A stretch of 64,000 nt of DNA, taken from positions 372,001 through 436,000 of the forward strand of contig NZ_AUMT01000003.1 of assembly GCF_000430825.1 (NCBI RefSeq), given 5' to 3'. Positions 1 to 64,000 of this stretch are shown in pieces. Both the position numbers and the translations under genes were made by a program. Source of the DNA: Chryseobacterium daeguense DSM 19388 (GTDB lineage: Bacteria; Bacteroidota; Bacteroidia; Flavobacteriales; Weeksellaceae). The notes beneath the pieces are model-generated. The model was not told where the DNA came from, made no database searches, and was given only the letters and a program-made list of their open reading frames with translations. Position 1 is the first letter of the stretch, and each line of letters starts with the position of its first letter.

Positions 1-2
1 GT

Positions 3-332
3 GCAGATTCCATCGGAACTATTCAATACAGCGGGATTGGCGGCCAGATGGATTTTATGCGCGGCGCGGCGCTGAGTGAAGATGGAAAACCAATCATCGC
101 AATCACTTCCAGAACTAAAAAAGGCGTTTCAAGGATCGTTCCTTTTCTTAAGCAGGGAGCGGGAGTCGTTACCACAAGAGGTCATATCCATTATGTTGTC
201 ACGGAATACGGAACGGCTTATTTATATGGGAAAAATCTGCGCCAGAGAGCACAGGAACTTATAAGTATTGCTCACCCGGATGACAGGGAAATGCTGGAAA
301 GAGCAGCTTATGAAAGATTTAAACATATTTAA
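3..332 (+). CDS. Acetyl-CoA hydrolase/transferase, C-terminal part (cut by window edge)
   Basis: The first 109 codons visible are the C-terminal end of a class I CoA-transferase/acetyl-CoA hydrolase (succinyl-CoA:acetate or 4-hydroxybutyrate CoA-transferase type). Family hallmarks seen are the stretch GIGGQMDFMRGA near the left edge, a SRIVP segment, the VVTTRGHIHYVVTEYGTAYL block and the terminal RAQELISIAHPDDREML. The reading frame is open to base 3 with no stop, so the gene starts upstream of the window. It transfers CoA between acyl groups in the cytoplasm; the substrate cannot be told from this fragment. An AT-rich gap follows. Confidence 0.85.
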   Translation, partial: ADSIGTIQYSGIGGQMDFMRGAALSEDGKPIIAITSRTKKGVSRIVPFLKQGAGVVTTRGHIHYVVTEYGTAYLYGKNLRQRAQELISIAHPDDREMLERAAYERFKHI

Positions 333-456
333 TATTATTCGTTAAAAAGATTTATTTTATTAAATTTTTCGTTTAAATTAAAAAAATGTATTTTTAAACT
401 TATTATAACAAAATAGCAGAAAAAATGCTCAGTATTGTGGCAGTATTTTTGATTAT

Positions 457-1252
457 TTGCTATTTAAACATTGGAAATTGAAGACTATATATAATTCTAT
501 ACGGGAGGAAGTCATTAAGCATTCTAAAGTTAAAAATTCAGTTTTGGGGAATGTGGATGAATGGAAAAGAAGCCATTATATCATTCTTTCAGAAATTATA
601 AAAGAAGAGCTGTCCGACGCTGAAGAACTAAAGGGAGGAAAAAAATTTGAAATAGGAAATACTATTTCACACGTTACGCTGCAACGTTTTTTTGAAAATG
701 ATTATCAGGATAAAACACATAGTGATCTGAGGTTTTTAAAAACTTTGGATAAAATTTGCATATTTCTATAAAGATTTGAATGCATACATTCTGGACATAA
801 AAGAAAAAAGGCAGGAGAATAATGATGACAGCAAAGAAAGGTTTTTCAAGATCGTGTACGATTATTGTGCTACTGTTTTTGAATTCTATAAACAATTCCC
901 GAATCATAACGTCGAAATGTTTAAAGACCTCGTTTTCAATGAGTCTCCGTTTCTGGAAAGAGCCTCTCATTTCAGCAAGGAATTATGTGACAGGCAGTTT
1001 CATCTGATCACAAAAAATAACCGTTCCAATTATGAAGTTTTTGATATCAATATCGTAACAGATGAGCCGGATAAAAAGATCCTTGAATCCCAGGAATTCT
1101 GGAATCTGCTGTTCAAAGTGGGGGAAACGGGAGAAGAACATTTCGTAAATCAGTTAAACACCCAGATTTATTTCATTAAAAAAATAGATAACCAGTGGAA
1201 AATCTGGGATAATTACAATCCGGACGCCGGCCGGCTGAACAACATAAAATAA
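457..1252 (+). pseudogene. Uncharacterised gene broken by a frameshift
   Basis: Two reading frames join into one likely protein. Frame 1 (457-771) ends ...SDLRFLKTLDKICIFL-stop. Frame 2, open from about 740 to 1252, reads ...FYKDLNAYILDIKEK and continues for about 160 residues to the stop. The break must lie between about 740 and 769. The first frame also has no ATG between its upstream stop (406-408) and 457; only TTG codons are available. The protein is soluble-looking, with no signal peptide or membrane segment, and no family was recognised. A sequencing error or a genuine indel would look the same. The AT-rich 333-456 stretch upstream shows no clear promoter. A hairpin (1273-1293, AGCCACAGA/TCTGCGGCT) lies downstream. 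Confidence 0.55.
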
Positions 1253-1354
1253 AGAACATCAATACATAAGAAAGCCACAGACTTTCTGCGGCTCCCTTGA
1301 TCGAAATATTCTTTTTTCATCGGTTTGTGAATACAAAATTAAACATACAAGTCA

Positions 1355-1406
1355 TAAGATAATAAACTTAAGCATACTTAAATGAACTTTTCTTTAGATT
1401 ATCTTA
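1355..1406. promoter_or_regulatory. Inverted repeat upstream of hppD, possible operator
   Basis: A perfect 9-bp inverted repeat, TAAGATAAT (1355-1363) and ATTATCTTA (1398-1406), encloses a second smaller palindrome, TTAAG-CATA-CTTAA (1368-1381). It lies about 95 bp before the hppD ATG in a region with no gene. A regulator binding site for the tyrosine-degradation genes is an inference; the symmetry is what is seen. In this AT-rich setting some of it may be chance. Confidence 0.25.
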
Positions 1407-1499
1407 AAACAGGACTAACGATTGTTCGTTTATATTTTCCGTATTAGTAAGAAATTCGTAATTTGCATACCTGTAATTAAAAAAGTAAAAATAGAAAAT

Positions 1500-2630
1500 A
1501 TGTCAACACTTACATTTGCCGAAAAAATTGCTCAAGCAGAGAATTTTTTGCCAATTAATGGTACAGATTACATTGAGTTTTATGTAGGAAATGCAAAACA
1601 GGCTGCGCATTACTACAAGACCGCTTTCGGTTTCCAGTCTTTGGCTTATGCCGGGCCTGAAACAGGGGTGAGAGATCGTGCATCTTATGTACTTCAGCAG
1701 GGGAAAATAAGATTAGTTCTTACCACAGGTCTGAAGTCTGATTCACCGATTAACGAACATGTAAAAAAACATGGAGACGGAGTAAAAGTTTTGGCACTTT
1801 GGGTAGATGACGCATACAAAGCTTTCGAAGAAACTACAAAAAGAGGCGGTAAACCTTACTTAGAGCCGGTAACGCTTACCGATGAAAACGGTGAAGTGAG
1901 AATGTCCGGAATCTATACGTACGGGGAAACGGTTCACATGTTTGTAGAAAGAAAAAATTATACAGGACCATTCATGCCGGGTTACGAAAAATGGGAAAGT
2001 GCTTACCAGCCGGAAGATGCAGGTCTTTTATATGTAGACCACTGCGTAGGAAATGTAGACTGGAACAGAATGATCCCTACGGTAGAATGGTACGAAAAGG
2101 TAATGGGATTCGTAAACATCCTTTCTTTTGATGATAAGCAGATCAATACGGAATATTCTGCACTAATGTCTAAAGTAATGTCAAACGGAAACGGATACGC
2201 AAAATTCCCTATCAACGAACCCGCAGAAGGTAAAAAGAAATCTCAGGTAGAAGAATATCTTGATTTCTACGAGGGTGAAGGAGTACAGCATATTGCTGTT
2301 GCCACTAAAGATATCATCCACACGGTAACTGAGCTTAAAAAACGTGGTGTAGAATTCCTTTCTGCCCCGCCGGAAGCTTATTACGAAATGGTACCTGAAA
2401 GAGTGGGCCATATTGATGAAGATATTAAGAAGCTTCAGGACTTAGGCATCCTTATTGATCATGATGAAGAGGGATATTTATTACAAATATTTACAAAACC
2501 TGTAGAAGACCGCCCTACCCTATTCTTTGAAATCATTGAAAGACACGGTGCGCAGAGCTTCGGAGCAGGAAACTTTAAAGCATTGTTCGAAGCATTGGAA
2601 AGAGAACAGGAAAAAAGAGGAAATCTTTAA
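1500..2630 (+). CDS. hppD: 4-hydroxyphenylpyruvate dioxygenase
   Basis: Converts 4-hydroxyphenylpyruvate to homogentisate, the second step of tyrosine breakdown, using Fe(II) and O2. The 376-residue length fits bacterial HPPD. Two vicinal-oxygen-chelate halves are visible: the N-terminal one opens with NGTDYIEFYVGNAKQAA, the C-terminal one with YVDHCVGNVDW. The expected iron ligands are His181 (VDHCV), His264 (GVQHIAV) and Glu344 (LFFEIIER). I chose the ATG at 1500 because the 26 codons upstream in frame (from 1422) are not family-like. The gene is followed by its own strong terminator, so it is probably transcribed separately from the genes after it. Confidence 0.95.
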   Translation: MSTLTFAEKIAQAENFLPINGTDYIEFYVGNAKQAAHYYKTAFGFQSLAYAGPETGVRDRASYVLQQGKIRLVLTTGLKSDSPINEHVKKHGDGVKVLALWVDDAYKAFEETTKRGGKPYLEPVTLTDENGEVRMSGIYTYGETVHMFVERKNYTGPFMPGYEKWESAYQPEDAGLLYVDHCVGNVDWNRMIPTVEWYEKVMGFVNILSFDDKQINTEYSALMSKVMSNGNGYAKFPINEPAEGKKKSQVEEYLDFYEGEGVQHIAVATKDIIHTVTELKKRGVEFLSAPPEAYYEMVPERVGHIDEDIKKLQDLGILIDHDEEGYLLQIFTKPVEDRPTLFFEIIERHGAQSFGAGNFKALFEALEREQEKRGNL

Positions 2631-2648
2631 TTTAATTAACAATATCGG

Positions 2649-2687
2649 GTTTTGTCAGGATGAACAGTCTTGACAAAACTTTTTTTT
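2649..2687 (+). terminator. Rho-independent terminator after hppD
   Basis: GTTTTGTCA (2649-2657) pairs perfectly with TGACAAAAC (2671-2679), followed directly by eight T residues. Confidence 0.85.
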
Positions 2688-2701
2688 AAAAACACAGTAT
2701 T

Positions 2702-3172
2702 ATGAGAAAATTTTTAATCGGAATTTTATTTATCGGAGCTACATTAGGTGTTAAGGCTCAGTACGGATCATTAAATGAAATCCTTACCAGACTTGAAGAA
2801 AGAAAAGGCGTAAATCAAAATCTGGAAGCGGTAAACATTGATAATAAGAAGTTTATTTTTATTAAAGATGAAGCAGATCACACAGAAAGGGACTTCATTG
2901 TGATCAAAGGTAAAAAAGCTACTTATGTAGAGGTTTTCGATGACAAAGCAACCGGAGAAAGTAGCTCGAATGTTTTCACAGGTGATATTATCAGAAAGAA
3001 AAACATCGTTTCTTTAAGAGCAGATATGCTTGAAAATAAGAAAGTTCCTATCCCGGTCACAAAAACTTTACTGCTTACAAAACAGGACAATATCCTGTAC
3101 CTGATCGATGTAAATACCAAAGCCAGATGGATCGACGAAGAATCTTTTTCTAAGGCTAAAAACAAAAAGTAA
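2702..3172 (+). CDS. Small secreted protein in the tyrosine-degradation cluster
   Basis: 156 residues. A clear signal peptide (MRKFLIGILFIGATLGVKA, cleavage before QYGS) predicts export to the periplasm or beyond. The mature part is hydrophilic and mostly beta-like, with no Cys and no recognised catalytic motif. It sits 14 bp after the hppD terminator and 89 bp before fahA. The placement suggests co-expression with tyrosine catabolism but gives no function. No family recognised. Confidence 0.75.
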   Translation: MRKFLIGILFIGATLGVKAQYGSLNEILTRLEERKGVNQNLEAVNIDNKKFIFIKDEADHTERDFIVIKGKKATYVEVFDDKATGESSSNVFTGDIIRKKNIVSLRADMLENKKVPIPVTKTLLLTKQDNILYLIDVNTKARWIDEESFSKAKNKK

Positions 3173-3261
3173 ATATTTTTAAACGCAAAGTGCATAAATA
3201 CTAATTCGTTAAAAATTAGTGGAATTTGTGTTTAAACTCAATCAAATTAAATACTAAAATT

Positions 3262-4509
3262 ATGAAATCATTTGTAGAGTATTCCTCAAATTCGGATTTT
3301 TCTATACACAATATTCCGTTCGGAGTAGCGGTCTTTAATAAAGAATATATCGGATGCTGCACAAGAATCGGCGATCAGGTTATCGATCTGGCAACATTAT
3401 ATGATCTAGCATATTTTGAAGAGATAGAAGGTCTGGACGATAATGTTTTTGAAGCTTATACTTTAAATGAATTCATTGAGCTTGGAAAACCGGTTACAAA
3501 TGCCGTTCGTTTGAAAATTCAGGAATTATTGCTGGACGGTTCAATCTTATCAAAGGATCAAAAAACAATAGAAGAAGCTTTTTATGACCTGGATAAAGTA
3601 AAAATGATGATGCCGGTTCACATCCCGAATTACACGGATTTTTACAGCAGCATCGAACATGCTACCAACGTAGGAAAAATGTTCAGAGATCCTGCCAATG
3701 CACTGCTTCCTAACTGGAAACACCTGCCTGTAGGATATCACGGAAGAGCTTCATCCATCGTAGTTTCAGGAACGGAAATCAATCGTCCAAAAGGCCAGAC
3801 AAAACCTGCAGATGCAGAAAAGCCGGTTTTCGGACCTTCAAAACAATTAGATTTTGAATTGGAAATGGCATTTATCATCAACAAAAACACCGAAATGGGC
3901 GAAAGTATCTCCACAAAAGAAGCTGAAGACGCTATTTTCGGAATGGTGGTTTTCAACGACTGGTCGGCAAGGGATATCCAGGCTTGGGAATATGTTCCGC
4001 TTGGACCATTTTTAGCTAAAAATTTCGGTTCGTCAATTTCCCCTTGGGTGGTTACTCTGGAAGCTTTGGAGCCATTCAGAACGGCTTCTCCGGCCCAGGA
4101 CCCTGAAGTTTTGGATTATTTGAAATTTGAAGGTGACAAAAATTACGACATTAATCTTGAAGTCTACTTACAGCCTGAAAACGGTGAAGAAAACCTTATC
4201 TGCGAAAGCAATTACAAGCATATGTACTGGAATATGACCCAGCAATTGGCTCATCATACAGTAAACGGCTGCAACGTGGAAGTGGGTGATCTGTATGCCA
4301 GCGGAACCATTTCAGGAAGTGACCCGAAATCTTTCGGTTCTATGCTTGAGCTGACCTGGAGAGGCCAAAATCCTTTACAATTAAGCAACGGACAGGAAAG
4401 AAAATTCATCGACGACAATGATACCATAACAATGAAAGCCTGGGCTGAAAAAGATGGTGTGAGAGTAGGCTTTGGCGAGGTTTCAGGTAAAATTATTCCT
4501 GCTAATTAA
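3262..4509 (+). CDS. fahA: Fumarylacetoacetase
   Basis: Hydrolyses 4-fumarylacetoacetate to fumarate and acetoacetate, the last step of tyrosine/homogentisate degradation. 415 residues, matching the eukaryote-like FAH family. Seen are the N-terminal FAH_N part (NIPFGVAVF), the segment DFYSSIEHATNVGKMFR with the catalytic-region His, LPVGYHGRASS, DFELEMAF (metal-binding acids), NDWSARDIQAWEYVPLGPF, and GDLYASGTISG near the end. The start at 3262 gives the normal family N-terminus; the twelve codons upstream in frame (from 3226) are not family-like. Homogentisate 1,2-dioxygenase, the enzyme between HPPD and FAH, is not in this window. Confidence 0.95.
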   Translation: MKSFVEYSSNSDFSIHNIPFGVAVFNKEYIGCCTRIGDQVIDLATLYDLAYFEEIEGLDDNVFEAYTLNEFIELGKPVTNAVRLKIQELLLDGSILSKDQKTIEEAFYDLDKVKMMMPVHIPNYTDFYSSIEHATNVGKMFRDPANALLPNWKHLPVGYHGRASSIVVSGTEINRPKGQTKPADAEKPVFGPSKQLDFELEMAFIINKNTEMGESISTKEAEDAIFGMVVFNDWSARDIQAWEYVPLGPFLAKNFGSSISPWVVTLEALEPFRTASPAQDPEVLDYLKFEGDKNYDINLEVYLQPENGEENLICESNYKHMYWNMTQQLAHHTVNGCNVEVGDLYASGTISGSDPKSFGSMLELTWRGQNPLQLSNGQERKFIDDNDTITMKAWAEKDGVRVGFGEVSGKIIPAN

Positions 4510-4513
4510 ATTA

Positions 4514-4998
4514 TAACCACAAAAGTCACAAAAGCTTTAATGATTACACAGTCTTATTAACTGATTTAACTTATAAGATTAATGGAGCTTGCATAGAAGT
4601 TCACAAAATCTTAGGAGCTGGTTTATTAGAAAGTGTTTATCATAAATGTTTAGAAGAAGAATTTAGGTTAAGAAATATAAATTTTAAATCTGAATTCAAA
4701 ATACCAATCATTTACAAAGGAAAAGAGATTAAGTGTGATTTCTTCTGTGATTTTTTAGTTGAGGACTTAATTGTAATTGAGTTGAAAGCAGTTTCAGAAC
4801 TAAATGAAATTCATCGTGCTCAAGTTTTGAATTATATTAATTTAATGAAGAAACCCAAAGGAATATTGATAAATTTTAATGTAAAAAATTTATATCATCA
4901 AGGACATGAAACTTTTGTAAATAAATATTACGACATGCTTTTTTGATCTTAAAGATTCAAATTATTTTCTTTAAAAACTTTTGTGACTTTTGTGGTTA
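4514..4998. mobile_element. Inverted-repeat element carrying a GxxExxY gene
   Basis: The 20-mer AACCACAAAAGTCACAAAAG at 4515-4534 recurs as its exact reverse complement at 4978-4997; one further base each side also pairs (21 bp). Between them lies only the GxxExxY reading frame. The element starts 5 bp after the fahA stop and ends 9 bp before the next ATG, so it fills the whole fahA/flavin-reductase gap. No transposase is present, so any movement would depend on functions elsewhere. No convincing target-site duplication is visible. A related empty repeat lies at 13063-13137. Confidence 0.6.
4540..4946 (+). pseudogene. GxxExxY protein (PDDEXK-like), N-terminus frameshifted
   Basis: In the frame ending at 4946 the translation reads TDLTYKINGACIEVHKILGAG, then LLESVYHKCLEEEF (the G-x-x-E-x-x-Y motif is GLLESVY), then CDFFCDFLVEDLIVIELKAV (a D...ExK nuclease-like core) and RAQVLNYINLM: a complete GxxExxY protein of about 130 residues. 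This frame has no ATG before the conserved body. The expected start is ATG 4540 in another frame, which reads MITQSY and stops. One missing base near 4551-4556 would restore a typical N-terminus. The family is related to PDDEXK nucleases; its biological role is unknown to me. Either a pseudogene or a single-base sequence error. Confidence 0.65.
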
Positions 4999-5007
4999 AA
5001 TAAAAAT

Positions 5008-5832
5008 ATGAAAACAGTAAACCCCTCCGAAATAACTCCCGTACAGCTGCAAACCATCATGCAGACCGCTGTTTCCCCGCGTCCTATCGCATTGGCTTCT
5101 ACGGTTGATAAAAATGGCAATATTAATTTATCGCCGTTCAGCTTTTTCAATATGTTCAGTACGGTTCCCCCGATTTTGATTTTTTCACCATCAAGAAGAG
5201 TTCGTGATAATACAACAAAGCATACACTAGAAAATGTTTTAGAAGTACCGGAAGTTGTCATTGGAACCGTGAATTTCCCGATTGTTCAGCAGATTTCATT
5301 AGCATCAACTGAATATGGTGATGGTGTAAATGAATTTGTAAAATCAGGGCTCACCATGAAAGATGCCGAGTTGGTTACCCCAAAGCTGATAGAAGAATGT
5401 CCCGTAAATTTTGAATGTAAAGTATTAGAAGTAAAACATTTAGGAGATCAGGGAGGTGCAGGAAATCTGGTAATTTGCGAAGTTCAGAAAATTCATATCA
5501 GAGAAGAATATTTGAACGAAGAAGGAAATATTGACCAGAAAAAGCTGGATATGGTAGCCCGTTTAGGTGGAAACTGGTATTCCAGAAGCAATGAAAACAG
5601 TCTTTTTGAAGTTCCGAAACCTTTGGTAACAAAAGGAATTGGCTTTGATCTTCTGCCGGATGAAATTAAATTAAGTAAAATTTTCACAGGAAACGACCTG
5701 GGAATGCTTGCGAACGTAGAAGTTTTACCCGCCGGAAATTATCATGCCGATGAAACGGTTCATCAAAATGCACAGAAGTTATTACTGGAAAGCAAAATTG
5801 ATGAAGCCTGGAAAATTTTAATAAAAAAATAA
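5008..5832 (+). CDS. Flavin reductase-like / FMN-binding split-barrel protein
   Basis: 274 residues of the flavin reductase-like (DIM6/NTAB) family, which binds FMN in a split barrel. Family segments seen are TAVSPRPIALASTVDKNGNINLSPFSFFNMFS (about residues 20-50) and PPILIFSPSRR. The downstream part (IGFDLLPDEI, GMLANVEVLP) is an extension found in longer members. The start at 5008 lies just outside the right inverted repeat of the preceding element, so the native upstream region was probably replaced by it. Flavin reductases of this type often sit beside aromatic-degradation genes; a specific partner here is inference. Confidence 0.8.
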   Translation: MKTVNPSEITPVQLQTIMQTAVSPRPIALASTVDKNGNINLSPFSFFNMFSTVPPILIFSPSRRVRDNTTKHTLENVLEVPEVVIGTVNFPIVQQISLASTEYGDGVNEFVKSGLTMKDAELVTPKLIEECPVNFECKVLEVKHLGDQGGAGNLVICEVQKIHIREEYLNEEGNIDQKKLDMVARLGGNWYSRSNENSLFEVPKPLVTKGIGFDLLPDEIKLSKIFTGNDLGMLANVEVLPAGNYHADETVHQNAQKLLLESKIDEAWKILIKK

Positions 5833-5841
5833 GCTGGAGGT

Positions 5842-5913
5842 GAGGCAGGAGGCTGGAAGTTTTCAACTGTTAAAAATCAGCGTTCCATTTGCAACTTCCA
5901 TCCTCCTGCTTCC
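5842..5913. repeat. Imperfect palindromic repeat (GCAGGAGG type)
   Basis: GAGGCAGGAGGCTGGAAGTT (5842-5861) faces its near reverse complement at 5893-5913 (AACTTCCATCCTCCTGCTTCC). It fills the gap between two convergent genes and could form a long cruciform or RNA hairpin. Confidence 0.6.
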
Positions 5914-5925
5914 AACTTCCTTGCT

Positions 5926-6774
5926 TCATTCATTAACAATCTTCAAATTGATAAACTCAATTGATTTTTGTACAACTTCATTTAAATCTTTAGGTAATAT
6001 TTCTTCGTCCCAGGGTTCTTTTGCCCCAAAGGTATGATTTGCATTATCAATTAAATATAATTCTGAATTAGGATTTAAAATATGAAGGTGTTCCGCATTT
6101 TTCACACTTACACTTTCATCATTGGTTCCGTGAATGATTAGCACATGGGCCTTAGCCATTTCTGCAGCCCTTTCCACATCAAACCGATGAAGATCCTTCT
6201 CAAAGTCCTCATAAAACTGATAATAGTGTGGCATTTCCTGTTTAGTTCTTCCATTTAAAACATAAAATACACCTTCTTTTTTCCAATTTTCAAAAGCTGC
6301 ATTTTTCGGAAAGCGATCAAGAGAATCTACACCGGCCTGCGTAATCAATCCGTTAATTCTTTCGTCTTCAAAGGTTTTGACAATGGAAATTCCACCTCCC
6401 CTGCTATGCCCGATTAACACAATTTTTTGGTCATCCACCTGCTCCTCTTTGCTAAAATAATCAATCACGACACCTAAATCCGAAAGTTCTTTAGAATAAT
6501 TATTATTTCCAAAAGCGTCAAGATCAGCAAATTGATCAGGCTTGTCCAGCGTTGTCCCATTATGTGAAAAATTGAATTTAACAAAGAAAAAACCGGCCTC
6601 CGCAAACTTTTCCGCCATTAAATTCCAGGCTCCCCAGTCTTTATATCCTTTGTAACCGTGAACAAAAATGACTAGCGGTAGTTTTTTATCTGTTTCAGGA
6701 TAACAGGCATCAGCTAGAAATTCTTTAGTCTCAGGATTTGAGAGAATGATATTTTGTCTTTTTGTGATGTTCAT
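5926..6774 (-). CDS. Alpha/beta hydrolase (serine hydrolase)
   Basis: 282-residue cytoplasmic alpha/beta-hydrolase, dienelactone-hydrolase/BAAT-like in layout. Seen: the oxyanion strand FVHGYKGYKDWG (about 36-47), the nucleophile elbow GHSRGGG (Ser about 124), an acid in HGTNDESV, and the terminal His in DNANHTFG. No signal peptide. Substrate unknown; an acyl or carboxylic ester is likely. It is convergent with the flavin-reductase gene, and palindromic repeats flank it on both sides. Confidence 0.85.
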   Translation of the reverse strand: MNITKRQNIILSNPETKEFLADACYPETDKKLPLVIFVHGYKGYKDWGAWNLMAEKFAEAGFFFVKFNFSHNGTTLDKPDQFADLDAFGNNNYSKELSDLGVVIDYFSKEEQVDDQKIVLIGHSRGGGISIVKTFEDERINGLITQAGVDSLDRFPKNAAFENWKKEGVFYVLNGRTKQEMPHYYQFYEDFEKDLHRFDVERAAEMAKAHVLIIHGTNDESVSVKNAEHLHILNPNSELYLIDNANHTFGAKEPWDEEILPKDLNEVVQKSIEFINLKIVNE

Positions 6775-6801
6775 ATTTTGTTATTAGATAACCCTATTTT
6801 T

Positions 6802-6868
6802 TGTCATTCCGTAGGAATCTCGGCAATACCAGTTTTTAAAATAATGTCCAGATTCCTATGGAATGGCA
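6802..6868. repeat. Palindromic repeat (TGTCATTCC type)
   Basis: TGTCATTCCGTAGGAATCT (6802-6820) and its reverse complement with two mismatches (6850-6868) enclose a 29-bp loop. It lies between the divergent hydrolase and HipA-like genes. Confidence 0.6.
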
Positions 6869-6962
6869 AAAGGTCTGTTTAAAGATTTTATTAAACTTAA
6901 TTTTTCACTTAAAAATATTAAAAATAGAAATAAACACAAAGGAAAAGCCTTATTTTTGCGGT

Positions 6963-7736
6963 ATGTTGGATTTAAGAACGGTAACCGTTATGCGTTACAT
7001 TCTGCCACTTCGTGAGGGAGGTTCGCTTCCGGCGCTGGCAGAGGCTGATGACGATTTTAAATATGTTTTGAAATTCCGTGGCGCCGGTCATGGAGTTAAG
7101 ATGCTGATTTCTGAACTATTAGGCGGAAAAATTACAGAAGCCCTGGGATTGCAGATTCCAGAGCTGGTTTTCGTGAATCTTGATGTAGATTTCGGAAGAA
7201 CGGAAGCCGATGAGGAAATTCAGGACCTTCTGAAATTTTCTGAAGGATTGAATCTTGGCCTGCATTATCTTTCCGGCTCTATTGCTTATGATCCTAGCGT
7301 GAAAATTGATCCACTTTTGGCTTCAAAAATTGTCTGGCTGGACGCATTTATTACGAATATCGACCGTACTTTTAAAAACACCAATCTTCTGATGTGGCAT
7401 AAAGAATTGTGGGTCATTGACAATGGCGCCTCGTTTTATTTTCACCATTCGTGGCAGAACTTTGATGCGGCGGCAAAAACTCCTTTTAAATATGTAAAAG
7501 ACCATGTTTTGCTCCCACAGGCTACAAAGCTGGATGAAGCGGATAATTTTGCGAAAGAAGTTTTAAATGAAAATATTTTCAGGGAAATAGTTGATTTAAT
7601 TCCTGAAGACTGGCTGCACTGGAATGACGCCGATGAAACACCTGAAGAAATTCGTGAAATTTATTTTCAGTTTTTGAAAACAAGATTAGAAAATTCCCAA
7701 ATCTTTTTAAACGAAGCCAAAAATGCAAGAGGATAA
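6963..7736 (+). CDS. HipA-like kinase family protein
   Basis: 257 residues. Resembles the small stand-alone HipA-related kinase family (HipA_2 type). Seen: MRYILPLREGGSLPALAEADDDFKYVLKF, where Lys37 is the likely ATP-binding Lys, and the catalytic region DAFITNIDRTFKNTNLL, with the loop N-x-DR...N, followed by VIDNG at the metal-binding (DFG-like) position. The ATG at 6963 follows a TATTTTTG promoter-like box at 6950-6957; ATG 6990 (MRYILPL) is an alternative start. It overlaps the next gene by 14 bp. It lacks the N-terminal domain and HipB partner of a classical hipBA toxin-antitoxin, so a persistence role should not be assumed. Confidence 0.8.
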   Translation: MLDLRTVTVMRYILPLREGGSLPALAEADDDFKYVLKFRGAGHGVKMLISELLGGKITEALGLQIPELVFVNLDVDFGRTEADEEIQDLLKFSEGLNLGLHYLSGSIAYDPSVKIDPLLASKIVWLDAFITNIDRTFKNTNLLMWHKELWVIDNGASFYFHHSWQNFDAAAKTPFKYVKDHVLLPQATKLDEADNFAKEVLNENIFREIVDLIPEDWLHWNDADETPEEIREIYFQFLKTRLENSQIFLNEAKNARG

Positions 7737-8106
7737 AATATACGAATACGCCGTAATACGCCTGGTGCCGAAGGTTGAGAGAGAAGAGTTTTTCAACATC
7801 GGGCTGGTGATGTTTTCAAAGAAGGAGAAATTCATCAAGGTAGAATTTTATTTGTGCCCAGATAAATTTAAGCTGATGCACAGTAAGCTGGATTACGATG
7901 ATATCATCCAGAATCTGGAGAGCTTCCAAAAAATTGCCAACGGGGAAAAAGACGGCGGACCAATTGCACAGCTGGATATTCCTGAACGTTTTCGCTGGCT
8001 GACAGCCGTGAGAAGTTCGGTGGTGCAGACTTCCAGACCTCATCCCGGAAAATCCAAAGACCTGGAAAAAACCTTTCACAAGCTGTTTCAGGAGCTAATT
8101 CTCTAG
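7723..8106 (+). CDS. DUF3037 family protein
   Basis: 127 residues matching DUF3037: it opens with YEYAVIRLVPKVEREEFFNIGLVMFS and ends with a C-terminal segment containing RPHPGKSKDLEKTFHKLF. No membrane segment or known catalytic motif. It overlaps the HipA-like kinase gene by 14 bp, indicating translational coupling. The pairing of a HipA-like kinase with DUF3037 recurs in bacteria to my knowledge, which suggests a kinase/substrate or kinase/modulator pair; function unknown. Confidence 0.8.
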   Translation: MQEDKIYEYAVIRLVPKVEREEFFNIGLVMFSKKEKFIKVEFYLCPDKFKLMHSKLDYDDIIQNLESFQKIANGEKDGGPIAQLDIPERFRWLTAVRSSVVQTSRPHPGKSKDLEKTFHKLFQELIL

Positions 8107-8204
8107 GATGATTACCATAATTATGCATCAAATATGATGTTATGACTTTTTTGGTAAACTTTTTGAGGAGTTTGTAAACACAACCACTTTTCAAAAAATA
8201 TTCT

Positions 8205-9224
8205 ATGAATTCATTTAATCAAAATATAATTTACAGGTTTTCCGTAAGCCTGTTTTTTGTTTTCTTTTTGGGATTTTTTAATACAGCTTCTGCACAAAAT
8301 CAGATCGAACCTGAAACACAGAAAAGCTTTCTTTTACCCGAAAAAACAATGGTTTCAGAGAATATTATCTACAAGACCAATGAAAATGGTAAACCCATTC
8401 AGCTTGATATTTACAGACCTAAAAATAATTCGTCAGAAAAGCTTCCGGTTGTGCTCTATGTTCATGGCGGAGGCTGGGCGCAGGGAGATAAAATCATCAG
8501 GGCCGACAGCTATATTGAAAACACCATTTTAAAATTAATTCAAAAAAATTACGCTGTACTCAGTATAGATTATACTTTGATAAGTCCTGAAATTCATTTT
8601 CCGCTTCCCATTCAGGACACGAAAGATGCTGTAAGATGGGTGAGAAAAAACGCGGATAAATATAATTTTGACCCTGAAAACATTGGCCTTTTCGGTGCTT
8701 CGGCGGGTTCTCATCTATCAATGCTTGCGGCTTATACTTCAGAAAATGAATTCAAGGGAAGCTCTGAGCTTTCAGGATATTCTGCAAAAGTGGATTATGT
8801 AGTCAATAACTTTGGGCCTACCGATATGAACAAGCTTTTGCATACAAGAATGGGAAAAATCCCAGTGTTTTTTGTAGGTGTATTTATGAAAAATATTGTT
8901 GACCTTCGTCAAAAGATTATTCTAGGAATGTCCGGATATGATATCAATAAAGATAAAAGAAAAGTAGTACAATATTTTAAAACCATATCTCCGATTACTT
9001 ACACGAACACTGCAATTCCAACATTAATTTTACAAGGAGACAAAGATAAGATAGTCCCTATGAAGCAGTCAAAGAAACTTCATAAAAAACTCAATAAGAA
9101 GAATATACAAAATACCTTAACTATTGTAGAAGACGGAAATCACGGCTTCCGGTCCACAGACAAAACCTATCTTAACCAGCTTACAGATGAAATGGTGAAT
9201 TTTATTGTTTCCCAGAAAAATTAA
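8205..9224 (+). CDS. Secreted alpha/beta hydrolase (esterase/lipase)
   Basis: 339 residues with a signal peptide of about 30 residues ending TASA before QNQIE. Hormone-sensitive-lipase/BD-FAE-type esterase: oxyanion HGGGW, nucleophile elbow GASAGSH, acid in LQGDKDKIV and the catalytic His in EDGNHGF. Acts in the periplasm or outside the cell on an ester or acetylated glycan; the precise substrate cannot be inferred. Stands alone, convergent with the following PLD-like gene, with 2 bp between stops. Confidence 0.85.
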   Translation: MNSFNQNIIYRFSVSLFFVFFLGFFNTASAQNQIEPETQKSFLLPEKTMVSENIIYKTNENGKPIQLDIYRPKNNSSEKLPVVLYVHGGGWAQGDKIIRADSYIENTILKLIQKNYAVLSIDYTLISPEIHFPLPIQDTKDAVRWVRKNADKYNFDPENIGLFGASAGSHLSMLAAYTSENEFKGSSELSGYSAKVDYVVNNFGPTDMNKLLHTRMGKIPVFFVGVFMKNIVDLRQKIILGMSGYDINKDKRKVVQYFKTISPITYTNTAIPTLILQGDKDKIVPMKQSKKLHKKLNKKNIQNTLTIVEDGNHGFRSTDKTYLNQLTDEMVNFIVSQKN

Positions 9225-9226
9225 AT

Positions 9227-9985
9227 TTAATTAATAGATTCGGAATACAGCTGGCTGCCCCAATACTGTATGTCTCTCTCTGCCAGGTTAGAATGGAACA
9301 GAAAATTAACTTCATCTGAAATTCTTTTTACAACAATAGGGTCTGTGGTTCTTATTCTTGTTTCATGATTTTCCCTTACCCCGTTTCCTGTGAAATTAAG
9401 AGATCCCATATAAGCGATTTCATTATCAATAATGTAAATTTTACTATGGATAAAGGTCTTATTATAAGAATTTTTACTTTTAGGCGAAATAAAAACTTTG
9501 AAAGGAAACAGCTGCCTGTAAGAATACCGATAAATCCTCATATTTTTAATTCTTTTGATCATAAAATCTCTTACAAGGAACAGTAAGACAACAACAATAA
9601 AACCGAAAGCCAATTTAATTTCTTTAAGAAAAATCATTAATGACAGCAGCACAAATCCCAATCCGATTATGGTGAAGAGCAGCGTTTTTGCAGAGCTTAT
9701 AAGGCTGTCCCGTGTTTCCTTTGCTTTTTGATCCGTGCGTTTTTCCTGAATGATAAGCTTGTGAATATTCTTTTCGTAACGGTAAAAATCCTCAATTTCA
9801 TCAGTAGTAATAAGATGAATATCAATTCCTTTCGAATGCAGATAAATCAATTCCTTTATCAAAAAAGGTGAAAGATATGGTGAAACAATCTTTACATCCC
9901 GTTTTGCACACCTGATTTCTTCCATCAGTTTTTTCCCTGCACTTTTCCCGATATAGATATCACAGACTGCGTTATTGTAGAACAT
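9227..9985 (-). CDS. Phospholipase D-like protein with two internal membrane segments
   Basis: 252 residues. The C-terminal half has one full HKD motif, HSKIYIIDNEIAYMGSLNFTGNG. The N-terminal half (IRCAKRDVKIVSPYLSPFL) has the PLD fold start but no H-x-K motif. Between them (about 95-145) are two hydrophobic helices (LLFTIIGLGFVLLSLMIFL and a second ending VVVLLFLVRDF). A single-HKD protein would need to dimerise for catalysis, as known for Nuc-like PLDs. Probably a membrane-anchored phosphodiesterase or nuclease; the target is unknown. Confidence 0.75.
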   Translation of the reverse strand: MFYNNAVCDIYIGKSAGKKLMEEIRCAKRDVKIVSPYLSPFLIKELIYLHSKGIDIHLITTDEIEDFYRYEKNIHKLIIQEKRTDQKAKETRDSLISSAKTLLFTIIGLGFVLLSLMIFLKEIKLAFGFIVVVLLFLVRDFMIKRIKNMRIYRYSYRQLFPFKVFISPKSKNSYNKTFIHSKIYIIDNEIAYMGSLNFTGNGVRENHETRIRTTDPIVVKRISDEVNFLFHSNLAERDIQYWGSQLYSESIN

Positions 9986-10099
9986 TATAATTCACTTTTA
10001 AAAGAAATAAAAGTAAAAAAAACTTTGCCACCATAAAACCGACAAAGCTATAATGAGATAGAATTTACTAAACTTTATAAACTATTATGAATTTTTATC

Positions 10100-10918
10100 C
10101 TATTTTTTTAATTTTTCGATTCTTTTTATTTCGTTTAGCAGTAAAGGAAATGCAGGTTGAGCCATTCCTCCGTGATCGAAGCCATCCAGTTCGTACAAAG
10201 TAGTGTCTTTGTGGCCTTTAAGCTTCATCATTCTGGCCATATAAGCATTTTCTTCATATCTTCCCAGCAATTCTTTTTCACGGTCTCCGGTGATCAGAAG
10301 TACCGGCGGAGCATCTGCACGGATAAAATGTAAGGGAGCCATCTCATCGATCCTTGCATCCAGCTCATCAATTCCTTTTTCCTTTCTTGTTGTGAAATGA
10401 GAAATCATTTGTCCGCTAAAAGGGATGATACCGGCTAACTTATTGGCATCAATTCCGTATGGATTTAGATAAGATTTGTTCAGACCTACCATTATCGCAA
10501 GATAACCACCCGCAGAATGTCCGGAGATAAAGACAAGGTTTTCACTTCCTCCATAACTTTTGATATTTTTAAATACCCAGGCAGTTGCAGCAGCAGCATC
10601 TTCAATGTACTTTGGAGCATTTACTTTCGGAGAGAGCCTGTAATTCACCCCTACTACGGCAATTCCTTTATTTTTGAGAGCTTCAGGAATTTCTTTTTGT
10701 CCGCCCGTTAGTCCCCCGCCGTGAAACCAGATTACGGTAGGAAAATTTTTAACATTTTTCGGTACATACAGATCCAGAACACATCTTTCATTAATATATG
10801 CATCAGATTTATTTATCTTTTCATCATAATAGTGTATGCCGTTTATACTATTATATTCTTGAGAAAATAAGGGTAAGTAAAATAAGGTCAGAATTAAAAA
10901 TATCAGGATTCTAGGCAT
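10100..10918 (-). CDS. Secreted alpha/beta hydrolase
   Basis: 272 residues with a signal peptide (MPRILIFLILTLFYLPLFS, cleavage near SQ). Motifs: HGGG (oxyanion), GHSAGG (nucleophile), ITGDRE (acid) and FDHGGM (His). It is closer to carboxylesterases of the BD-FAE type than the cytoplasmic hydrolase at 5.9 kb. Divergent from nagB, from which it is separated by about 210 bp of AT-rich DNA. Substrate unknown. Confidence 0.85.
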   Translation of the reverse strand: MPRILIFLILTLFYLPLFSQEYNSINGIHYYDEKINKSDAYINERCVLDLYVPKNVKNFPTVIWFHGGGLTGGQKEIPEALKNKGIAVVGVNYRLSPKVNAPKYIEDAAAATAWVFKNIKSYGGSENLVFISGHSAGGYLAIMVGLNKSYLNPYGIDANKLAGIIPFSGQMISHFTTRKEKGIDELDARIDEMAPLHFIRADAPPVLLITGDREKELLGRYEENAYMARMMKLKGHKDTTLYELDGFDHGGMAQPAFPLLLNEIKRIEKLKK

Positions 10919-11130
10919 AATGAAAATATTTTAAGCATTAAATATACAAATTTCTTATTGTCTCAATTTGATATAAATTAAATTCTATTCTAAAATTTAT
11001 GACTAAGAATTTATTTTTTAAATCAAACTTAAATTTAAATAACAGAAATCGTACGATTAAATAAAAACAAGCCGTAATTGTTGAAATTTCATTCATAACT
11101 TTTTATATTTAAGAACCAAATTACATTATA

Positions 11131-13050
11131 ATGATGAAATTAAATTTACTTGAAGAGACACGCTTCGAGAAAGTTCCCGTAAGCGTATTCGAAAACTCAA
11201 AAACGGCTTCCATCCACGTAGCTCATCGCATTGCAGAAATTATCAGGAAAAAACAGGCAGAGAATACATCTGCTATTCTGGGACTGGCAACAGGTGTAAC
11301 CCCGATAGCCGTTTATGAAGAGCTGATAAGGCTTCACAGGGAAGAAAACCTGAGCTTCAAAAATGTGATCACCTTCAATTTGGATGAGTATTACCCAATG
11401 CAGTCCAATTCCCCGCAAAGCTATGTAACCTTTATGAATGAAAATCTTTTCAATCATATTGATATCCTGAAAGGAAACATCCATATTCCGAACGGAACCA
11501 TTATTCAGGAAGGAATCCCGGCTTTTTGTCTGGAATATGAAAGAAAAATCGAAAGCCTTGGCGGTCTGGATATTCAGATTTTAGGCATCGGGAGAACGGG
11601 CCATATCGGTTTTAATGAACCCGGCTCCGCTCCTAATTCCGGAACACGCCTCGTAACCCTTGATGATCTTACAAGAAGAGATGCGGCCCATGATTTCGGG
11701 GGCAAAAGTTTTGTTCCTACAAAGGCCGTCACTATGGGAATCGGGACCATCCTTAAGGCTAGAGAAATTATCCTGATGGCATGGAGCCAGAAAAAAGCTT
11801 CCATCATCAAAAAGGCTGTGGAAGGGGAGATTTCGGGTGAAGTTCCTTCCACTTACCTTCAGCTTTCTGAAAATGTGGAGTTTATACTGGATGAGGCTGC
11901 TGCGAGTGAGCTTACACGGTTCAATACACCGTGGCTGGTGAAAGATTGTGTCTGGACGGATAACCTCATCCGAAAAGCAGTGATCTGGCTTGCCAACACA
12001 TTGCAAAAACCTATTCTAAAGCTCACAGAAGACGATTACAACAATAACGGGATGGCACAGCTGGCTACTGAAAAAGGTCCAGTTTATAATATTAATATTC
12101 AAATTTTCAACGAGTTACAGCATACCATAACCGGGTGGCCGGGCGGAAAGCCCAATGCGGATGATTCCCAACGCCCTGAAAGAGCTGAACCCGCAAAAAA
12201 ACGGGTACTTATTTTTTCACCACATCCCGATGATGACGTTATTTCCATGGGTGGAACTTTTATCCGGCTGGTCGATCAGAAGCATGATGTGCATGTCGCT
12301 TATCAAACCTCGGGAAATACAGCAGTCTGGGATGATGATGCGCTTCGTTTTATGGAATTTAATCTTGATTTTTCTAATGAAATGAATATTAATAATGCAC
12401 CATTAAAAGAGATTTATAAAAAAATGCGAGCGTTTATTGAACAAAAAGTTCCCAACGAAACAGATATCCCGGAAATTCAGACGGTAAAAGCCCTGATCAG
12501 AAAAGGTGAAGCCATTGCCGCCGCCAGATATTGCGGGTTGGAGGATGATCATATCCATTTTCAATCGCTTCCGTTTTATGAGAATGGAACAAACAGGAAA
12601 AACTCTGTTTCGGAAGAAGATATAGATTTAACCATACAATTGCTTAAGGAAATAAAGCCTCATCAGGTATTTGCTGCCGGAGATTTCGAAGATCCTCACG
12701 GAACGCATATCATTTGTTTCAATATTATTCTGGAAGCCATGAAACGTCTTAAAAAAACAGAAACCTGGGCTAAAGATTGCTGGCTGTGGATGTATCGCGG
12801 TGCATGGCATGAATTCAAAACCCACGAAATTGAAATGGCTGTTCCGTTAAGCCCGAATGAACTGGAAAGAAAAAAACAGGCTATTTTCAAGCATCAGAGC
12901 CAGAAGGATAAAGCTGTTTTTCCAGGTGATGATGCAAGGGAATTCTGGCAGCGGGCGGAAGACAGAAACCGGGAAACAGCAAAAGCTTATGATAAATTAG
13001 GCCTGGCTGAATATGAAGCGATGGAGGCTTTTGTAAGGTGGAAGTTTTAG
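11131..13050 (+). CDS. nagB: Glucosamine-6-phosphate deaminase fused to a PIG-L deacetylase domain
   Basis: 639 residues, about 370 longer than a bare NagB. Residues about 1-270 are NagB: LGLATGVTP, NLDEYYPM with the catalytic Asp, and GIGRTGHIGFNEPGS. Residues about 355-560 are a PIG-L/LmbE domain with its zinc motif PHPDDDVISMGG and GDFEDPHGTH. The fusion could deacetylate an N-acetylglucosamine derivative and deaminate the glucosamine-6-P to fructose-6-P, linking amino-sugar use to glycolysis; the first activity is inference from the domain. This architecture is known in Bacteroidota. No other nag genes are nearby. Confidence 0.9.
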   Translation: MMKLNLLEETRFEKVPVSVFENSKTASIHVAHRIAEIIRKKQAENTSAILGLATGVTPIAVYEELIRLHREENLSFKNVITFNLDEYYPMQSNSPQSYVTFMNENLFNHIDILKGNIHIPNGTIIQEGIPAFCLEYERKIESLGGLDIQILGIGRTGHIGFNEPGSAPNSGTRLVTLDDLTRRDAAHDFGGKSFVPTKAVTMGIGTILKAREIILMAWSQKKASIIKKAVEGEISGEVPSTYLQLSENVEFILDEAAASELTRFNTPWLVKDCVWTDNLIRKAVIWLANTLQKPILKLTEDDYNNNGMAQLATEKGPVYNINIQIFNELQHTITGWPGGKPNADDSQRPERAEPAKKRVLIFSPHPDDDVISMGGTFIRLVDQKHDVHVAYQTSGNTAVWDDDALRFMEFNLDFSNEMNINNAPLKEIYKKMRAFIEQKVPNETDIPEIQTVKALIRKGEAIAAARYCGLEDDHIHFQSLPFYENGTNRKNSVSEEDIDLTIQLLKEIKPHQVFAAGDFEDPHGTHIICFNIILEAMKRLKKTETWAKDCWLWMYRGAWHEFKTHEIEMAVPLSPNELERKKQAIFKHQSQKDKAVFPGDDAREFWQRAEDRNRETAKAYDKLGLAEYEAMEAFVRWKF

Positions 13051-13062
13051 TTTAATTAAACT

Positions 13063-13137
13063 ACCACAGATTACACGGATTTGCACAGATGATTATGTAT
13101 ATTCTTTTATAAAAATAAGATCTGTGTAATCTGTGGT
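13063..13137. repeat. 75-bp inverted-repeat element (empty, MITE-like)
   Basis: ACCACAGATTACACGGAT (13063-13080) and its reverse complement with one mismatch (13120-13137) enclose 39 AT-rich bases with no ORF. The ends share the ACCACA-n5-CACA pattern with the terminal repeats of the GxxExxY element at 4.5-5.0 kb. It lies between the convergent nagB and uvrD genes. Confidence 0.6.
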
Positions 13138-13173
13138 TAATATTTTTAAGAATACTTCTTTAAATCCCTACAA

Positions 13174-15507
13174 TTATATTTTCGTAAGTTTTGCATATTT
13201 TAAGATCAGGTTTTTCTCACCTTCATGCTGGAAAACCACTTTTGCCTTGATATTTTGAGGATCGGTTCCGTCAAGGAAAGTCACTTCCCCAACTCCGAAA
13301 CGGTCATGACGAACCTTATCTCCCACTTCAATATCCTGCGAAGACGCTCCGCTTGGATTAATGATTTTCGCGGTGCTTACCGGTTTCAGTTTGCGCGGTT
13401 CTGCGATAGGTTTTGAGCTGTCACTTCTTTCAATTGATTTTTTTTCAACTTTTTTGAAGCTTCTCATTTCCGAAGGATGCTCATCAAAAATATTGGATCT
13501 TATCCCTGAATTATTAATAAAACGTTTTTCAATAGCAGGATTTACAAATTCTATATATTCTTCGTCTATTTCACTTAAAAACCTTGAAGGCTCGGCATCG
13601 GTAATTTTCCCCCATTGGAAACGGGAGACTGCATACGTGAAAAACGCCTGCTTTTCAGCTCTGGTGAGCGCTACGTAAAATAAACGTCTTTCTTCTTCCA
13701 GATCCTCTCTTGTTGCTGAGCTCATAAAGCTCGGGAAAAGGTTTTCTTCCAGTCCCACAAGGTGAACAATCGGGAATTCCAGTCCTTTTGAAAGGTGAAT
13801 GGTCATTAATGAAACCATATCATCCTCGCTTTCTTTATCTTGTGTATCGGCAGAAAGTGCGATATTTTCAAGGAAATTGGATAAGCTGGGATCACCGTCT
13901 TCCAGCTGCATCTGCTCTTCAATAAACCCCTGCATGGAGTTCATTAATTCCTGGACGTTTTCTACCCGCGAAATTCCTTCCGGAGTCTGATCATCTTTTA
14001 AAAACTTGATTAATCCGCTTCGTTTTGCCACTTCCATTGCCACGGTGTAAGCCGTTTCCGTTTTCAGTAAAACATGAAAAGCTTTGATCATGGACCAGAA
14101 ATCATTTAATTTATTTAAAACTCCATTGTTAAAGCCTAAATGAGGCGCGTACATTGGAAGATTATCCAATACTTTAGATACAGAAACATTTTGAGCATCA
14201 GCAAAAACAACCAGTTTGTTCTGTGTGGTTTCACCAATTCCCCTGGTAGGATAATTGATAATCCTCATTAATGCTTCAGAATCACTTTCATTGATTAAAA
14301 GACGCAGGTAAGCCAATAAATCCTTCACTTCTTTTCTTTGATAGAAAGAAAGCCCGCCGTACACTTTATACGGAATGTTTTTTCTTCTTAAAGCATCTTC
14401 AAAAGCTCTCGTCTGGGAGTTTGTTCGGTATAGAATGGCAAAATCACTGTATTTTCTCTGTTCGCGGTTTCTAAGCTCCCAGATATTTCCGGCCACGAAA
14501 TTCGCTTCATCGGCATCAGAAAGTGAGCGGTAGACTTTAATTTTTTCTCCTTCTTCGTTTTCACTGAAAACATTTTTCTTAAACTGCTGTAAGTTTTTAG
14601 CAATTACCACATTGGCTGCATTTACTATATTCTGTGTAGAGCGGTAATTTTGTTCAAGGGAAACCGTAATGGCGTCCGGATAATCTTTTTTAAAGTTTAA
14701 AATATTATAAATATTGGCTCCACGGAAAGAGTAAATAGATTGTGCATCATCTCCCACCACACAGATGTTTTCAAATTTTGAGGCTAAAGCTTTTACAATC
14801 AGGTATTGAGAATGGTTCGTATCCTGGTACTCATCCACCAAGATATACCTGAAACGATCCTGATATTTTGCCAGAACTTCCGGGAAACGCGTCAGTAACT
14901 CATTGGTTTTTAATAATAAATCATCAAAATCCATTGACCCGTTTTTGTAACATTGTTCTACATACCGCTGATAAATCTGCCCTATGAATTTCATATTGGC
15001 TTTTTCATCCGCTTCTATCAATTCCGGATTGTTGAAGTATGCTTTTACGGTAATCAGATTATTTTTATAAGTAGAAATTCTTGCCTGAACTTTTTTGGGC
15101 TTGTACAAATCAGCATCAATATTCATGTCTTTCAAGACTTTTTTGATGACATTAAGAGCATCCTGCTGATCGTAAATGGTAAAATTGGAAGGATATCCCA
15201 GATAATGAGCCTCGCTTCTCAGAATTCTTGCAAAAACAGAGTGGAAAGTACCCATCCAAAGGCTTCTGGCATTACTCTGCCCCACTACTTTTGCAATACG
15301 TTCCTTCATTTCTTTTGCCGCCTTGTTGGTAAAGGTAAGGGCCAGAATATTAAAAGGATCCACTCCATTTGTGATCAAATGGGCGATACGCATCGTAAGC
15401 ACACGTGTCTTCCCCGAACCTGCTCCTGCAAGAACCATCAATGGTCCCTGTAAAGTGGTAACGGCTTCAAATTGTGATTCATTCAGTCCTTTCAAATAAT
15501 CCTCCAT
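13174..15507 (-). CDS. uvrD: UvrD/PcrA-type ATP-dependent DNA helicase
   Basis: 777-residue superfamily 1A helicase acting in repair and replication-conflict removal. Motifs: Walker A AGAGSGKT (27-34), motif Ia TFTNKAA, Walker B VDEYQDTN, motif III GDDAQSIYSFRGA, motif IV EQNYRST, motif V MTIHLSKGLEF and motif VI YVALTRAEK. The C-terminal tail (VGDKVRHDRFGVGEVTFLDG) is the PcrA/UvrD Tudor-like domain that contacts RNA polymerase. The start at 15507 places Walker A at the usual distance. A good promoter precedes it. Confidence 0.95.
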   Translation of the reverse strand: MEDYLKGLNESQFEAVTTLQGPLMVLAGAGSGKTRVLTMRIAHLITNGVDPFNILALTFTNKAAKEMKERIAKVVGQSNARSLWMGTFHSVFARILRSEAHYLGYPSNFTIYDQQDALNVIKKVLKDMNIDADLYKPKKVQARISTYKNNLITVKAYFNNPELIEADEKANMKFIGQIYQRYVEQCYKNGSMDFDDLLLKTNELLTRFPEVLAKYQDRFRYILVDEYQDTNHSQYLIVKALASKFENICVVGDDAQSIYSFRGANIYNILNFKKDYPDAITVSLEQNYRSTQNIVNAANVVIAKNLQQFKKNVFSENEEGEKIKVYRSLSDADEANFVAGNIWELRNREQRKYSDFAILYRTNSQTRAFEDALRRKNIPYKVYGGLSFYQRKEVKDLLAYLRLLINESDSEALMRIINYPTRGIGETTQNKLVVFADAQNVSVSKVLDNLPMYAPHLGFNNGVLNKLNDFWSMIKAFHVLLKTETAYTVAMEVAKRSGLIKFLKDDQTPEGISRVENVQELMNSMQGFIEEQMQLEDGDPSLSNFLENIALSADTQDKESEDDMVSLMTIHLSKGLEFPIVHLVGLEENLFPSFMSSATREDLEEERRLFYVALTRAEKQAFFTYAVSRFQWGKITDAEPSRFLSEIDEEYIEFVNPAIEKRFINNSGIRSNIFDEHPSEMRSFKKVEKKSIERSDSSKPIAEPRKLKPVSTAKIINPSGASSQDIEVGDKVRHDRFGVGEVTFLDGTDPQNIKAKVVFQHEGEKNLILKYAKLTKI

Positions 15508-15531
15508 GCTGCAAAAAAAAATTTAGGAACA

Positions 15532-15562
15532 CAAAATTAGTGTATTCTATGGAGAATTCAAA
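15532..15562 (-). promoter_or_regulatory. Bacteroidota-type promoter of uvrD
   Basis: On the minus strand, TTTG (15562-15559), a 19-nt spacer and TAATTTTG (15539-15532) match the TTTG/TAnnTTTG consensus. Transcription should start near 15525, about 18 nt before the ATG. Confidence 0.65.
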
Positions 15563-15651
15563 TTTTAGTATAATCATCTGTAATGATTTTCAGACACATT
15601 ATAAATCCCGACGGAAAAATTGGTGCATTTAAGCCGATATTAACCTTAAAA

Positions 15652-16020
15652 TTATTTAATGTAAGACCTCACACGCGAGATCATATCTCCCATATCAAAA
15701 GGTTTTGCAATAAAATCATCTGCACCGGCATCTAATGCAGACTGCTCAAGCCCGCGGCTCGCTGACATGATAAGAACAGGAATATCCCTGAGACCCTTAT
15801 CTGCTCTTATGGTGCGGCAGATATCCCTTCCGTCTTCTCCGGAAAGCCACATATCCATCAGGATAACATCTGGTTTTGCATCTGGTTTCAAAGAATTAAG
15901 CATATCCGAACCTTTATAAAATTTAGCTACACTTAATCCTTCCATTTCCATCATCATTTCTATGGAATCTACGATTGCGGGACTGTCGTCCAATACCACA
16001 ACTTTTACAGAATTACTCAT
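15652..16020 (-). CDS. Single-domain response regulator
   Basis: 122 residues, a REC domain only. Seen: VVVLDDSP (acidic pair), VILMDMWLSGEDG (phospho-acceptor Asp in MDMW), LIMSAS (Thr/Ser switch) and AKPFD (conserved Lys). The ATG at 16020 is chosen because it sits 5 bp after the kinase stop and gives a normal REC start; the upstream in-frame ATG (16056) lies inside the kinase gene. With no output domain, it probably acts through protein contact or a phosphorelay with the kinase encoded just upstream. Confidence 0.9.
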   Translation of the reverse strand: MSNSVKVVVLDDSPAIVDSIEMMMEMEGLSVAKFYKGSDMLNSLKPDAKPDVILMDMWLSGEDGRDICRTIRADKGLRDIPVLIMSASRGLEQSALDAGADDFIAKPFDMGDMISRVRSYIK

Positions 16021-16025
16021 GGTTT

Positions 16026-17879
16026 TTATACTTTTAGCTTGGGAATTTTGAAACAAAAATCAGACCCTTTTCCCTCAACGGAGCGCACAGAAATATTCCC
16101 CCCCGTTCTTTTAATAATTTCGGATGAAATATAGAGTCCCAGCCCTAAACCTGGGAATGTATGCTCTTTTGTTCCGCTTACCCGATAATACTGTTCAAAA
16201 ACTTTAGACTGCTTATCTTCCGGTATTCCTATCCCGAAATCTTTCACACAAAATGTAATCATATTATTTTCCACCGCCGTAGAAACATGAACTTCATCTG
16301 CATCAGGAGAATATTTAATGGCATTGCTGATAAGATTGCTCATTACCTGAGAAATCCGGTGCCTGTCTGCTGTTACCCGTCCTATTTGTTTTTTATTGAA
16401 TAAAATTTTATGTCTTGCCGTCATCTGCTGTTCGGCAATGACTTCATCTACGAGCTGATCAAAATCAAATTCAGATTCATTAAGCTGGATTTTACCGTTT
16501 TGAATTTTCGTTACATCCAGAAGATCATTTACCAGTTCCGTAAGCTTATCAATCTGGCCATTCATTCTTTTAGCGACTTCGGCGTTTTTCAGATCGCCTT
16601 GTTTCTGGAGGTTCATTTCTATAAATTGGGTATAGAGCTTTAAGCTGGTAAGCGGCGTTTTCAGCTCGTGGCTTGCAATACCAAGAAAATTATCTTTCTG
16701 AGTCTGTAATTGTTTAAAATCATCAATATCAGTAAAAGTTCCTATCCATTGATTAATCTGGCTTTTATCATCAAAATTGGCGACCGCTCTTCCCAAAAAC
16801 CACCTGTATATTTCCGGATTCTGCGGATCCTGAAATTCATATTCTACCTCAAAAGGCTGTCCGGTTCTTACACTCTCTTCCCATATCCTGAGAATTTCGG
16901 GATATACTTCCGGCCGGATAAGTTTCCTGATGGCTTCATTGGCATTTTCATCTCTACTGAAATTCATGTATTTATACCAATTATCATTGATATAGGTAAT
17001 ATTTCCTTCACGATCTGAGGTCCAGACAAACTGCGGCATAGAATCCGCCAGATCACGGTATTTTTTCTCACTTTCCTGAATTTCTTTCCTTGCCGCCACA
17101 AGGTCCGTAACGTTTACGGCCATATTATGAATGGCATATACCTCTCCTGAAGAGTTTTTTAACGGTTTATAAGAAAAATTGTAATAAAACGTCTGCAGCT
17201 TGCCATCAACAATAAGGTCTACCTGGTCTTCGGTAGCAGTATATGTTTCTCCTGTTTTAAATATATTTTTAAGAATACCGATAAAAGGCTGGCCTTCAAG
17301 CTCCGGAAGGGCATCTTCAAGCTTCATCCCGATTACCGAGGCATCTTTTCCCCAGGTTTTCAGCATGGGCTCGTTGGCTAGCTCAATATAAAGGTCTTCC
17401 GAACGGTAAATTGCAATGGAATAATCTGTTTTCTTCACCATATCTTCAAAACGATACTCACTTTCCAGAAGTTTTCTTTCAGAAATTACCTGATCTGTAA
17501 CCTCAGTCGCTACTACACTTACCCCAATTATCTTATTATCGTCATTATAAACCGGTGAATAAATAAAGTTAAAAAAGTGCTCTTCATAGTTTCCATATTT
17601 GTCCAGAAAAACAGGCCATTTATTTCCTTTGAATATTTCTCCTTTTTTGTAAACATTATCCAATATTTCTGTAAATCCCTGAGATATTATTTCAGGAATA
17701 ACATCAAATAAAGGCTTCCCGATAACCGATTCGTCCCTTCCCCAAAGCTCCAGCATCTGAGGATTAACTTTATTTATTATAAAATCATCCCCGATCAGAA
17801 GTGCCAGCGCAACCGGGGCCTGGCTGAATAAGGTAACCAAAGAGTCCTGAGAAACATTGTATTTCAAGAAATTTTTCAT
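16026..17879 (-). CDS. PAS-domain sensor histidine kinase
   Basis: 617 residues, without a signal peptide or membrane helices, so a cytoplasmic sensor. Three PAS domains in tandem (about 1-130, 135-260 and 270-390, the last with PQFVWTSDREGNITYINDNW and a PAC segment EYEFQDP). HisKA follows, with FLGIASHELKTPLTS (phospho-His), then HATPase_c: N box NLISNAIKYSP, G1 KDFGIGIPE, F box EQYYR, G2 GLGLGLYIS. It is co-transcribed with the response regulator 5 bp downstream. A TAATTTTG box (17905-17898) is the likely -7 element. The signal is unknown; PAS ligands could be redox, light or small molecules. Confidence 0.9.
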   Translation of the reverse strand: MKNFLKYNVSQDSLVTLFSQAPVALALLIGDDFIINKVNPQMLELWGRDESVIGKPLFDVIPEIISQGFTEILDNVYKKGEIFKGNKWPVFLDKYGNYEEHFFNFIYSPVYNDDNKIIGVSVVATEVTDQVISERKLLESEYRFEDMVKKTDYSIAIYRSEDLYIELANEPMLKTWGKDASVIGMKLEDALPELEGQPFIGILKNIFKTGETYTATEDQVDLIVDGKLQTFYYNFSYKPLKNSSGEVYAIHNMAVNVTDLVAARKEIQESEKKYRDLADSMPQFVWTSDREGNITYINDNWYKYMNFSRDENANEAIRKLIRPEVYPEILRIWEESVRTGQPFEVEYEFQDPQNPEIYRWFLGRAVANFDDKSQINQWIGTFTDIDDFKQLQTQKDNFLGIASHELKTPLTSLKLYTQFIEMNLQKQGDLKNAEVAKRMNGQIDKLTELVNDLLDVTKIQNGKIQLNESEFDFDQLVDEVIAEQQMTARHKILFNKKQIGRVTADRHRISQVMSNLISNAIKYSPDADEVHVSTAVENNMITFCVKDFGIGIPEDKQSKVFEQYYRVSGTKEHTFPGLGLGLYISSEIIKRTGGNISVRSVEGKGSDFCFKIPKLKV

Positions 17880-18012
17880 TCTAATGTTTTATGATTGCAA
17901 AATTAATTTTTATTTCAGTTTTTGTTTAAACTTTTGATACCACTTTTCAATAAATATTTAAATAACCTAGTTAACACGTAATATTTTATTTTTAAAAATG
18001 TAACAATTAACG

Positions 18013-18020
18013 TATTTTTG
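18013..18020 (+). promoter_or_regulatory. Promoter -7 box of the M16 peptidase operon
   Basis: TATTTTTG at 18013-18020 matches TAnnTTTG, 30 nt before the ATG. No clear -33 TTTG is seen. Confidence 0.45.
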
Positions 18021-18050
18021 ACACTCATTGACAAAACAATTTCTACTTTT

Positions 18051-19364
18051 ATGAAAAAGCGACTTCTATCTGTTGCTGCAGCGGCTTTCTTTGGAATGGC
18101 CCTGAACGCACAACAAATTAAATTTGAAGAGTATGACTTACCAAACGGTCTTCACGTAATTCTTCATCAGGATAATTCTGCACCGGTAGTAACTACGGGG
18201 GTAATGTACCACGTAGGTGCAAAAGATGAAGTAAAAGGAAGAACTGGTTTCGCCCATTTTTTTGAGCACCTTTTATTCGAAGGAACACCCAACATCAAAA
18301 GAGGTGAATGGTTCAAAATAGTTTCTTCAAACGGAGGCCAAAATAATGCCAACACTACAAACGACAGAACATATTATTACGAAACCTTCCCTTCCAACAA
18401 CGAACAGCTGGGTCTTTGGATGGAAGCAGAAAGAATGCGTCACGCCGTGATCAATCAGGTGGGTGTAGATACTCAGAGAGAGGTTGTAAAAGAAGAAAAA
18501 AGATTGAGAATGGATAACCAGCCTTACGGAAATCTTTTCACAACAATTCAGAAAAATTTATTTACCAATCACCCATACAACTGGCCTACAATCGGGTCTA
18601 TGGAGGATCTGAACTCGGCAAAATTAGATGAGTTCCAGGCTTTCTATAAAAAATATTACGTTCCGAACAATGCTACTTTAGTAGTTGCGGGAGATATCAA
18701 GCCTGAGCAGACTAAAAAATGGATTCAGGAATATTACGGAGGAATTCCAAAAGGAACAGTTTACCCTAAAAATTTCCCGAAAGATGCTCCTATCACTCAG
18801 GAAAAAGAAGTAACTGCCACAGATCCGAATATTCAGCTTCCGGCTTATGTTTTTGCATACAGAACACCGGGTAACAAAGAAAAAGATGCGTATATCCTTG
18901 ATATGCTTTCTTCTTATTTAAGCAACGGAAAATCTTCTGTTTTGTATAAAAAATTAGTAGATCAGGAGAAAAAAGCTCTTCAGGTAGCTGCTTTCAACCA
19001 GGGTCTTGAAGATTACGGAATTTTTGCATTTTTTGCAATCCCGATGGGGCAGACCACAAAACAGACATTGCAGTCAGACATCGATGCTGAGATCAAAAAG
19101 CTTCAGACGTCTTTAATTTCTGAAGAAGATTATCAGAAACTTCAGAATCAGTATGAAAACCAATTTGTAAATGCTAACTCAAGCATTCAGGGAATTGCAG
19201 CTTCATTGGCTACCAACCATGTATTGATGGGGAACACTAACCTTATCAACAAGGAAATCGACATTTACAGATCTATCACAAGACAGGATCTTCAAAATGC
19301 GGCTAAAAAGTATCTTAATTCCAACCAAAGAATAATCATTAATTACGTGCCTGAAAAGAAGTAA
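18051..19364 (+). CDS. M16 zinc metallopeptidase, catalytic subunit
   Basis: 437 residues. Exported: the signal peptide (MKKRLLSVAAAAFFGMALNA) ends before QQIKF. The inverted zinc motif is complete: His69-x-x-Glu72-His73 (HFFEH), with the distal Glu in EVVKEEKRLRMDNQ. The second half carries the M16C region (YVFAYRTPG). Periplasmic, insulinase/pitrilysin-like peptidase. The start at 18051 places the signal peptide correctly; the upstream in-frame TTG at 18018 lies in the promoter box. The next gene encodes a partner lacking the zinc site, as in heterodimeric M16B enzymes. Confidence 0.9.
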   Translation: MKKRLLSVAAAAFFGMALNAQQIKFEEYDLPNGLHVILHQDNSAPVVTTGVMYHVGAKDEVKGRTGFAHFFEHLLFEGTPNIKRGEWFKIVSSNGGQNNANTTNDRTYYYETFPSNNEQLGLWMEAERMRHAVINQVGVDTQREVVKEEKRLRMDNQPYGNLFTTIQKNLFTNHPYNWPTIGSMEDLNSAKLDEFQAFYKKYYVPNNATLVVAGDIKPEQTKKWIQEYYGGIPKGTVYPKNFPKDAPITQEKEVTATDPNIQLPAYVFAYRTPGNKEKDAYILDMLSSYLSNGKSSVLYKKLVDQEKKALQVAAFNQGLEDYGIFAFFAIPMGQTTKQTLQSDIDAEIKKLQTSLISEEDYQKLQNQYENQFVNANSSIQGIAASLATNHVLMGNTNLINKEIDIYRSITRQDLQNAAKKYLNSNQRIIINYVPEKK

Positions 19365-19401
19365 TTCTTTAAAATGATTATCAAAAATTAAATTTTTACA
19401 A

Positions 19402-21447
19402 ATGAAAAAGCAATTAACATATATAGCTGCAGCATTTTTCTTCGCAGGAATGGTTTCAGCACAAAAAATTGATCTTAATGCAATGCCAAAACCGGGGCCT
19501 ACCCCTGCGATCAACATTGCCAAGCCAAAAACTTTCCAATTAAAGAACGGCCTTACCGTAATGGTAGTGGAAAACAATAAATTACCAAGAGTAAGCGCAA
19601 GCCTTTCTATGGACAGAGCTCCATATTATGAAGGAAGCGTGGTAGGAGTAAGCGAAATCATGGCAGAACAGTTCGAAAACGGAACTACAAACATGAGCAA
19701 GGATGCCTTCAACAAAAAGGTAGATTATCTTGGAGCTAACCTTGGTTTCTCTTCAAATGGGGCTTCTGCAAACTCTCTTTCAAAATATTTCCCTGAAGTA
19801 TTAGGCTTAATGGCTGATGCTATTATTAATCCTAAATTTTCTGCAGAAGAAATCCAGAACTCTAAAGAAAGAGCAATCGAAGGTTTAAAATCTGAAGAAA
19901 AGAATGCTTCTTCTATTGCATCTAAAGTATCTAATGCTTTAATGTACGGAAAAAACACGTCAAGAGGAGAATTTGAAACGGTAGAATCTATCAACAAAAT
20001 CCAGCTTGCAGATGTACAGAATATCTATAAAAAATATTACGCTCCAGACAATGCTTATTTAGTAATTGTAGGAGATGTAAAGTTTGATAAAGTGAAGCCA
20101 TTGGTGGAAAAAGCATTCAGCGGATGGAAAAAAGCCAACACTCCGGTTTCACAATTAGAGCATGCTTCTAATGTTGCTGCAACGGAAATCAACGTGGTAG
20201 ATGTACCTACTGCCGTACAGTCAGTGGTTTCAGTAAACAACCTGAACAACCTTAAAATGAAGGATCCTGACTATTTCTCTGCAACAATCGCTAATTATAT
20301 TCTTGGCGGCGGTGGTGAAGCAAGACTTTTCATGAATCTTCGTGAGAAAAACGGTTTCACTTACGGAGCTTATTCCAACCTGAGTGCAAGCAAATATTCT
20401 CCACAGTTCTCTGCAAGTGCAAGCGTAAGAAACGAGGTTACGGATAAAGCGGTTAAAGAGTTTATGAATGAGCTTAATGCCATCTCTACTGTAAAACCTG
20501 AAGAGCTGGAAAATGCTAAGGCTAAACTGAAAGGTGCTTTCATCATGTCTCTGGAGCAGCCTGCAACCATCGCAAGATTTGCTTTAAACCAAAAAGTACA
20601 GGATCTGCCTTCTGATTTTTATACAAATTATTTAAAATCCATTGATAAAGTAACAGCTGCGGATGTTTCCAATGCAGTAAAAAATACTATTTTACCAAAC
20701 CAAAGCAGAATTTTTATCGCCGGTAAAGCTTCTGATATTTCTGAAGGCTTGGAAAAACTGGGTTACCCTGTAAAATATTATGACAAAGACGCAAATCCTG
20801 TTGCTAAACCAACTGCACAGAAAGTAGATGCTAACGTAACGGTAGCTTCTATTGCTGATAAATATATTGCTGCTATCGGCGGAAAAGCTAATCTTTCTAA
20901 AATTTCTTCCTATACAGCAAATGCTTCTATGACTATGCAGGGGCAAAATATTGATTTTAAATTAATTAAAGCTCAGGGTGGTAAAGAATCAACTGTTGTA
21001 ACAGCAATGGGACAGGTGGTTCAGAAGCAGGTTTTCGACGGAAAAACAGGATATTCTGAGCAAATGGGCCAGAAAGTACCAATGAAAGCCGAGCAAATCG
21101 CTGAAAAGATGAAAAACACTGAACTTTTCGAAGAGCTTGGTTTTGCTAAATCTCCTGATTACAAAGTAGCAGGAATTGAGAAGATCAATGGTGAAGATTC
21201 TTATGTTGTGAAAGGTGGTGATACTACCTATTATTACAGCGTAAAAACAGGATTAAAAACCGGAGAGACAAAAAAAGTAAAAGCTCAGGGACAGGAAGTT
21301 GAAATCCCTTCCACTTTTTCTGATTATAAGGATGTAGCGGGTGTGAAAATGCCTTATACCATCTCTGTAACCCAAATGGGAATGGATATGACGATGAAGG
21401 TGAAATCTTACGAAGTAAATCAGGCAAAAGATTCTGATTTTAAATAA
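19402..21447 (+). CDS. M16 peptidase, non-catalytic subunit with C-terminal extension
   Basis: 681 residues with a signal peptide (ends AAFFFAGMVSA before QKIDL). The M16 fold is clear, but the zinc motif is lost: the equivalent stretch reads SEIMAEQFENGT. The substrate-binding segment NGFTYGAYS typical of inactive partners is present. After about residue 455 comes an extra domain of about 225 residues (IADKYIAAIGGKANL ... PYTISVTQMGMDM) resembling LolA-like lipoprotein-sorting folds common in Bacteroidota. It probably forms a periplasmic heterodimer with the preceding gene product. A strong terminator follows. Confidence 0.9.
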   Translation: MKKQLTYIAAAFFFAGMVSAQKIDLNAMPKPGPTPAINIAKPKTFQLKNGLTVMVVENNKLPRVSASLSMDRAPYYEGSVVGVSEIMAEQFENGTTNMSKDAFNKKVDYLGANLGFSSNGASANSLSKYFPEVLGLMADAIINPKFSAEEIQNSKERAIEGLKSEEKNASSIASKVSNALMYGKNTSRGEFETVESINKIQLADVQNIYKKYYAPDNAYLVIVGDVKFDKVKPLVEKAFSGWKKANTPVSQLEHASNVAATEINVVDVPTAVQSVVSVNNLNNLKMKDPDYFSATIANYILGGGGEARLFMNLREKNGFTYGAYSNLSASKYSPQFSASASVRNEVTDKAVKEFMNELNAISTVKPEELENAKAKLKGAFIMSLEQPATIARFALNQKVQDLPSDFYTNYLKSIDKVTAADVSNAVKNTILPNQSRIFIAGKASDISEGLEKLGYPVKYYDKDANPVAKPTAQKVDANVTVASIADKYIAAIGGKANLSKISSYTANASMTMQGQNIDFKLIKAQGGKESTVVTAMGQVVQKQVFDGKTGYSEQMGQKVPMKAEQIAEKMKNTELFEELGFAKSPDYKVAGIEKINGEDSYVVKGGDTTYYYSVKTGLKTGETKKVKAQGQEVEIPSTFSDYKDVAGVKMPYTISVTQMGMDMTMKVKSYEVNQAKDSDFK

Positions 21448-21468
21448 AACTCACTGAATTTTCAGAGA

Positions 21469-21500
21469 AAAAGCGGCAACCTTCGGTTGCCGCTTTTATT
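21469..21500 (+). terminator. Strong terminator after the M16 operon
   Basis: AAAAGCGGCAACC (21469-21481), loop TTC, GGTTGCCGCTTTT (21485-21497): a perfect 13-bp stem with U-rich flank; it should also work on the minus strand. Confidence 0.9.
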
Positions 21501-21525
21501 TTCTCAATATTTGCACCTATCTTTT

Positions 21526-21556
21526 TTTGTTGTTCAGTAAAAAAAGATTAAATTTG
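21526..21556 (+). promoter_or_regulatory. Promoter of secG
   Basis: TTTG (21526-21529), 19-nt spacer, TAAATTTG (21549-21556): a near-ideal Bacteroidota promoter. Expected start near 21563, leaving a leader of about 18 nt. Confidence 0.75.
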
Positions 21557-21580
21557 CCCATTCTAAAAGATATCAAATTA

Positions 21581-21919
21581 ATGGATTCTATATTTATACT
21601 ATTGATGGTTCTTGTAATGATCGCCAGCATTTTACTGGTAATCATCGTTATGGCTCAAAACCCTAAAGGAGGAGGTCTTTCCAGTACTTTCGGAGGTGCT
21701 TCTTCCGCACAGTTTGGAGTACAGAGAACCAACGATTTCATGGAAAAATCTACATGGACTTTGGGCGCTGTAATCATCGTTCTTATTCTTTTAAGTGTTG
21801 TAATTACAGGAAAACCTTCACAAGCTGCTCCTACGCAAGCTCCCGTGAAAAAAGAAGCTCCTGCAAAAACACAGTCTGCTCCGGCATCTTCTACGCCAGC
21901 TCAGACACCGGCTAAATAA
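21581..21919 (+). CDS. secG: Preprotein translocase subunit SecG
   Basis: 112 residues. Two membrane helices (about 3-25 and 58-77) flank the conserved cytoplasmic loop QNPKGGGLSSTFGG...FGVQRTNDFMEKSTW. The C-terminal tail is rich in Ala, Pro, Lys and Thr, as in Bacteroidota SecG. Part of the SecYEG channel in the inner membrane. The ATG at 21581 is supported by the promoter at 21526-21556, which overlaps the upstream in-frame start (21527) and rules it out. Confidence 0.93.
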   Translation: MDSIFILLMVLVMIASILLVIIVMAQNPKGGGLSSTFGGASSAQFGVQRTNDFMEKSTWTLGAVIIVLILLSVVITGKPSQAAPTQAPVKKEAPAKTQSAPASSTPAQTPAK

Positions 21920-21944
21920 GCAAATAATATTTTTATATAAAATG

Positions 21945-21973
21945 AAAAGCAACTCGATGGAGTTGCTTTTTTT
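21945..21973. terminator. Bidirectional terminator between secG and the glycosyltransferase operon
   Basis: AAAAGCAACTC (21945-21955) and GAGTTGCTTTT (21960-21970) with T-rich and A-rich flanks serve two convergent units. Confidence 0.85.
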
Positions 21974-21975
21974 AT

Positions 21976-23004
21976 CTATTTTTTTCTGAAAGTATTCCAA
22001 TAATCTGTCTGATCCGAAATAAACAAACATTCTATAAAAGAGTCCAATGACATATTGTAAAGGATTTCAGGATGTATTTCTTCAAAACCGGTAGAAAAAA
22101 AATCTTCTTTAAGCTGAATGTCTTCCCGATTGATAATCAAAATATTATTTTTATCATAAAAGGGATAATTTGCAATATCAGGATTAGTCGTAATAAGCTT
22201 TCTTCCTGAAGCCAAAACTTCAAAAGTCCTTATTGTTAACCCTTTCTGGAAAGGCTTATTGATATCAAGAACAGATTTTGTTTTTCTATAAAAATCTATG
22301 ATTTGATTATGATTCAGCTTATCAAAGCTTACTTTATTAATGTCGAACTGTTTTAAATTTTTATCAACTAATTTCTTTAATCGAAAAGCAAGCCTACCCA
22401 TTGCATAATAGAAGAAAAATGATCTCAAGCCTAGTCTATCTGATATTTCTTTAACCTTCTCTCCCACTATATAGCGGTCTGTATGGGCGCTGCCAATGAA
22501 AACAATATCATATTCAGGCTGAGTCTGCTCTTGTAAGCTTTTGTATTCATCGAGGAAAAAAAGAGGCCTGAAGCCTATATTATATCTTACTGAATCATCA
22601 TACTCAAATGTAAATTTTTTGTCAAAATAATCCAGATGTGAAATTAGGTTAGGATATTCTGCCAATGGATCAAAATTATAGTAAATCATTTCTATATTTT
22701 GATTGTTAGCTTTTATTTCCTGAAGAAAAAAATCAGGAGTAGCTTCACCTTTAATTAAAAGGAAATAATCATATTTTTTTTCTTTAATTTCATTTAATAT
22801 CTGCTTATAATATCTGTTTATTTTAATATTATATAGCTTTTTATTAAATCTGATAATTCCTTTAGAAATATTTGAATTTGATGGTCTTTCATCATAAAAA
22901 TCTACCTCAGCCCCAAGTTCTGAAAGTCTTTTCGCTATAGCTTTTTCGTACTTAAAAAAGCTTACCGATAAAAAAAGTATTTTTTTACCCCTTAAACCTT
23001 TCAT
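21976..23004 (-). CDS. CgeB-like glycosyltransferase
   Basis: 342 residues. GT-B-like architecture related to CgeB/glycosyltransferase family 1: an N-terminal Rossmann start KKILFLSVSFFKYEKAIAKRLSELGAEVDFYDERP, a middle YDIVFIGSAHTDRY marking the start of the second domain, and the donor-site region DINKPFQKGLTIRTFEVLASGRKLITTN. Last gene of the recR-glycan operon; it overlaps the epimerase gene by 4 bp (ATGA). Probably adds a sugar to a cell-surface glycan; donor and acceptor unknown. Confidence 0.8.
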   Translation of the reverse strand: MKGLRGKKILFLSVSFFKYEKAIAKRLSELGAEVDFYDERPSNSNISKGIIRFNKKLYNIKINRYYKQILNEIKEKKYDYFLLIKGEATPDFFLQEIKANNQNIEMIYYNFDPLAEYPNLISHLDYFDKKFTFEYDDSVRYNIGFRPLFFLDEYKSLQEQTQPEYDIVFIGSAHTDRYIVGEKVKEISDRLGLRSFFFYYAMGRLAFRLKKLVDKNLKQFDINKVSFDKLNHNQIIDFYRKTKSVLDINKPFQKGLTIRTFEVLASGRKLITTNPDIANYPFYDKNNILIINREDIQLKEDFFSTGFEEIHPEILYNMSLDSFIECLFISDQTDYWNTFRKK

Positions 23005-24131
23005 TTCAAAAGTCCTTTTACTTTCATCTCTTCCAGGGATTCTTTGAATTTTACATCTTGAATATTCTGCTGAAGCACCCAGTTGGTAAACTTTGACATT
23101 CCTTCTTCAAAAGAGATTTCCGGCTGGAAATTTAATCTTGTTTTAATCTTACTGATGTCCGCAAAATTATGCCGAATATCTCCTAAACGAAACTGTCCTG
23201 AAATATTTATTTCAAAATCAATATTATAAAATTTCCTAAGACTTTCTGCCACCGTAGTTACTGCGGTAGAAACACCGGTTCCCACGTTGAAAATCTCACC
23301 GTTAGCAGCATCACTTTCTATGCACTTTATTGTTGCTTTCACCGCATCATCCACATGTATGAAATCTCTGGATTCTTTTCCGTCTTCAAATACATTAATG
23401 TCATTTCCGTTAAGAATCTGAGAAGAAAATATGGACAAAATTCCTGTATAAGGATTTAATAAAGATTGTCCTTCACCATAAACATTTTGAAATCTTAAAG
23501 CCACAGGAGATACTCCCATTGATGAACATGCAGTCATTACCATTTGTTCCTGTGCATATTTTGTAATCCCGTAGATGGAAGTAGGATGTATTTTTGATTC
23601 TTCATCTGTAGGAAGAGGCGTAAGTACTTGTCCATCAGGATAAATAATATCGAATTTCCCATTCCTCATTTCTTCTACATTTCTTGGTTTGGGATAAATA
23701 AGCCCTAATTCCGGATGCAAATATTTACCTTCTCCATAAACCGCTCTTGATGACGCAATTATTACTTTCTTTACACTATGTGGTTTATTTACAAGAAGAT
23801 CCAGCATCATAGCTGTGCCAGAGACATTCACTTCTGTGTATTTTTCAATCTGATACATGGATTGTCCGGTTCCCGTCTCAGCTGCTAAATGTACAATAAC
23901 ATCCTGACTATCTATTGACCTCTCCCAATCGTTAAAATTAATAACATCTCCTTTTATAAAGTTCACCTTGCCCAAAATATTCTTATATAATGGAGAATCT
24001 TCCTCAGGATTTTCCCCGTGAATCTGCGAAGAAAGATTATCTAAAACCGTGACTTCATAGCCTGTTTTTTTAAGTTCTAAAGCCAACTTGCTTCCTATAA
24101 ATCCGGCTCCTCCAGTAATAAGTACCTTCAT
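23001..24131 (-). CDS. NAD-dependent epimerase/dehydratase
   Basis: 376-residue extended short-chain dehydrogenase. GGAGFIGS (7-14) binds NAD; the catalytic YxxxK is YGITKYAQEQ, with the upstream Ser/Thr in ASSRAVYGEG. Also seen: RDFIHVDDAV, typical of UDP-sugar epimerases. It makes a nucleotide-sugar, perhaps UDP-galactose- or rhamnose-type, for the glycosyltransferases on both sides. An insertion around residues 145-175 (PRNVEEMRNGKFDIIYPDG) makes it longer than GalE. Confidence 0.85.
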   Translation of the reverse strand: MKVLITGGAGFIGSKLALELKKTGYEVTVLDNLSSQIHGENPEEDSPLYKNILGKVNFIKGDVINFNDWERSIDSQDVIVHLAAETGTGQSMYQIEKYTEVNVSGTAMMLDLLVNKPHSVKKVIIASSRAVYGEGKYLHPELGLIYPKPRNVEEMRNGKFDIIYPDGQVLTPLPTDEESKIHPTSIYGITKYAQEQMVMTACSSMGVSPVALRFQNVYGEGQSLLNPYTGILSIFSSQILNGNDINVFEDGKESRDFIHVDDAVKATIKCIESDAANGEIFNVGTGVSTAVTTVAESLRKFYNIDFEINISGQFRLGDIRHNFADISKIKTRLNFQPEISFEEGMSKFTNWVLQQNIQDVKFKESLEEMKVKGLLK

Positions 24132-24147
24132 GCTATTTGTGAAAATG

Positions 24148-24957
24148 TTATTTTTTTGTTTTATTTAAATTATAATAAAAAGTTCTGGTTAGCAAAAGTA
24201 AATATTTTGCTTTGTAAAACAGCCGGAATGAAAGATATTGAAGAAAGTTTATTTCTTTTAACAGATACATTTCCTTAAGATTTTTTTCAAAACCTTTTGC
24301 CATTTCCGGAAGATTTGCAGATAAGCCGGAAACCCCAAAAGAACGTTTACCTTTTCCTACAATCACTAAACTTTCGTCCAAGATATACATTTTATTTTTT
24401 AGAGATACTTTCATCCAATAATTAACATCCTCAGCATATCTCTGTTCATCATCAAACAATCCTGTATTCTCTAATACTTTTTTCTTAAATACGACTGTAG
24501 ACGGTTGCGCTTCATTTCTTATCAGTAGCTTTTTGAAAGTAATCTCAGCCATACCATCTTTAACCTTGTATGGAAAAAGAATTTTGTTATTATTTCTTGC
24601 CGTTGCCAAAAAATCAATATGCGAATTATTTTCAAGAATTTTAACCTGTTTGGCAATCTTTTCCGGAAGCCACTCATCATCAGCATCAAGCAAAGCAATA
24701 TAATCTCCTTTTGCTGTTCTTAATCCTGTATTTCTAGCTTTAGAAACTCCTCCGTTTTCCTGGTGAAGAAGAATAATATTCATCTGTGAATTCTTTCTGA
24801 TATAATTTTCTACAGCCTCTTTACTTCCATCTCCTGAGCCGTCATTTATTATTATAATCTCAAACTGATCTTGTGCAAAGGTCTGATTTTTTACTGACAT
24901 CAGCGCAGAGATAATCGATCCTTCCGCGTTGTACATTGGAATTATCACAGAAATCAT
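24148..24957 (-). CDS. Family 2 glycosyltransferase
   Basis: 269 residues with GT-A fold. Nucleotide-binding start SVIIPMYNAEGSI, IINDGSGDGS, NGGVSKARNTGL, and the metal-binding DxD as ALLDADDEWLPEKI. A later EDVNYWMKVSL segment is typical of GT2. It directly abuts the membrane protein gene upstream (stop and start one base apart). Cytoplasmic or inner-membrane-associated; sugar unknown. Confidence 0.88.
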   Translation of the reverse strand: MISVIIPMYNAEGSIISALMSVKNQTFAQDQFEIIIINDGSGDGSKEAVENYIRKNSQMNIILLHQENGGVSKARNTGLRTAKGDYIALLDADDEWLPEKIAKQVKILENNSHIDFLATARNNNKILFPYKVKDGMAEITFKKLLIRNEAQPSTVVFKKKVLENTGLFDDEQRYAEDVNYWMKVSLKNKMYILDESLVIVGKGKRSFGVSGLSANLPEMAKGFEKNLKEMYLLKEINFLQYLSFRLFYKAKYLLLLTRTFYYNLNKTKK

Positions 24958-26109
24958 TTAATCTTCTTTAAAATTATTTTTAAAAACTCCGTAAACTACA
25001 CTAAGTATTACAAAAGGCATAGACATATTAAAGAAACTCAGATCAAAAAAAGAATTTGTGATCATATTCGTATAACCATATTCTGCGAAAAACAGTAAAA
25101 ACGGAAGAAAAACACAAATAAAAAGTAATATTCCAGATCTAAATATAATATCGTAAAAAGATTTTATTCTGAAAGAAAGAACGAAAGCTAATACAATATA
25201 AGAAAGACTGAGAAATAAAGGTTGTTTTGCCCCTTGAATAACTAATGGATTATGTTTAATAAAAACATCATAACTTGGCGCATTATGAAAGAACCAATAA
25301 ACTATCCCACAAATTGTAAGAATAAAAACAACAGCAAACCGGATTTTCTCTTTTACAGCAAGATCTATATATTTTTTAAATAAAAGAATAATTAATGGAA
25401 TAACTGAAGAAAGTCTCGTAAGTAATATCAAAGCCGAAAAAAAAGAAGCAATTTCAGGTTTTATTTCATTTTTCGTTAAAAACTTTCTCCAAATCACATA
25501 AGTAAAGGCTGAAATTATAATAAAATTAGAAAATAAATCACTTTTTACATATACTTCCCAAAGATAACTTGGCGAAATAAAAAGTAAAATTATAACTGCT
25601 AATCTTTCTTTATAATTTTTAAAAATGGTAAAAACAAGATAGGAAAAAAGTAAAAAAACGAAGGACTGCAAATATCCCACACTCCCAAAAACCAGGTAAA
25701 AAGGCATTCCTAATATGATCAGTACCGGTAAATTAGAAGATTCTCTTCCCATATGATCCGGAATATTGTAGGGATACTGGCTGTTCAAAATAGCTTTTAT
25801 ACCAATTTCCATAGCAGACCAGCGATCGACATTCAGTGAGTTTCCATCAACTTTATAGTTAACATAAACACTTACAAAGAAAAATGAAATAATTCCTAAC
25901 CAGAAAAATGATTTATAGAAAATGTCGCCTAATTTTACTTTAATGTAAAAAAAACTTAATCCAGAAATAAAAATCAGATACCCGATAAGAATAATGATAT
26001 TATAACTTTCCCCATATTTTACAATAAACAAAGTATTTATAACAAGGTAAATACAAAAAGTAATCAAATTCTTTAAAGCGGGATGGGATAATACATACAT
26101 TTTTTTCAT
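24958..26109 (-). CDS. Polytopic membrane protein, GT-C glycosyltransferase-like
   Basis: 383 residues with about 10 hydrophobic helices. The first large loop (about 90-125: DRWSAMEIGIKAIL...YPYNIPDH) holds acidic and YPY residues as in GT-C mannosyltransferase-like proteins that use lipid-linked sugars, followed by SSNLPVLIILGMPFY. A Wzy-type polymerase is the other possibility. It lies 26 bp after recR and immediately before the GT2 gene. Confidence 0.6.
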   Translation of the reverse strand: MKKMYVLSHPALKNLITFCIYLVINTLFIVKYGESYNIIILIGYLIFISGLSFFYIKVKLGDIFYKSFFWLGIISFFFVSVYVNYKVDGNSLNVDRWSAMEIGIKAILNSQYPYNIPDHMGRESSNLPVLIILGMPFYLVFGSVGYLQSFVFLLFSYLVFTIFKNYKERLAVIILLFISPSYLWEVYVKSDLFSNFIIISAFTYVIWRKFLTKNEIKPEIASFFSALILLTRLSSVIPLIILLFKKYIDLAVKEKIRFAVVFILTICGIVYWFFHNAPSYDVFIKHNPLVIQGAKQPLFLSLSYIVLAFVLSFRIKSFYDIIFRSGILLFICVFLPFLLFFAEYGYTNMITNSFFDLSFFNMSMPFVILSVVYGVFKNNFKED

Positions 26110-26135
26110 GTAAGAGTTGTGTTTTTTTAATTAGA

Positions 26136-26750
26136 TCAAGGATTTCCCTCATTATAAGGCAGCCTGTTCATAATAGATCTTCCCAGCGAAATTTCATCGG
26201 CATATTCCAACTCGTCTCCCACTGAAATTCCCCTTGCAATGCTTGAAAAATTCACATTAAACCCTTTAAATTTTTTATAAATATAATAAGCCGTGGTATC
26301 CCCTTCCATTGTTGCGCTCAAAGCAAATATAAATTCTTTAACCCGCCCCTCGTTAAGCTTTTTCTCAATGCTTGGAATATTGAGCTGATTAGGTCCTACT
26401 CCTTCCATTGGAGAAATTTTCCCGCCCAGAATCAGATATTTCCCTGTGTATTTTCCTGTATTTTCAATCGCAATCACATCCCGTACATCTTCCACAATAC
26501 AGATAACCTCATCTATTCTCTTCTCATTACTGCAGATTTCACAGATCTCAAAATCAGAGAAATTATGACATTCTTTACAGTATTTTATTTCATTTACAAG
26601 ATTAATAAGGGAATTTCCCAGGCTCATTGCTCTGGAATTGGGCTGTTTCAAAAGATGTAATGCCAAACGTAAAGCCGTTTTCCTGCCAATTCCGGGTAAT
26701 CCCGAAATCTCATCCACCGCCTTCGCCAAAACTTTACTTGGATAATCCAT
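26136..26750 (-). CDS. recR: Recombination mediator protein RecR
   Basis: 204 residues. Helix-hairpin-helix start (LPGIGRKTALRLALHLL), zinc finger CKECHNFSDFEICEICS, Toprim domain with ICIVEDVRDVIAIE and GGKISPMEGVGPNQL, and the C-terminal Walker-like segment. It loads RecA at gaps with RecO/RecF. It heads a minus-strand run of four surface-glycan genes, an unusual pairing that probably reflects only read-through. Confidence 0.95.
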   Translation of the reverse strand: MDYPSKVLAKAVDEISGLPGIGRKTALRLALHLLKQPNSRAMSLGNSLINLVNEIKYCKECHNFSDFEICEICSNEKRIDEVICIVEDVRDVIAIENTGKYTGKYLILGGKISPMEGVGPNQLNIPSIEKKLNEGRVKEFIFALSATMEGDTTAYYIYKKFKGFNVNFSSIARGISVGDELEYADEISLGRSIMNRLPYNEGNP

Positions 26751-26754
26751 AGCA

Positions 26755-26762
26755 CAAAAATA
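26755..26762 (-). promoter_or_regulatory. Promoter -7 box immediately before recR
   Basis: TATTTTTG on the minus strand (26762-26755) ends 4 nt before the recR ATG. If used, the mRNA would be leaderless. No good -33 TTTG is visible. Confidence 0.4.
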
Positions 26763-26942
26763 ACGATAAAAGTTGTAAATTATGAAATAGTTTAATTATC
26801 AATTTAATAGAATTTTTGTTTCATATCCGACGTATGGATTTTCAACTTGAAAAGACTTCCATCTCCCGTCTTCAGGCTTCCTTCTTAAATAAAAAACCTC
26901 TATCTTTGACCATCTAAATATTAATTTGAAAATAAACTAAAA

Positions 26943-27548
26943 ATGGTACTTAACAATTTAAATTATCCGCTGGATTTTAAATTTAAGATTACAACATTAT
27001 CCAGTGATTTTAATATCACCGATAAAAACGGCAGCTATGTAGCATACGTTCGCCAAAAAATGTTTAAACTAAAGGAAGATGTAATCGTTTTTAATGACGA
27101 AAGCAAATCCAAGGAGCTTTTCAGAATCAAAGCAAATCAATGGATCGATTTTAATGCGTCTTATTCTATAAGCGAAATTGCAACAGGCAAAAGCTTCGGA
27201 AGACTGGCCAGAAAAGGGATGAGATCGCTTTGGAAGTCCAGCTATGATATTCTTGACGCCAATGATCAACAAAAATTTACAATTACAGAAGACAACGCCT
27301 GGACAAAATTTTTCGACGGATTTGTAAGCGAAATCCCGATTATAGGAATGTTTACAGGATATTTCCTGAATCCTTCTTACACTGTAAAAGGAATAGACGG
27401 GAAAGAATATTTTAAACTTAAAAAAATGCCGTCTTTCTTCGGCAGAAGATTCCAACTGGACAGGCTGATTGACATTGATGATGAAGAAGAAAGCGTGATC
27501 ATTCTTTCCTTATTGATGATGACTCTTCTGGAAAGAGCCAGAGGTTAA
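26943..27548 (+). CDS. LURP-one-related (Tubby-like fold) protein
   Basis: 201 residues, soluble apart from a moderately hydrophobic segment (VSEIPIIGMFTGYFL). The pattern FKITTLSSDFNITDKNGSYVAYVRQKMFKLKEDVIVFND, then YSISEIATGKSFG and YTVKGIDGKEYFKLKK, fits the LURP-one/scramblase-like beta barrel. Function unknown. A TATCTTTG box at 26901-26908 is the probable promoter. It lies 30 bp before the lipoprotein gene, with which it is likely co-transcribed. Confidence 0.6.
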   Translation: MVLNNLNYPLDFKFKITTLSSDFNITDKNGSYVAYVRQKMFKLKEDVIVFNDESKSKELFRIKANQWIDFNASYSISEIATGKSFGRLARKGMRSLWKSSYDILDANDQQKFTITEDNAWTKFFDGFVSEIPIIGMFTGYFLNPSYTVKGIDGKEYFKLKKMPSFFGRRFQLDRLIDIDDEEESVIILSLLMMTLLERARG

Positions 27549-27578
27549 AAAAATGAAAAAAAAAATAAACCACAAACA

Positions 27579-28073
27579 ATGAAATACTTACTTATTTTCT
27601 TTTCAGCAATCGTGTTGGTTGCCTGTAAAAAAGACAAGAAAACGGTTCAGGATTCTGTATCTGGAAAGGATTCTCTTATAACGGTACAAGATTCTGCCAA
27701 AACAGAAGTTTCTTCAGGAAAAATTACAGTTGAAAACTTTCCTTTTCCAAAAGAAATTAAAGAATGTTCATGTTATTTTGCTAAAAACAAGGCAGATTTC
27801 GAAGCAGAAAAATATATTTATGCTGACGATGCAGGCAAAACTGCTTACATGAAGCTGGACGGAAAAAGACTTGCCATGAATCTTATCTCATCAAGCGACA
27901 TGGAAGTAGACGAGGAACTGACCAAGGAAATTGAAAATGATGACTACAAAATCTCCGTAAAAGGCAAGAAAATAAAAAGTGAAGAGGCTTTGCTGTTTGA
28001 AGGTACACTAACCATCGAAAAACCGGACGGTACAGTGGAAACAATGCCTATCTACGGTGAATGCGGATGTTAA
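27579..28073 (+). CDS. Lipoprotein of unknown function
   Basis: 164 residues. Lipobox LVAC with Cys16 after a short hydrophobic signal (MKYLLIFFSAIVLVAC), then KKDKK. A Ser/Thr/Asp/Lys-rich linker (about 20-45) leads to a small domain containing CSCYF and ending GECGC, four Cys that could form disulphides or bind metal. Probably attached to the inner or outer membrane facing the periplasm. No family recognised. Confidence 0.75.
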   Translation: MKYLLIFFSAIVLVACKKDKKTVQDSVSGKDSLITVQDSAKTEVSSGKITVENFPFPKEIKECSCYFAKNKADFEAEKYIYADDAGKTAYMKLDGKRLAMNLISSSDMEVDEELTKEIENDDYKISVKGKKIKSEEALLFEGTLTIEKPDGTVETMPIYGECGC

Positions 28074-28093
28074 CCAGCTTCTAGCAAAAATAT

Positions 28094-28120
28094 TGCTTCC
28101 CGTTTACGGAAGCATTTTTT
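28094..28120 (+). terminator. Terminator after the lipoprotein gene
   Basis: TGCTTCC (28094-28100) pairs with GGAAGCA (28108-28114), followed by six T. Confidence 0.75.
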
Positions 28121-28151
28121 ATTTCGTAATTTTGATAAAAATAAAAATTCA

Positions 28152-29597
28152 ATGGAACTTAATGCAATAGAACCGCAAATAATCTGGAAAAATTTCTCCA
28201 AATTAAATGCCGTTCCAAGACCATCAAAAAAAGAAGAAAAAGTAATTGCTTTCATCAAAGAATTCGGTGAAAATCTTGGATTGGAAACTACTGTAGACGA
28301 GGTAGGAAACGTAATCATTAAAAAACCTGCCACTGCGGGAATGGAAAACCGTAAATCCATTGTTTTACAGTCGCATCTGGACATGGTTTGCCAGAAAAAC
28401 AATGATGTTAATTTTGATTTTGATACACAGGGAATTCAGATGGAAATCGATGGTGACTGGGTAAAGGCAAAAGGTACGACCTTAGGGGCAGACAACGGCC
28501 TTGGAGTGGCTACCATTATGTCAATTCTGGAAAGTTCAGACATTCCGCATCCTGATATTGAGGCTCTTTTTACCATTGATGAAGAAACGGGAATGACGGG
28601 CGCTTTAGGATTAAAGCCTGGCCAGTTAACCGGCCAGATTCTATTAAACCTTGACACAGAAGAAGATGATGAAATTGATATTGGCTGTGCAGGAGGAATT
28701 GATGTAACCATTACACAATCCTATGAAACTGAAGTAGCAAAAGGCCAAATTGTAAGATTTGAAGTAAAAGGATTACAGGGTGGTCACTCCGGAATGGATA
28801 TCCATAAAGGTTTCGGAAATGCCAATATTATTTTAGGAAGACTTCTGTATAAAGCATTGGAAAAAGAAAATATTCAGTTGATTTCTATTGACGGTGGCGG
28901 GCTGAGAAACGCAATTCCAAGAGAAGCCGTTGCTATTGCCTCCGTAAGAAACGCAAATGAATTTATTGAAGAACTTACATCAGGACTAAAAAAAGAAATA
29001 CTGGAAGAATTTGCAACTATAGAGCCTAATCTTCACATTAATATTGAAAACGCTACATCTTCCGAAAAAGCTTTATCAGAGGCAGATTCAAAGAAAATAA
29101 TTCTGGCGCTTAAGTCTCTTCACAACGGAGTTTACAGAATGAGCCCGGATGTAAAAGATCTTGTAGAATCTTCAAATAATGTAGCAAGAGTAGAATTAAA
29201 AGGCGGAGAGCTTAAAATTTTAAACCTTTCCCGTTCTTCTGTAGAATCATCTAAAAATTCTGTATCAGAACAGCTGAAATCTGTAGCAGAACTGGCAGGA
29301 ATGAAAGTGGAATTCAGCGGCTCTTACCCGGGTTGGAAACCAAAACCGGGCTCTGAAATTGTCCAGCTGATGGAGAAATTATACACGGAAAAGTTCGGTG
29401 AAAAACCTCACGTTGTAGCATGCCATGCCGGTCTGGAGTGCGGAATCATCGGAGCCAACTATCCTGAAATGGAAATGGTAAGCTTCGGACCTACAATCCG
29501 CGGAGCGCATTCGCCTGATGAAAAAGCAAATATACCTTCAGCACAAAAATTCTGGGCTTTCACTAAAGATATTTTAGCGAATATTCCTTTAAAATAA
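28152..29597 (+). CDS. pepD: Aminoacyl-histidine dipeptidase (PepD, M20)
   Basis: 481 residues. M20 metallopeptidase cleaving Xaa-His dipeptides in the cytoplasm. Zinc-site segments: LQSHLDMVCQ, GTTLGADNGLGVA, DEETGMTGA and the C-terminal GAHSPDEKANI. The dimerisation lid holds GGHSGMDIHKG. A TAATTTTG promoter box lies at 28127-28134, 17 nt before the ATG and right after the preceding terminator. Confidence 0.93.
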   Translation: MELNAIEPQIIWKNFSKLNAVPRPSKKEEKVIAFIKEFGENLGLETTVDEVGNVIIKKPATAGMENRKSIVLQSHLDMVCQKNNDVNFDFDTQGIQMEIDGDWVKAKGTTLGADNGLGVATIMSILESSDIPHPDIEALFTIDEETGMTGALGLKPGQLTGQILLNLDTEEDDEIDIGCAGGIDVTITQSYETEVAKGQIVRFEVKGLQGGHSGMDIHKGFGNANIILGRLLYKALEKENIQLISIDGGGLRNAIPREAVAIASVRNANEFIEELTSGLKKEILEEFATIEPNLHINIENATSSEKALSEADSKKIILALKSLHNGVYRMSPDVKDLVESSNNVARVELKGGELKILNLSRSSVESSKNSVSEQLKSVAELAGMKVEFSGSYPGWKPKPGSEIVQLMEKLYTEKFGEKPHVVACHAGLECGIIGANYPEMEMVSFGPTIRGAHSPDEKANIPSAQKFWAFTKDILANIPLK

Positions 29598-29616
29598 GCC
29601 TGTAATTGCAATATTG

Positions 29617-29650
29617 AATATCCAAAGTCGTTTTGATTTTGGATATTTTT
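29617..29650 (+). terminator. Terminator after pepD
   Basis: AATATCCAAA (29617-29626) pairs with TTTGGATATT (29638-29647), followed by T-rich sequence. Confidence 0.7.
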
Positions 29651-29675
29651 ATTTTAATTACTAAATATGCGTATA

Positions 29676-29762
29676 TGCTTTGACAAGCTCCGCATGACAT
29701 ATCTAATACTAATCGTTTTTAAATATTATTTTTAGCAGTGTCATGCTGTTCCTATCGAAGCA
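29676..29762. repeat. Palindromic repeat (GCATGACA type)
   Basis: 24-nt arms at 29676-29699 and 29739-29762 are reverse complements at 18 of 24 positions, with outer TGCTT and inner GCATGACA kept. The loop is AT-rich with no ORF. It lies between the pepD terminator and the LOG gene. Confidence 0.55.
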
Positions 29763-29792
29763 CTTTTAACAATAATTAAAAATTTTAGAATC

Positions 29793-30374
29793 ATGAAAAG
29801 CATCACGGTATTCTGCGGCTCAAGTTTTGGGTCGGAAGATATTTATAAAGAACAGGCAGCTTTACTTGGAAAAACTTTAGCAAAACAAAATATTCAGCTG
29901 ATATATGGCGGTGCAGATGTCGGCCTGATGGGCGCAGTGGCAGATGGAGCCTTACAGGGAAATGGAAAAGTTATTGGCGTTCTTCCTGACTTTTTACAAA
30001 AAAAAGAAATAGCTCATAAAAACCTCACAGAGCTTATTTTAGTAGAATCCATGCACGAAAGGAAAACCAAAATGAATGAACTCTGCGACGGAGTTATTGT
30101 TCTTCCCGGCGGCTACGGAACTTTAGAAGAGTTTTTTGAAATGATTACCTGGGTTCAGCTTGGATTACATAAAAAACCGATTGCTGTCTTAAATATCAAC
30201 GGATTTTATGATGATTTAATTAAGCTTGTTCAAACGATGGTTGATAAAGGCTTCCTAAAAGAAATTAATCGTGATATGCTGCTTATCAGTGATGACATTA
30301 ATGATTTATTAGAGAAAATGAAAAATTATGAGGCTCCGGTGGTTGGAAAATGGATTTCTAAAGAGGAGGTTTGA
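29793..30374 (+). CDS. LOG family (cytokinin riboside 5'-monophosphate phosphoribohydrolase-like) protein
   Basis: 193 residues. Rossmann-like start ITVFCGSSFGS, then IYGGADVGLMGAVADGAL, active-site MHERKTKM and the family signature PGGYGTLEEFFE. LOG proteins release a nucleobase from nucleoside 5'-monophosphates; in bacteria the in vivo substrate is probably AMP or a related nucleotide. Single gene with its own terminator. Confidence 0.9.
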   Translation: MKSITVFCGSSFGSEDIYKEQAALLGKTLAKQNIQLIYGGADVGLMGAVADGALQGNGKVIGVLPDFLQKKEIAHKNLTELILVESMHERKTKMNELCDGVIVLPGGYGTLEEFFEMITWVQLGLHKKPIAVLNINGFYDDLIKLVQTMVDKGFLKEINRDMLLISDDINDLLEKMKNYEAPVVGKWISKEEV

Positions 30375-30398
30375 TTTATTCAAGTTAAATTGAAACAA

Positions 30399-30428
30399 AA
30401 AAAACCGCCCTACAACAGGCGGTTTTTT
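30399..30428. terminator. Terminator between LOG and the ferredoxin gene
   Basis: AAAAAACCGCC (30399-30409) and GGCGGTTTTTT (30418-30428) form a symmetric hairpin with A/T tails, usable in both directions between convergent genes. Confidence 0.88.
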
Positions 30429-30451
30429 GTTTATATTTAAAATTAAAATTT

Positions 30452-30781
30452 CTACGGATAAGGCGCAATCTCCACTTCAAGACCTTCCATTTCCATTGCT
30501 ATGTGCAGCTGGCAGCCCAATCTGCTATTCTCTTTCACATGGAACGCTTCTCCAAGCATTGCATCTTCTTCATCACCCATCGGTTCAAGCCCGGGATCAT
30601 TAATTACATATACCTGACAGGAAGCACACATCGCCATCCCGCCGCAAACACCAATGGTTCCTTCTTCTGCCAATTCATACGAACGGATAATTTCCATAAG
30701 GTTCATGGACATATCTGTAGGTGCCACTACATTATGGGTTACCCCTTCTCTATCGGTGATTTTTATATTGATATCTGACAT
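30452..30781 (-). CDS. 2Fe-2S ferredoxin (adrenodoxin type)
   Basis: 109 residues. Cluster ligands Cys46, Cys52, Cys55 and Cys90 in the spacing C-x5-C-x2-C-x34-C. It is acidic (MGDEEDAM), as in electron-transfer partners of reductases. The gene lies 12 bp downstream of a TrxR-like reductase gene on the same strand, so the two probably form an NAD(P)H-to-ferredoxin chain. Confidence 0.9.
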   Translation of the reverse strand: MSDINIKITDREGVTHNVVAPTDMSMNLMEIIRSYELAEEGTIGVCGGMAMCASCQVYVINDPGLEPMGDEEDAMLGEAFHVKENSRLGCQLHIAMEMEGLEVEIAPYP

Positions 30782-30793
30782 AATTTTGCAAAA

Positions 30794-31849
30794 TTAGTCA
30801 ATTTTTTTCACAACTGCCTTTTCAGCCTCTTTTCTGCTTCCGTCAAATCCGTCTACACCGCTTACCGTTGTATATTTTAATACGTATTTTTTACCCGGGT
30901 TCAATCTGTTATAAACACTCTGGCACATCAAAGTAGCTTCGTGGAAACCGCACAGGATAAGCTTCAGCTTTCCGGGATATGTGTTGATATCCCCGATTGC
31001 GTAAATCCCGTCGATATTAGTTTGATAATCCAATGCATTATTTACAACGATCGCATTTTTTTCGATGTTCAAGCCCCAGTTTCCGATTTCTCCTAATTTT
31101 GGAGTCAGTCCGAACAATGGAATAAAATAATCAGTTTCGATATCATACGGATCCTGGCCATCAACAGCTACAGTAATTCCGTCCACTTTTCCGTTACCTT
31201 TGATTGCCGTAACTTCAGCCGGAGTAATTAATTTAATTTTCCCTTGATTTTTCAGCTCCTGAACCTTTTCTACAGAATCCAAAGCCCCGCGGAATTCATT
31301 TCTTCTGTGGATCAAAGTCACCTCACTCGCTACATTAGATAAGAAAATGCTCCAATCCAGCGCAGAATCTCCTCCGCCAGCAATTACCACTTTCTTATTT
31401 CTGAAATGCTCAGGTTCTTTCACAAAATATTCAAGACCTTTTTCCTCGTAATCAGCAATGTTCTCGATAGTCGGTTTTCTTGGCTCGAAAGTTCCCAAAC
31501 CTCCCGCAATTGCAATAGCTTTTGCTCTGTGAACCGTTCCTTTATTAGTTACTACTTCAAACCATTCATCATCTACTTTTGTATAGGAAACAGCTGTTTC
31601 ACCAAGGGTAAATCCGGGCTGGAACTGCTTGATCTGCTCCATTAAGTTATCAACAAGCTCACCTGCATTTACAGAAGGATAACCCGGAATATCGAAAATA
31701 GGTTTTTTGGGATAAAGCTCGGCCAGCTGCCCGCCCGGCTGAGGAAGCGCATCAATAATGTGACACTTCATTTTTAAAAGACCAGCTTCAAATACTGCAA
31801 AAAGTCCCGTAGGTCCCGCTCCTATGATCAATATATCGGTAGTTATCAT
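30794..31849 (-). CDS. Thioredoxin reductase-type ferredoxin--NADP+ reductase
   Basis: 351 residues. FAD site GAGPTGLF (8-15) and DALPQPGGQL; second nucleotide site VVIAGGGDSALDW; C-terminal FAD segment GIYAIGDINTYPGKLKLI. The CxxC redox pair of thioredoxin reductase is absent from the middle domain, as in TrxR-like FNRs. It is expected to reduce the ferredoxin encoded just downstream. Confidence 0.88.
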   Translation of the reverse strand: MITTDILIIGAGPTGLFAVFEAGLLKMKCHIIDALPQPGGQLAELYPKKPIFDIPGYPSVNAGELVDNLMEQIKQFQPGFTLGETAVSYTKVDDEWFEVVTNKGTVHRAKAIAIAGGLGTFEPRKPTIENIADYEEKGLEYFVKEPEHFRNKKVVIAGGGDSALDWSIFLSNVASEVTLIHRRNEFRGALDSVEKVQELKNQGKIKLITPAEVTAIKGNGKVDGITVAVDGQDPYDIETDYFIPLFGLTPKLGEIGNWGLNIEKNAIVVNNALDYQTNIDGIYAIGDINTYPGKLKLILCGFHEATLMCQSVYNRLNPGKKYVLKYTTVSGVDGFDGSRKEAEKAVVKKID

Positions 31850-32001
31850 ATTTATTAAGATAAATTAATTATACTTGTAGCTGCAAATTTACTAATTTTA
31901 ATGCTAAGCATATTTAATTCATTCTAAATAAAAAACTGAGATTTATCAAATATCTAGAATTTAAGGTTTTAAATTGGCAGTGTTTTTGCAAAAATTTATT
32001 T

Positions 32002-32772
32002 ATGAAGAAAATTTTGAATTTTATTGCAGTATTTATATTCTGTTTCGGTTTCGGCCAGATAGATAATATTGCACACGGCGAATCCATTACTTTCAGGATC
32101 CACTATGGGTTCCTAAATGCCGGAACAGCCACCCTCACAACCCAAAAAACCAATTATAAAGGAGTTCCACATCTCTATGCAAAAGGAACGGGACAGACAA
32201 CGGGTGCTGTAAAAGCTTTTTTTAAAGTAGATGATCTTTATGAAAGCTTTATTAATGTAAATACAGGTTTACCAAGCTTTTATGTAAGAAATGTAAAGGA
32301 AGGAAGCTATTCTCAACATTTTGAGACGGTTTTTAACCATGATAACAATACGTTAATTTTAACTGATAAGAAAACGCCTGCCAACGGGTCAAAAGTGATC
32401 AAATCTGTAAAAGGTGTTCAGGATATGCTTTCATGCTTTTATTATCTGAGAAGCAAAAGCCCGGGTGAACTAAAAGTAGGAACAGTTATCAACATGAATG
32501 TCTGGATAGACGACGAAATGTTTCCTTTCCAGCTGAAAGTAACAGGTACAGAAAATTTGAAAACAAAATTTGGGACTATCAATTGTTTAAAAATTATTCC
32601 GTCCGTAAAAAGCGGAAGGGTTTTTAAAGAGAAAGAAGGCGTTACCATGTGGGTTTCCAATGATGCAAACCATATTCCGATGCTGTTAAAAGCTGAATTG
32701 GCCGTAGGTTCCCTAAAAGCAAGCATTGATGATATCAAAAATGTAAAATATCCTTTGAAATTCACTAAATAA
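32002..32772 (+). CDS. DUF3108 family secreted protein
   Basis: 256 residues with a signal peptide (MKKILNFIAVFIFCFGFG, then QIDNIA). The DUF3108 body runs from ESITFRIHYGFLNAGTATLTT to GVTMWVSNDANHIPMLLKAEL, with VQDMLSCFYYLRS in the middle. Predicted beta-rich periplasmic protein of unknown function; widespread in Bacteroidota. Terminator directly after. Confidence 0.85.
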   Translation: MKKILNFIAVFIFCFGFGQIDNIAHGESITFRIHYGFLNAGTATLTTQKTNYKGVPHLYAKGTGQTTGAVKAFFKVDDLYESFINVNTGLPSFYVRNVKEGSYSQHFETVFNHDNNTLILTDKKTPANGSKVIKSVKGVQDMLSCFYYLRSKSPGELKVGTVINMNVWIDDEMFPFQLKVTGTENLKTKFGTINCLKIIPSVKSGRVFKEKEGVTMWVSNDANHIPMLLKAELAVGSLKASIDDIKNVKYPLKFTK

Positions 32773-32793
32773 TTAGATTTAATAATTAAAATA

Positions 32794-32823
32794 AATGTCT
32801 GCAATTTTTTGCAGGCATTTTTT
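32794..32823 (+). terminator. Terminator after the DUF3108 gene
   Basis: AATGTCTGCAA (32794-32804) pairs with TTGCAGGCATT (32809-32819), one G-T pair, then T-rich. Confidence 0.8.
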
Positions 32824-32889
32824 ATGTGGTATGTAATAAATTTTTCATCTCAATTGTCATCATTATATAACACTAAGAGACAATCAACC

Positions 32890-35322
32890 ATGAAAGCCAA
32901 AATACTGATCATCTGTATACTATTGTTTTCACATTCCCTATATTCCCAAAAAAAGGAAGAAAATAATATTATCAGGAAGAAGATTCTGATCACAAAAACC
33001 TTATCATCCCCAAAAATAGACGGAATCCTTGATGATTCAGAATGGCAAAACGCTCCTGTAGCTACCAATTTTATTGAAAGAAACCCCAATAACGGCCGTC
33101 CTCAGGCAGATTCCATAAAAACAGAGGTGAAAATTTTATATGATGATACCGGAATTTATTTCGGAGCTCAGATGTATGATCCCACGCCGGCGAAAATTGC
33201 AAAAGAACTCACCGAAAGAGATGGTATCAGCAATGATGATTTTTTCGGAGTGGCTTTAAACGGATATAACGATAAACAGCAAAGCCTCGAATTTGTAGTT
33301 ACCGCGGCCGGCGTACAGTTTGATGCAAAATTAACAACGGACGGCGAAGACGATACCTGGAACTCAATATGGTACAGCGGTGCAAAAATCAATGAAAAAG
33401 GCTGGTCCGTGGAAATAAAAATTCCTTATTCCGAATTGAGATTTCCAAAAAGCAATGTACAGGAATGGGGAATGAATATGTTCCGGAAGATCCAGAGAAT
33501 CAAAGTATCATACGACTGGAATTTTGTAGACAATGCCAAGAATTCCTACACTCTTTTTGACGGTGTTTTACAAGGTATCGAAAATATAAAACCTCCTACC
33601 CGATTGTCTTTCACTCCTTATTTTTCAACTTATATTAATAGCTATGACGGGAAAACAACCGCTAATGTGAATGGTGGAATGGACGTAAAATATGGTATTA
33701 ATGACGCTTTCACCTTCGATATGACGCTTATCCCGGATTTCGGGCAGGCTAATTTTGACAATTCAATTTTAAATTTAAGTCCGTTTGAGCAGCAATTCTC
33801 CGAGCAAAGAACATTTTTCACCGAAGGAACCGAGCTGTTCAGCAAAGGCGGCATGTTTTATTCAAGAAGAGTAGGCGGCGAGCCTACGCTTTATCCCACA
33901 ATTAGCGCTAACGAAGAAGTAACGGAATATCCTTCAAAAGTAAAATTATTTAACGCTTTTAAAATTTCCGGACGAACGAAAAAGGGGCTTGGAATTGGGT
34001 TTTTCAACGGTGTTACCCAGAAAATGGAAGCCACTATCATCAATCATGAAACAGGAGAAATCAGAAGAGAAGTTGTAGAACCGTGGGCCAACTATAATGT
34101 GCTGGTTTTTGACCAGAGATTCAACGGAAATTCTTCTGTATCATTAGTAAATACAAATGTAACAAGGGACGGAGCGTTTCGTGATGCCAATGCTACAGGA
34201 ATTCTCTGGGACATTATCAATAAAAAAAATATATACAAAACCTTCGGAAGCCTGAAAGGAAGCTGGGTGATGAATGGTGAAACAAAATTCGGGACGCGAG
34301 CAGAAGCCGGTTTTGAAAAAATTGCTGGGAAACACCGCTTTTCCATCAACGGAAATGCCACTACAAAAAACTGGGATATTAATGATGTAGGATTTTCTAC
34401 AAAGACCAATTTTGCCAATTACAATGCCTGGTACGGCTATAGAATTCTGCAGCCTACAAAAAACTTCAATAATATTTACCTGAATTTTAACCTGAATTAT
34501 TACCACAGATTAGAACCTTTTATTTTCCAGAATTTTGTTTTTAATAACAACAACAGCTTTACTGATAAAAACTTCCGTGTTTTTGGCGGCGGGATTGAAT
34601 TTACACCTCTTGGCCAAAATGATATTTTTGAACCCAGGACTTTCGGGCGGCATCTTAAAGTTCCGGGATATTTTGATTCGTGGATCTGGTTTGAAAGCGA
34701 CAGCCGAAAAAAGCTGCAGTATAATTTCACCATAGATTATTATGCTTTTGATGAAAAAGGAAGAAACCAGGTTTTCACAGAATTTGGGCTAAGATACAGG
34801 TTCTCAGATAAATTTAATATAAACTGGAATTTTAATCCAAGTTTCAGCAATAATGAAACAGGTTTTGCCGGCAAAAATGACCCTGATATTTTCATTGGAC
34901 GAAGACAAAGAAACACTTACGAAAATGCTTTAACCTCAAAATATACATTTAACGAGAAAACCTCCCTGACACTTACTTTCAGACATTATTTTTCTGATGT
35001 TACGTACAAACAGTTTTATACCTTAAATCAGGATGGAAGCCTTACAAATACTGATAATTTCAGCAATAATCTCAACGGAACTTATAATGCCTGGAATGTA
35101 GATTTACGGTTTTCTTGGTGGTTTGCCCCGGGAAGCCAGCTTACACTGCTCTACAGGAATGCAACATCCAATTATCTTGAATTTTCAAGGCTGAATGTTA
35201 CTAAAAACTATGATATGCTTTTCAGCGAACCCACGGTAAATAACTTTTCCTTAAAACTAACCTATTTTCTGGATTATAACAGGGTAAAATCTTGGGCTAA
35301 AAAAAGAAAAATGAAAGGCTAA
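32890..35322 (+). CDS. DUF5916 outer-membrane protein with CBM9-like N-terminus
   Basis: 810 residues. Signal peptide MKAKILIICILLFSHSLYS. Residues about 30-210 look like a family-9 carbohydrate-binding module (SSPKIDGILDDSEWQNA ... VEIKIPYSELRFP). Then DUF5916: DFGQANFDNSILNLSPFEQQFSEQRTFF and TEGTELFSKGGMFYSRRVG. The last 450 residues alternate aromatic and polar residues as in an outer-membrane beta barrel. Likely surface glycan binding or processing. The start at 32890 puts the signal peptide first; the 27 upstream in-frame codons overlap the preceding terminator. Confidence 0.85.
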   Translation: MKAKILIICILLFSHSLYSQKKEENNIIRKKILITKTLSSPKIDGILDDSEWQNAPVATNFIERNPNNGRPQADSIKTEVKILYDDTGIYFGAQMYDPTPAKIAKELTERDGISNDDFFGVALNGYNDKQQSLEFVVTAAGVQFDAKLTTDGEDDTWNSIWYSGAKINEKGWSVEIKIPYSELRFPKSNVQEWGMNMFRKIQRIKVSYDWNFVDNAKNSYTLFDGVLQGIENIKPPTRLSFTPYFSTYINSYDGKTTANVNGGMDVKYGINDAFTFDMTLIPDFGQANFDNSILNLSPFEQQFSEQRTFFTEGTELFSKGGMFYSRRVGGEPTLYPTISANEEVTEYPSKVKLFNAFKISGRTKKGLGIGFFNGVTQKMEATIINHETGEIRREVVEPWANYNVLVFDQRFNGNSSVSLVNTNVTRDGAFRDANATGILWDIINKKNIYKTFGSLKGSWVMNGETKFGTRAEAGFEKIAGKHRFSINGNATTKNWDINDVGFSTKTNFANYNAWYGYRILQPTKNFNNIYLNFNLNYYHRLEPFIFQNFVFNNNNSFTDKNFRVFGGGIEFTPLGQNDIFEPRTFGRHLKVPGYFDSWIWFESDSRKKLQYNFTIDYYAFDEKGRNQVFTEFGLRYRFSDKFNINWNFNPSFSNNETGFAGKNDPDIFIGRRQRNTYENALTSKYTFNEKTSLTLTFRHYFSDVTYKQFYTLNQDGSLTNTDNFSNNLNGTYNAWNVDLRFSWWFAPGSQLTLLYRNATSNYLEFSRLNVTKNYDMLFSEPTVNNFSLKLTYFLDYNRVKSWAKKRKMKG

Positions 35323-35402
35323 AAATACTAACAACGTAGTAAATTTTTCAATATCATCTCGTTTTTAATTACGTTTTGTTTCTTAGGTCAGTAATTAAAA
35401 AC

Positions 35403-35538
35403 AAAAAACCTCCGGAATTCCGGAGGTTTGATTTTCTTCTTTTTTATCATTTGTGTGTGTTCGTTCTTTGGTTCTTTCTCATCATTTGTGTTTTATGAGA
35501 ATCAAAGATCATTATAGTAATTTTTTTCCTTCTTTTTG
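35403..35538 (-). ncRNA. Tandem small-RNA unit A (promoter, ATGATG hairpin, mini-ORF, terminator)
   Basis: Minus strand. The -7 box TACATTTG (35552-35545) is followed by TATCAAC, shared with unit B. The predicted transcript folds TTCTCAT / ATGAGAA around a loop with ACACAAATG, flanked by TCTTTG / CAAAGA, and ends in the terminator AAACCTCCGGAATTCCGGAGGTTT (35406-35429) with a T-run. An ATG at 35485 opens a 12-codon frame, MMRKNQRTNTHK, stopping at 35447, before the terminator. No downstream gene lies on this strand nearby, so it is not an attenuator of a neighbour. Type (sRNA or peptide mRNA) is undecided. Confidence 0.5.
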
Positions 35539-35652
35539 TTGATACAAATGTACTAACATCATCATATACAATCCTCATAAATGTTTTAGATATATATCGC
35601 CAAGACAGTAGATTTTTATCTACAAATCAATAGTTACAATAAAAAATCATTT

Positions 35653-35782
35653 AAAAAAAAGAACCTCCGAAAAAAATCCGGAGGTTCTTTTATGCGATCT
35701 TTGATTCTTTCTCATCATTTGTGCTTTAGAGAAATCAAAGACCTATGATCTTTCTTAAATAATTTTTTCTTATCTCTTATGT
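35653..35782 (-). ncRNA. Tandem small-RNA unit B (diverged copy of A)
   Basis: Minus strand. The -7 box TATCTTTG (35795-35788) is followed by TATCAAC. The stem TCTTTGATT...AATCAAAGA encloses GCACAAATGATGAGA, and the terminator AAGAACCTCCG/CGGAGGTTCTT (35659-35669, 35679-35689) ends in eight T on this strand. The frame from ATG 35718 starts MMRKNQRSHKR and reads through the terminator to a stop at 35647. Units A and B share promoter, hairpin, peptide start and terminator sequence but differ in between, as expected for a duplication under structural constraint. They lie directly downstream of the LuxR-type regulator gene. Confidence 0.5.
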
Positions 35783-35872
35783 TGATACAAAGATAGAAAC
35801 AGAGAGGGATATAAGCATTATAAATGATGTAGATATATGTCGTATCTGTTATAGATATAATTCTACAAATGA

Positions 35873-36517
35873 TTACTGACTGTTCTTGATGATCTCAATC
35901 AGTTCCACCAGATTTTCGATTTCCAGCTTGTCAAAAATCCTCCTTTTAAGTGTACTTACAGTATTCTGTTTAATGTCCAGCTTTACTGCTATTTCAAGAT
36001 TTCCGAGACCCTGCGCATACATTTCCGCAATCTGCAGTTCTCTTTCTGTAAGAGAAGACAAAGGATTAACCAGGCTTGGATTTTTCATTGAGTTCACCAG
36101 TAAAATCTGTGTTTCCGGGGAAATATATTCTCCGTCGCTTAATATTTTTCTGATGGCTTTTTCTATTTCTTCCTCCTCATTCAGCTTACTCAAAAAACCG
36201 TCGGCTCCTGCATTTAAATATCTAAGTGAATGCATTGTTTCGTCAATCCCTGTAAAAATAAGAACTTTCATTTTCGGTCTTATTTTTTTAATCTCCGGCA
36301 AAACGGAAAGGCTGTTCCCGTCAGGAAAATGAGCGTCAATAACAGCGATATCTATCGGGAATTTATTTATGGATTCTGTGAGCTGCTGCAGATTGGATGC
36401 ATGAACAACCTCATGATCAAGCTCCATATCTTCCAAAAGGAAAACAAGCCCCTGCCGTATAAGGCTGTGGTCATCCGCTAGGAGGAAAAAGATTTTTTTC
36501 TGATCTGGCTGATTCAT
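35873..36517 (-). CDS. LuxR/NarL-type response regulator
   Basis: 214 residues. REC domain: FFLLADDHS acidic pair, IAVIDAHFPDGN (phospho-Asp), LIFTG (Thr) and FLSKL (Lys). HTH LuxR domain: LTERELQIAEMYAQGLGNLEIAVKLDIKQNTVSTLKRRIFDKL. DNA-binding regulator phosphorylated by the kinase encoded upstream, with which it shares a 4-bp ATGA overlap. The tandem RNA units follow its stop codon. Confidence 0.92.
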   Translation of the reverse strand: MNQPDQKKIFFLLADDHSLIRQGLVFLLEDMELDHEVVHASNLQQLTESINKFPIDIAVIDAHFPDGNSLSVLPEIKKIRPKMKVLIFTGIDETMHSLRYLNAGADGFLSKLNEEEEIEKAIRKILSDGEYISPETQILLVNSMKNPSLVNPLSSLTERELQIAEMYAQGLGNLEIAVKLDIKQNTVSTLKRRIFDKLEIENLVELIEIIKNSQ

Positions 36518-38235
36518 TTGTTTTTATTTAAATTAATTGAGAAAACCACCGTAGTACCTTTATTCACTTCGCTTGATACGGATATATTTCCGCCATACAG
36601 CTCCACTATTTCTTTACATAAGCTCAAGCCCAAGCCGGCACCAAGATTTTCTACATCTTCGGATAAAATCCCCTGATAATAAGGTTCAAATATTTTTTCC
36701 AGATCAGACTGAGCAATTCCTATACCGCTATCACTTATTTTTGTGGTTAGGCGAATTGTATTTTCATCCAGTGCTTCTGTAGCTGCTGTAACCCGGATTT
36801 CTCCGTTCTCGGTAAATTTATTGGCATTTCCGATAATATTCATAAAAACCTGGTTGATTTTTTTGTTATCAGAATAAACAACAATATCTGGGTTTATGTT
36901 TTCATTGACGATCAGCTTATTATTTCTCGTTTCCACGTAAGGCTCAACGGAATTGAGAATGGAAGTTATTTCATTTTTAAGGTTAAAAACCACCGGAATC
37001 AGCTTATTTTCTACGGCCTGATTTTTTGTGTATTCTAAAATCTGGTTGGCCTGTATCAAAAGGCTGTCATTGGTATAGCTTATAGATTTAAGGTATTCTT
37101 TAATTTTTTCATCCTCTGTTTTTTTATTAATCCTGTTGATGAAAATGCCTATTATTTTTAATGGTGATCTCAATTCATGGCTCAGCATTCCTAAAATTCT
37201 GTTCTTGAATTTCAGGTTCTCGTTGATCTGCTTGTTCGCTTCCTTCAGTTTACGTTCATAAATAAAGGCGATCCTCGTTAACAGCATAATTAAAATGGAA
37301 ACAATAAACATGAGAATCAGCGCCCCGAAGATCAAATTTGTCCTTATTCTGTTATTTTTTGAATTCTGTTTTTCGTATTCTTTTTCAAGATCTGCTTTAG
37401 AATTCTTGATAGCAGATTCATAGACGGTTATCAGGCCTTCGCTGTACATCAGCAGATTGCTATACATTTTATAAATAGTTCCGTCATTATTCTGCCTTTG
37501 GATTACATTCACCTGCATTTTTTTTACCTCACGGGAATAATATCGATCAACCAGATTAATGATGCTATCCAAACCTTTTTTAATTACAGCAGCTGGATCT
37601 TTTCCTTGTTTTACGGTAATTACCGTGCTTTCTTTACGTACATTTTCCTTTCCGGCAATAGCGTCTCCCAGACGTCCGAAGAATCCCTTTTTCTTCACCG
37701 TATCAGAATATGTTTTAGTTTCTATATTGAAATTAAACTTGTCGAGGCTGTTTCCCAGATCATATTTATTAATTTTCGTAAGATCAGCCGGAGCTTTCAC
37801 ATTGGATTTTGTTGAAAACTGATACGTAGAATCTACCAATACCTTTAGTCTTTTGATATTTGCTGAATCCTTTTTTTGAGAAGCCAGGCTATTTTTTAGC
37901 CTTGGGTATTTGTTTTCATAATGACAGATGCTGTCAAGATTCTGACTCAGCTTATTTAATGATTTAAAATAAGAATCCAAAAACTGGCTGTCTTTACTGG
38001 TAATATATTTCTGAAGAAAATCCTGGGCATTGAGAAGCTCCTTTTTAGAATTATCTTCCAAATTTTCCAATGAGCGAATTTCTTTTAATTGCTGCTCAAT
38101 AAAAGTTAAATTTTTCCTATTAACAAACTCATTATAAAAAAATCCCGCTATAAGTACCTGAATTAATAGAATACATATAATAAGAGAGTAATGAATTACT
38201 TTTCTTGATTTGAAATCTGTCGATTTTACAAACAT
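36514..38235 (-). CDS. Membrane sensor histidine kinase
   Basis: 573 residues. TM1 about 15-35 (IHYSLIICILLIQVLIAGFFY) and TM2 about 298-322 (LIFGALILMFIVSILIMLLT) enclose a largely alpha-helical, Lys-rich periplasmic sensor of about 260 residues. Cytoplasmic part: HisKA with LGMLSHELRSPLKIIG, N box NIIGNANKFTENG, G1 KISDSGIGIAQ, G2 GAGLGLSLCKEIVELYGG. HisKA paired with a NarL-type regulator is less usual than HisKA_3, but occurs in Bacteroidota. Signal unknown. Confidence 0.9.
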   Translation of the reverse strand: MFVKSTDFKSRKVIHYSLIICILLIQVLIAGFFYNEFVNRKNLTFIEQQLKEIRSLENLEDNSKKELLNAQDFLQKYITSKDSQFLDSYFKSLNKLSQNLDSICHYENKYPRLKNSLASQKKDSANIKRLKVLVDSTYQFSTKSNVKAPADLTKINKYDLGNSLDKFNFNIETKTYSDTVKKKGFFGRLGDAIAGKENVRKESTVITVKQGKDPAAVIKKGLDSIINLVDRYYSREVKKMQVNVIQRQNNDGTIYKMYSNLLMYSEGLITVYESAIKNSKADLEKEYEKQNSKNNRIRTNLIFGALILMFIVSILIMLLTRIAFIYERKLKEANKQINENLKFKNRILGMLSHELRSPLKIIGIFINRINKKTEDEKIKEYLKSISYTNDSLLIQANQILEYTKNQAVENKLIPVVFNLKNEITSILNSVEPYVETRNNKLIVNENINPDIVVYSDNKKINQVFMNIIGNANKFTENGEIRVTAATEALDENTIRLTTKISDSGIGIAQSDLEKIFEPYYQGILSEDVENLGAGLGLSLCKEIVELYGGNISVSSEVNKGTTVVFSINLNKNK

Positions 38236-38274
38236 GTCCTTTTCCGAAGTTTTTCTAAAAATAAAAGTAATAAA

Positions 38275-38305
38275 AAATCCTGTAAATTGCTTTTTTACAG
38301 GATTT
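38275..38305 (-). terminator. Terminator of pheS
   Basis: A perfect 12-bp stem AAATCCTGTAAA / TTTACAGGATTT (38275-38286, 38294-38305), with a T-run on the minus strand. Confidence 0.85.
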
Positions 38306-38324
38306 GATTTATTTTAAGTTTAAA

Positions 38325-39335
38325 TTATAAAGTTTTAAACTGCTCCAATGTTCTGATGTCATTTTCAAAGAACATTCTGATGTCGCTCATCTGATAAAGA
38401 AGCATTACGATTCTCTCAATCCCCATCCCAAAGGCATATCCTGAATACTTTTCTGAATCAATATTTACATTTTTCAAAACGGCCGGGTCTACCATTCCGC
38501 ATCCCATAATTTCCAGCCAGCCGGTTCCTTTTGTGATTCTGTAATCTGTTTCAGAATTTAATCCCCAATATACGTCAATTTCCGCACTTGGCTCAGTAAA
38601 AGGGAAATAAGAAGGTCTTAATCTGATTTTCGACTTTCCGAAAAGCTCCGTTGTGAAGAACTGTATGGTCTGCTTTAAATCTGCAAAACTTACATTTTCA
38701 TCAATATATAAACCTTCAATCTGATGGAAAATACAATGCGAACGTGAAGAAACTGCCTCATTCCTGAACACTCTTCCCGGTGATAAAATCCTGATAGGAG
38801 GCTGATTTTCTTCCATATAACGTATCTGTACAGAAGAAGTATGGGTTCTCAATAAAATATCCGGATTCTGCTCAATAAAGAAAGTGTCCTGCATATCTCT
38901 TGCCGGATGATATTTCGGAAGGTTTAGTGCGGTAAAATTGTGCCAGTCGTCTTCAATTTCCGGCCCGTCTGCCACTGCAAAACCAATAGATTTAAAAATC
39001 TCGATAATCCTGTTTTTAACCAAATTAATCGGATGTCTTGAACCCAGATCAAGTGGAAAGGCCGGTCTTGTAAGATCTTCTTTTTCAAGGACAACAGAAG
39101 ATTCCGAAGCACTCTTTAAGTCCTCCAGCTTTACATTTACAGCCTGCTTCAAAGTATTGATCTTCTGCCCGAATTCTTTCTTCTGGTCGTTAGGAACTTC
39201 TTTAAATTTTTCAAAAAAATCGTTCAGAATTCCTTTTTTACCATTGTACTTGATTCGGAAGTTTTCAATCTCCTCTTTAGATGTAGCATTGAAGCCGTTT
39301 ACTTCAACCAGTAATTCTTCTATCTTTTCTATCAT
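38325..39335 (-). CDS. pheS: Phenylalanyl-tRNA synthetase alpha subunit
   Basis: 336 residues, normal for PheS. Coiled-coil N-terminal tRNA-binding region (about 1-80), then class II core: motif 1 around [34 protein letters not shown], motif 2 [33 protein letters not shown] and motif 3 [14 protein letters not shown]. Works as alpha2beta2 with PheT, whose gene is not adjacent. A TATTTTTG promoter box is at 39369-39362. Confidence 0.95.
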
Positions 39336-39467
39336 TGTCTGACCCTTTCAAAAATGTTTTGCAAAAATACGATTTTTCAGTTGAATATTTTTCCTTCTTA
39401 TGTTAAAAAAAATCTGCCCCTTATGCGGAGGCAGACTTCAATCACTTATTTCACTTAAATAAAAAAA

Positions 39468-40127
39468 TTATTTTTTTTCCAAAGCCTTCACGTTGATCTG
39501 AAGAGTTACCTCATCTTTGATCACACCGTTTTCAGCAGGAGCCTGGAATTTTACCCCAAACTCTTCTCTTTTAATATCTTTCGGTTCAGTTGCAATGCTT
39601 ACTTCTCCATCTTTTACAGACACATTTGCCTTAAACTGAACAGGTTTTGTAATCCCTTTTATGGTTAAATTGCCATCAAGAAGCGTATTGTAATCGCCTT
39701 CTGCAGATGGGGTAATTTTTGTAATTTCGTAGGAAGCTGTGGGGAATTTTTCTGTTTCGAAGAAGTCTCCGCTTTTCAGGTGGCCGTTCAGTTTTCCCAG
39801 CTGTTCAGCATCATCTTTCAGGTCAACCGATGTAAGAGAGGTCATATCCGCAACAAATTTTCCGCTTTCAAGCTTACCGTCTTTTACCGTAAAATCACCG
39901 CTTTCAAATTTAATAGTCCCGAAATGGCTTGTATTTTCACATTTAAAAATTTTGTAGCCCTTCCACTCTACTTTACTGTTCAACGTATCCACTACATACT
40001 GATTACCGTCTTTAGTTGTCGTTACTTCACTGCTTTCGCTGGAAACAGGCTTCTCTTTTTTACAGGAAACCATCACAGCTGTAGCAAAAAATGCCGGAAT
40101 AACAATTGAAAACAGCTTTCTTTTCAT
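39468..40127 (-). CDS. YceI family lipoprotein
   Basis: 219 residues. Lipobox VMVSC with Cys22 after a signal sequence, so a membrane-anchored lipoprotein. YceI lipocalin-like barrel: VDTLNSKVEWKGYKIF, HFGTIKFESGDFTVKDGKLESGKFVADMTSL, LKSGDFFETEKFPTASYEI and GNLTIKGITKPV. YceI proteins bind isoprenoid-like lipids; the role here is unspecified. Divergent from the ABC ATPase gene. Confidence 0.9.
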   Translation of the reverse strand: MKRKLFSIVIPAFFATAVMVSCKKEKPVSSESSEVTTTKDGNQYVVDTLNSKVEWKGYKIFKCENTSHFGTIKFESGDFTVKDGKLESGKFVADMTSLTSVDLKDDAEQLGKLNGHLKSGDFFETEKFPTASYEITKITPSAEGDYNTLLDGNLTIKGITKPVQFKANVSVKDGEVSIATEPKDIKREEFGVKFQAPAENGVIKDEVTLQINVKALEKK

Positions 40128-40200
40128 AATTATTAATTTTTTAATACTCCTGCTAATATAATAAAAAAATTGTTTCTTTCATAAAAACATTTCATTTCAT

Positions 40201-40208
40201 TACATTTG
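40201..40208 (+). promoter_or_regulatory. -7 box directly upstream of the ABC ATPase start
   Basis: TACATTTG at 40201-40208 ends 4 nt before ATG 40213, predicting a leaderless or nearly leaderless mRNA. No convincing -33 TTTG is seen. Confidence 0.4.
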
Positions 40209-40212
40209 TAAT

Positions 40213-41148
40213 ATGCTATTAGAAATAAACAATCTATACTTTTCATATTCCAAAGAAAAGCCCCTGTTTCAGAACCTTAACCTTAAGTTTGAGGCTGGTA
40301 AAATAGTAGCGCTGGCCGGAGAAAGCGGGTGCGGAAAATCTACTTTACTGAGTCTCGTTTACGGACTTCTTGACTGGGAAAGCGGAGACATTATTTTTAA
40401 CGGAGAAAAACTGCTGGGGCCAAAAGGAAACCTGGTTCCGGGAGAAGCTTCGATGAAATTTGTAGCGCAGAATTTTGATCTGATGCCTTACGCAACCGTG
40501 GCAGAAAATGTAGGAAAATTTATTTCAAATATTAATTTAGCAAAGAAAAAAGAAACGGTAGCTGAGCTTCTGGAAGTGGTGGGGCTTGAAGAATTTGCAA
40601 ATGTTTTACCCAAATATCTTAGCGGCGGGCAGCAACAACGTGTTGCCATTGCAAGGGCGCTTTCCGTGCTTCCAAAGCTTTTGATTCTGGATGAGCCTTT
40701 CAGTAATCTGGATTTTCCGAGAAAGATTGAATTACGTGAAAAATTATTCAGATATGTGAAGCAGCAGAATATTTCTTTAATCATTTCTACTCATGAGCTT
40801 CAGGATATTATTCCCTGGCTGGATCAGATCATTGTTCTTCAGAACGGAAGATTAATTCAAAATGAAAGCCCGGAAGAAACATTCAGAAATCCTTATAATT
40901 CTTATGTGGCTAAACTTTTCGGCGAAGTGAATATTTTTAGTGAAAATGAAATCAAAGATTTTCAGATTTCGAAATTTTCTTATTATCCGAAAGAAATAAA
41001 AGTCTCAGAAAACGGTATTGAAGCCGAAGTTCTGGAAAGCCGGTTTGCGGGAAATCATTATTGGAACAAGGTAAGCGCGAAGGGTAAGGAAATGGTGATT
41101 TATACAGATAAGAAAATAAGCGGGAAGATTTATGTTGTTTTTGCTTAG
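40213..41148 (+). CDS. ABC transporter ATP-binding protein
   Basis: 311 residues. Walker A GESGCGKST (36-44), Q-loop VAQNFDLMPY, signature LSGGQQQRVAIARAL, Walker B LLILDEPFSNLD and H-loop ISTHE. After about residue 230 a C-terminal extension (EIKVSENGIEAEVLESRF ... MVIYTDKKISGKIYVVF) resembles the TOBE-like domain of importer ATPases. No permease or binding-protein gene is adjacent, so the transported substrate is unknown. Confidence 0.85.
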   Translation: MLLEINNLYFSYSKEKPLFQNLNLKFEAGKIVALAGESGCGKSTLLSLVYGLLDWESGDIIFNGEKLLGPKGNLVPGEASMKFVAQNFDLMPYATVAENVGKFISNINLAKKKETVAELLEVVGLEEFANVLPKYLSGGQQQRVAIARALSVLPKLLILDEPFSNLDFPRKIELREKLFRYVKQQNISLIISTHELQDIIPWLDQIIVLQNGRLIQNESPEETFRNPYNSYVAKLFGEVNIFSENEIKDFQISKFSYYPKEIKVSENGIEAEVLESRFAGNHYWNKVSAKGKEMVIYTDKKISGKIYVVFA

Positions 41149-41171
41149 TGTTTTTTAATTACATTCCGTTT

Positions 41172-41230
41172 TAGACCACCCCGTCAAAAATTCTTTGAAT
41201 TTTCGCCACCCCTCCGGAGGAGGGGAATTA
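41172..41230. repeat. GC-rich hairpin repeat (CCCCTCC type)
   Basis: CCCCTCC (41209-41215) and GGAGGGG (41219-41225) form a tight hairpin within a stretch starting near ACCACCCCGTC. The composition contrasts with the surrounding AT-rich DNA, a pattern I associate with dispersed flavobacterial repeats. The rest of 41226-41350 shows nothing I can name. Confidence 0.45.
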
Positions 41231-41365
41231 TGCATGTTTTTAATGTAGCGGATTCCTTTCTTCCAAATCATTAACCGTCACATTTCCCAACACTTAATGT
41301 GAATTTGTGGATAAAAAAACAGAAACAAAACGATGAGTTTTAAAACTTTTTGTTACATTTGTATT

Positions 41366-41481
41366 TCTACAGCATAAGGAAATTTTTGGTTAATTCTCTT
41401 TCTGCCTCCTGAGACGAAAATTAGTCGTTCGACAATCTAGTCTTTTGAAAGATTACACTGTCCAATTCTTTCCTTTTTTTT
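41366..41481 (+). ncRNA. Candidate structured RNA with long interrupted closing stem
   Basis: -7 box TACATTTG at 41354-41361 predicts a start near 41366-41369. AAGGAAA (41376-41382) pairs with TTTCCTT (41469-41475); after a 3x3 internal loop, TTGG (41386-41389) pairs with CCAA (41462-41465); T8 (41474-41481) follows. Inside are smaller stems, GTCG-TT-CGAC and AATCT...AGATT. There is no ORF and no coding gene downstream on this strand: the convergent yjdM stop overlaps the T-run. A closed stem with a large central bubble recalls 6S RNA, but it is shorter than usual 6S. Rfam class not assigned. Confidence 0.4.
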
Positions 41482-41824
41482 ATGCCTTTTTCACAAATTC
41501 CGACTTTAAAGCCATCGAACCGAAACCATCAATTTTACAGTCAATATTATGATCACTGTCTGGTCTCAAACGGATATTTTTCACTTTAGTTCCTGCTTTT
41601 ACTGGTTTTGGAGCGCCTTTCACCGGCAGATCTTTGATTACTACTACAGAATCTCCATCCTGAAGCTCATTTCCATTCGAGTCTAGAATTTTACCTGAAT
41701 TAGAAACTTCAGCGCTTACCTCTTCCGGATTCCATTCGTAGAAACACTGGGAACACACCATCATATTATCACTTGGATAAGTAAATTCAGAACTACATTT
41801 CGGACAAAGTACAGTATCACTCAT
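41480..41824 (-). CDS. yjdM: YjdM/PhnA family zinc-ribbon protein
   Basis: 114 residues. An N-terminal zinc ribbon C-P-x-C...C-S-x-C (LCPKCSSEF and [10 protein letters not shown]), then the PhnA domain with [23 protein letters not shown] and TKVKNIRL. Despite the old name, a role in phosphonate use is not established. The ATG at 41824 gives the family start; a TATCTTTG box at 41847-41840 is the probable promoter and excludes the longer start at 41842. Confidence 0.9.
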
Positions 41825-41854
41825 ATTTTTTAATTTTTGCAAAGATAGGTTTTT

Positions 41855-42195
41855 GAGTTATGAGTTAAAAATTATGAGTGATAAGTTGGAAAGTTGAAAA
41901 CATACATTACATAATTAACTCATATTTTTAACTCATAACTCAGAGCCCTGTTTAAATTTTATTCAATAATTTTTTATAGCTTTTCTTAATTTTTTTAATT
42001 AAAATAAATGCTGTTTATTTAAATTTAACATTAAGAATTTCAGCGAGTTAAGTTTACTCTGATTAAGAAATCAATAAATTGATTTTTATTAAGTTTTTTA
42101 AGCTAAAAGGGCCTAATTTCTTAACGGTAAAAACAAGTTATAAATTTAAACAGGCTCTAATTAACTCCATAATTTTTAACTCATGACTCATAACT
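41855..42195. repeat. Three copies of an ACTCATAACTCA-type repeat around an inserted element
   Basis: One copy at 41855-41879 reads GAGTTATGAGTTAAAAATTATGAGT. Inverted copies stand at 41912-41940 and 42158-42195, reading TAATTAACTC...TTTTTAACTCAT...CATAACT. The last two are direct repeats of each other and flank the 217-bp element at 41942-42158. No gene is seen between yjdM and the methyltransferase. Confidence 0.5.
41942..42158. mobile_element. 217-bp MITE-like element
   Basis: AGAGCCCTGTTTAAATTT (41942-41959) faces its reverse complement at 42142-42158 (one extra C in the left arm). The inside is AT-rich with no ORF over 60 codons. Such ends resemble those of DDE-transposase insertion sequences; the family was not assigned. 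Confidence 0.5.
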
Positions 42196-42251
42196 AATAA
42201 CATTTAAAATTTTCGTATTTTTGCAGATTCAAAATAGCAGAACCCAATTTT

Positions 42252-43457
42252 ATGGAACTTATTCACAGAAATTTAGCGATCGGAATTCATGATGCTTTGC
42301 AGGAAACATTTTTCGAGAAAAATAAATATGCCGATAAAGTATTAGAAAGACTTTTAAAGGCAAATAAAAAATGGGGAAGCCAGGACAGAGCCGTTGTTTC
42401 CGAGATTTTTTACAATATCATCCGTTGGAAAAAACGCCTTGAATATTATATGGGTGAAGGTGTAAAGCCTAATAATATTTATAAATTAATCATCGCTTAT
42501 CTTCTTTGGAGCAAAACAAATTATAAAAAGTTTGAGGAATTCGACGGAATAAAAATCGCTGATATTCTTACAAAGCTTAAAAAAGGAACAGTTCCGACGA
42601 AAGCTATAGAATATTCTATTCCTGAATGGCTTGCTGAAACGCTGGAAAAAGAATTGGGTCCAAAATGGGAAAAAGAGATGCATGCCTTAAACGAGCAGGC
42701 ACCAACAGTTTTAAGAGCAAACTCCCTGAGAACCACACCAAAAGAATTAATTTCTGATCTTTCCGATGAAAATGTAGTTTCATATCCAGTGAAAAATTAT
42801 CCCGATGCCGTGCAATTGGAAGAAAAAAAGAATGTTTTTCTTACAACCGCGTTTAAGGAAGGATTATTTGAAGTTCAGGATGCATCATCTCAAAAAATCG
42901 GGTATTTTCTTGATGTGAAAGAAGGACAGAGAGTTGTAGATGCTTGCGCAGGCGCGGGTGGGAAAACACTTCACCTGGCTGCTTTGATGGGAAATAAAGG
43001 ACAAATTATCGCTCTGGATATCTTCGAATGGAAGTTAGTGGAATTGAAACGCCGTGCAAAAAGAGCCGGTGCCCACAACATCGAAACACGCCTGATTTCT
43101 GATAATAAAGTGATTAAAAGACTTCACGATAAGGCCGACAGGTTACTGATTGACGCGCCATGTTCAGGACTTGGAGTTTTGAAAAGAAATCCGGACAGCA
43201 AGTGGAAAATTGACCAGGATTTTATTGACAGAATTAAGCTTGAGCAGCAGCAGATTCTTCAGGATTACTCCAAAATGCTTAAAGTAGGCGGGAAAATGGT
43301 GTATGCGACATGTTCTATTTTACCATCTGAAAACAACGGGCAGGTAGAAGAATTCTTAAAAAACAATCCGAATTTCAAAATGATCAAGGATGAAAAAGTA
43401 ATGCCAAGTGAAGGCTATGACGGATTTTACATGGCTTTAATAGAAAGGACATCATAA
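42252..43457 (+). CDS. RsmB/NOP-family RNA (cytosine-C5) methyltransferase
   Basis: 401 residues. N-terminal NusB-like helical region (about 1-100: RLLKANKKWGSQDRAVVSEIFYNIIRWKK), then the Rossmann methyltransferase: SAM-binding VVDACAGAGGKTLHLAALM, LLIDAPCSGLGVLKRNPDSKW with catalytic-region Cys, and VYATCSILPSENNGQVEEFL with the second catalytic Cys (TCS). Methylates a cytosine in rRNA, most likely 16S. A TATTTTTG promoter box lies at 42216-42223. Confidence 0.9.
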   Translation: MELIHRNLAIGIHDALQETFFEKNKYADKVLERLLKANKKWGSQDRAVVSEIFYNIIRWKKRLEYYMGEGVKPNNIYKLIIAYLLWSKTNYKKFEEFDGIKIADILTKLKKGTVPTKAIEYSIPEWLAETLEKELGPKWEKEMHALNEQAPTVLRANSLRTTPKELISDLSDENVVSYPVKNYPDAVQLEEKKNVFLTTAFKEGLFEVQDASSQKIGYFLDVKEGQRVVDACAGAGGKTLHLAALMGNKGQIIALDIFEWKLVELKRRAKRAGAHNIETRLISDNKVIKRLHDKADRLLIDAPCSGLGVLKRNPDSKWKIDQDFIDRIKLEQQQILQDYSKMLKVGGKMVYATCSILPSENNGQVEEFLKNNPNFKMIKDEKVMPSEGYDGFYMALIERTS

Positions 43458-43485
43458 ACAACCGTTTAAAAAATATTTATCATAC

Positions 43486-43516
43486 AAACTACCCTATTTT
43501 CCGGGTAGTTTTTTTG
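43486..43516 (+). terminator. Terminator after the methyltransferase gene
   Basis: AAACTACCC (43486-43494) pairs with GGGTAGTTT (43503-43511), then T-run. Confidence 0.85.
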
Positions 43517-43649
43517 TTCCAGATTCTGAATTTAATCAAAAATAAAACCTCTGAAAAAAGAAATTCCATGAAAAACTTTTCAGAGAAATGTAACTTTCTC
43601 GCCATCTTGCACACCTATACAATGAAAAACTAATGTAAAATTCACAAAG

Positions 43650-43680
43650 TTGACATTTTATTAACTAAAAATTATCTTTG
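43650..43680 (+). promoter_or_regulatory. Promoter of the PNGase F-II gene
   Basis: TTG (43650-43652), a 20-nt spacer and TATCTTTG (43673-43680). Expected start near 43687, 13 nt before the ATG. Confidence 0.65.
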
Positions 43681-43699
43681 TGAAAAACCAATCCCGCTT

Positions 43700-45364
43700 A
43701 TGCATCAGAGAATTTTAGCCAGCTTCTTTATTTTTTTATTCTGTGTTTCTTTCGCACAGACTTATGAGGTTCAATACATTAGCTCCTACAACGGAAAAGT
43801 ACAGACGGAACAGTCGCCCACTTTAGTATGGGTAAATGAAAAGGAAAATTTTATTCTAAATAATAAAATAAGAGAACAAAAAGCAGATTTTCCATTTGAA
43901 ATAACAAAAATTGAAAAACCTTCCAACACAGTAGTTTCTTATGCTTTTTTGAAGCCCGGAGAAATTATTTCGACTTCTGATACTGAATCCGTAGGAAAAC
44001 AAAACTTCGAGCTTACTAATGAAACCAAAAAAATCTTAGGATATACTTGCAAAAAGGCGGTTACTAAAATCAATTCTAATACTATTGAAGTATGGTTTAC
44101 CACTGATATGAAAATTCAGGGAGGCCCTTCCGTAATAGGACAAAATCTGGGTTTCGTACTGGAGATCGAAAGAAATAAAAACTCTGTAATTACCGCCAAT
44201 TCAATTAAAAAAGTAAAGAAAACAGAGATCGGCAATCTGCTTAAAGGTTCTATTAATTCTACAGATCAGTTAGGCTACAAAGATCTTTTATGGAAAAGCA
44301 GATTTACAACCCTGAAAGTTTTTGAAAACGAAACCATTAATTTTTCGGATGAATCCAAATCAGATGAAAACGTAAAAAGATTTGCTAACGGAACGATTAT
44401 CCTTAAAAAAATTAAGTTCCCGAAAATTTCTCAAGGCGAAAATATTTTTGTTGAATTAAAGCAGCAGTCCAATGGTGATGCTTATGACAGAACCGGAACC
44501 GTTTTCTTTATTCCACAAGATAAATCACAGTCTTTTTTCAATGGATTGGAAAGTGGCGCAAAAACGCTTCCCGCTTATGACAACGGAAACGGAAAGCAAT
44601 ATTACGGTGTAGCTTCCACAGAAAATTACAATCCTGCTATTGAGATGATGAGATTTTTTACGGCGTTCGGGATCAATAAATTTAATCATATTCAGCTAAA
44701 AGATAAAAGCTGGCAGACCATAAACCCTTACCGGCAGGACATTACGGAGCTAAAGCCTTCACTGTCTGAAAAAGAGCTATGGGTTGGAACTTTTATCGGT
44801 AATTATGATAAAGGAGGACATAAGGTGAGTCTTGAGATCACCATCCACAAAAGCGACCAGACCATCAATAAAAACAATACCGTAATTCCTTTATTTAATA
44901 CTTTGAATATTATGGAAATGGCCGGACAGGACTATTCCACGATGTTTAACCTGGATAAAGGTCTGCAGGTAGAATTTACCTTAAAAAAAGATTTAAAAAA
45001 TGCGCAGCTGAGGTACATTACCACGGGCCACGGCGGCTGGGAAAACGGCGATGAGTTCGTTCCTAAAGCCAACTCTATTTTCCTTGACGGCAAAATGGCA
45101 TTCTCTTTTGTACCGTGGAGATCAGATTGCGGCTCTTACCGTCTTTACAACCCTGCTTCAGGAAATTTCGCAGACGGACTTTCATCATCAGATTTAAGCA
45201 GATCAAACTGGTGCCCGGGAACGGTTACCAACCCCAACTTCATCTCTCTTGGAGATTTAAAAGCCGGAAAGCACACTATTCAGGTAAAAATTCCGCAAGG
45301 CCCTACAGAAGGAACAAGCTTCAGCTCTTGGAATGTTTCGGGAGTATTACTGGGTTCTGAATAA
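43700..45364 (+). CDS. Peptide-N-glycosidase F, type II (PNGF-II-like)
   Basis: 554 residues with a signal peptide (MHQRILASFFIFLFCVSFA, then QTYEV). Residues about 20-170 form a GLPGLI-like N-terminal domain (ILGYTCKKAVTKINSNTIEVWFT), the accessory bowl domain of PNGF-II. Two PNGase F jelly rolls follow: the first around DAYDRTGTVFFIP, the second with RYITTGHGGWENGDEFVPK, SDCGSYRLYN and SRSNWCPGTV, corresponding to the acidic and Trp residues around the active site of E. meningoseptica PNGase F. It cleaves the asparagine-glycan bond of N-glycoproteins outside the cell. Single gene with its own promoter. Confidence 0.88.
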   Translation: MHQRILASFFIFLFCVSFAQTYEVQYISSYNGKVQTEQSPTLVWVNEKENFILNNKIREQKADFPFEITKIEKPSNTVVSYAFLKPGEIISTSDTESVGKQNFELTNETKKILGYTCKKAVTKINSNTIEVWFTTDMKIQGGPSVIGQNLGFVLEIERNKNSVITANSIKKVKKTEIGNLLKGSINSTDQLGYKDLLWKSRFTTLKVFENETINFSDESKSDENVKRFANGTIILKKIKFPKISQGENIFVELKQQSNGDAYDRTGTVFFIPQDKSQSFFNGLESGAKTLPAYDNGNGKQYYGVASTENYNPAIEMMRFFTAFGINKFNHIQLKDKSWQTINPYRQDITELKPSLSEKELWVGTFIGNYDKGGHKVSLEITIHKSDQTINKNNTVIPLFNTLNIMEMAGQDYSTMFNLDKGLQVEFTLKKDLKNAQLRYITTGHGGWENGDEFVPKANSIFLDGKMAFSFVPWRSDCGSYRLYNPASGNFADGLSSSDLSRSNWCPGTVTNPNFISLGDLKAGKHTIQVKIPQGPTEGTSFSSWNVSGVLLGSE

Positions 45365-45397
45365 AAAAACCTTCTCGCAAACTGAATTGCAAGAAGG
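45363..45397 (-). terminator. Hairpin with T-run on the minus strand
   Basis: CCTTCTCGCAA (45370-45380) and TTGCAAGAAGG (45387-45397, one mismatch), with seven A at 45363-45369 that read as a T-run on the minus strand. It also follows the PNGF-II stop directly. No minus-strand gene leads into it, so either it works poorly for the plus strand or an unseen minus-strand RNA ends here. Confidence 0.5.
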
Positions 45398-45408
45398 TAA
45401 AAACACAA

Positions 45409-45450
45409 ATGATGAAAAAAAATTATTTCGAGCCACAAAGTAAAGGCTAA
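45409..45450 (+). other. Mini-ORF sharing the AAAACACAAATGATGA leader
   Basis: The 16-mer at 45399-45414 is identical to one in small-RNA unit A (minus strand, around 35.48 kb). From ATG 45409 it would encode MMKKNYFEPQSKG. No promoter or following terminator was identified. The rest of 45451-45630 is AT-rich with no feature recognised. Confidence 0.25.
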
Positions 45451-45630
45451 AATTCAAATAATAAATTATCATAGATTAAGAAATATATCAATTTTATTTC
45501 GTATGTAATTGAGATTTCGATTGCACAGCGAAAAAAATTAACCAAATTCCTTGTTTTGGTTAAAAATAGTTGAAATTTTTCTTTTTATAAAACTATTTAA
45601 TTAAAAATTTTAACCAAATCAAATTTTTTA

Positions 45631-45661
45631 TTGTTATTTTTAAACTACAAACTTATTTTTG
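45631..45661 (+). promoter_or_regulatory. Promoter of asnB
   Basis: TTG (45631-45633), a 20-nt spacer and TATTTTTG (45654-45661), 17 nt before the ATG. Confidence 0.65.
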
Positions 45662-45678
45662 TTTCAAATAATAATAAA

Positions 45679-47352
45679 ATGTGTGGAATTGTATGCTTGT
45701 TTGACGCCAAACAGAAAACAGAAATTTTAAGGCCCCAGGTTCTTGAGATGTCAAAAAAAATCCGTCACAGAGGTCCGGACTGGAGCGGTGTATTTCAGGA
45801 TGATAAGGTAATTTTTTCTCATGAAAGGCTTGCCATCGTAGATCCTACTTCCGGAAAACAGCCTTTGTTTACTAAAGACAGAAAAATTGTTTTAGCCGTA
45901 AACGGCGAGATCTATAATCAAAGAGAATTAAAGGAAGAATTTCCAGACTATGAATTTCAGACAGAATCTGATTGTGAAGTGATTTTACCGCTTTATCAAA
46001 AATATGGAAAAAATTTCATCGAAAAACTCAACGGGATTTTTGCATTCTCTTTATATGATACTGAAAATGAAGTGTATCTCATTGCCCGCGATCACATGGG
46101 AATCTGCCCGCTTTATCACGGCTGGGACAAAAACGGAAACTATTACGCAGCATCAGAATTAAAAGCCCTGGAAGGAATCTGCAAAACCATTGAAACTTTT
46201 TTGCCGGGCCATCTTGTTTACAGCAAAGACGGAACTGAGCTGCAGCAGTGGTACAAAAGAGACTGGGAAAGCTTTGAAAATGTAAAAGATAACGAAACCG
46301 ATATCGCAAAATTAAGAAAGGGCCTTGAAGACGCCGTTCACAGGCAGCTGATGAGTGATGTTCCTTATGGCGTGCTTCTTTCCGGAGGATTGGATTCTTC
46401 TGTGATCTCTGCGATTACGGCAAAATTTGCAAGACAGAGAATAGAAAGCGGTGATACTCAGGAAGCATGGTATCCACGTCTGCACAGCTTTGCAGTTGGT
46501 TTGGAGGGTTCACCGGATCTTGTGGCAGCTCAGAAAGCAGCAGAACATATTGGCTCGGTGCATCATGAAATCAATTTTACGGTACAGGAAGGCCTTGATG
46601 CCATCCGCGACGTCATTTATCACCTCGAAACCTATGATGTAACAACGGTGCGTGCTTCTACCCCAATGTATCTTCTCGCAAGAGTCATTAAATCCATGGG
46701 AATAAAAATGGTGCTTTCCGGGGAAGGTTCTGATGAATTATTCGGTGGGTACCTGTATTTTCATAAAGCTCCGAACGCAAAAGAATTTCATGATGAAACG
46801 GTAAGAAAGCTCGGCAAACTGCATCTTTACGACTGCTTAAGAGCCAATAAAGCACTGATGAGCTGGGGAATAGAAGGCCGGGTTCCATTTTTAGACAAAG
46901 AATTCATGGATATTGCAATGACTATTAACCCGAAAGATAAAATGGTAAACGCAGCCGAAGGTAAAATTGAAAAATGGGTATTGAGAAAAGCTTTCGAAGA
47001 CATTCTTCCTGATACTATCGTCTGGAGACAGAAAGAACAGTTCTCGGACGGCGTGGGATATTCCTGGATTGATACGTTAAAAGCAGTTGCAGAAAATGAA
47101 GTGACTGATGAAATGATGGCCAATGCGAAATTCAGGTTTCCACTGAATACACCTCAGAATAAAGAAGAATACCGTTACAGGACGATTTTCGAAGAGCATT
47201 TCCCAAGTGAAACAGCCGCCGCAACTGTTCCGTCCGTACCATCAGTAGCATGCTCTACCCCAATTGCACTGGAATGGGACGAGGCTTTTAAAAATATGAA
47301 CGATCCAAGCGGAAGGGCCGTAAAAGTACATGAAACGTCTTATGACGAATAG
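45679..47352 (+). CDS. asnB: Asparagine synthetase B (glutamine-hydrolysing)
   Basis: 557 residues, like E. coli AsnB. The MCGIV start leaves Cys as the N-terminal nucleophile of the glutaminase domain, with RHRGPDWSG and VNGEIYN. Synthetase domain: PP-loop SGGLDSS (235-241), SFAVGLEGSPD, and GEGSDELFGGY. It makes asparagine from aspartate, ATP and glutamine. The ATG at 45679 is required by the Cys2 nucleophile; the upstream in-frame start at 45631 lies on the promoter. Confidence 0.96.
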   Translation: MCGIVCLFDAKQKTEILRPQVLEMSKKIRHRGPDWSGVFQDDKVIFSHERLAIVDPTSGKQPLFTKDRKIVLAVNGEIYNQRELKEEFPDYEFQTESDCEVILPLYQKYGKNFIEKLNGIFAFSLYDTENEVYLIARDHMGICPLYHGWDKNGNYYAASELKALEGICKTIETFLPGHLVYSKDGTELQQWYKRDWESFENVKDNETDIAKLRKGLEDAVHRQLMSDVPYGVLLSGGLDSSVISAITAKFARQRIESGDTQEAWYPRLHSFAVGLEGSPDLVAAQKAAEHIGSVHHEINFTVQEGLDAIRDVIYHLETYDVTTVRASTPMYLLARVIKSMGIKMVLSGEGSDELFGGYLYFHKAPNAKEFHDETVRKLGKLHLYDCLRANKALMSWGIEGRVPFLDKEFMDIAMTINPKDKMVNAAEGKIEKWVLRKAFEDILPDTIVWRQKEQFSDGVGYSWIDTLKAVAENEVTDEMMANAKFRFPLNTPQNKEEYRYRTIFEEHFPSETAAATVPSVPSVACSTPIALEWDEAFKNMNDPSGRAVKVHETSYDE

Positions 47353-47428
47353 TGAGACTGATAATTTATTAACCGGAGGTTTTATGCTGATTACCCTCTG
47401 ATTTCTGGCTTCTCAGTCAAATTTTATT

Positions 47429-47457
47429 AATCCTGTAGCAATACGGGATTTTCTTTT
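47429..47457 (+). terminator. Terminator after asnB
   Basis: AATCCTGTA (47429-47437) pairs with TACGGGATT (47442-47450, one G-T), then TTCTTTT. Confidence 0.55.
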
Positions 47458-47555
47458 GAATAAACCTTAAAATATTATCAGAATTTAACCGTTAATCAAA
47501 AATAATATCTAATAAATAATTATATTTGGAAAACGAAAATATCAATTATAAAAAA

Positions 47556-48368
47556 ATGAGAAGAAACATTACTATCTTATTTGCTTTATTATCCATGACT
47601 TTTGCTTTTGGACAGGGGAAATACGGCAAATATCTTAGCTCCAAAAAGCTGGCCATGGTCTATAAAAGCGTGAAGGATCAAGATAAAGATGATTATTATC
47701 AGCAATACTACTGGCTTGCAAAAGCCGAGCAACTGAAAACATATCCTCACCTTAAAGATATAAAGCCGGTTGTTTTATATGAGTTTGTAAAAAAAGTAAA
47801 TCCTCAGAACCCGACTAAAACTCTGGATGCAAGAGGAAAAGAATTAAGAGAAACAGCAGAATTATCATTAAATCAATATTTTAAAAACAAAAATTTTGAG
47901 AACAATTCTGTTTTAATGTATAACCTCGAAACGTATGTAGACCCTTCTAAAGGCCAGTATTACACAAAAGTAGACCCGGAAAAAATCAAGGAGCTGGTTC
48001 CGAAAGAACTTTTCGCCTTCAATTCCAACAACAGAAATACAGGGGAAGACAAAACCTATTACTTATGGATCGACAAAAAGAAGGATGATTTCAAGATCGT
48101 AGATATTATTCCTGACGAAAAAGAAAACAAAGATTTCTACGCAAGAGTAAAGCAGTATCTTCCGAATTTCAAGTTTTCTAAATATGTTCCTTCTGTAAAA
48201 AAAGGTACAAAAACCGACAGAACAGATGTAGATTACTACTACATTATGCCATTTGAGCAAAATACAGATAACATCGAATACAAAACAAAGGATTTCAAAA
48301 CCTTCTCATTAAGCCAGTACAGAAAAGCCGGCGACGAGTGGAAAGGGGTTGAAAAACCTAGAAAATAA
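47556..48368 (+). CDS. Secreted protein of unknown function
   Basis: 270 residues with a signal peptide (MRRNITILFALLSMTFAFG, then QGKYG). The mature part is highly charged (Lys/Asp/Glu) and rich in Tyr, with no Cys. It contains KDDYYQQYYWLAKAEQ and a C-terminal VDYYYIMPFEQNTDNIEYKTKDFKTF. A TATATTTG box (47521-47528) is the probable promoter, and it also excludes the longer in-frame start at 47526. No family recognised. Strong terminator directly after. Confidence 0.75.
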   Translation: MRRNITILFALLSMTFAFGQGKYGKYLSSKKLAMVYKSVKDQDKDDYYQQYYWLAKAEQLKTYPHLKDIKPVVLYEFVKKVNPQNPTKTLDARGKELRETAELSLNQYFKNKNFENNSVLMYNLETYVDPSKGQYYTKVDPEKIKELVPKELFAFNSNNRNTGEDKTYYLWIDKKKDDFKIVDIIPDEKENKDFYARVKQYLPNFKFSKYVPSVKKGTKTDRTDVDYYYIMPFEQNTDNIEYKTKDFKTFSLSQYRKAGDEWKGVEKPRK

Positions 48369-48407
48369 AAATAAGTCCTGTGAAATTCACAGGACTTATT
48401 TTTTTGT
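48369..48407 (+). terminator. Strong terminator
   Basis: AATAAGTCCTGTGAA (48370-48384) and TTCACAGGACTTATT (48386-48400) form a 15-bp perfect match (inner pairs open as loop), then T7. Confidence 0.88.
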
Positions 48408-48549
48408 CTGATTCGCAGGAATTCTACGGTAAATGACAACCTGAATTTAAAATTTGAATATTTTAATCAACAAAAAATTACTTAAGGAATAAATATTGCT
48501 CTTAAAAAGTATTCAAAAAAACAAATGATTAAAATTTTATTAAGATAAA

Positions 48550-49953
48550 ATGTCAGAAGCAATATCGCAGCCCAATTCGATAAAGAAAACTTTACCGCTA
48601 ATTCTTGCGACTGCTATTTTTATGCAGATGCTGGATTCCACAATCCTGAACACTTCCCTGCCTTCCATTGCAAAAGATCTGCAGGAATCGCCACTCAATA
48701 TGCAGAATGCGATCATCAGTTATGTTCTTACTTTGGCGGTTTTCATGCCGGCAAGTGGTTTCCTGGCAGACAGGTTCGGAACTAAGAAAATTTTCATTTT
48801 TTCGCTCATCCTTTTTAGTTTGGGGTCATTTTTTTGTGCAATTTCTCAGAACCTTACCCATCTTGTTATTTCACGGGTTATACAGGGAGTTGGCGGCAGT
48901 CTTATGACACCCGTCGGAAAATTGGCATTAATTAAAACTTTTGATAAAAACGAACTGTTAAAGGCTATGAATTTCGCTATTATCCCTGCATTGATAGGTC
49001 CGGTTTTAGGCCCATTGGTAGGAGGTTATATGGTAGATTATCTTTCCTGGCACTGGATTTTTCTGATTAACATCCCAATCGGGCTGTTGGGAATTACTTT
49101 AGGTATAAAATACATGCCGAATTATAAATCCAAAGATGTAGATTTTGATTTAAAAGGCTTCCTGATCTTTGCAGCAGCCTCTCTCCTTCTATCAATTTCC
49201 CTGGAACTTTTTGGAGATATGCAGAATACCACCCCCGTTTTGGTTATTTTCATTCTGGGATTTCTTTTTCTGTACTATTACTACAAACATGCAAAAAAAG
49301 ATGAAAGCCCGATTTTTCCCTTGAATTTATTCCAGGTAAGGACTTTCCGTGTTGGAATTGTGGGAAATCTGGCCACGAGATTAGGTATCAGCTCGGTTCC
49401 TTTATTATTACCGTTAATGATTCAGATTGCGTACAAGCAATCGGCGGTCACTTCAGGCTGGATTATTGCACCAATGGCCATTACAGCAATGTTTGGAAAG
49501 TCTTATGTTATTAAAATTTTAGATAAATTCGGTTACAGGCAGACACTCATGGTGAATACTTTCGTGATCGGAACTTTAATCTGTCTTCTGGCTATTCCCA
49601 ATATTCACAGCTCTTTATATTGGTTTGTGCCCATTATTGCAGTTTTGGGATTCTTCAACTCTATCCAGTTTACTTCAATGAACACCATTTCTATTGCGGA
49701 TCTCAGAAACTTCCAGACCAGCAGCGGAAATTCGCTGGTTTCGGTGAATCAGCAGCTTGCCATTGGTTTCGGGATTGCTTTTGGGTTGATTGTTTTAAAA
49801 ATATTCGAAAACACAGAGCTCATAAAAGGCGAGATACACAACGCTTTTCGCTTTACTTTTCTCACAGTAGGAATTTTAACAATTATATCAGGATTTGTTT
49901 TCCGAAGACTTCATATTTCAGACGGAAAAAACATGAAATCGAAGGAGGGTTAA
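48550..49953 (+). CDS. MFS drug:proton antiporter, DHA2 family
   Basis: 467 residues, about 14 hydrophobic helices. The DHA2 signature MLDSTILNTSLPSIAKDL (about 20-37), motif A-like GFLADRFGTKKIF, motif C-like region GPVLGPLVGGYMVDYLSWHWIFLINIPIGLLG. Inner-membrane efflux pump, probably for drugs or toxic organics (EmrB/MdtD-like). There is no adjacent membrane-fusion protein or TolC gene, and no regulator gene beside it. Preceded by 140 bp of AT-rich DNA. Confidence 0.88.
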   Translation: MSEAISQPNSIKKTLPLILATAIFMQMLDSTILNTSLPSIAKDLQESPLNMQNAIISYVLTLAVFMPASGFLADRFGTKKIFIFSLILFSLGSFFCAISQNLTHLVISRVIQGVGGSLMTPVGKLALIKTFDKNELLKAMNFAIIPALIGPVLGPLVGGYMVDYLSWHWIFLINIPIGLLGITLGIKYMPNYKSKDVDFDLKGFLIFAAASLLLSISLELFGDMQNTTPVLVIFILGFLFLYYYYKHAKKDESPIFPLNLFQVRTFRVGIVGNLATRLGISSVPLLLPLMIQIAYKQSAVTSGWIIAPMAITAMFGKSYVIKILDKFGYRQTLMVNTFVIGTLICLLAIPNIHSSLYWFVPIIAVLGFFNSIQFTSMNTISIADLRNFQTSSGNSLVSVNQQLAIGFGIAFGLIVLKIFENTELIKGEIHNAFRFTFLTVGILTIISGFVFRRLHISDGKNMKSKEG

Positions 49954-49978
49954 TAGTTTTGAGTTATTAGTTTAGTTC

Positions 49979-50278
49979 GTCATTGCAAGGTACGAAGCAA
50001 TCTTTTTGTAATACGGCTTTAAGAGCTTTATGAAATAATTTCATCATGAGACTTCCAACTTCCATTTTTCAGGAGCTTTTTCCTGCTTTCCGCTACAATC
50101 TTTTTTTCAAAAAGGATTTTCACTACAATCAGGGCTAAGGATTTCGGGAGTGGTGGCTTCGAGAACCTCAGCCACCATTGAGATGGCAGCCTTTTTCATT
50201 AATGTTTGACTTAATATAATCTTTGATTTTTGAAGCTGGGAATCTTAGATAATGAGATCGCTTCGTACTTCACAGTGA
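49979..50278. repeat. 300-bp composite of palindromic repeats
   Basis: Outer arms GTCATTGCAAGGTACGAAGC (49979-49998, continuing AATCT) and its near reverse complement ending at 50278 (AGATCGCTTCGTACTTCACA, 50253-50272) bracket other repeats. One at about 50070-50140 has the paired stretches CCGCTACAATC and CACTACAATC around a TTTTTTTC/AAAAAGG palindrome. A hairpin GGTGGCT...AGCCACC lies at about 50152-50176. No ORF is convincing. It occupies most of the 450-bp gap between the MFS and pirin genes. Confidence 0.5.
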
Positions 50279-50306
50279 ATAGTGAATTTAGAAATGTTAA
50301 TTGACG

Positions 50307-50334
50307 ATTCACAATTCACAATTCACAATTCACA
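50307..50334. repeat. Tandem repeat of ATTCACA, four copies
   Basis: Four perfect 7-bp units. Upstream GTGAATAGTGAATT (from about 50275) is the inverted form, so the array is one arm of a larger palindrome. It could slip in length during replication; it lies about 70 bp before the pirin start. Confidence 0.8.
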
Positions 50335-50403
50335 TTATTACCACAGATCAATGCACCCTGCTTTTGACTTCAGTAACTTTGCTTTTATAATAACAACATT
50401 GTT

Positions 50404-51279
50404 ATGGAAACTAAAAAAGTAGAAAGCATCATAGCACCTCAGCCCGCACATTTTGTGGGTGATGGCTTCAGGGTTCACAATTTTATTCCGGGAGTGGAAG
50501 GATTGGATATGAAGAGGATGGATCCTTTCATTATGCTTGATTATAATTCGAAATATAATGTCAGCGCGACAGATCAGCCTCGTGGTGTGGGAGTGCATCC
50601 GCACAGAGGTTTTGAAACGGTTACCATTGCTTATCATGGGAGGGTTCAGCATCATGACAGTGCGGGCGGCGGCGGTATTATCGGTGAGGGAGATGTACAG
50701 TGGATGACGGCTGCAAAAGGTGTTCTTCATAAAGAATATCATGAAACCGAATGGGCAAAAACCGGTGGTATTTTCCAGATGGTCCAGCTTTGGGTAAATC
50801 TTCCTTCAGTTTATAAAATGAGCTGTCCGAAATACCAGTCGATCAGGAATTCTGAAATGACGAAAGTGGATCTTAACGAAAACGGTTTCATTGAAGTGAT
50901 TGCAGGAAGTTACAAAGATCAGAAAGGTCCGGCTTTTACTTTCAGCCCGGTAAATATGATGAATGCCCGGTTGAAAAAAGGAGGAAAAGCAGATTTCAAT
51001 TTTCCAGCGCATTTTAATACAGCTGCATTAGTGGTTGAGGGAAATATCATTGTAAATAATGAAGAAAAAGCATCCACAGATCATCTGGTTTTATTTAAAA
51101 ATGAGGGTGAAAACTTCACTATTGAAGCCACGGAAGACTCAGTAGTTCTGATAATCAGCGGAGAACCTATTAACGAGCCTATTTACTCCCACGGCCCGTT
51201 TGTAATGAATTCCAGGGAGGAAATTATGCAGGCTTTTGAGGATTATAATTTGGGAAGATTCGGTTATTTGCCGGATTGA
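50404..51279 (+). CDS. Pirin family protein (first copy)
   Basis: 291 residues, bicupin. N-terminal cupin: VHPHRGFETVTIAYHGRVQHHDSAG (metal-binding His residues), then EGDVQWMTAAKGVLHKEYH with the Glu and His ligands. The C-terminal part has RLKKGGKADFNFPAHFN and IISGEPINEPI. Some pirins oxidise quercetin and others act as cofactors of transcription; the activity here is unknown. It lies 199 bp before a run of redox-related genes that includes a second pirin. Confidence 0.9.
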   Translation: METKKVESIIAPQPAHFVGDGFRVHNFIPGVEGLDMKRMDPFIMLDYNSKYNVSATDQPRGVGVHPHRGFETVTIAYHGRVQHHDSAGGGGIIGEGDVQWMTAAKGVLHKEYHETEWAKTGGIFQMVQLWVNLPSVYKMSCPKYQSIRNSEMTKVDLNENGFIEVIAGSYKDQKGPAFTFSPVNMMNARLKKGGKADFNFPAHFNTAALVVEGNIIVNNEEKASTDHLVLFKNEGENFTIEATEDSVVLIISGEPINEPIYSHGPFVMNSREEIMQAFEDYNLGRFGYLPD

Positions 51280-51478
51280 TTAATACCAGATCAAATGTAA
51301 TTAATCTTTTCCTTAATTTTATACAGATATTTTATTTAAACGTAACATTGTCATTAGGAATCTAAGCGTTTTTTACTTTTCAACAGCCTGAATTCCTCCG
51401 GAATTACAAATTAAGCGAAAATTAAATGTAAAATTTGCACCCTTATATAATTCCAACAAAATTAAAAAACAAAGAACC

Positions 51479-51790
51479 ATGAAACCAGAATTTGAAAACA
51501 TCCCCCTCATTAATACAGGAAAAAGATTCGAAATAGAATTCAACGGTAATTTTGCTTTTATAGATTATCGTGAAATGGGCAGTCAGATTGCTTTAAACCA
51601 CACCGAAGCGGATCTTTTGATTGCCGGAACGGGTGCTGCACAGGCTGTCGTTGAAAAAACACTGCACTATATTGAGGAGCACAATAAGAAGGCCCTTCCC
51701 TTTTGTCCGTACGTAGCATCATTCATCAAAAAAAACCCGGAATGGAAATGCGTTGTAGATGAAAGATTTCACGGATACAACCAACTTTAA
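51479..51790 (+). CDS. Small GNAT-like acetyltransferase (NATD1/YjdJ type)
   Basis: 103 residues. The short GNAT fold of the NATD1-type family: FAFIDYREMGSQIALNHTEAD, AGTGAAQAVVEKTLHYIEEH (CoA loop) and ALPFCPYVASFIKKNPEW with the conserved CPYV. Acceptor unknown. A second member of the family closes the cluster at 54.5 kb. Confidence 0.85.
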   Translation: MKPEFENIPLINTGKRFEIEFNGNFAFIDYREMGSQIALNHTEADLLIAGTGAAQAVVEKTLHYIEEHNKKALPFCPYVASFIKKNPEWKCVVDERFHGYNQL

Positions 51791-51869
51791 TTTTGCTTAA
51801 AGTACCATAAAAATTGGAAAATTTGACTACATTAGCTTAATAAAAATTTATAAAACCACTTTACTTATC

Positions 51870-52772
51870 ATGTCAAACATCGGACTTATCATTGAAGAGA
51901 AATCAGCAGATATAGGAAACTTTTTGGTGGGAAGATTATTGCCCTTCCGTGAAAAAAGAGCAGTCGGACCCTTTGTTTTTATCGATCATATGGGACCCGC
52001 AGAATTGAAGGATTACCAGAATCTTGATGTTCCGCCTCATCCTCACATCGGGCTTTCCACCCTGACCTATCTTCTGGAAGGATCTATTTTTCACAGGGAC
52101 AGCATAGGAAGTGCCGTGGAAATTCAGCCGGGTGCGGTTAACTGGATGACAGCCGGAAAAGGCGTGGTTCACTCGGAAAGAACACCTGAATATCTAAGAC
52201 ATTCTGATAAAAGACTTCACGGCTTCCAGATCTGGGTAGGACTTCCAAAGCATCTGGAACAGTCTGAGCCAAGCTTTCACCACACAGAAGCAGATGAAAT
52301 TCCGGTTTGGGAAGAGGATGGAATTCAGTATAAATTAATTGCAGGGGAAGCATTCGGAAGACAGTCTCCGGTTCCAGTTCACAGCAAATTATTTTTTATT
52401 GAAATTAAAACTAAAGAAGCCAAAAAAATAAGCATCGGTAAAGATCTTTACGGAGAAGCAGCCATGTACGTGCTGGACGGAACTGTTTCTACGGACGGAA
52501 ATTCTTACGGCTCAAAACAATTGATGATCGCCAAAGACACAAAATTGTGCGAGTTTGAAATGAGCGAAAACGGAACCGTTTATCTTTTCGGGGGCGAACC
52601 TTTTGAAGAGGAGCGTTTTATATTCTGGAATTTTGTAAATTCAGACAAAGAATTAATTGACCGGGCAAAAGTAAACTGGCATGATCAGAATCATGATGCT
52701 TTTCCTTTGGTTCCGGGCGATGAAGAAGAATATGTTCCGCTTCCGAAAGCTATTTTAAACAGAAAACCTTAA
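51870..52772 (+). CDS. Pirin family protein (second copy)
   Basis: 300 residues. PPHPHIGLSTLTYLLEGSIFHRDSIGS carries the cupin His ligands, and PGAVNWMTAGKGVVHSER supplies the Glu/His region. C-terminal GGEPFEEERFIFWNFVNSD is typical of the longer pirins. It is clearly diverged from the copy at 50.4 kb, so not a recent duplication. It leads a tight run of six genes ending at 54822. Confidence 0.9.
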   Translation: MSNIGLIIEEKSADIGNFLVGRLLPFREKRAVGPFVFIDHMGPAELKDYQNLDVPPHPHIGLSTLTYLLEGSIFHRDSIGSAVEIQPGAVNWMTAGKGVVHSERTPEYLRHSDKRLHGFQIWVGLPKHLEQSEPSFHHTEADEIPVWEEDGIQYKLIAGEAFGRQSPVPVHSKLFFIEIKTKEAKKISIGKDLYGEAAMYVLDGTVSTDGNSYGSKQLMIAKDTKLCEFEMSENGTVYLFGGEPFEEERFIFWNFVNSDKELIDRAKVNWHDQNHDAFPLVPGDEEEYVPLPKAILNRKP

Positions 52773-52791
52773 GAAAGATTAAAGATAAACT

Positions 52792-53325
52792 ATGAAAATA
52801 TTAGCATTTGCCGGAAGCACATCTTCCACTTCCATCAACAGAGAACTGGTAAAATTTGTTTTGAAAGATTTTCAGAATGAGGAAATTAATTTAATTGATC
52901 TTAATGATTTCGATATGCCTGTTTTCTCTGTAGACCGGGAAAAGAAAGGATTTCCGGATGCAGCTCACAATTTTTTGAAAGTTATTGAAGAATGTGATGT
53001 GATTATTTGTTCGCTGGCTGAACACAACAGATCATACAGCGCAGCTTTTAAAAATGTGTTCGACTGGGCTTCAAGGATTAATGTAAAAGTTTTTCAGAAT
53101 AAGCCGATGTTCCTGATGTCCACTTCTCCCGGAGGTTACGGCGGAGGAAATGTGATGAATACGGCAAAAACTTTTTTCCCGAATTTTGGAGCAGATATAA
53201 AAGATACTTTCTCGCTACCTAAATTTTATGAAAATTTTGATTTTGAAAGTGGCGTCATTAATCCAGAAATGCTGAAAGACCTGAAAGATAAGATTGAAAA
53301 TTTTAAAAATCAAGTGAAGAACTGA
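52792..53325 (+). CDS. NADPH-dependent FMN reductase family protein
   Basis: 177 residues, flavodoxin-like fold. FMN phosphate loop AFAGSTSSTSINRELV (6-21), then SLAEHNRSYSAAFKNVFDWASR and STSPGGYGGGNVM. Reduces FMN or quinone-like substrates with NAD(P)H in the cytoplasm. Its stop overlaps the next start by one base (TGATG). Confidence 0.88.
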   Translation: MKILAFAGSTSSTSINRELVKFVLKDFQNEEINLIDLNDFDMPVFSVDREKKGFPDAAHNFLKVIEECDVIICSLAEHNRSYSAAFKNVFDWASRINVKVFQNKPMFLMSTSPGGYGGGNVMNTAKTFFPNFGADIKDTFSLPKFYENFDFESGVINPEMLKDLKDKIENFKNQVKN

Positions 53326-53903
53326 TGAATAAGGGAAGACTGGAGGCCTTCAGTGATGGTGTTTTAGCAATTATCATTACCATCATGGTGCTGGAGCTGA
53401 AAGTTCCTGAAGGACACCGTTGGGAAGACCTCAAGCCGCTTATCCCAAAGTTTTTAGCGTATATTTTCAGTTTTATTTATGTCGGAATTTATTGGAATAA
53501 CCACCATCATTTGTTTCAGACTGTAAAAAAGGTGAACGGAAGCATTCTCTGGGCCAATCTTCACCTGTTGTTCTGGCTTTCATTAATGCCTATTGCAACA
53601 GAATGGATCGGGGAAACGCATTTTGCAGAAAATCCTGTTGCCGCTTATGGAATCGGACTTATTATGTGTGCCGTTGCTTATACAATTCTGGAAAATTTAA
53701 TTATAAAACACGAAGGCGAAGGCTCTCAATTAAAAGAAGCAATACGCTCAAAATCAAAAGAATACATATCAATTATATGTTATATTCTGGGATTCGCGAC
53801 TTCTTTTTTTTATCCTTATATTGCCATAGGTTTTTATTATATCGTGGCTTTAATATGGCTGATTCCGGACAGAAGAATAGAAAAATCATTAAAAGAAAAT
53901 TGA
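53325..53903 (+). CDS. TMEM175-family membrane protein (putative K+ channel)
   Basis: 192 residues, about five to six helices. The signature RLEAFSDGVLAIIITIMVLELKVP at the N-terminus, followed by FIYVGIYWNNHHHLFQ, defines the bacterial TMEM175 family of potassium-permeable channels that form tetramers from single six-helix units. Its position inside a redox-gene run suggests a stress link, but the channel function is inferred only from the family. Confidence 0.88.
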   Translation: MNKGRLEAFSDGVLAIIITIMVLELKVPEGHRWEDLKPLIPKFLAYIFSFIYVGIYWNNHHHLFQTVKKVNGSILWANLHLLFWLSLMPIATEWIGETHFAENPVAAYGIGLIMCAVAYTILENLIIKHEGEGSQLKEAIRSKSKEYISIICYILGFATSFFYPYIAIGFYYIVALIWLIPDRRIEKSLKEN

Positions 53904-53904
53904 T

Positions 53905-54123
53905 ATGGAAACACACGAATATATAAATGGAGAAATTACCGTAATTTGGCAGCCTAAAAAATGTATCCACGCCGCAGTTTGTGTAAAAATGCTCCCAAAA
54001 GTATATAACCCGAAAGAAAGACCCTGGCTGAAAGCAGAAAATGCAACAGCGGAAGAACTTAAAAATCAAATAGACTTATGCCCTTCAGGAGCTTTAAGTT
54101 ATAAATTCAATACAGAAAAATAA
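53905..54123 (+). CDS. YjdI-type (4Fe-4S) mono-cluster protein
   Basis: 72 residues. Three cysteines in the Fer4_19 pattern: Cys20 and Cys26 (KKCIHAAVC) and Cys59 (DLCPSGAL), with PWLKAENATAEE between. Binds one iron-sulphur cluster. Start 2 bp after the TMEM175 stop; its stop overlaps the OsmC start by one base. Confidence 0.88.
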   Translation: METHEYINGEITVIWQPKKCIHAAVCVKMLPKVYNPKERPWLKAENATAEELKNQIDLCPSGALSYKFNTEK

Positions 54124-54521
54124 TGGCGGTTACCGTAAAAGCAAGCTTAGGAAAAGAAAAATATTATACCGAAGTAATCGCAGGCGAAAATGCTTTAATA
54201 ACAGATGAACCTGTAGACAAAGGCGGCCAGAATAAAGGCTTTAACCCCTTTGAAATCCTCGCAACCTCTCTGGCAAGCTGCACTGCAGCAACCCTGAGAA
54301 TGTATATCGACAGAAAAGAATGGGAAGTAGAAAAAATAAATGTGGAAGTGGAACTTGAGAATTTCCCTTTAACGAAAAGAGCTATTTTCACAAGAGCTAT
54401 CAGCTTCGAAGGCACTGATCTTGATGATGAACAACTGAAAAGGCTTCATACAATAGCAGACGCCTGCCCTATTCATAAAACACTTACAAACGAAATAGAA
54501 ATATTAACCAAATTTTCATAA
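54123..54521 (+). CDS. OsmC/Ohr family protein
   Basis: 132 residues. Family segments: NPFEILATSLASCTAATLRMY with the first redox Cys, and the C-terminal DACPIHKTL with the second. Thiol-dependent peroxidase acting on organic or fatty-acid hydroperoxides, or a related OsmC activity. Fits the oxidative-stress theme of the run. Confidence 0.88.
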   Translation: MAVTVKASLGKEKYYTEVIAGENALITDEPVDKGGQNKGFNPFEILATSLASCTAATLRMYIDRKEWEVEKINVEVELENFPLTKRAIFTRAISFEGTDLDDEQLKRLHTIADACPIHKTLTNEIEILTKFS

Positions 54522-54522
54522 T

Positions 54523-54822
54523 ATGATTGAAATAAAGCATAACAACGACGAAAAACACGGAAGTTTTGAAGCACTTATCGACGGAAGACGTGCAGGTTTA
54601 ATGACTTACACATGGGCCGGAGAAGAGAGATTTATCATAGATCATACCGAAGTGGAAGAAGCATACAACGGAAAAGGTGTTGGTAAGGAAATGCTTTTGG
54701 CTGCGGTAGATTTTGCAAGAAAAAACGGAAAAACCATTATTCCGCTTTGCCCTTTTGCAAAAGCTACTTTCCAGAAAAATGAAGAGCTTCAGGATGTTTT
54801 GGTGAACAAGACACAGGCTTGA
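54523..54822 (+). CDS. Small GNAT-like acetyltransferase (second NATD1/YjdJ type)
   Basis: 99 residues. GSFEALIDGRRAGLMTYTW, IIDHTEVEEAYNGKGVGKEMLLAAVDFARKNG (CoA-binding loop) and IIPLCPFAKATFQK. Starts one base after the OsmC stop. Next to the YjdI-type gene it mirrors the yjdI-yjdJ pairing seen in enterobacteria. Confidence 0.87.
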   Translation: MIEIKHNNDEKHGSFEALIDGRRAGLMTYTWAGEERFIIDHTEVEEAYNGKGVGKEMLLAAVDFARKNGKTIIPLCPFAKATFQKNEELQDVLVNKTQA

Positions 54823-54838
54823 TTTCAGGCTAAGATTG

Positions 54839-54902
54839 AGATTGAGGCTTAGACTGAGATAATTATAAGAGATTAAACTTATCTTAATCTTAGCCTCAAC
54901 CT
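54839..54902. repeat. Inverted repeat (TTGAGGCT type)
   Basis: 24-nt arms at 54839-54862 and 54879-54902 are reverse complements at 20 of 24 positions. It lies between the operon's last stop and the terminator. Confidence 0.55.
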
Positions 54903-54914
54903 TAAAAAAATCAT

Positions 54915-54947
54915 AACCTTTCGGAATAGAAATCCGGAAGGTTTTTT
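54915..54947 (+). terminator. Terminator of the redox-gene run
   Basis: AACCTTTCGGA (54915-54925) pairs with TCCGGAAGGTT (54933-54943, one mismatch), then T6. Confidence 0.82.
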
Positions 54948-54950
54948 CTT

Positions 54951-54980
54951 TTTGAGCAGAACAGAAAAAAACTATATTTG
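54951..54980 (+). promoter_or_regulatory. Promoter of the sodium:solute symporter gene
   Basis: TTTG (54951-54954), 18-nt spacer, TATATTTG (54973-54980). Expected start near 54987, 13 nt before the ATG. Confidence 0.72.
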
Positions 54981-54999
54981 CTAAAATTTAAATTAAAGC

Positions 55000-56559
55000 A
55001 TGAATCCAGGAACTATCCTTTTGCTATTTGTTTTTATCTATTTTGTCGGGCTTCTGGTAATTTCTTACTTTACGAGCCGGAATTCTGATAATCAGTCATT
55101 TTTCATCGGTAATAAAAAAAGTAAATGGTGGCTTGTGGCTTTCGGGATGATCGGAACCAGCCTCAGCGGGGTGACTTTCATTTCCGTACCGGGAACTGTC
55201 GGGAAAATGACAGGCAGCGAATACATCTACGGCGGATTTGAATATTATATGATGGTGATCGGCTTTTTTATAGGCTATTTCATTGTTGCCGCGATCCTGC
55301 TTCCATTGTATTATAAAATGAATCTTACTTCCATTTATACTTACTTGGGAAAAAGATTTAATGTGGAAGCACATAAAATAGGCTCTACCTTTTTCATCAT
55401 TTCCAGAGCCATTGGCGCTACGGCCAGATTGTACCTGGTAGTGAATGTATTACAGATTTTTTTACTGGAAGGCTTAGGAGTTCCGTTTTGGCTTACCGCG
55501 CTGGTGCTTTTGCTGATGGTGCTTCTGTACACCTTTGAAGGCGGTGTAAAAACCATTGTTATTACAGATACGTTACAGACTTCGTTTATGATTATCAGTC
55601 TGATAGCCTGTATCATTTATATTTTATCCAATTTAAATTTATCTTTCGGGGAGGCTTATACTATTTTAGAGCAGAAAAATTATACGCATTTCATTAATTT
55701 TGATCCCAATTCCAAGACATTTTTCCTTAAAACCATTTTAGGTGGAATTTTCATTACAATTGCAATGACGGGGCTTGATCAGGAAATGATGCAGAAAAAT
55801 ATTTCTGTTGACAACCTTAAAAATTCAAAGAAAAACATGCTGACCTTCGCAGGAACTTTGCTTTTTGTGAATCTTGCGTTCTTATTTTTGGGAGGCCTGC
55901 TTTATCTTTTTGCATTACAGAACGGCGCCGAATACGGACAGATAAAGTCTGAAACCGTTACCCATATTTTCGGGTTTAAAGACGCTGCAGGAAACATAAA
56001 GAACATTATGGGGGACGACTTATTCCCAGCCCTGTCGCTTCAGGGACATTTCCCGATGGTAATTTCCGTGATATTTATTATAGGTTTAATTTCAGCTTTA
56101 TTTCCGTCTGCAGACGGAGCGCTTACAGCTGTCACCAGCTCCTACTGCGTTGATTTACTAAACCTTAATGAAGACAAAAACAAAACAGAGAAAGAAAAGA
56201 AAAGACTTCGTATGAAGGTTCATCTTATTTTTACCATTGTTTTCTTTATCCTGATTATGGTTTTTAAAGCAATGAATGATAAGTCGATAGTTTATCTTAT
56301 TATGGAAATTGCAGGATATACCTACGGACCGCTTTTAGGTCTTTTTGCTTTCGGAATTTTCACAAAATTTCAGATTTCAAAAAAATATTCCATCCTGGCA
56401 GTAACTATTTTGGCTCCCATTATGACGTACCTTATTAATTATCTGGTAACAGCTTACACGGATTACAGAATAGGTGTTGAACTTATTATTCTTAACGGAT
56501 TGCTTACTTTCATCGGGCTTTGGCTGGTGAGACATAAGTCTTATCTGAAAATTGTTTAG
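55000..56559 (+). CDS. Sodium:solute symporter (SSS family)
   Basis: 519 residues, about 13 helices. Family segments: SFFIGNKKSKWWLVAFGMIGTSLSGVTFISVPG near the N-terminus (TM1 sodium-site region), RAIGATARLYLVVNVL, MTGLDQEMMQKNIS, and ALFPSADGALTAVTSSYCVDL (sodium-site Ser/Thr in TM8). Inner-membrane Na+-coupled importer. Substrate unresolved; sialic acid, sugars, amino acids and iodide are all possible for the family. Confidence 0.88.
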   Translation: MNPGTILLLFVFIYFVGLLVISYFTSRNSDNQSFFIGNKKSKWWLVAFGMIGTSLSGVTFISVPGTVGKMTGSEYIYGGFEYYMMVIGFFIGYFIVAAILLPLYYKMNLTSIYTYLGKRFNVEAHKIGSTFFIISRAIGATARLYLVVNVLQIFLLEGLGVPFWLTALVLLLMVLLYTFEGGVKTIVITDTLQTSFMIISLIACIIYILSNLNLSFGEAYTILEQKNYTHFINFDPNSKTFFLKTILGGIFITIAMTGLDQEMMQKNISVDNLKNSKKNMLTFAGTLLFVNLAFLFLGGLLYLFALQNGAEYGQIKSETVTHIFGFKDAAGNIKNIMGDDLFPALSLQGHFPMVISVIFIIGLISALFPSADGALTAVTSSYCVDLLNLNEDKNKTEKEKKRLRMKVHLIFTIVFFILIMVFKAMNDKSIVYLIMEIAGYTYGPLLGLFAFGIFTKFQISKKYSILAVTILAPIMTYLINYLVTAYTDYRIGVELIILNGLLTFIGLWLVRHKSYLKIV

Positions 56560-56594
56560 CCTAAAAAATTAACGATTCATAAAAAAATATAATT

Positions 56595-56624
56595 AAATCC
56601 GGGCCTTTCAGTCCGGATTTTGTA
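56595..56624 (+). terminator. Terminator after the symporter gene
   Basis: AAATCCGG (56595-56602) pairs with CCGGATTT (56613-56620), T-rich tail. Confidence 0.7.
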
Positions 56625-56677
56625 TTTCCGTAAGCCAGCAAAAAATTGTAAATTCGCATGTAAATAAATCATACATA

Positions 56678-57529
56678 ATGAGTAAAAGTATCGAAGAGTT
56701 GAAATCTCTTACTACACAAATCAGAAGAGACATTTTAAGAATGGTTCACGCTGTAAATTCCGGTCACCCGGGAGGAAGTTTAGGTTGCACCGAATACTTC
56801 ACAGCCCTATACGGAAAAGTAATGAACTATAATCTTCCTTTCACGATGGAAGGTAAAAATGAAGATCATTTCTATCTTTCAAACGGACACATTTCTCCGG
56901 TATTCTATTCTACTTTGGCCAGATTCGGTTTTTTCCCGGTGGACGAGCTTAGAACTTTCAGAAAATTAGATTCAAGATTGCAGGGACACCCTACCACCCA
57001 TGAAGGGCTTCCGGGAATAAGAATTGCTTCAGGATCTCTTGGTCAGGGACTTTCTGTAGCTCTTGGTGTTGCTCAGGGAAAAAAATTAGACGGAGACAAC
57101 GCTCTTGTTTACTCACTTCACGGAGATGGTGAATTGCAGGAAGGGCAAATCTGGGAGGCATTAATGTACGCTGCAGCTAAAAAAGTTGACAACATCATTT
57201 CAACAATAGACTACAACGGCCGCCAGATTGACGGTGATACAGATGATGTACTAAGCCTAGGAAATCTTCATGCAAAGCTGGAAGCTTTCGGATGGACTGT
57301 TCTTCATGAGAAAAACGGTAACGACTTGGAAGCTGTAATTGCCATTCTTGAAAAAGCAAAAACAGAAACCGGTAAAGGAAAGCCTGTGGCTATCATTCTT
57401 CATACAGAAATGGGATTCGGGGTAGATTATATGATGGGATCTCATGCTTGGCACGGAAAAGCTCCTAACGACGAGCAGCTGGATACCGCTTTCAAACAAT
57501 TATATTTAGAAGCTCCGGCAGATTACTAA
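56678..57529 (+). CDS. Transketolase, N-terminal (thiamine-binding) subunit
   Basis: 283 residues, equal to the N-terminal half of a full transketolase. Seen: VNSGHPGGSLGCTEYFTAL, ASGSLGQGLSVALGVA, and the ThDP-magnesium motif GDGELQEGQIWEALMYA...STIDYNGRQIDG. Pairs with the C-terminal subunit at 58.7 kb to give an active enzyme of the pentose phosphate pathway. The gene for a secreted protein lies between the two halves. Confidence 0.92.
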   Translation: MSKSIEELKSLTTQIRRDILRMVHAVNSGHPGGSLGCTEYFTALYGKVMNYNLPFTMEGKNEDHFYLSNGHISPVFYSTLARFGFFPVDELRTFRKLDSRLQGHPTTHEGLPGIRIASGSLGQGLSVALGVAQGKKLDGDNALVYSLHGDGELQEGQIWEALMYAAAKKVDNIISTIDYNGRQIDGDTDDVLSLGNLHAKLEAFGWTVLHEKNGNDLEAVIAILEKAKTETGKGKPVAIILHTEMGFGVDYMMGSHAWHGKAPNDEQLDTAFKQLYLEAPADY

Positions 57530-57555
57530 TCTCTTTTTATCAAATCAAGTTAACC

Positions 57556-58689
57556 ATGAAAAAGCTTTTATTAATCTGTTTTCTATGCAGTTTCTTTTGG
57601 GGAATTGCTCAGGAAAAGAAAATTTCCTTTGAAAAAGAGATTGATTATAAATTGACTGACAAGAACAAGACTGATGTTTTTATCAAGACGTTTGCCGGAA
57701 AGAACAGTGAATTTTTAACAAAGATAAATATCAAAAACCTTCCGATGTACTTTTTCACTGATGCTATAGGAACTTCTGCTGTAAGTCTGGACATGAACAA
57801 CAGGCTGGATGGCGGTAATGCCCTTATTTCATCTATGTATTTCGGGCTGAATGCTTATGCTTTTGAGCAGGACAAACAGGAGTTTATCCTTGAAAGCAAA
57901 AAATTAAATACTAAAGAAACGATTTTGGGAATTCCATGTTCTCACTATTTAATTAATTTTAAAGAAAAAAGTGACGGACAAACTGATAAAGAATCCTTTA
58001 AAGTATGTATTGATGATAAATCAAACTACAATAACCTTCCTGTATTAACGGGACTGATAAGATTCTTTGACAGAAGATCAGGATTCAAAAATTCGGATTT
58101 AAAAGGTTTAATCTTAAAAGGCGGGCCTGAAAAAACATACGACACGGAATATTTTGTAGCATCTTCTATAAAGGATTCAAAGGATTTCGTATTTTTTGAC
58201 CACAGAAAAACAATGATGGACCAGCAGAGACAGCAGGATTCTATTGTTCTTGCCCATCAAAAGCAGGAGGCGGAATATGCAGCAATGGATTCCACAGCAG
58301 CAGTTGCGGATTCAGCAGCTTATCCTCTTGATGATGAATATTATATCCCGGATTACGTCTCAGAATACAGAGAAAAAAGCATTGCAGACGGTGGACTTAC
58401 GATTAGCAATATCCCTTCAAAAAGTCTTTGGAAAGGATTACCTAAGCACTGCCAGAATTTTGAAAAAGAGATGCCGTCTTTTAATAATAAGGACCTTAAA
58501 AGCCATTTGAAAAATTATGTAGGGCAAATGTGCGATATGTATCTTACACAAACCTCTTATCATTCTGTAGGCATCAAAATAACATTGGACGAGATAAGGC
58601 GTGAGGTCCTTTACCTCAACGAAATTCAGGAAAAACTTGATACTGCTGATAAAAAGAAATTAACTACTTATTTAAAAAATCTAGATTAA
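57556..58689 (+). CDS. Secreted protein between the transketolase subunit genes
   Basis: 377 residues with a signal peptide (MKKLLLICFLCSFFWGIA, then QEKKI). The segment TKETILGIPCSHYLINF resembles the DUF4412/GLPGLI-type repeat seen in other exported Bacteroidota proteins. A Gln/Ala/Asp-rich, low-complexity linker (about 220-255) separates the two halves; the C-terminal half has two Cys (KHCQNF, GQMCDMY). It lies 26 bp after the first transketolase gene and 10 bp before the second, so it must share their transcript. No role in sugar metabolism is evident. Confidence 0.75.
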   Translation: MKKLLLICFLCSFFWGIAQEKKISFEKEIDYKLTDKNKTDVFIKTFAGKNSEFLTKINIKNLPMYFFTDAIGTSAVSLDMNNRLDGGNALISSMYFGLNAYAFEQDKQEFILESKKLNTKETILGIPCSHYLINFKEKSDGQTDKESFKVCIDDKSNYNNLPVLTGLIRFFDRRSGFKNSDLKGLILKGGPEKTYDTEYFVASSIKDSKDFVFFDHRKTMMDQQRQQDSIVLAHQKQEAEYAAMDSTAAVADSAAYPLDDEYYIPDYVSEYREKSIADGGLTISNIPSKSLWKGLPKHCQNFEKEMPSFNNKDLKSHLKNYVGQMCDMYLTQTSYHSVGIKITLDEIRREVLYLNEIQEKLDTADKKKLTTYLKNLD

Positions 58690-58699
58690 AAAAATAAAA

Positions 58700-59647
58700 A
58701 TGAAATATACATATACAGAAAAAAAGGATACACGTTCAGGATTCGGAGCCGGATTAGCTGAGCTTGCGGACAAAAATCCTAATGTTGTAGCACTTTGTGC
58801 AGACCTTATCGGTTCTTTGAAAATGGAAAAATTCATTGAAAAAGCTCCGGAAAGATTTTACCAGGTGGGTATCGCTGAAGCCAATATGATGGGTCTTGCA
58901 GCAGGTCTTAGTATCACCGGGAAAATTCCTTTCACCGGTACTTTCGCTAATTTTTCTACTTCAAGAGTGTACGACCAGATCCGTCAGTCTATTGCATACT
59001 CTAATAAAAATGTAAAAATCTGTGCTTCTCACGCTGGTCTTACGCTGGGTGAAGACGGTGCGACACACCAGGTTTTGGAAGACATCGGAATGATGAAAAT
59101 GCTTCCCGGAATGACTGTAATAAACCCGTGTGATTACAACCAGACAAAGGCTGCTACCCTGGCTATTGCTGACTTTGAAGGTCCCGTTTATCTCAGATTC
59201 GGAAGACCGGTAGTTCCTGTCTTCATTCCGGAAGATATGCCTTTCGAGATCGGAAAAGGAATTATGCTTCAGGAAGGTACTGATGTAACGATTGTTGCAA
59301 CAGGCCACCTTGTATGGGAATCCCTGGTTGCTGCAGATGAGCTTGAAAAAGAAGGTATTTCTTGTGAAGTCATCAATATCCATACAATTAAGCCTTTGGA
59401 CGAAGAAATCATCTTAAAATCGGTTGAAAAAACCGGCAAGATCGTAACCGCTGAAGAGCATAACTATCTTGGAGGTTTAGGAGAATCTGTTGCTGGAATG
59501 CTGGCAAGAAAAAGACCTACAAGACAGGAATTCGTTGCTGTAAATGATACTTTCGGAGAATCTGCCACGCCTGCTGAGCTGATGAAGAAATATAAAATTG
59601 ATTCTGCAGCTGTGAAAGAAGCAGTGAAGAGAATTTTAGATAAATAA
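58700..59647 (+). CDS. Transketolase, C-terminal (pyrimidine-binding) subunit
   Basis: 315 residues, equal to the Pyr plus C-terminal domains. Seen: CADLIGSLKMEKFIEKAPERFYQVGIAEANMMGLAAGL (Glu that activates ThDP), ASHAGLTLGEDGATHQVLEDI, and DVTIVATGHLVWESLVAADEL in the last domain. Completes the split transketolase with the product of 56.7 kb. A terminator follows. Confidence 0.92.
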   Translation: MKYTYTEKKDTRSGFGAGLAELADKNPNVVALCADLIGSLKMEKFIEKAPERFYQVGIAEANMMGLAAGLSITGKIPFTGTFANFSTSRVYDQIRQSIAYSNKNVKICASHAGLTLGEDGATHQVLEDIGMMKMLPGMTVINPCDYNQTKAATLAIADFEGPVYLRFGRPVVPVFIPEDMPFEIGKGIMLQEGTDVTIVATGHLVWESLVAADELEKEGISCEVINIHTIKPLDEEIILKSVEKTGKIVTAEEHNYLGGLGESVAGMLARKRPTRQEFVAVNDTFGESATPAELMKKYKIDSAAVKEAVKRILDK

Positions 59648-59667
59648 TTTCTTTAAAAATATAATTG

Positions 59668-59696
59668 AAAAGCATCCTTGATTAGGGTGCTTTTTT
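59668..59696 (+). terminator. Terminator of the transketolase operon
   Basis: AAAAGCATCC (59668-59677) pairs with GGGTGCTTTT (59685-59694, one G-T), then T-rich. Confidence 0.8.
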
Positions 59697-59772
59697 ATTT
59701 GAAATCATCAGATGCATTCAAAAATATTATTCTAAGTTTTGGCTAAGGCAGATTTGAATTATTTAAAAGAAA

Positions 59773-59790
59773 AACGGGCTAAAGCCCGTT
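59773..59790. repeat. Short hairpin repeat (AACGGGCT-AA-AGCCCGTT)
   Basis: Perfect 8-bp stem with a 2-nt spacer. I associate the surrounding GGGCTAAAGCCCGTTCCTAT with dispersed repeats of Flavobacteriia; only one copy is in this window. Confidence 0.6.
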
Positions 59791-59853
59791 CCTATTGATA
59801 TCGTAATATTTAATTTTTTTAATCTTTAATCTTTAATCCTTTAATATAAAAAA

Positions 59854-60231
59854 CTATTTAAAAAACTTCCATTTCGGAATTATCGCCAGCATCCCAAATC
59901 CTGTAAAAAGGAATAGGTTCGTCACGTCTGTATAAAGGAAAGTGGACAAGTAATAATTATGCATAAAGAAGTGCAATACCAATAAGGCTGGAAAGGCAAA
60001 AATCCCTATTTTCCTGTAGAAAAACATCAGAAGGAGACTTATAGCCATCAATGCATCTATCGCGAAAATAATACAGAAATACCACCTCGGGATATTGAGA
60101 TATTCATGCTGCAGATACTCATCAAGATCAATCCCGAATCCCATTAAGGTAAACAACATCAGGGCAGCGAATGCTGCAATAAACCCCCATCCTTTTTTCG
60201 GATTTTCGTCAAAATAGCTGTATTCTTCCAT
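59854..60231 (-). CDS. Small four-helix membrane protein
   Basis: 125 residues with four hydrophobic helices (about 17-36, 49-69, 73-91 and 99-118), a hydrophilic N-terminus (MEEYSYFDENPKKG) and a short basic tail (PKWKFFK). Probably inner membrane. No family recognised. Lies downstream of the Lrp-type gene on the same strand with a 67-bp gap. Confidence 0.65.
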   Translation of the reverse strand: MEEYSYFDENPKKGWGFIAAFAALMLFTLMGFGIDLDEYLQHEYLNIPRWYFCIIFAIDALMAISLLLMFFYRKIGIFAFPALLVLHFFMHNYYLSTFLYTDVTNLFLFTGFGMLAIIPKWKFFK

Positions 60232-60298
60232 AAGTACAAAAATAAAGAACTTATGAGAGATTTCATAAGTTCTTTTATATAATTCGTTTAAAATTTGA

Positions 60299-60769
60299 TT
60301 ATACAGAGATAGCGTTGATCAGTCTGTTTTTGTCACTCAGGTATTCTTCCATAGAAATCATACTTTCTGTTCTCATTACATCCTGAATATCATCTATCTG
60401 ATAAATGATTCTTTTAGCATCGTCAGTATTTTTAGCTTTTACTTTACAGAAAATGTTATATTTTCCGGAAATAACGCTAGCTTCAATTACGTTTGGAATT
60501 GTTGACAGCTCTTTTAAAACTTCCTGAGTTCTGTTTGATTTTGTTAATAAAATTCCGATGAAAGCAGTGAAATGATAATCCAGCTTTCCGTAGTCGATAT
60601 TAAGAGATGATCCCAAAATAATACCCGCATCTTCCATTTTTTTCACTCTTACGTGAATTGTTCCTGCAGAAACATCCATCTGCTTAGCAATTTCTGTAAA
60701 AGGCATTCTTGTGTTTTCTACTAAGAAATCAAGAATCTTCTTGTCTATTTCGTCCAGTTGATAGTTCAT
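60299..60769 (-). CDS. Lrp/AsnC family transcriptional regulator
   Basis: 156 residues. HTH (about 1-60): LDEIDKKILDFLVENTRMPFTEIAKQMDVSAGTIHVRVKKMEDAGII. The RAM/AsnC effector domain follows: TAFIGILLTKSNRTQEVLKELSTIPNVIEASVISGKYNIFCKVKAKNTDDAKRII. Binds an amino acid and forms octamers. A TAAATTTG box (60821-60814) is the likely -7 element, about 45 nt before the ATG. Targets unknown. Confidence 0.93.
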   Translation of the reverse strand: MNYQLDEIDKKILDFLVENTRMPFTEIAKQMDVSAGTIHVRVKKMEDAGIILGSSLNIDYGKLDYHFTAFIGILLTKSNRTQEVLKELSTIPNVIEASVISGKYNIFCKVKAKNTDDAKRIIYQIDDIQDVMRTESMISMEEYLSDKNRLINAISV

Positions 60770-60903
60770 ATTAGTTAAATTACAATTTTCTTAAAAAATC
60801 TATGTATTTTTTGCAAATTTATAAAAAATTATTTAACTAAAAAAATTATATCAAACATTAACAATAATTAACACGGATGATAAAAATCATTAAAAATTTA
60901 GGA

Positions 60904-63900
60904 TTATTTTGCTTCTGATTTTGTAGAATCTGTTTTTATCGCGGTTTTAGGATCCTGAACTTTTTTATCTTTTTTCTTCTTTTTGAATAAAGAATTAAAG
61001 CTCTTACTCCAAACAATACCACCTCCATAGGCTTGATTGGCCGTACCATTTGACCCGGCTCCATTTACCATTCCTATATTGGAAGGTTTTGAATATCCTC
61101 TGAGAATCAGGCTGCCGTCATTCTTTTTGGATATATCATACTCTATGGTACCTTCACCAGAGAGATAATTGGTTTCTGTATTTTCCGTTTTTGATAATGG
61201 GATTCCAAGTCCGGTTTTCACCTTAATCCTTGGTGAAAGCGCAAAACTTACCCCAGCATTTGCCCTGTCTCCGGTGTTGGAATACTGATCACCTTTCACA
61301 TAGTTAAGGTCGATCTGGAACTCATTACTCATGGTATTAAGAACAGATCCCAATTGCTTTAAAAGCATATTATATCCTGAAGATTCTGCAACGCCCGCTA
61401 CATCCACATCTACTCCACCCGTATTTGAAACATTGAAGCTGCTTAACAGCAATACAGAACCGAACTGAAGCACTTTCTCCCCTTCCTGGCTCATCTTTGC
61501 TGCCAAAGTTTCCCTTACCTGGCTGGAAACATCAAGTGCAGTAACATTAAGGTCAACTTTCGGATCTATAAGCGACTGTGTAATATTGGCCTGAAGCAAA
61601 ATACTGATTGGCTGAATACTTCCCATATTCAAATATTCCCCTGCATTGGAAACCATTCTGACATAGTTTGCGGTAATATCGAGGGCAGGCTTCATCGCAT
61701 CCCCATCCCACCGGATGCTGCTTCCTTTTTCTATCTGGAACGTCTTGTTCAAAATAGCTTTAGACACAAATGTTCCGTTATCTACCTTATAGGTTCCGTT
61801 CATTGCAATATTTCCTTGTCTGCTCATCTGGAAACGCAGCTTTTCGGCGGCTCCTTTTACCATAATATTTCCTACATCATCACCTATCAACACGTTCACG
61901 GTAGTCCCTTTATCTACATCCAAAGCAAAGTCAATATTCATATTGGCACCGGTCTTTTTCTTTTCTTCAAGGGTTACCAGCCCGTCTTTTCCTTCTTTCA
62001 AGAACCTCAGCATTTTAAATTCTTCCACATTAGATGTAGATCCTGAATTAAAAGTAAATGTACTTCCATTCAAAGCTTTCATATTTGGCGTTGTAATGCT
62101 TAATCCGGAAACCGGACCATCAATATACAGATCGCCCTGCCCGTAAATTCTACCCCAGAAAAGGTCATAATCTTTCTGAGTTGTATTAAGTACTAATAAA
62201 TTATCCGCCCTCATTACCAGGTTGACCCCCATTGAAGAAAGTGTCTCAAACTGGATAGCTCCTGAAATATTTCCTTTGGAATTGGTTCTTCCATCATACA
62301 CATCAATACTGTTGAGGATCGCCAGACCTTTCGTTAAAGGAATTGTAGTATCTCCAAAAGAATAATCTACTCCAGTGAATAAAAGCTTTAATCCGAATCC
62401 TTTCAAATCAATAGCCCCGCTATAATCCAGATTGTTGAAATTTCCTGAAATTTTCAGGTCTCCTGTTGCTTTACCACGAAGATTTCCAAAAATGGTCTGT
62501 ACAAACTGCTGTGCAAAGGCTATATCAAAATCCCTCATCTCAGCATTGAGGTCAATGGTTGGTGAAGAAGTATTATTATTAACCGTTCCGGTCACATGAA
62601 GGCTGTTATTACCTATTACTCCCGCAGAGCTTACTTTTATATCTACATCATATACATTCAGGGAGAAGCCATTGGTTGCAGAAATCGTAATATCACCCAT
62701 ATCATTTCCATTCATCATGATATCGTCGACCGTCATGTCTATCAAAGGCTGGAGGGTGCTTTTGTCCATTCTGATCTTTACACTTCCGTTCGCAAGGCCT
62801 TTAAGATCCATAGAATTTCCACCCGACTGCATTTCCAACAGCTTTTCAATGGCAAAGTTGTTGACCTCGGCATCCAGGTAAAAATCTTTTGCAGACTTGA
62901 ACTGTGCTTCTTTTACAAATAATGCACTGTTATCAGAGTAAACCCTCAGGTTCCTTATATCAAAATCGCCTTCTTTTTTGCGGTACGTGATGGAATGATT
63001 CAGGTCCGGACTTGTATCTATAGCCCAGGTAACATCATTAAATTTTACTTCCGTAGGTTCAAATCTGAATACGAAATCTCCCGCCGCATTGGTAGACTGA
63101 TTCACATTTATGGCATATTCTTTCAGCTTATCGCCCAGCTCATCTTCAGGACTTCCATGCTTGAATTTAGTGGCTAAATGAAGAATCGTGTTATCTTCAT
63201 TTCTTCCGCTGATTGTGATATCTTTTAATATATTTTTATTGTATTCTGCCCTGTTTATTTTAGCAAAAATCTGTTCATTAAGATTTGCGGTATTAATTCT
63301 CACCATCAGGCTGTCGACCATGGCGCTGTCTTTGGTAATTTTATCCCTTTCATTAATTTGGTATGCCGGATTTGAGGCTGCCAGAGCTTTATCAGCTTCG
63401 GTAATTTCCTCAGTTTTCGTCATGATATACTTCAGCGAAGCCGCATCCACATTCAAAATAAGATTATTTGAATTTCCATCATATTCACCTTCCACTTTTG
63501 CTCCCTGAGGAATTTTAAGATCAGGTAAAAAATAGCTTACCAATCCCTGCTGAACATCAAAGTTCATAGCAAAATTTTGACCCCTGTATAATTTTCTCGG
63601 TGGCGGGCCTACTAAAATTTTGTTTAATCCGTTCTGAACCATTCCTGCGAGGTCCCCAAGATTATATCTACCGGAAATTTTACCGTTTGCAGCTCCCGGA
63701 GCATCCACGTCTATGACGCGGCCGCCATTTTCAATGAAGGTTTTAAGCTTCGCATTCGGTATTGAATATTTTTGTGTGGCTGTTGCAAAATTAATATTAT
63801 TGGCTTCAACATCTAAAATAAGGTCATTAATGGAAGACATAGACATTTTACCGTTTACCTTACCGCTTACAATCTGGCTGCCCGTCTTATCGGTAAAATA

Positions 63901-64000
63901 ATTCATATTTAAATAATTAACATCGGCATCCACATTCATAGAAATCCTTGATGTGCTGAAATCGACAAGACCTTTTACCGTAGCCTTTGCCTGCTCGTCA
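60904..64000 (-). CDS. TamB-like translocation/assembly module protein, C-terminal part (cut by window edge)
   Basis: The frame is open to base 64000, so the start lies beyond the window; over 1,030 residues are seen. Long runs of beta-strand repeats (IDLKGFGLKLLFTGVDYSFGDTTIPLTKG, GNISGAIQFETLSSMGVNLVMRADNLL, QGNIAMNGTYKVDNGTFVSK) match the TamB/DUF490 C-terminal region. Near the end GVSFALSPRIKVKTGLGIPLSKTENTETNYLSGEGTIEYDISK fits the family's final barrel-like part. A Lys-rich tail (KKKKKDKKVQ) follows. Spans the periplasm and helps move lipid or outer-membrane proteins to the outer membrane. Confidence 0.88.
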   Translation of the reverse strand, partial: DEQAKATVKGLVDFSTSRISMNVDADVNYLNMNYFTDKTGSQIVSGKVNGKMSMSSINDLILDVEANNINFATATQKYSIPNAKLKTFIENGGRVIDVDAPGAANGKISGRYNLGDLAGMVQNGLNKILVGPPPRKLYRGQNFAMNFDVQQGLVSYFLPDLKIPQGAKVEGEYDGNSNNLILNVDAASLKYIMTKTEEITEADKALAASNPAYQINERDKITKDSAMVDSLMVRINTANLNEQIFAKINRAEYNKNILKDITISGRNEDNTILHLATKFKHGSPEDELGDKLKEYAINVNQSTNAAGDFVFRFEPTEVKFNDVTWAIDTSPDLNHSITYRKKEGDFDIRNLRVYSDNSALFVKEAQFKSAKDFYLDAEVNNFAIEKLLEMQSGGNSMDLKGLANGSVKIRMDKSTLQPLIDMTVDDIMMNGNDMGDITISATNGFSLNVYDVDIKVSSAGVIGNNSLHVTGTVNNNTSSPTIDLNAEMRDFDIAFAQQFVQTIFGNLRGKATGDLKISGNFNNLDYSGAIDLKGFGLKLLFTGVDYSFGDTTIPLTKGLAILNSIDVYDGRTNSKGNISGAIQFETLSSMGVNLVMRADNLLVLNTTQKDYDLFWGRIYGQGDLYIDGPVSGLSITTPNMKALNGSTFTFNSGSTSNVEEFKMLRFLKEGKDGLVTLEEKKKTGANMNIDFALDVDKGTTVNVLIGDDVGNIMVKGAAEKLRFQMSRQGNIAMNGTYKVDNGTFVSKAILNKTFQIEKGSSIRWDGDAMKPALDITANYVRMVSNAGEYLNMGSIQPISILLQANITQSLIDPKVDLNVTALDVSSQVRETLAAKMSQEGEKVLQFGSVLLLSSFNVSNTGGVDVDVAGVAESSGYNMLLKQLGSVLNTMSNEFQIDLNYVKGDQYSNTGDRANAGVSFALSPRIKVKTGLGIPLSKTENTETNYLSGEGTIEYDISKKNDGSLILRGYSKPSNIGMVNGAGSNGTANQAYGGGIVWSKSFNSLFKKKKKDKKVQDPKTAIKTDSTKSEAK

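Follow-up and report, generated by a model that had tools for sequence, protein, structure and literature searches.

Small RNA (sRNA) sponges or decoys are established in enterobacteria, where an RNA pairs with the seed of an sRNA and titrates it, as in the ChiX-chbBC and SroC systems, and such sponges carry one or few sites. GacA is a regulator of the LuxR family. The small RNAs of Gac/Rsm carry an unpaired motif several times over, and their genes have a palindromic upstream sequence, vary in copy number, and include rsmX genes in tandem, according to the parts consulted of PMC2375449 and PMC7911923. In Bacteroides, FopS comprises paralogous sRNAs that bind near start codons and block susC (PMC11697453), and their antagonist is a protein, RbpB; the word "sponge" does not figure in the main text of that source.

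Here we describe two predicted small-RNA units in tandem, termed the array, from Chryseobacterium daeguense DSM 19388. They were found in a window of 64,000 nt, by which we mean the whole stretch of DNA that was analyzed and to which all positions refer unless a contig or locus is named. The units directly follow a histidine kinase gene and the gene of a LuxR-type response regulator, on the same (minus) strand. As far as the consulted sources go, the locus is like Gac/Rsm (GacS-GacA, RsmX/Y/Z) and BarA-UvrY/CsrB in combining a kinase and response regulator with a palindrome, multi-site RNAs, and tandem copies. Unlike in Gac/Rsm, where the motif is GGA, the array repeats ACACAAAUGAUGA, which complements the seed of a second RNA family (family 2); moreover, the regulator gene adjoins the RNA genes, and the organism belongs to another phylum. 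Because the motif complements an sRNA seed, the ligand of the array would be RNA. Seed complementarity is shared with ChiX-chbBC and SroC, but the array is a dedicated gene of 1 to 11 sites tied to its own two-component system, and would act by titration. It appears to be a kind of sRNA sponge, and the two RNA families involved look new: neither is described in the literature searched, from which subscription journals were mostly absent, nor did that literature yield a characterized small-RNA network for Chryseobacterium, Epilithonimonas, Elizabethkingia, Kaistella, and their kin.

Organization of the locus

Both units follow the same order, namely a palindrome (TGTAGAT-N4-ATCTACA or a near form of it), a second box (CGAYATATATCTA), a -7 promoter box, TATCAAC, a hairpin that contains ACACAAATGATGA, and a terminator with CCTCCG in its stem (Table 1). 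The consensus of the -7 box in Bacteroidota is TAnnTTTG (PMC9723704, in the part consulted), and start sites were placed by the rule of that source which positions the box at -12 to -5. As in CsrB/RsmZ-type genes, a palindromic upstream promoter sequence is present beside a LuxR-family regulator (GerE domain). Multiple unpaired GGA motifs like those of CsrB/RsmZ were not found in the array RNAs, where the repeated element is ACACAAATGATGA, and there was no Rfam CsrB/Rsm match.

An earlier note on this DNA had described two diverged minus-strand copies in the 35403-35800 region, and the units are indeed direct repeats with a spacing of 233-243 nt, sharing 47 nt at 85% identity and 34 nt at 79%. 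The promoter starts that it gave (TATCTTTG-TATCAAC and TACATTTG-TATCAAC), the CCTCCG-stem terminators, and the frames beginning MMRKNQR are all present. It had further placed a motif in the loop of a hairpin; the hairpin region with ACAAATGATGAGAAAGAA occurs in both units, but in the minimum-energy fold of unit A some of the motif is taken up by the upper stem, and the mean unpaired value of the motif in the predicted fold is 0.73 in unit A and 0.92 in unit B. The note did not mention the operators, the upstream kinase-regulator pair, the complementary RNA at 45.4 kb, or the additional motif copy that unit A has 3' of its hairpin (35437-35455). Since the nearest downstream gene (32809-35322) is on the plus strand, the array units leave nothing to attenuate, as the note had reasoned, and an attenuator was rejected on this ground.

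Behind the array, GTTTTTAATTACTGACCTAAGAAACAAAACGTAATTAAAAAC at 35361-35402 is a 12-nt inverted repeat with a near-constant loop, and inverted repeats of this type recur behind the arrays of several relatives (L010, L013, L014, L017, L022, L039). Elsewhere in the window, the Rfam scan identified a Flavo-1 RNA (RF01705), a structured RNA of flavobacteria, at 50075-50140 on the minus strand (67.3 bits vs a gathering score of 42); neither the array nor the family-2 loci searched matched Flavo-1.

Table 1. Features of the kinase-regulator-array locus and of the family-2 copy in the window.
Feature	Position	Strand	Basis
Histidine kinase, 573 aa, N-terminal sensor region without Pfam match, HisKA + HATPase_c	36514..38235	-	ORF; Pfam PF00512, PF02518
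LuxR/NarL-type response regulator, 214 aa, receiver + LuxR/GerE domains	35873..36517	-	ORF; Pfam PF00072, PF00196
Unit B two-box operator (putative): TGTAGAATTATATCTATA 35850-35867 + CGACATATATCTA 35830-35842	35830..35867	-	Sequence; spacing kept in relatives
Unit B -7 promoter box TATCTTTGTA	35786..35795	-	Sequence; predicted start site ~35783
Array RNA unit B (predicted): hairpin 35696-35743, motif site 35705-35724, terminator 35653-35690	35653..35783	-	Sequence, fold
Unit A two-box operator (putative): TGTAGATAAAAATCTACT 35607-35624 + CGATATATATCTA 35587-35599	35587..35624	-	Sequence
Unit A -7 promoter box TACATTTGTA	35543..35552	-	Sequence; predicted start site ~35540
Array RNA unit A (predicted): hairpin 35465-35508, motif site 1 35472-35490, motif site 2 35437-35455, terminator 35403-35428	35403..35540	-	Sequence, fold
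Family-2 RNA, window copy (predicted): promoter-like TACTTTGT 45435-45442, seed 45400-45422, terminator 45363-45398	45363..45430	-	Sequence; start predicted

Motif sites behind the regulator

Four matches to the 19-mer CACAAATGATGAGAAAGAA at up to 3 mismatches are present in the window, three in the array and one at 45.4 kb, vs 0.06 expected from shuffles. The loop motif ACACAAATGATGA occurs 14 times in the genome of the same strain (once for the reversed control) and is repeated within units, with 1-3 copies per unit in those first collected and 11 behind one regulator. BLAST of the array region against 60 genomes of the same genus yielded 30 loci, 18 of which (own locus included) hold units with the operator second box, the -7 box, and the motif; six operator-promoter units stand in tandem in one genome (G043, L039). 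Matches were returned in 55 of the 60 genomes, many of them covering only the common CCTCCG terminator, and because the terminator alone was matched, these are no evidence for the array family and were not counted.

For a sample independent of the motif, an alignment of the regulator only was searched against named genomes and the best 80 of 137 relatives were kept; each scan began behind the regulator and ended at the next long ORF or after 900 nt, and sites could have as many as 2 mismatches. In these best 80 of 137 loci, the motif was present downstream of the regulator in 65, and 158 sites were on the sense strand vs 3 antisense and a mean of 2.45 per dinucleotide-shuffle set. Each motif-bearing locus has between 1 and 11 sites, in some cases spread over several tandem units; the 11 sites of L187 (= L288) lie within ~580 nt behind a single operator, and other loci have 6 and 5. 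The motif was not found in the scanned stretch of the other 15 of the best 80 of 137 loci. One of the 15, L292 from Epilithonimonas hungarica, does have an array ~3.5 kb beyond (L241), equipped with a separate operator, which suggests that the array is independent of the regulator's transcript.

The conserved stretch among array sites comprises ~18 nt, from A at -3 to A at +14, an extent close to that of the seed. Variants at the sites (A>G in 61 of 91 changes at A, C>T 12 vs G>A 17, T>C 4) lean toward changes that keep G-U pairing, a bias that is not significant (p = 0.085). Across the family, a model scan identified the array RNA in at least 40 of 296 genomes, which is an undercount given the strict filters and the 11 candidates scored per genome.

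Operator and promoter spacing

The box and the -7 box were both scorable in 72 of the 80 regulator loci (best 80 of 137), while eight gave nothing. The better-matching box starts 46/47 nt before the -7 box in 45 of the 72, 68/69 nt before it in 24, and at other distances in three, such that one of the two distances applies to 69 of 72 scorable loci. Both are fit by two boxes 22 bp, that is, two helical turns, apart, and both boxes are seen in the window. Position, conservation, and protein family indicate that the neighboring regulator probably binds the two palindromic boxes. In its own genome, the palindrome is found at up to 2 mismatches in 8 places (3 for the reversed control), two of which are the array units; inspected by eye, the six other places revealed no recognizable second array of this kind.

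Structure and coding capacity of the array RNAs

The hairpin was analyzed with a model from one clade only, which gave 42 matches (40 of them distinct) in 54 sources. Among the 42 matches, 8 of 9 stem pairs have double changes, 92.3% of cells are paired vs 81.5% in shuffles, and double-change cells number 36 vs 10.3 in shuffles; slid controls of the hairpin reached at most 59.2% paired. So modeled, the array hairpin is one that covaries across relatives, in an alignment fitted to a supplied, hand-given 9-bp stem, which favors that structure. RNAalifold returned no structure from the raw MAFFT alignment of array RNAs, because the 3' stem is shifted in some rows.

The earlier note had allowed that the units might be peptide mRNAs, which the relatives speak against. 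In 42 aligned relatives, no conserved reading frame of the kind expected from a peptide mRNA or leader peptide was found: the mini-ORF ranges from 3 to 62 codons, with 11 of 42 having six or fewer, and starts with MMRKNQ in 10 of 42, only 6 of which continue to MMRKNQR (among these 42 rows, the frame was taken from another ATG for L268 and from ATGATAA for L040:5910). The peptide and leader readings were rejected because neither the length nor the start of the frame is conserved. Judging from the alignment, ATGATGA is kept as a repeated motif matching another RNA family, not as a conserved peptide start. The note's other suggestion, of stand-alone RNAs under selection, is borne out by relatives, in which promoter, operator spacing, and terminators are conserved and the hairpin covaries, and by the lack of a minus-strand gene downstream.

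At a permissive threshold, Rfam produced 39 matches for the array, all under the gathering score. The best of these sub-threshold matches were BSnc120 (35.2 bits of 114 needed, E = 1.4e-6) and Phe_leader (36.5 of 55, E = 2.2e-4), identities that were rejected since both cover terminator hairpins and fall below the gathering score. Six related loci (E up to 1) gave only three sub-threshold miRNA/sRNA matches, all in one locus, and FopS was not among the matches of these six loci in Rfam release 15, a release that may lack FopS.

A second RNA family with the complementary seed

The complement of the array motif, UUUUUUUUCAUCAUUUGUGUUUU, is located directly 5' of the terminator in family 2. Six exact non-coding 20-mer copies in the C. 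daeguense genome read TTTTTTTTCATCATTTGTGTTTT (or one T less) and directly precede a terminator hairpin. Two further exact seed copies lie inside long ORF sequence on contig C15 (26704-27350 and 73195-73841, ~46 kb apart) and do not adjoin terminators. The 21-mer TTTTTTCATCATTTGTGTTTT, at up to one mismatch, was present in 60 of 60 genomes of the same genus with 3-11 matches each, a few of which are array antisense or coding sequence, vs a reversed control of 0 in all 60.

For 80 seed copies that were fetched, a terminator-like hairpin follows 74, vs 142 of 800 random positions under the same lax rule; for the remaining six, a hairpin was recognized by eye in two and none in four. Additionally, TAnnTTTG is found up to 75 nt upstream of 24 of the 80, vs 46 of 800 random positions. 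Several unlinked classes of family 2 have only the seed in common, their terminators and 5' parts being different, and in one class the 5' hairpin body is nearly constant (CCTTGAATGAGGGAACAAGTCAAGG). Several copies resemble 3' UTRs rather than free sRNAs, for example the class with a CCGGGCGG-type terminator. Family 2 is presumed to consist of expressed sRNAs. A FopS-like build, with several copies per genome, a common seed, and a terminator, is found in 60 of 60 genomes, and family 2 is thereby like FopS in construction, although from another family of Bacteroidota.

Two family-2 RNAs of different classes also occur near each other on one strand, ~290-335 nt apart in L085, L086, L089, and L090, and ~1.2-1.4 kb apart in L095, L096, and L109.

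Pairing potential of the array and family 2

Array RNAs A and B have 23 and 24 uninterrupted pairs (2-3 of them G-U) with three family-2 RNAs of their own genome. When 894 pieces of the window (143 nt, both strands) were scored against one family-2 RNA, two array pieces had 24 and 23 pairs and the antisense of the family-2 locus 33, while the next best piece had 18. The complementarity of array motif and seed is certain, and by computation the array RNAs have the extended complementarity to a seed that characterizes sRNA sponges, here to presumably expressed family-2 RNAs with which they would pair in the cell. Contiguous pairs were counted in place of duplexfold energies, which were set aside for allowing unrealistic loops and for being similar with shuffled RNAs in several of six pairs. 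No significant sign of mutual covariation of array and seed emerged, mainly because the seed hardly varies.

Distribution in relatives and a sister branch of the regulator

Across the family, a 19-mer of the seed is present in 253 of 296 genomes and the N-terminal 330 aa of the kinase (sensor half) are matched in 186. Outside the family, among 247 genomes of an order sample, the seed had a single one-mismatch match in 5, and the control also matched in 5 genomes. The seed was found without a kinase match in 13 genomes of the same genus, in 6 of 7 from g11, and in many from g26. In g12, where kinase, regulator, and seed all occur, no array was seen behind the regulator in the two loci read (L243 and L247); in L243 the regulator is followed by another gene. 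A single seed match was obtained in the six g10 genomes and one in the two of g22, where only a glycosyltransferase-type regulator (see below) was seen; the one g4 genome with this type has 2 seed matches. From this distribution, arrays seem to depend on the seed family more than the seed family depends on arrays.

Arrays of a second clade, with a kinase ~53% identical, have RNAs of different look with fewer good sites, and none in 2 of 13 examined (L233, L234). In L040 (G008), two array units with operator boxes kept are near pheS, and the kinase match is ~690 kb away, with an other-clade regulator.

A membrane glycosyltransferase-2 gene is the downstream neighbor of the regulator in the loci inspected in g4, g5, g10, and g22 and in part of g26 (L249-L259), identified by PF00535 in the two proteins scanned and by a sequence signature in all 11. 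By eye, a similar palindrome and promoter precede the glycosyltransferase gene, most weakly in g22. In a tree of 98 regulators, the 11 glycosyltransferase-type rows were separated from the rest (72 with motif, 15 without) by a branch with support of 100/99. The motif label in this tree denotes any site at up to 2 mismatches within 900 nt, and because this rule is wider than that of the 80-locus scan, a few labels may be due to chance (L243/L309, where a gene follows). One g5 genome, G124, carries both regulator kinds.

Discussion

We consider it probable that the array acts, under control of the regulator, as a sponge whose several sites take up paralogous sRNAs of FopS-like build, forming a base-pairing counterpart of Gac/Rsm. 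On sensing its signal, the kinase would phosphorylate the adjoining response regulator, which would then bind the two palindromic boxes and turn on array transcription. Each array RNA would offer at least one copy of AAAACACAAAUGAUGAAAA, with one in or at the hairpin loop, and these translation-start-like copies (AAACACAA-AUG) would pair with the UUUUUUUUCAUCAUUUGUGUUUU seed of family-2 RNAs. Array RNA would titrate the family-2 RNAs off their own targets, most likely mRNAs with motif-like start codons, such that family-2 repression would be lifted when the kinase senses its signal. What the analysis demonstrates is the sequence elements with their conservation, the covarying hairpin, the complementarity, and the position behind the regulator; the steps from transcription and regulator binding through cellular pairing and titration to the direction of the effect and the targets are our inference. 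The near absence of the seed in g10 and g22 fits the sponge reading. Weighing against it are the 15 loci with no motif in the scanned stretch, the genomes that have the seed and no kinase match, the g12 loci, the g4 genome with 2 seed matches, the second-clade RNAs with fewer good sites, and the family-2 copies that resemble 3' UTRs.

Because the array sites look like a translation start, the simplest rule would be that family-2 RNAs block such start codons, as FopS does for susC. The 12-mer AAACACAAATGA occurs in 20 places in the C. daeguense genome (none for the reversed control), 7 of which are family-2 or array loci. Only two long ORFs of that genome start in the full 12-mer. One encodes 151 aa and stands behind a gene that by eye is ssb-like; the other is a TPR gene of 461 aa, the leader of which has two motif copies, one at the start codon (L047, G000:C7:98000-102000, 990-1125). 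As family-2 targets these genes are leads only, and the regulon is a guess because the full 12-mer is at the start codon of just these two. The TPR gene region could possibly be a target or a second decoy. About 1.9 kb downstream, the motif is present again in a stretch that has no long ORF (L047, 2940-3170).

Complementarity is symmetrical, and the roles could be reversed, with array RNAs acting as the riboregulators and the seed-terminator elements being targets at 3' ends, whose stability or termination would be altered by pairing. Some seed copies do lie in apparent 3' UTRs, including the class with the CCGGGCGG-type terminator. However, promoter-like boxes just 5' of many seed copies and the class with the near-constant 5' body speak against it, and up to 11 sites per operator suit titration better than targeting, so that we regard this reversal as unlikely. 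Sequestration of an RNA-binding protein that recognizes CACAAAUGAUGA, as CsrB/RsmZ do with CsrA/RsmA, is quite unlikely in our judgment. The LuxR-type regulator, palindromic boxes, partly looped repeated motif, and tandem copies are all as in Gac/Rsm (PMC2375449, in the part consulted), but a protein ligand would leave unexplained the 23-24 nt of complementarity to a genus-wide, multi-copy RNA family, and a conserved stretch of ~18 nt is, we judge, long for a protein footprint.

Coding and chance readings fare far worse. That both copies in the window begin with the same frame start, MMRKNQR, would fit peptide mRNAs or leader peptides, yet the inconstant frames of the relatives and the lack of a minus-strand gene downstream make this very improbable. 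As for chance or non-functional repeats of AT-rich DNA, the region is indeed low in G+C, but the shuffle and reversed-pattern controls, the strand asymmetry of the sites, the covariation, and the fixed operator spacing reduce the probability to next to nothing.

For the sponge reading, we lean slightly toward a broader form, in which the locus would be an all-RNA counterpart of Gac/Rsm: tandem or long decoys under two-component control would present up to 11 start-codon-like sites, and one signal would reset a whole sRNA regulon. The same slight leaning applies, jointly, to an evolutionary swap by which a glycosyltransferase gene or an RNA came to stand behind related regulators. Because a similar operator-promoter precedes the glycosyltransferase gene in the sister lineage of the regulator, sponge and enzyme target may have traded places.

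Under the hypothesis of a sponge, two mutually complementary RNA families, undescribed within the literature searched, would connect global control by sRNAs with a sensor kinase. The decoy sites mimic a start-codon region, which would make start-site targeting testable in bacteria without Shine-Dalgarno signals. If the hypothesis is true, each site could bind whichever of the paralogous sRNAs it meets, across the entire family.
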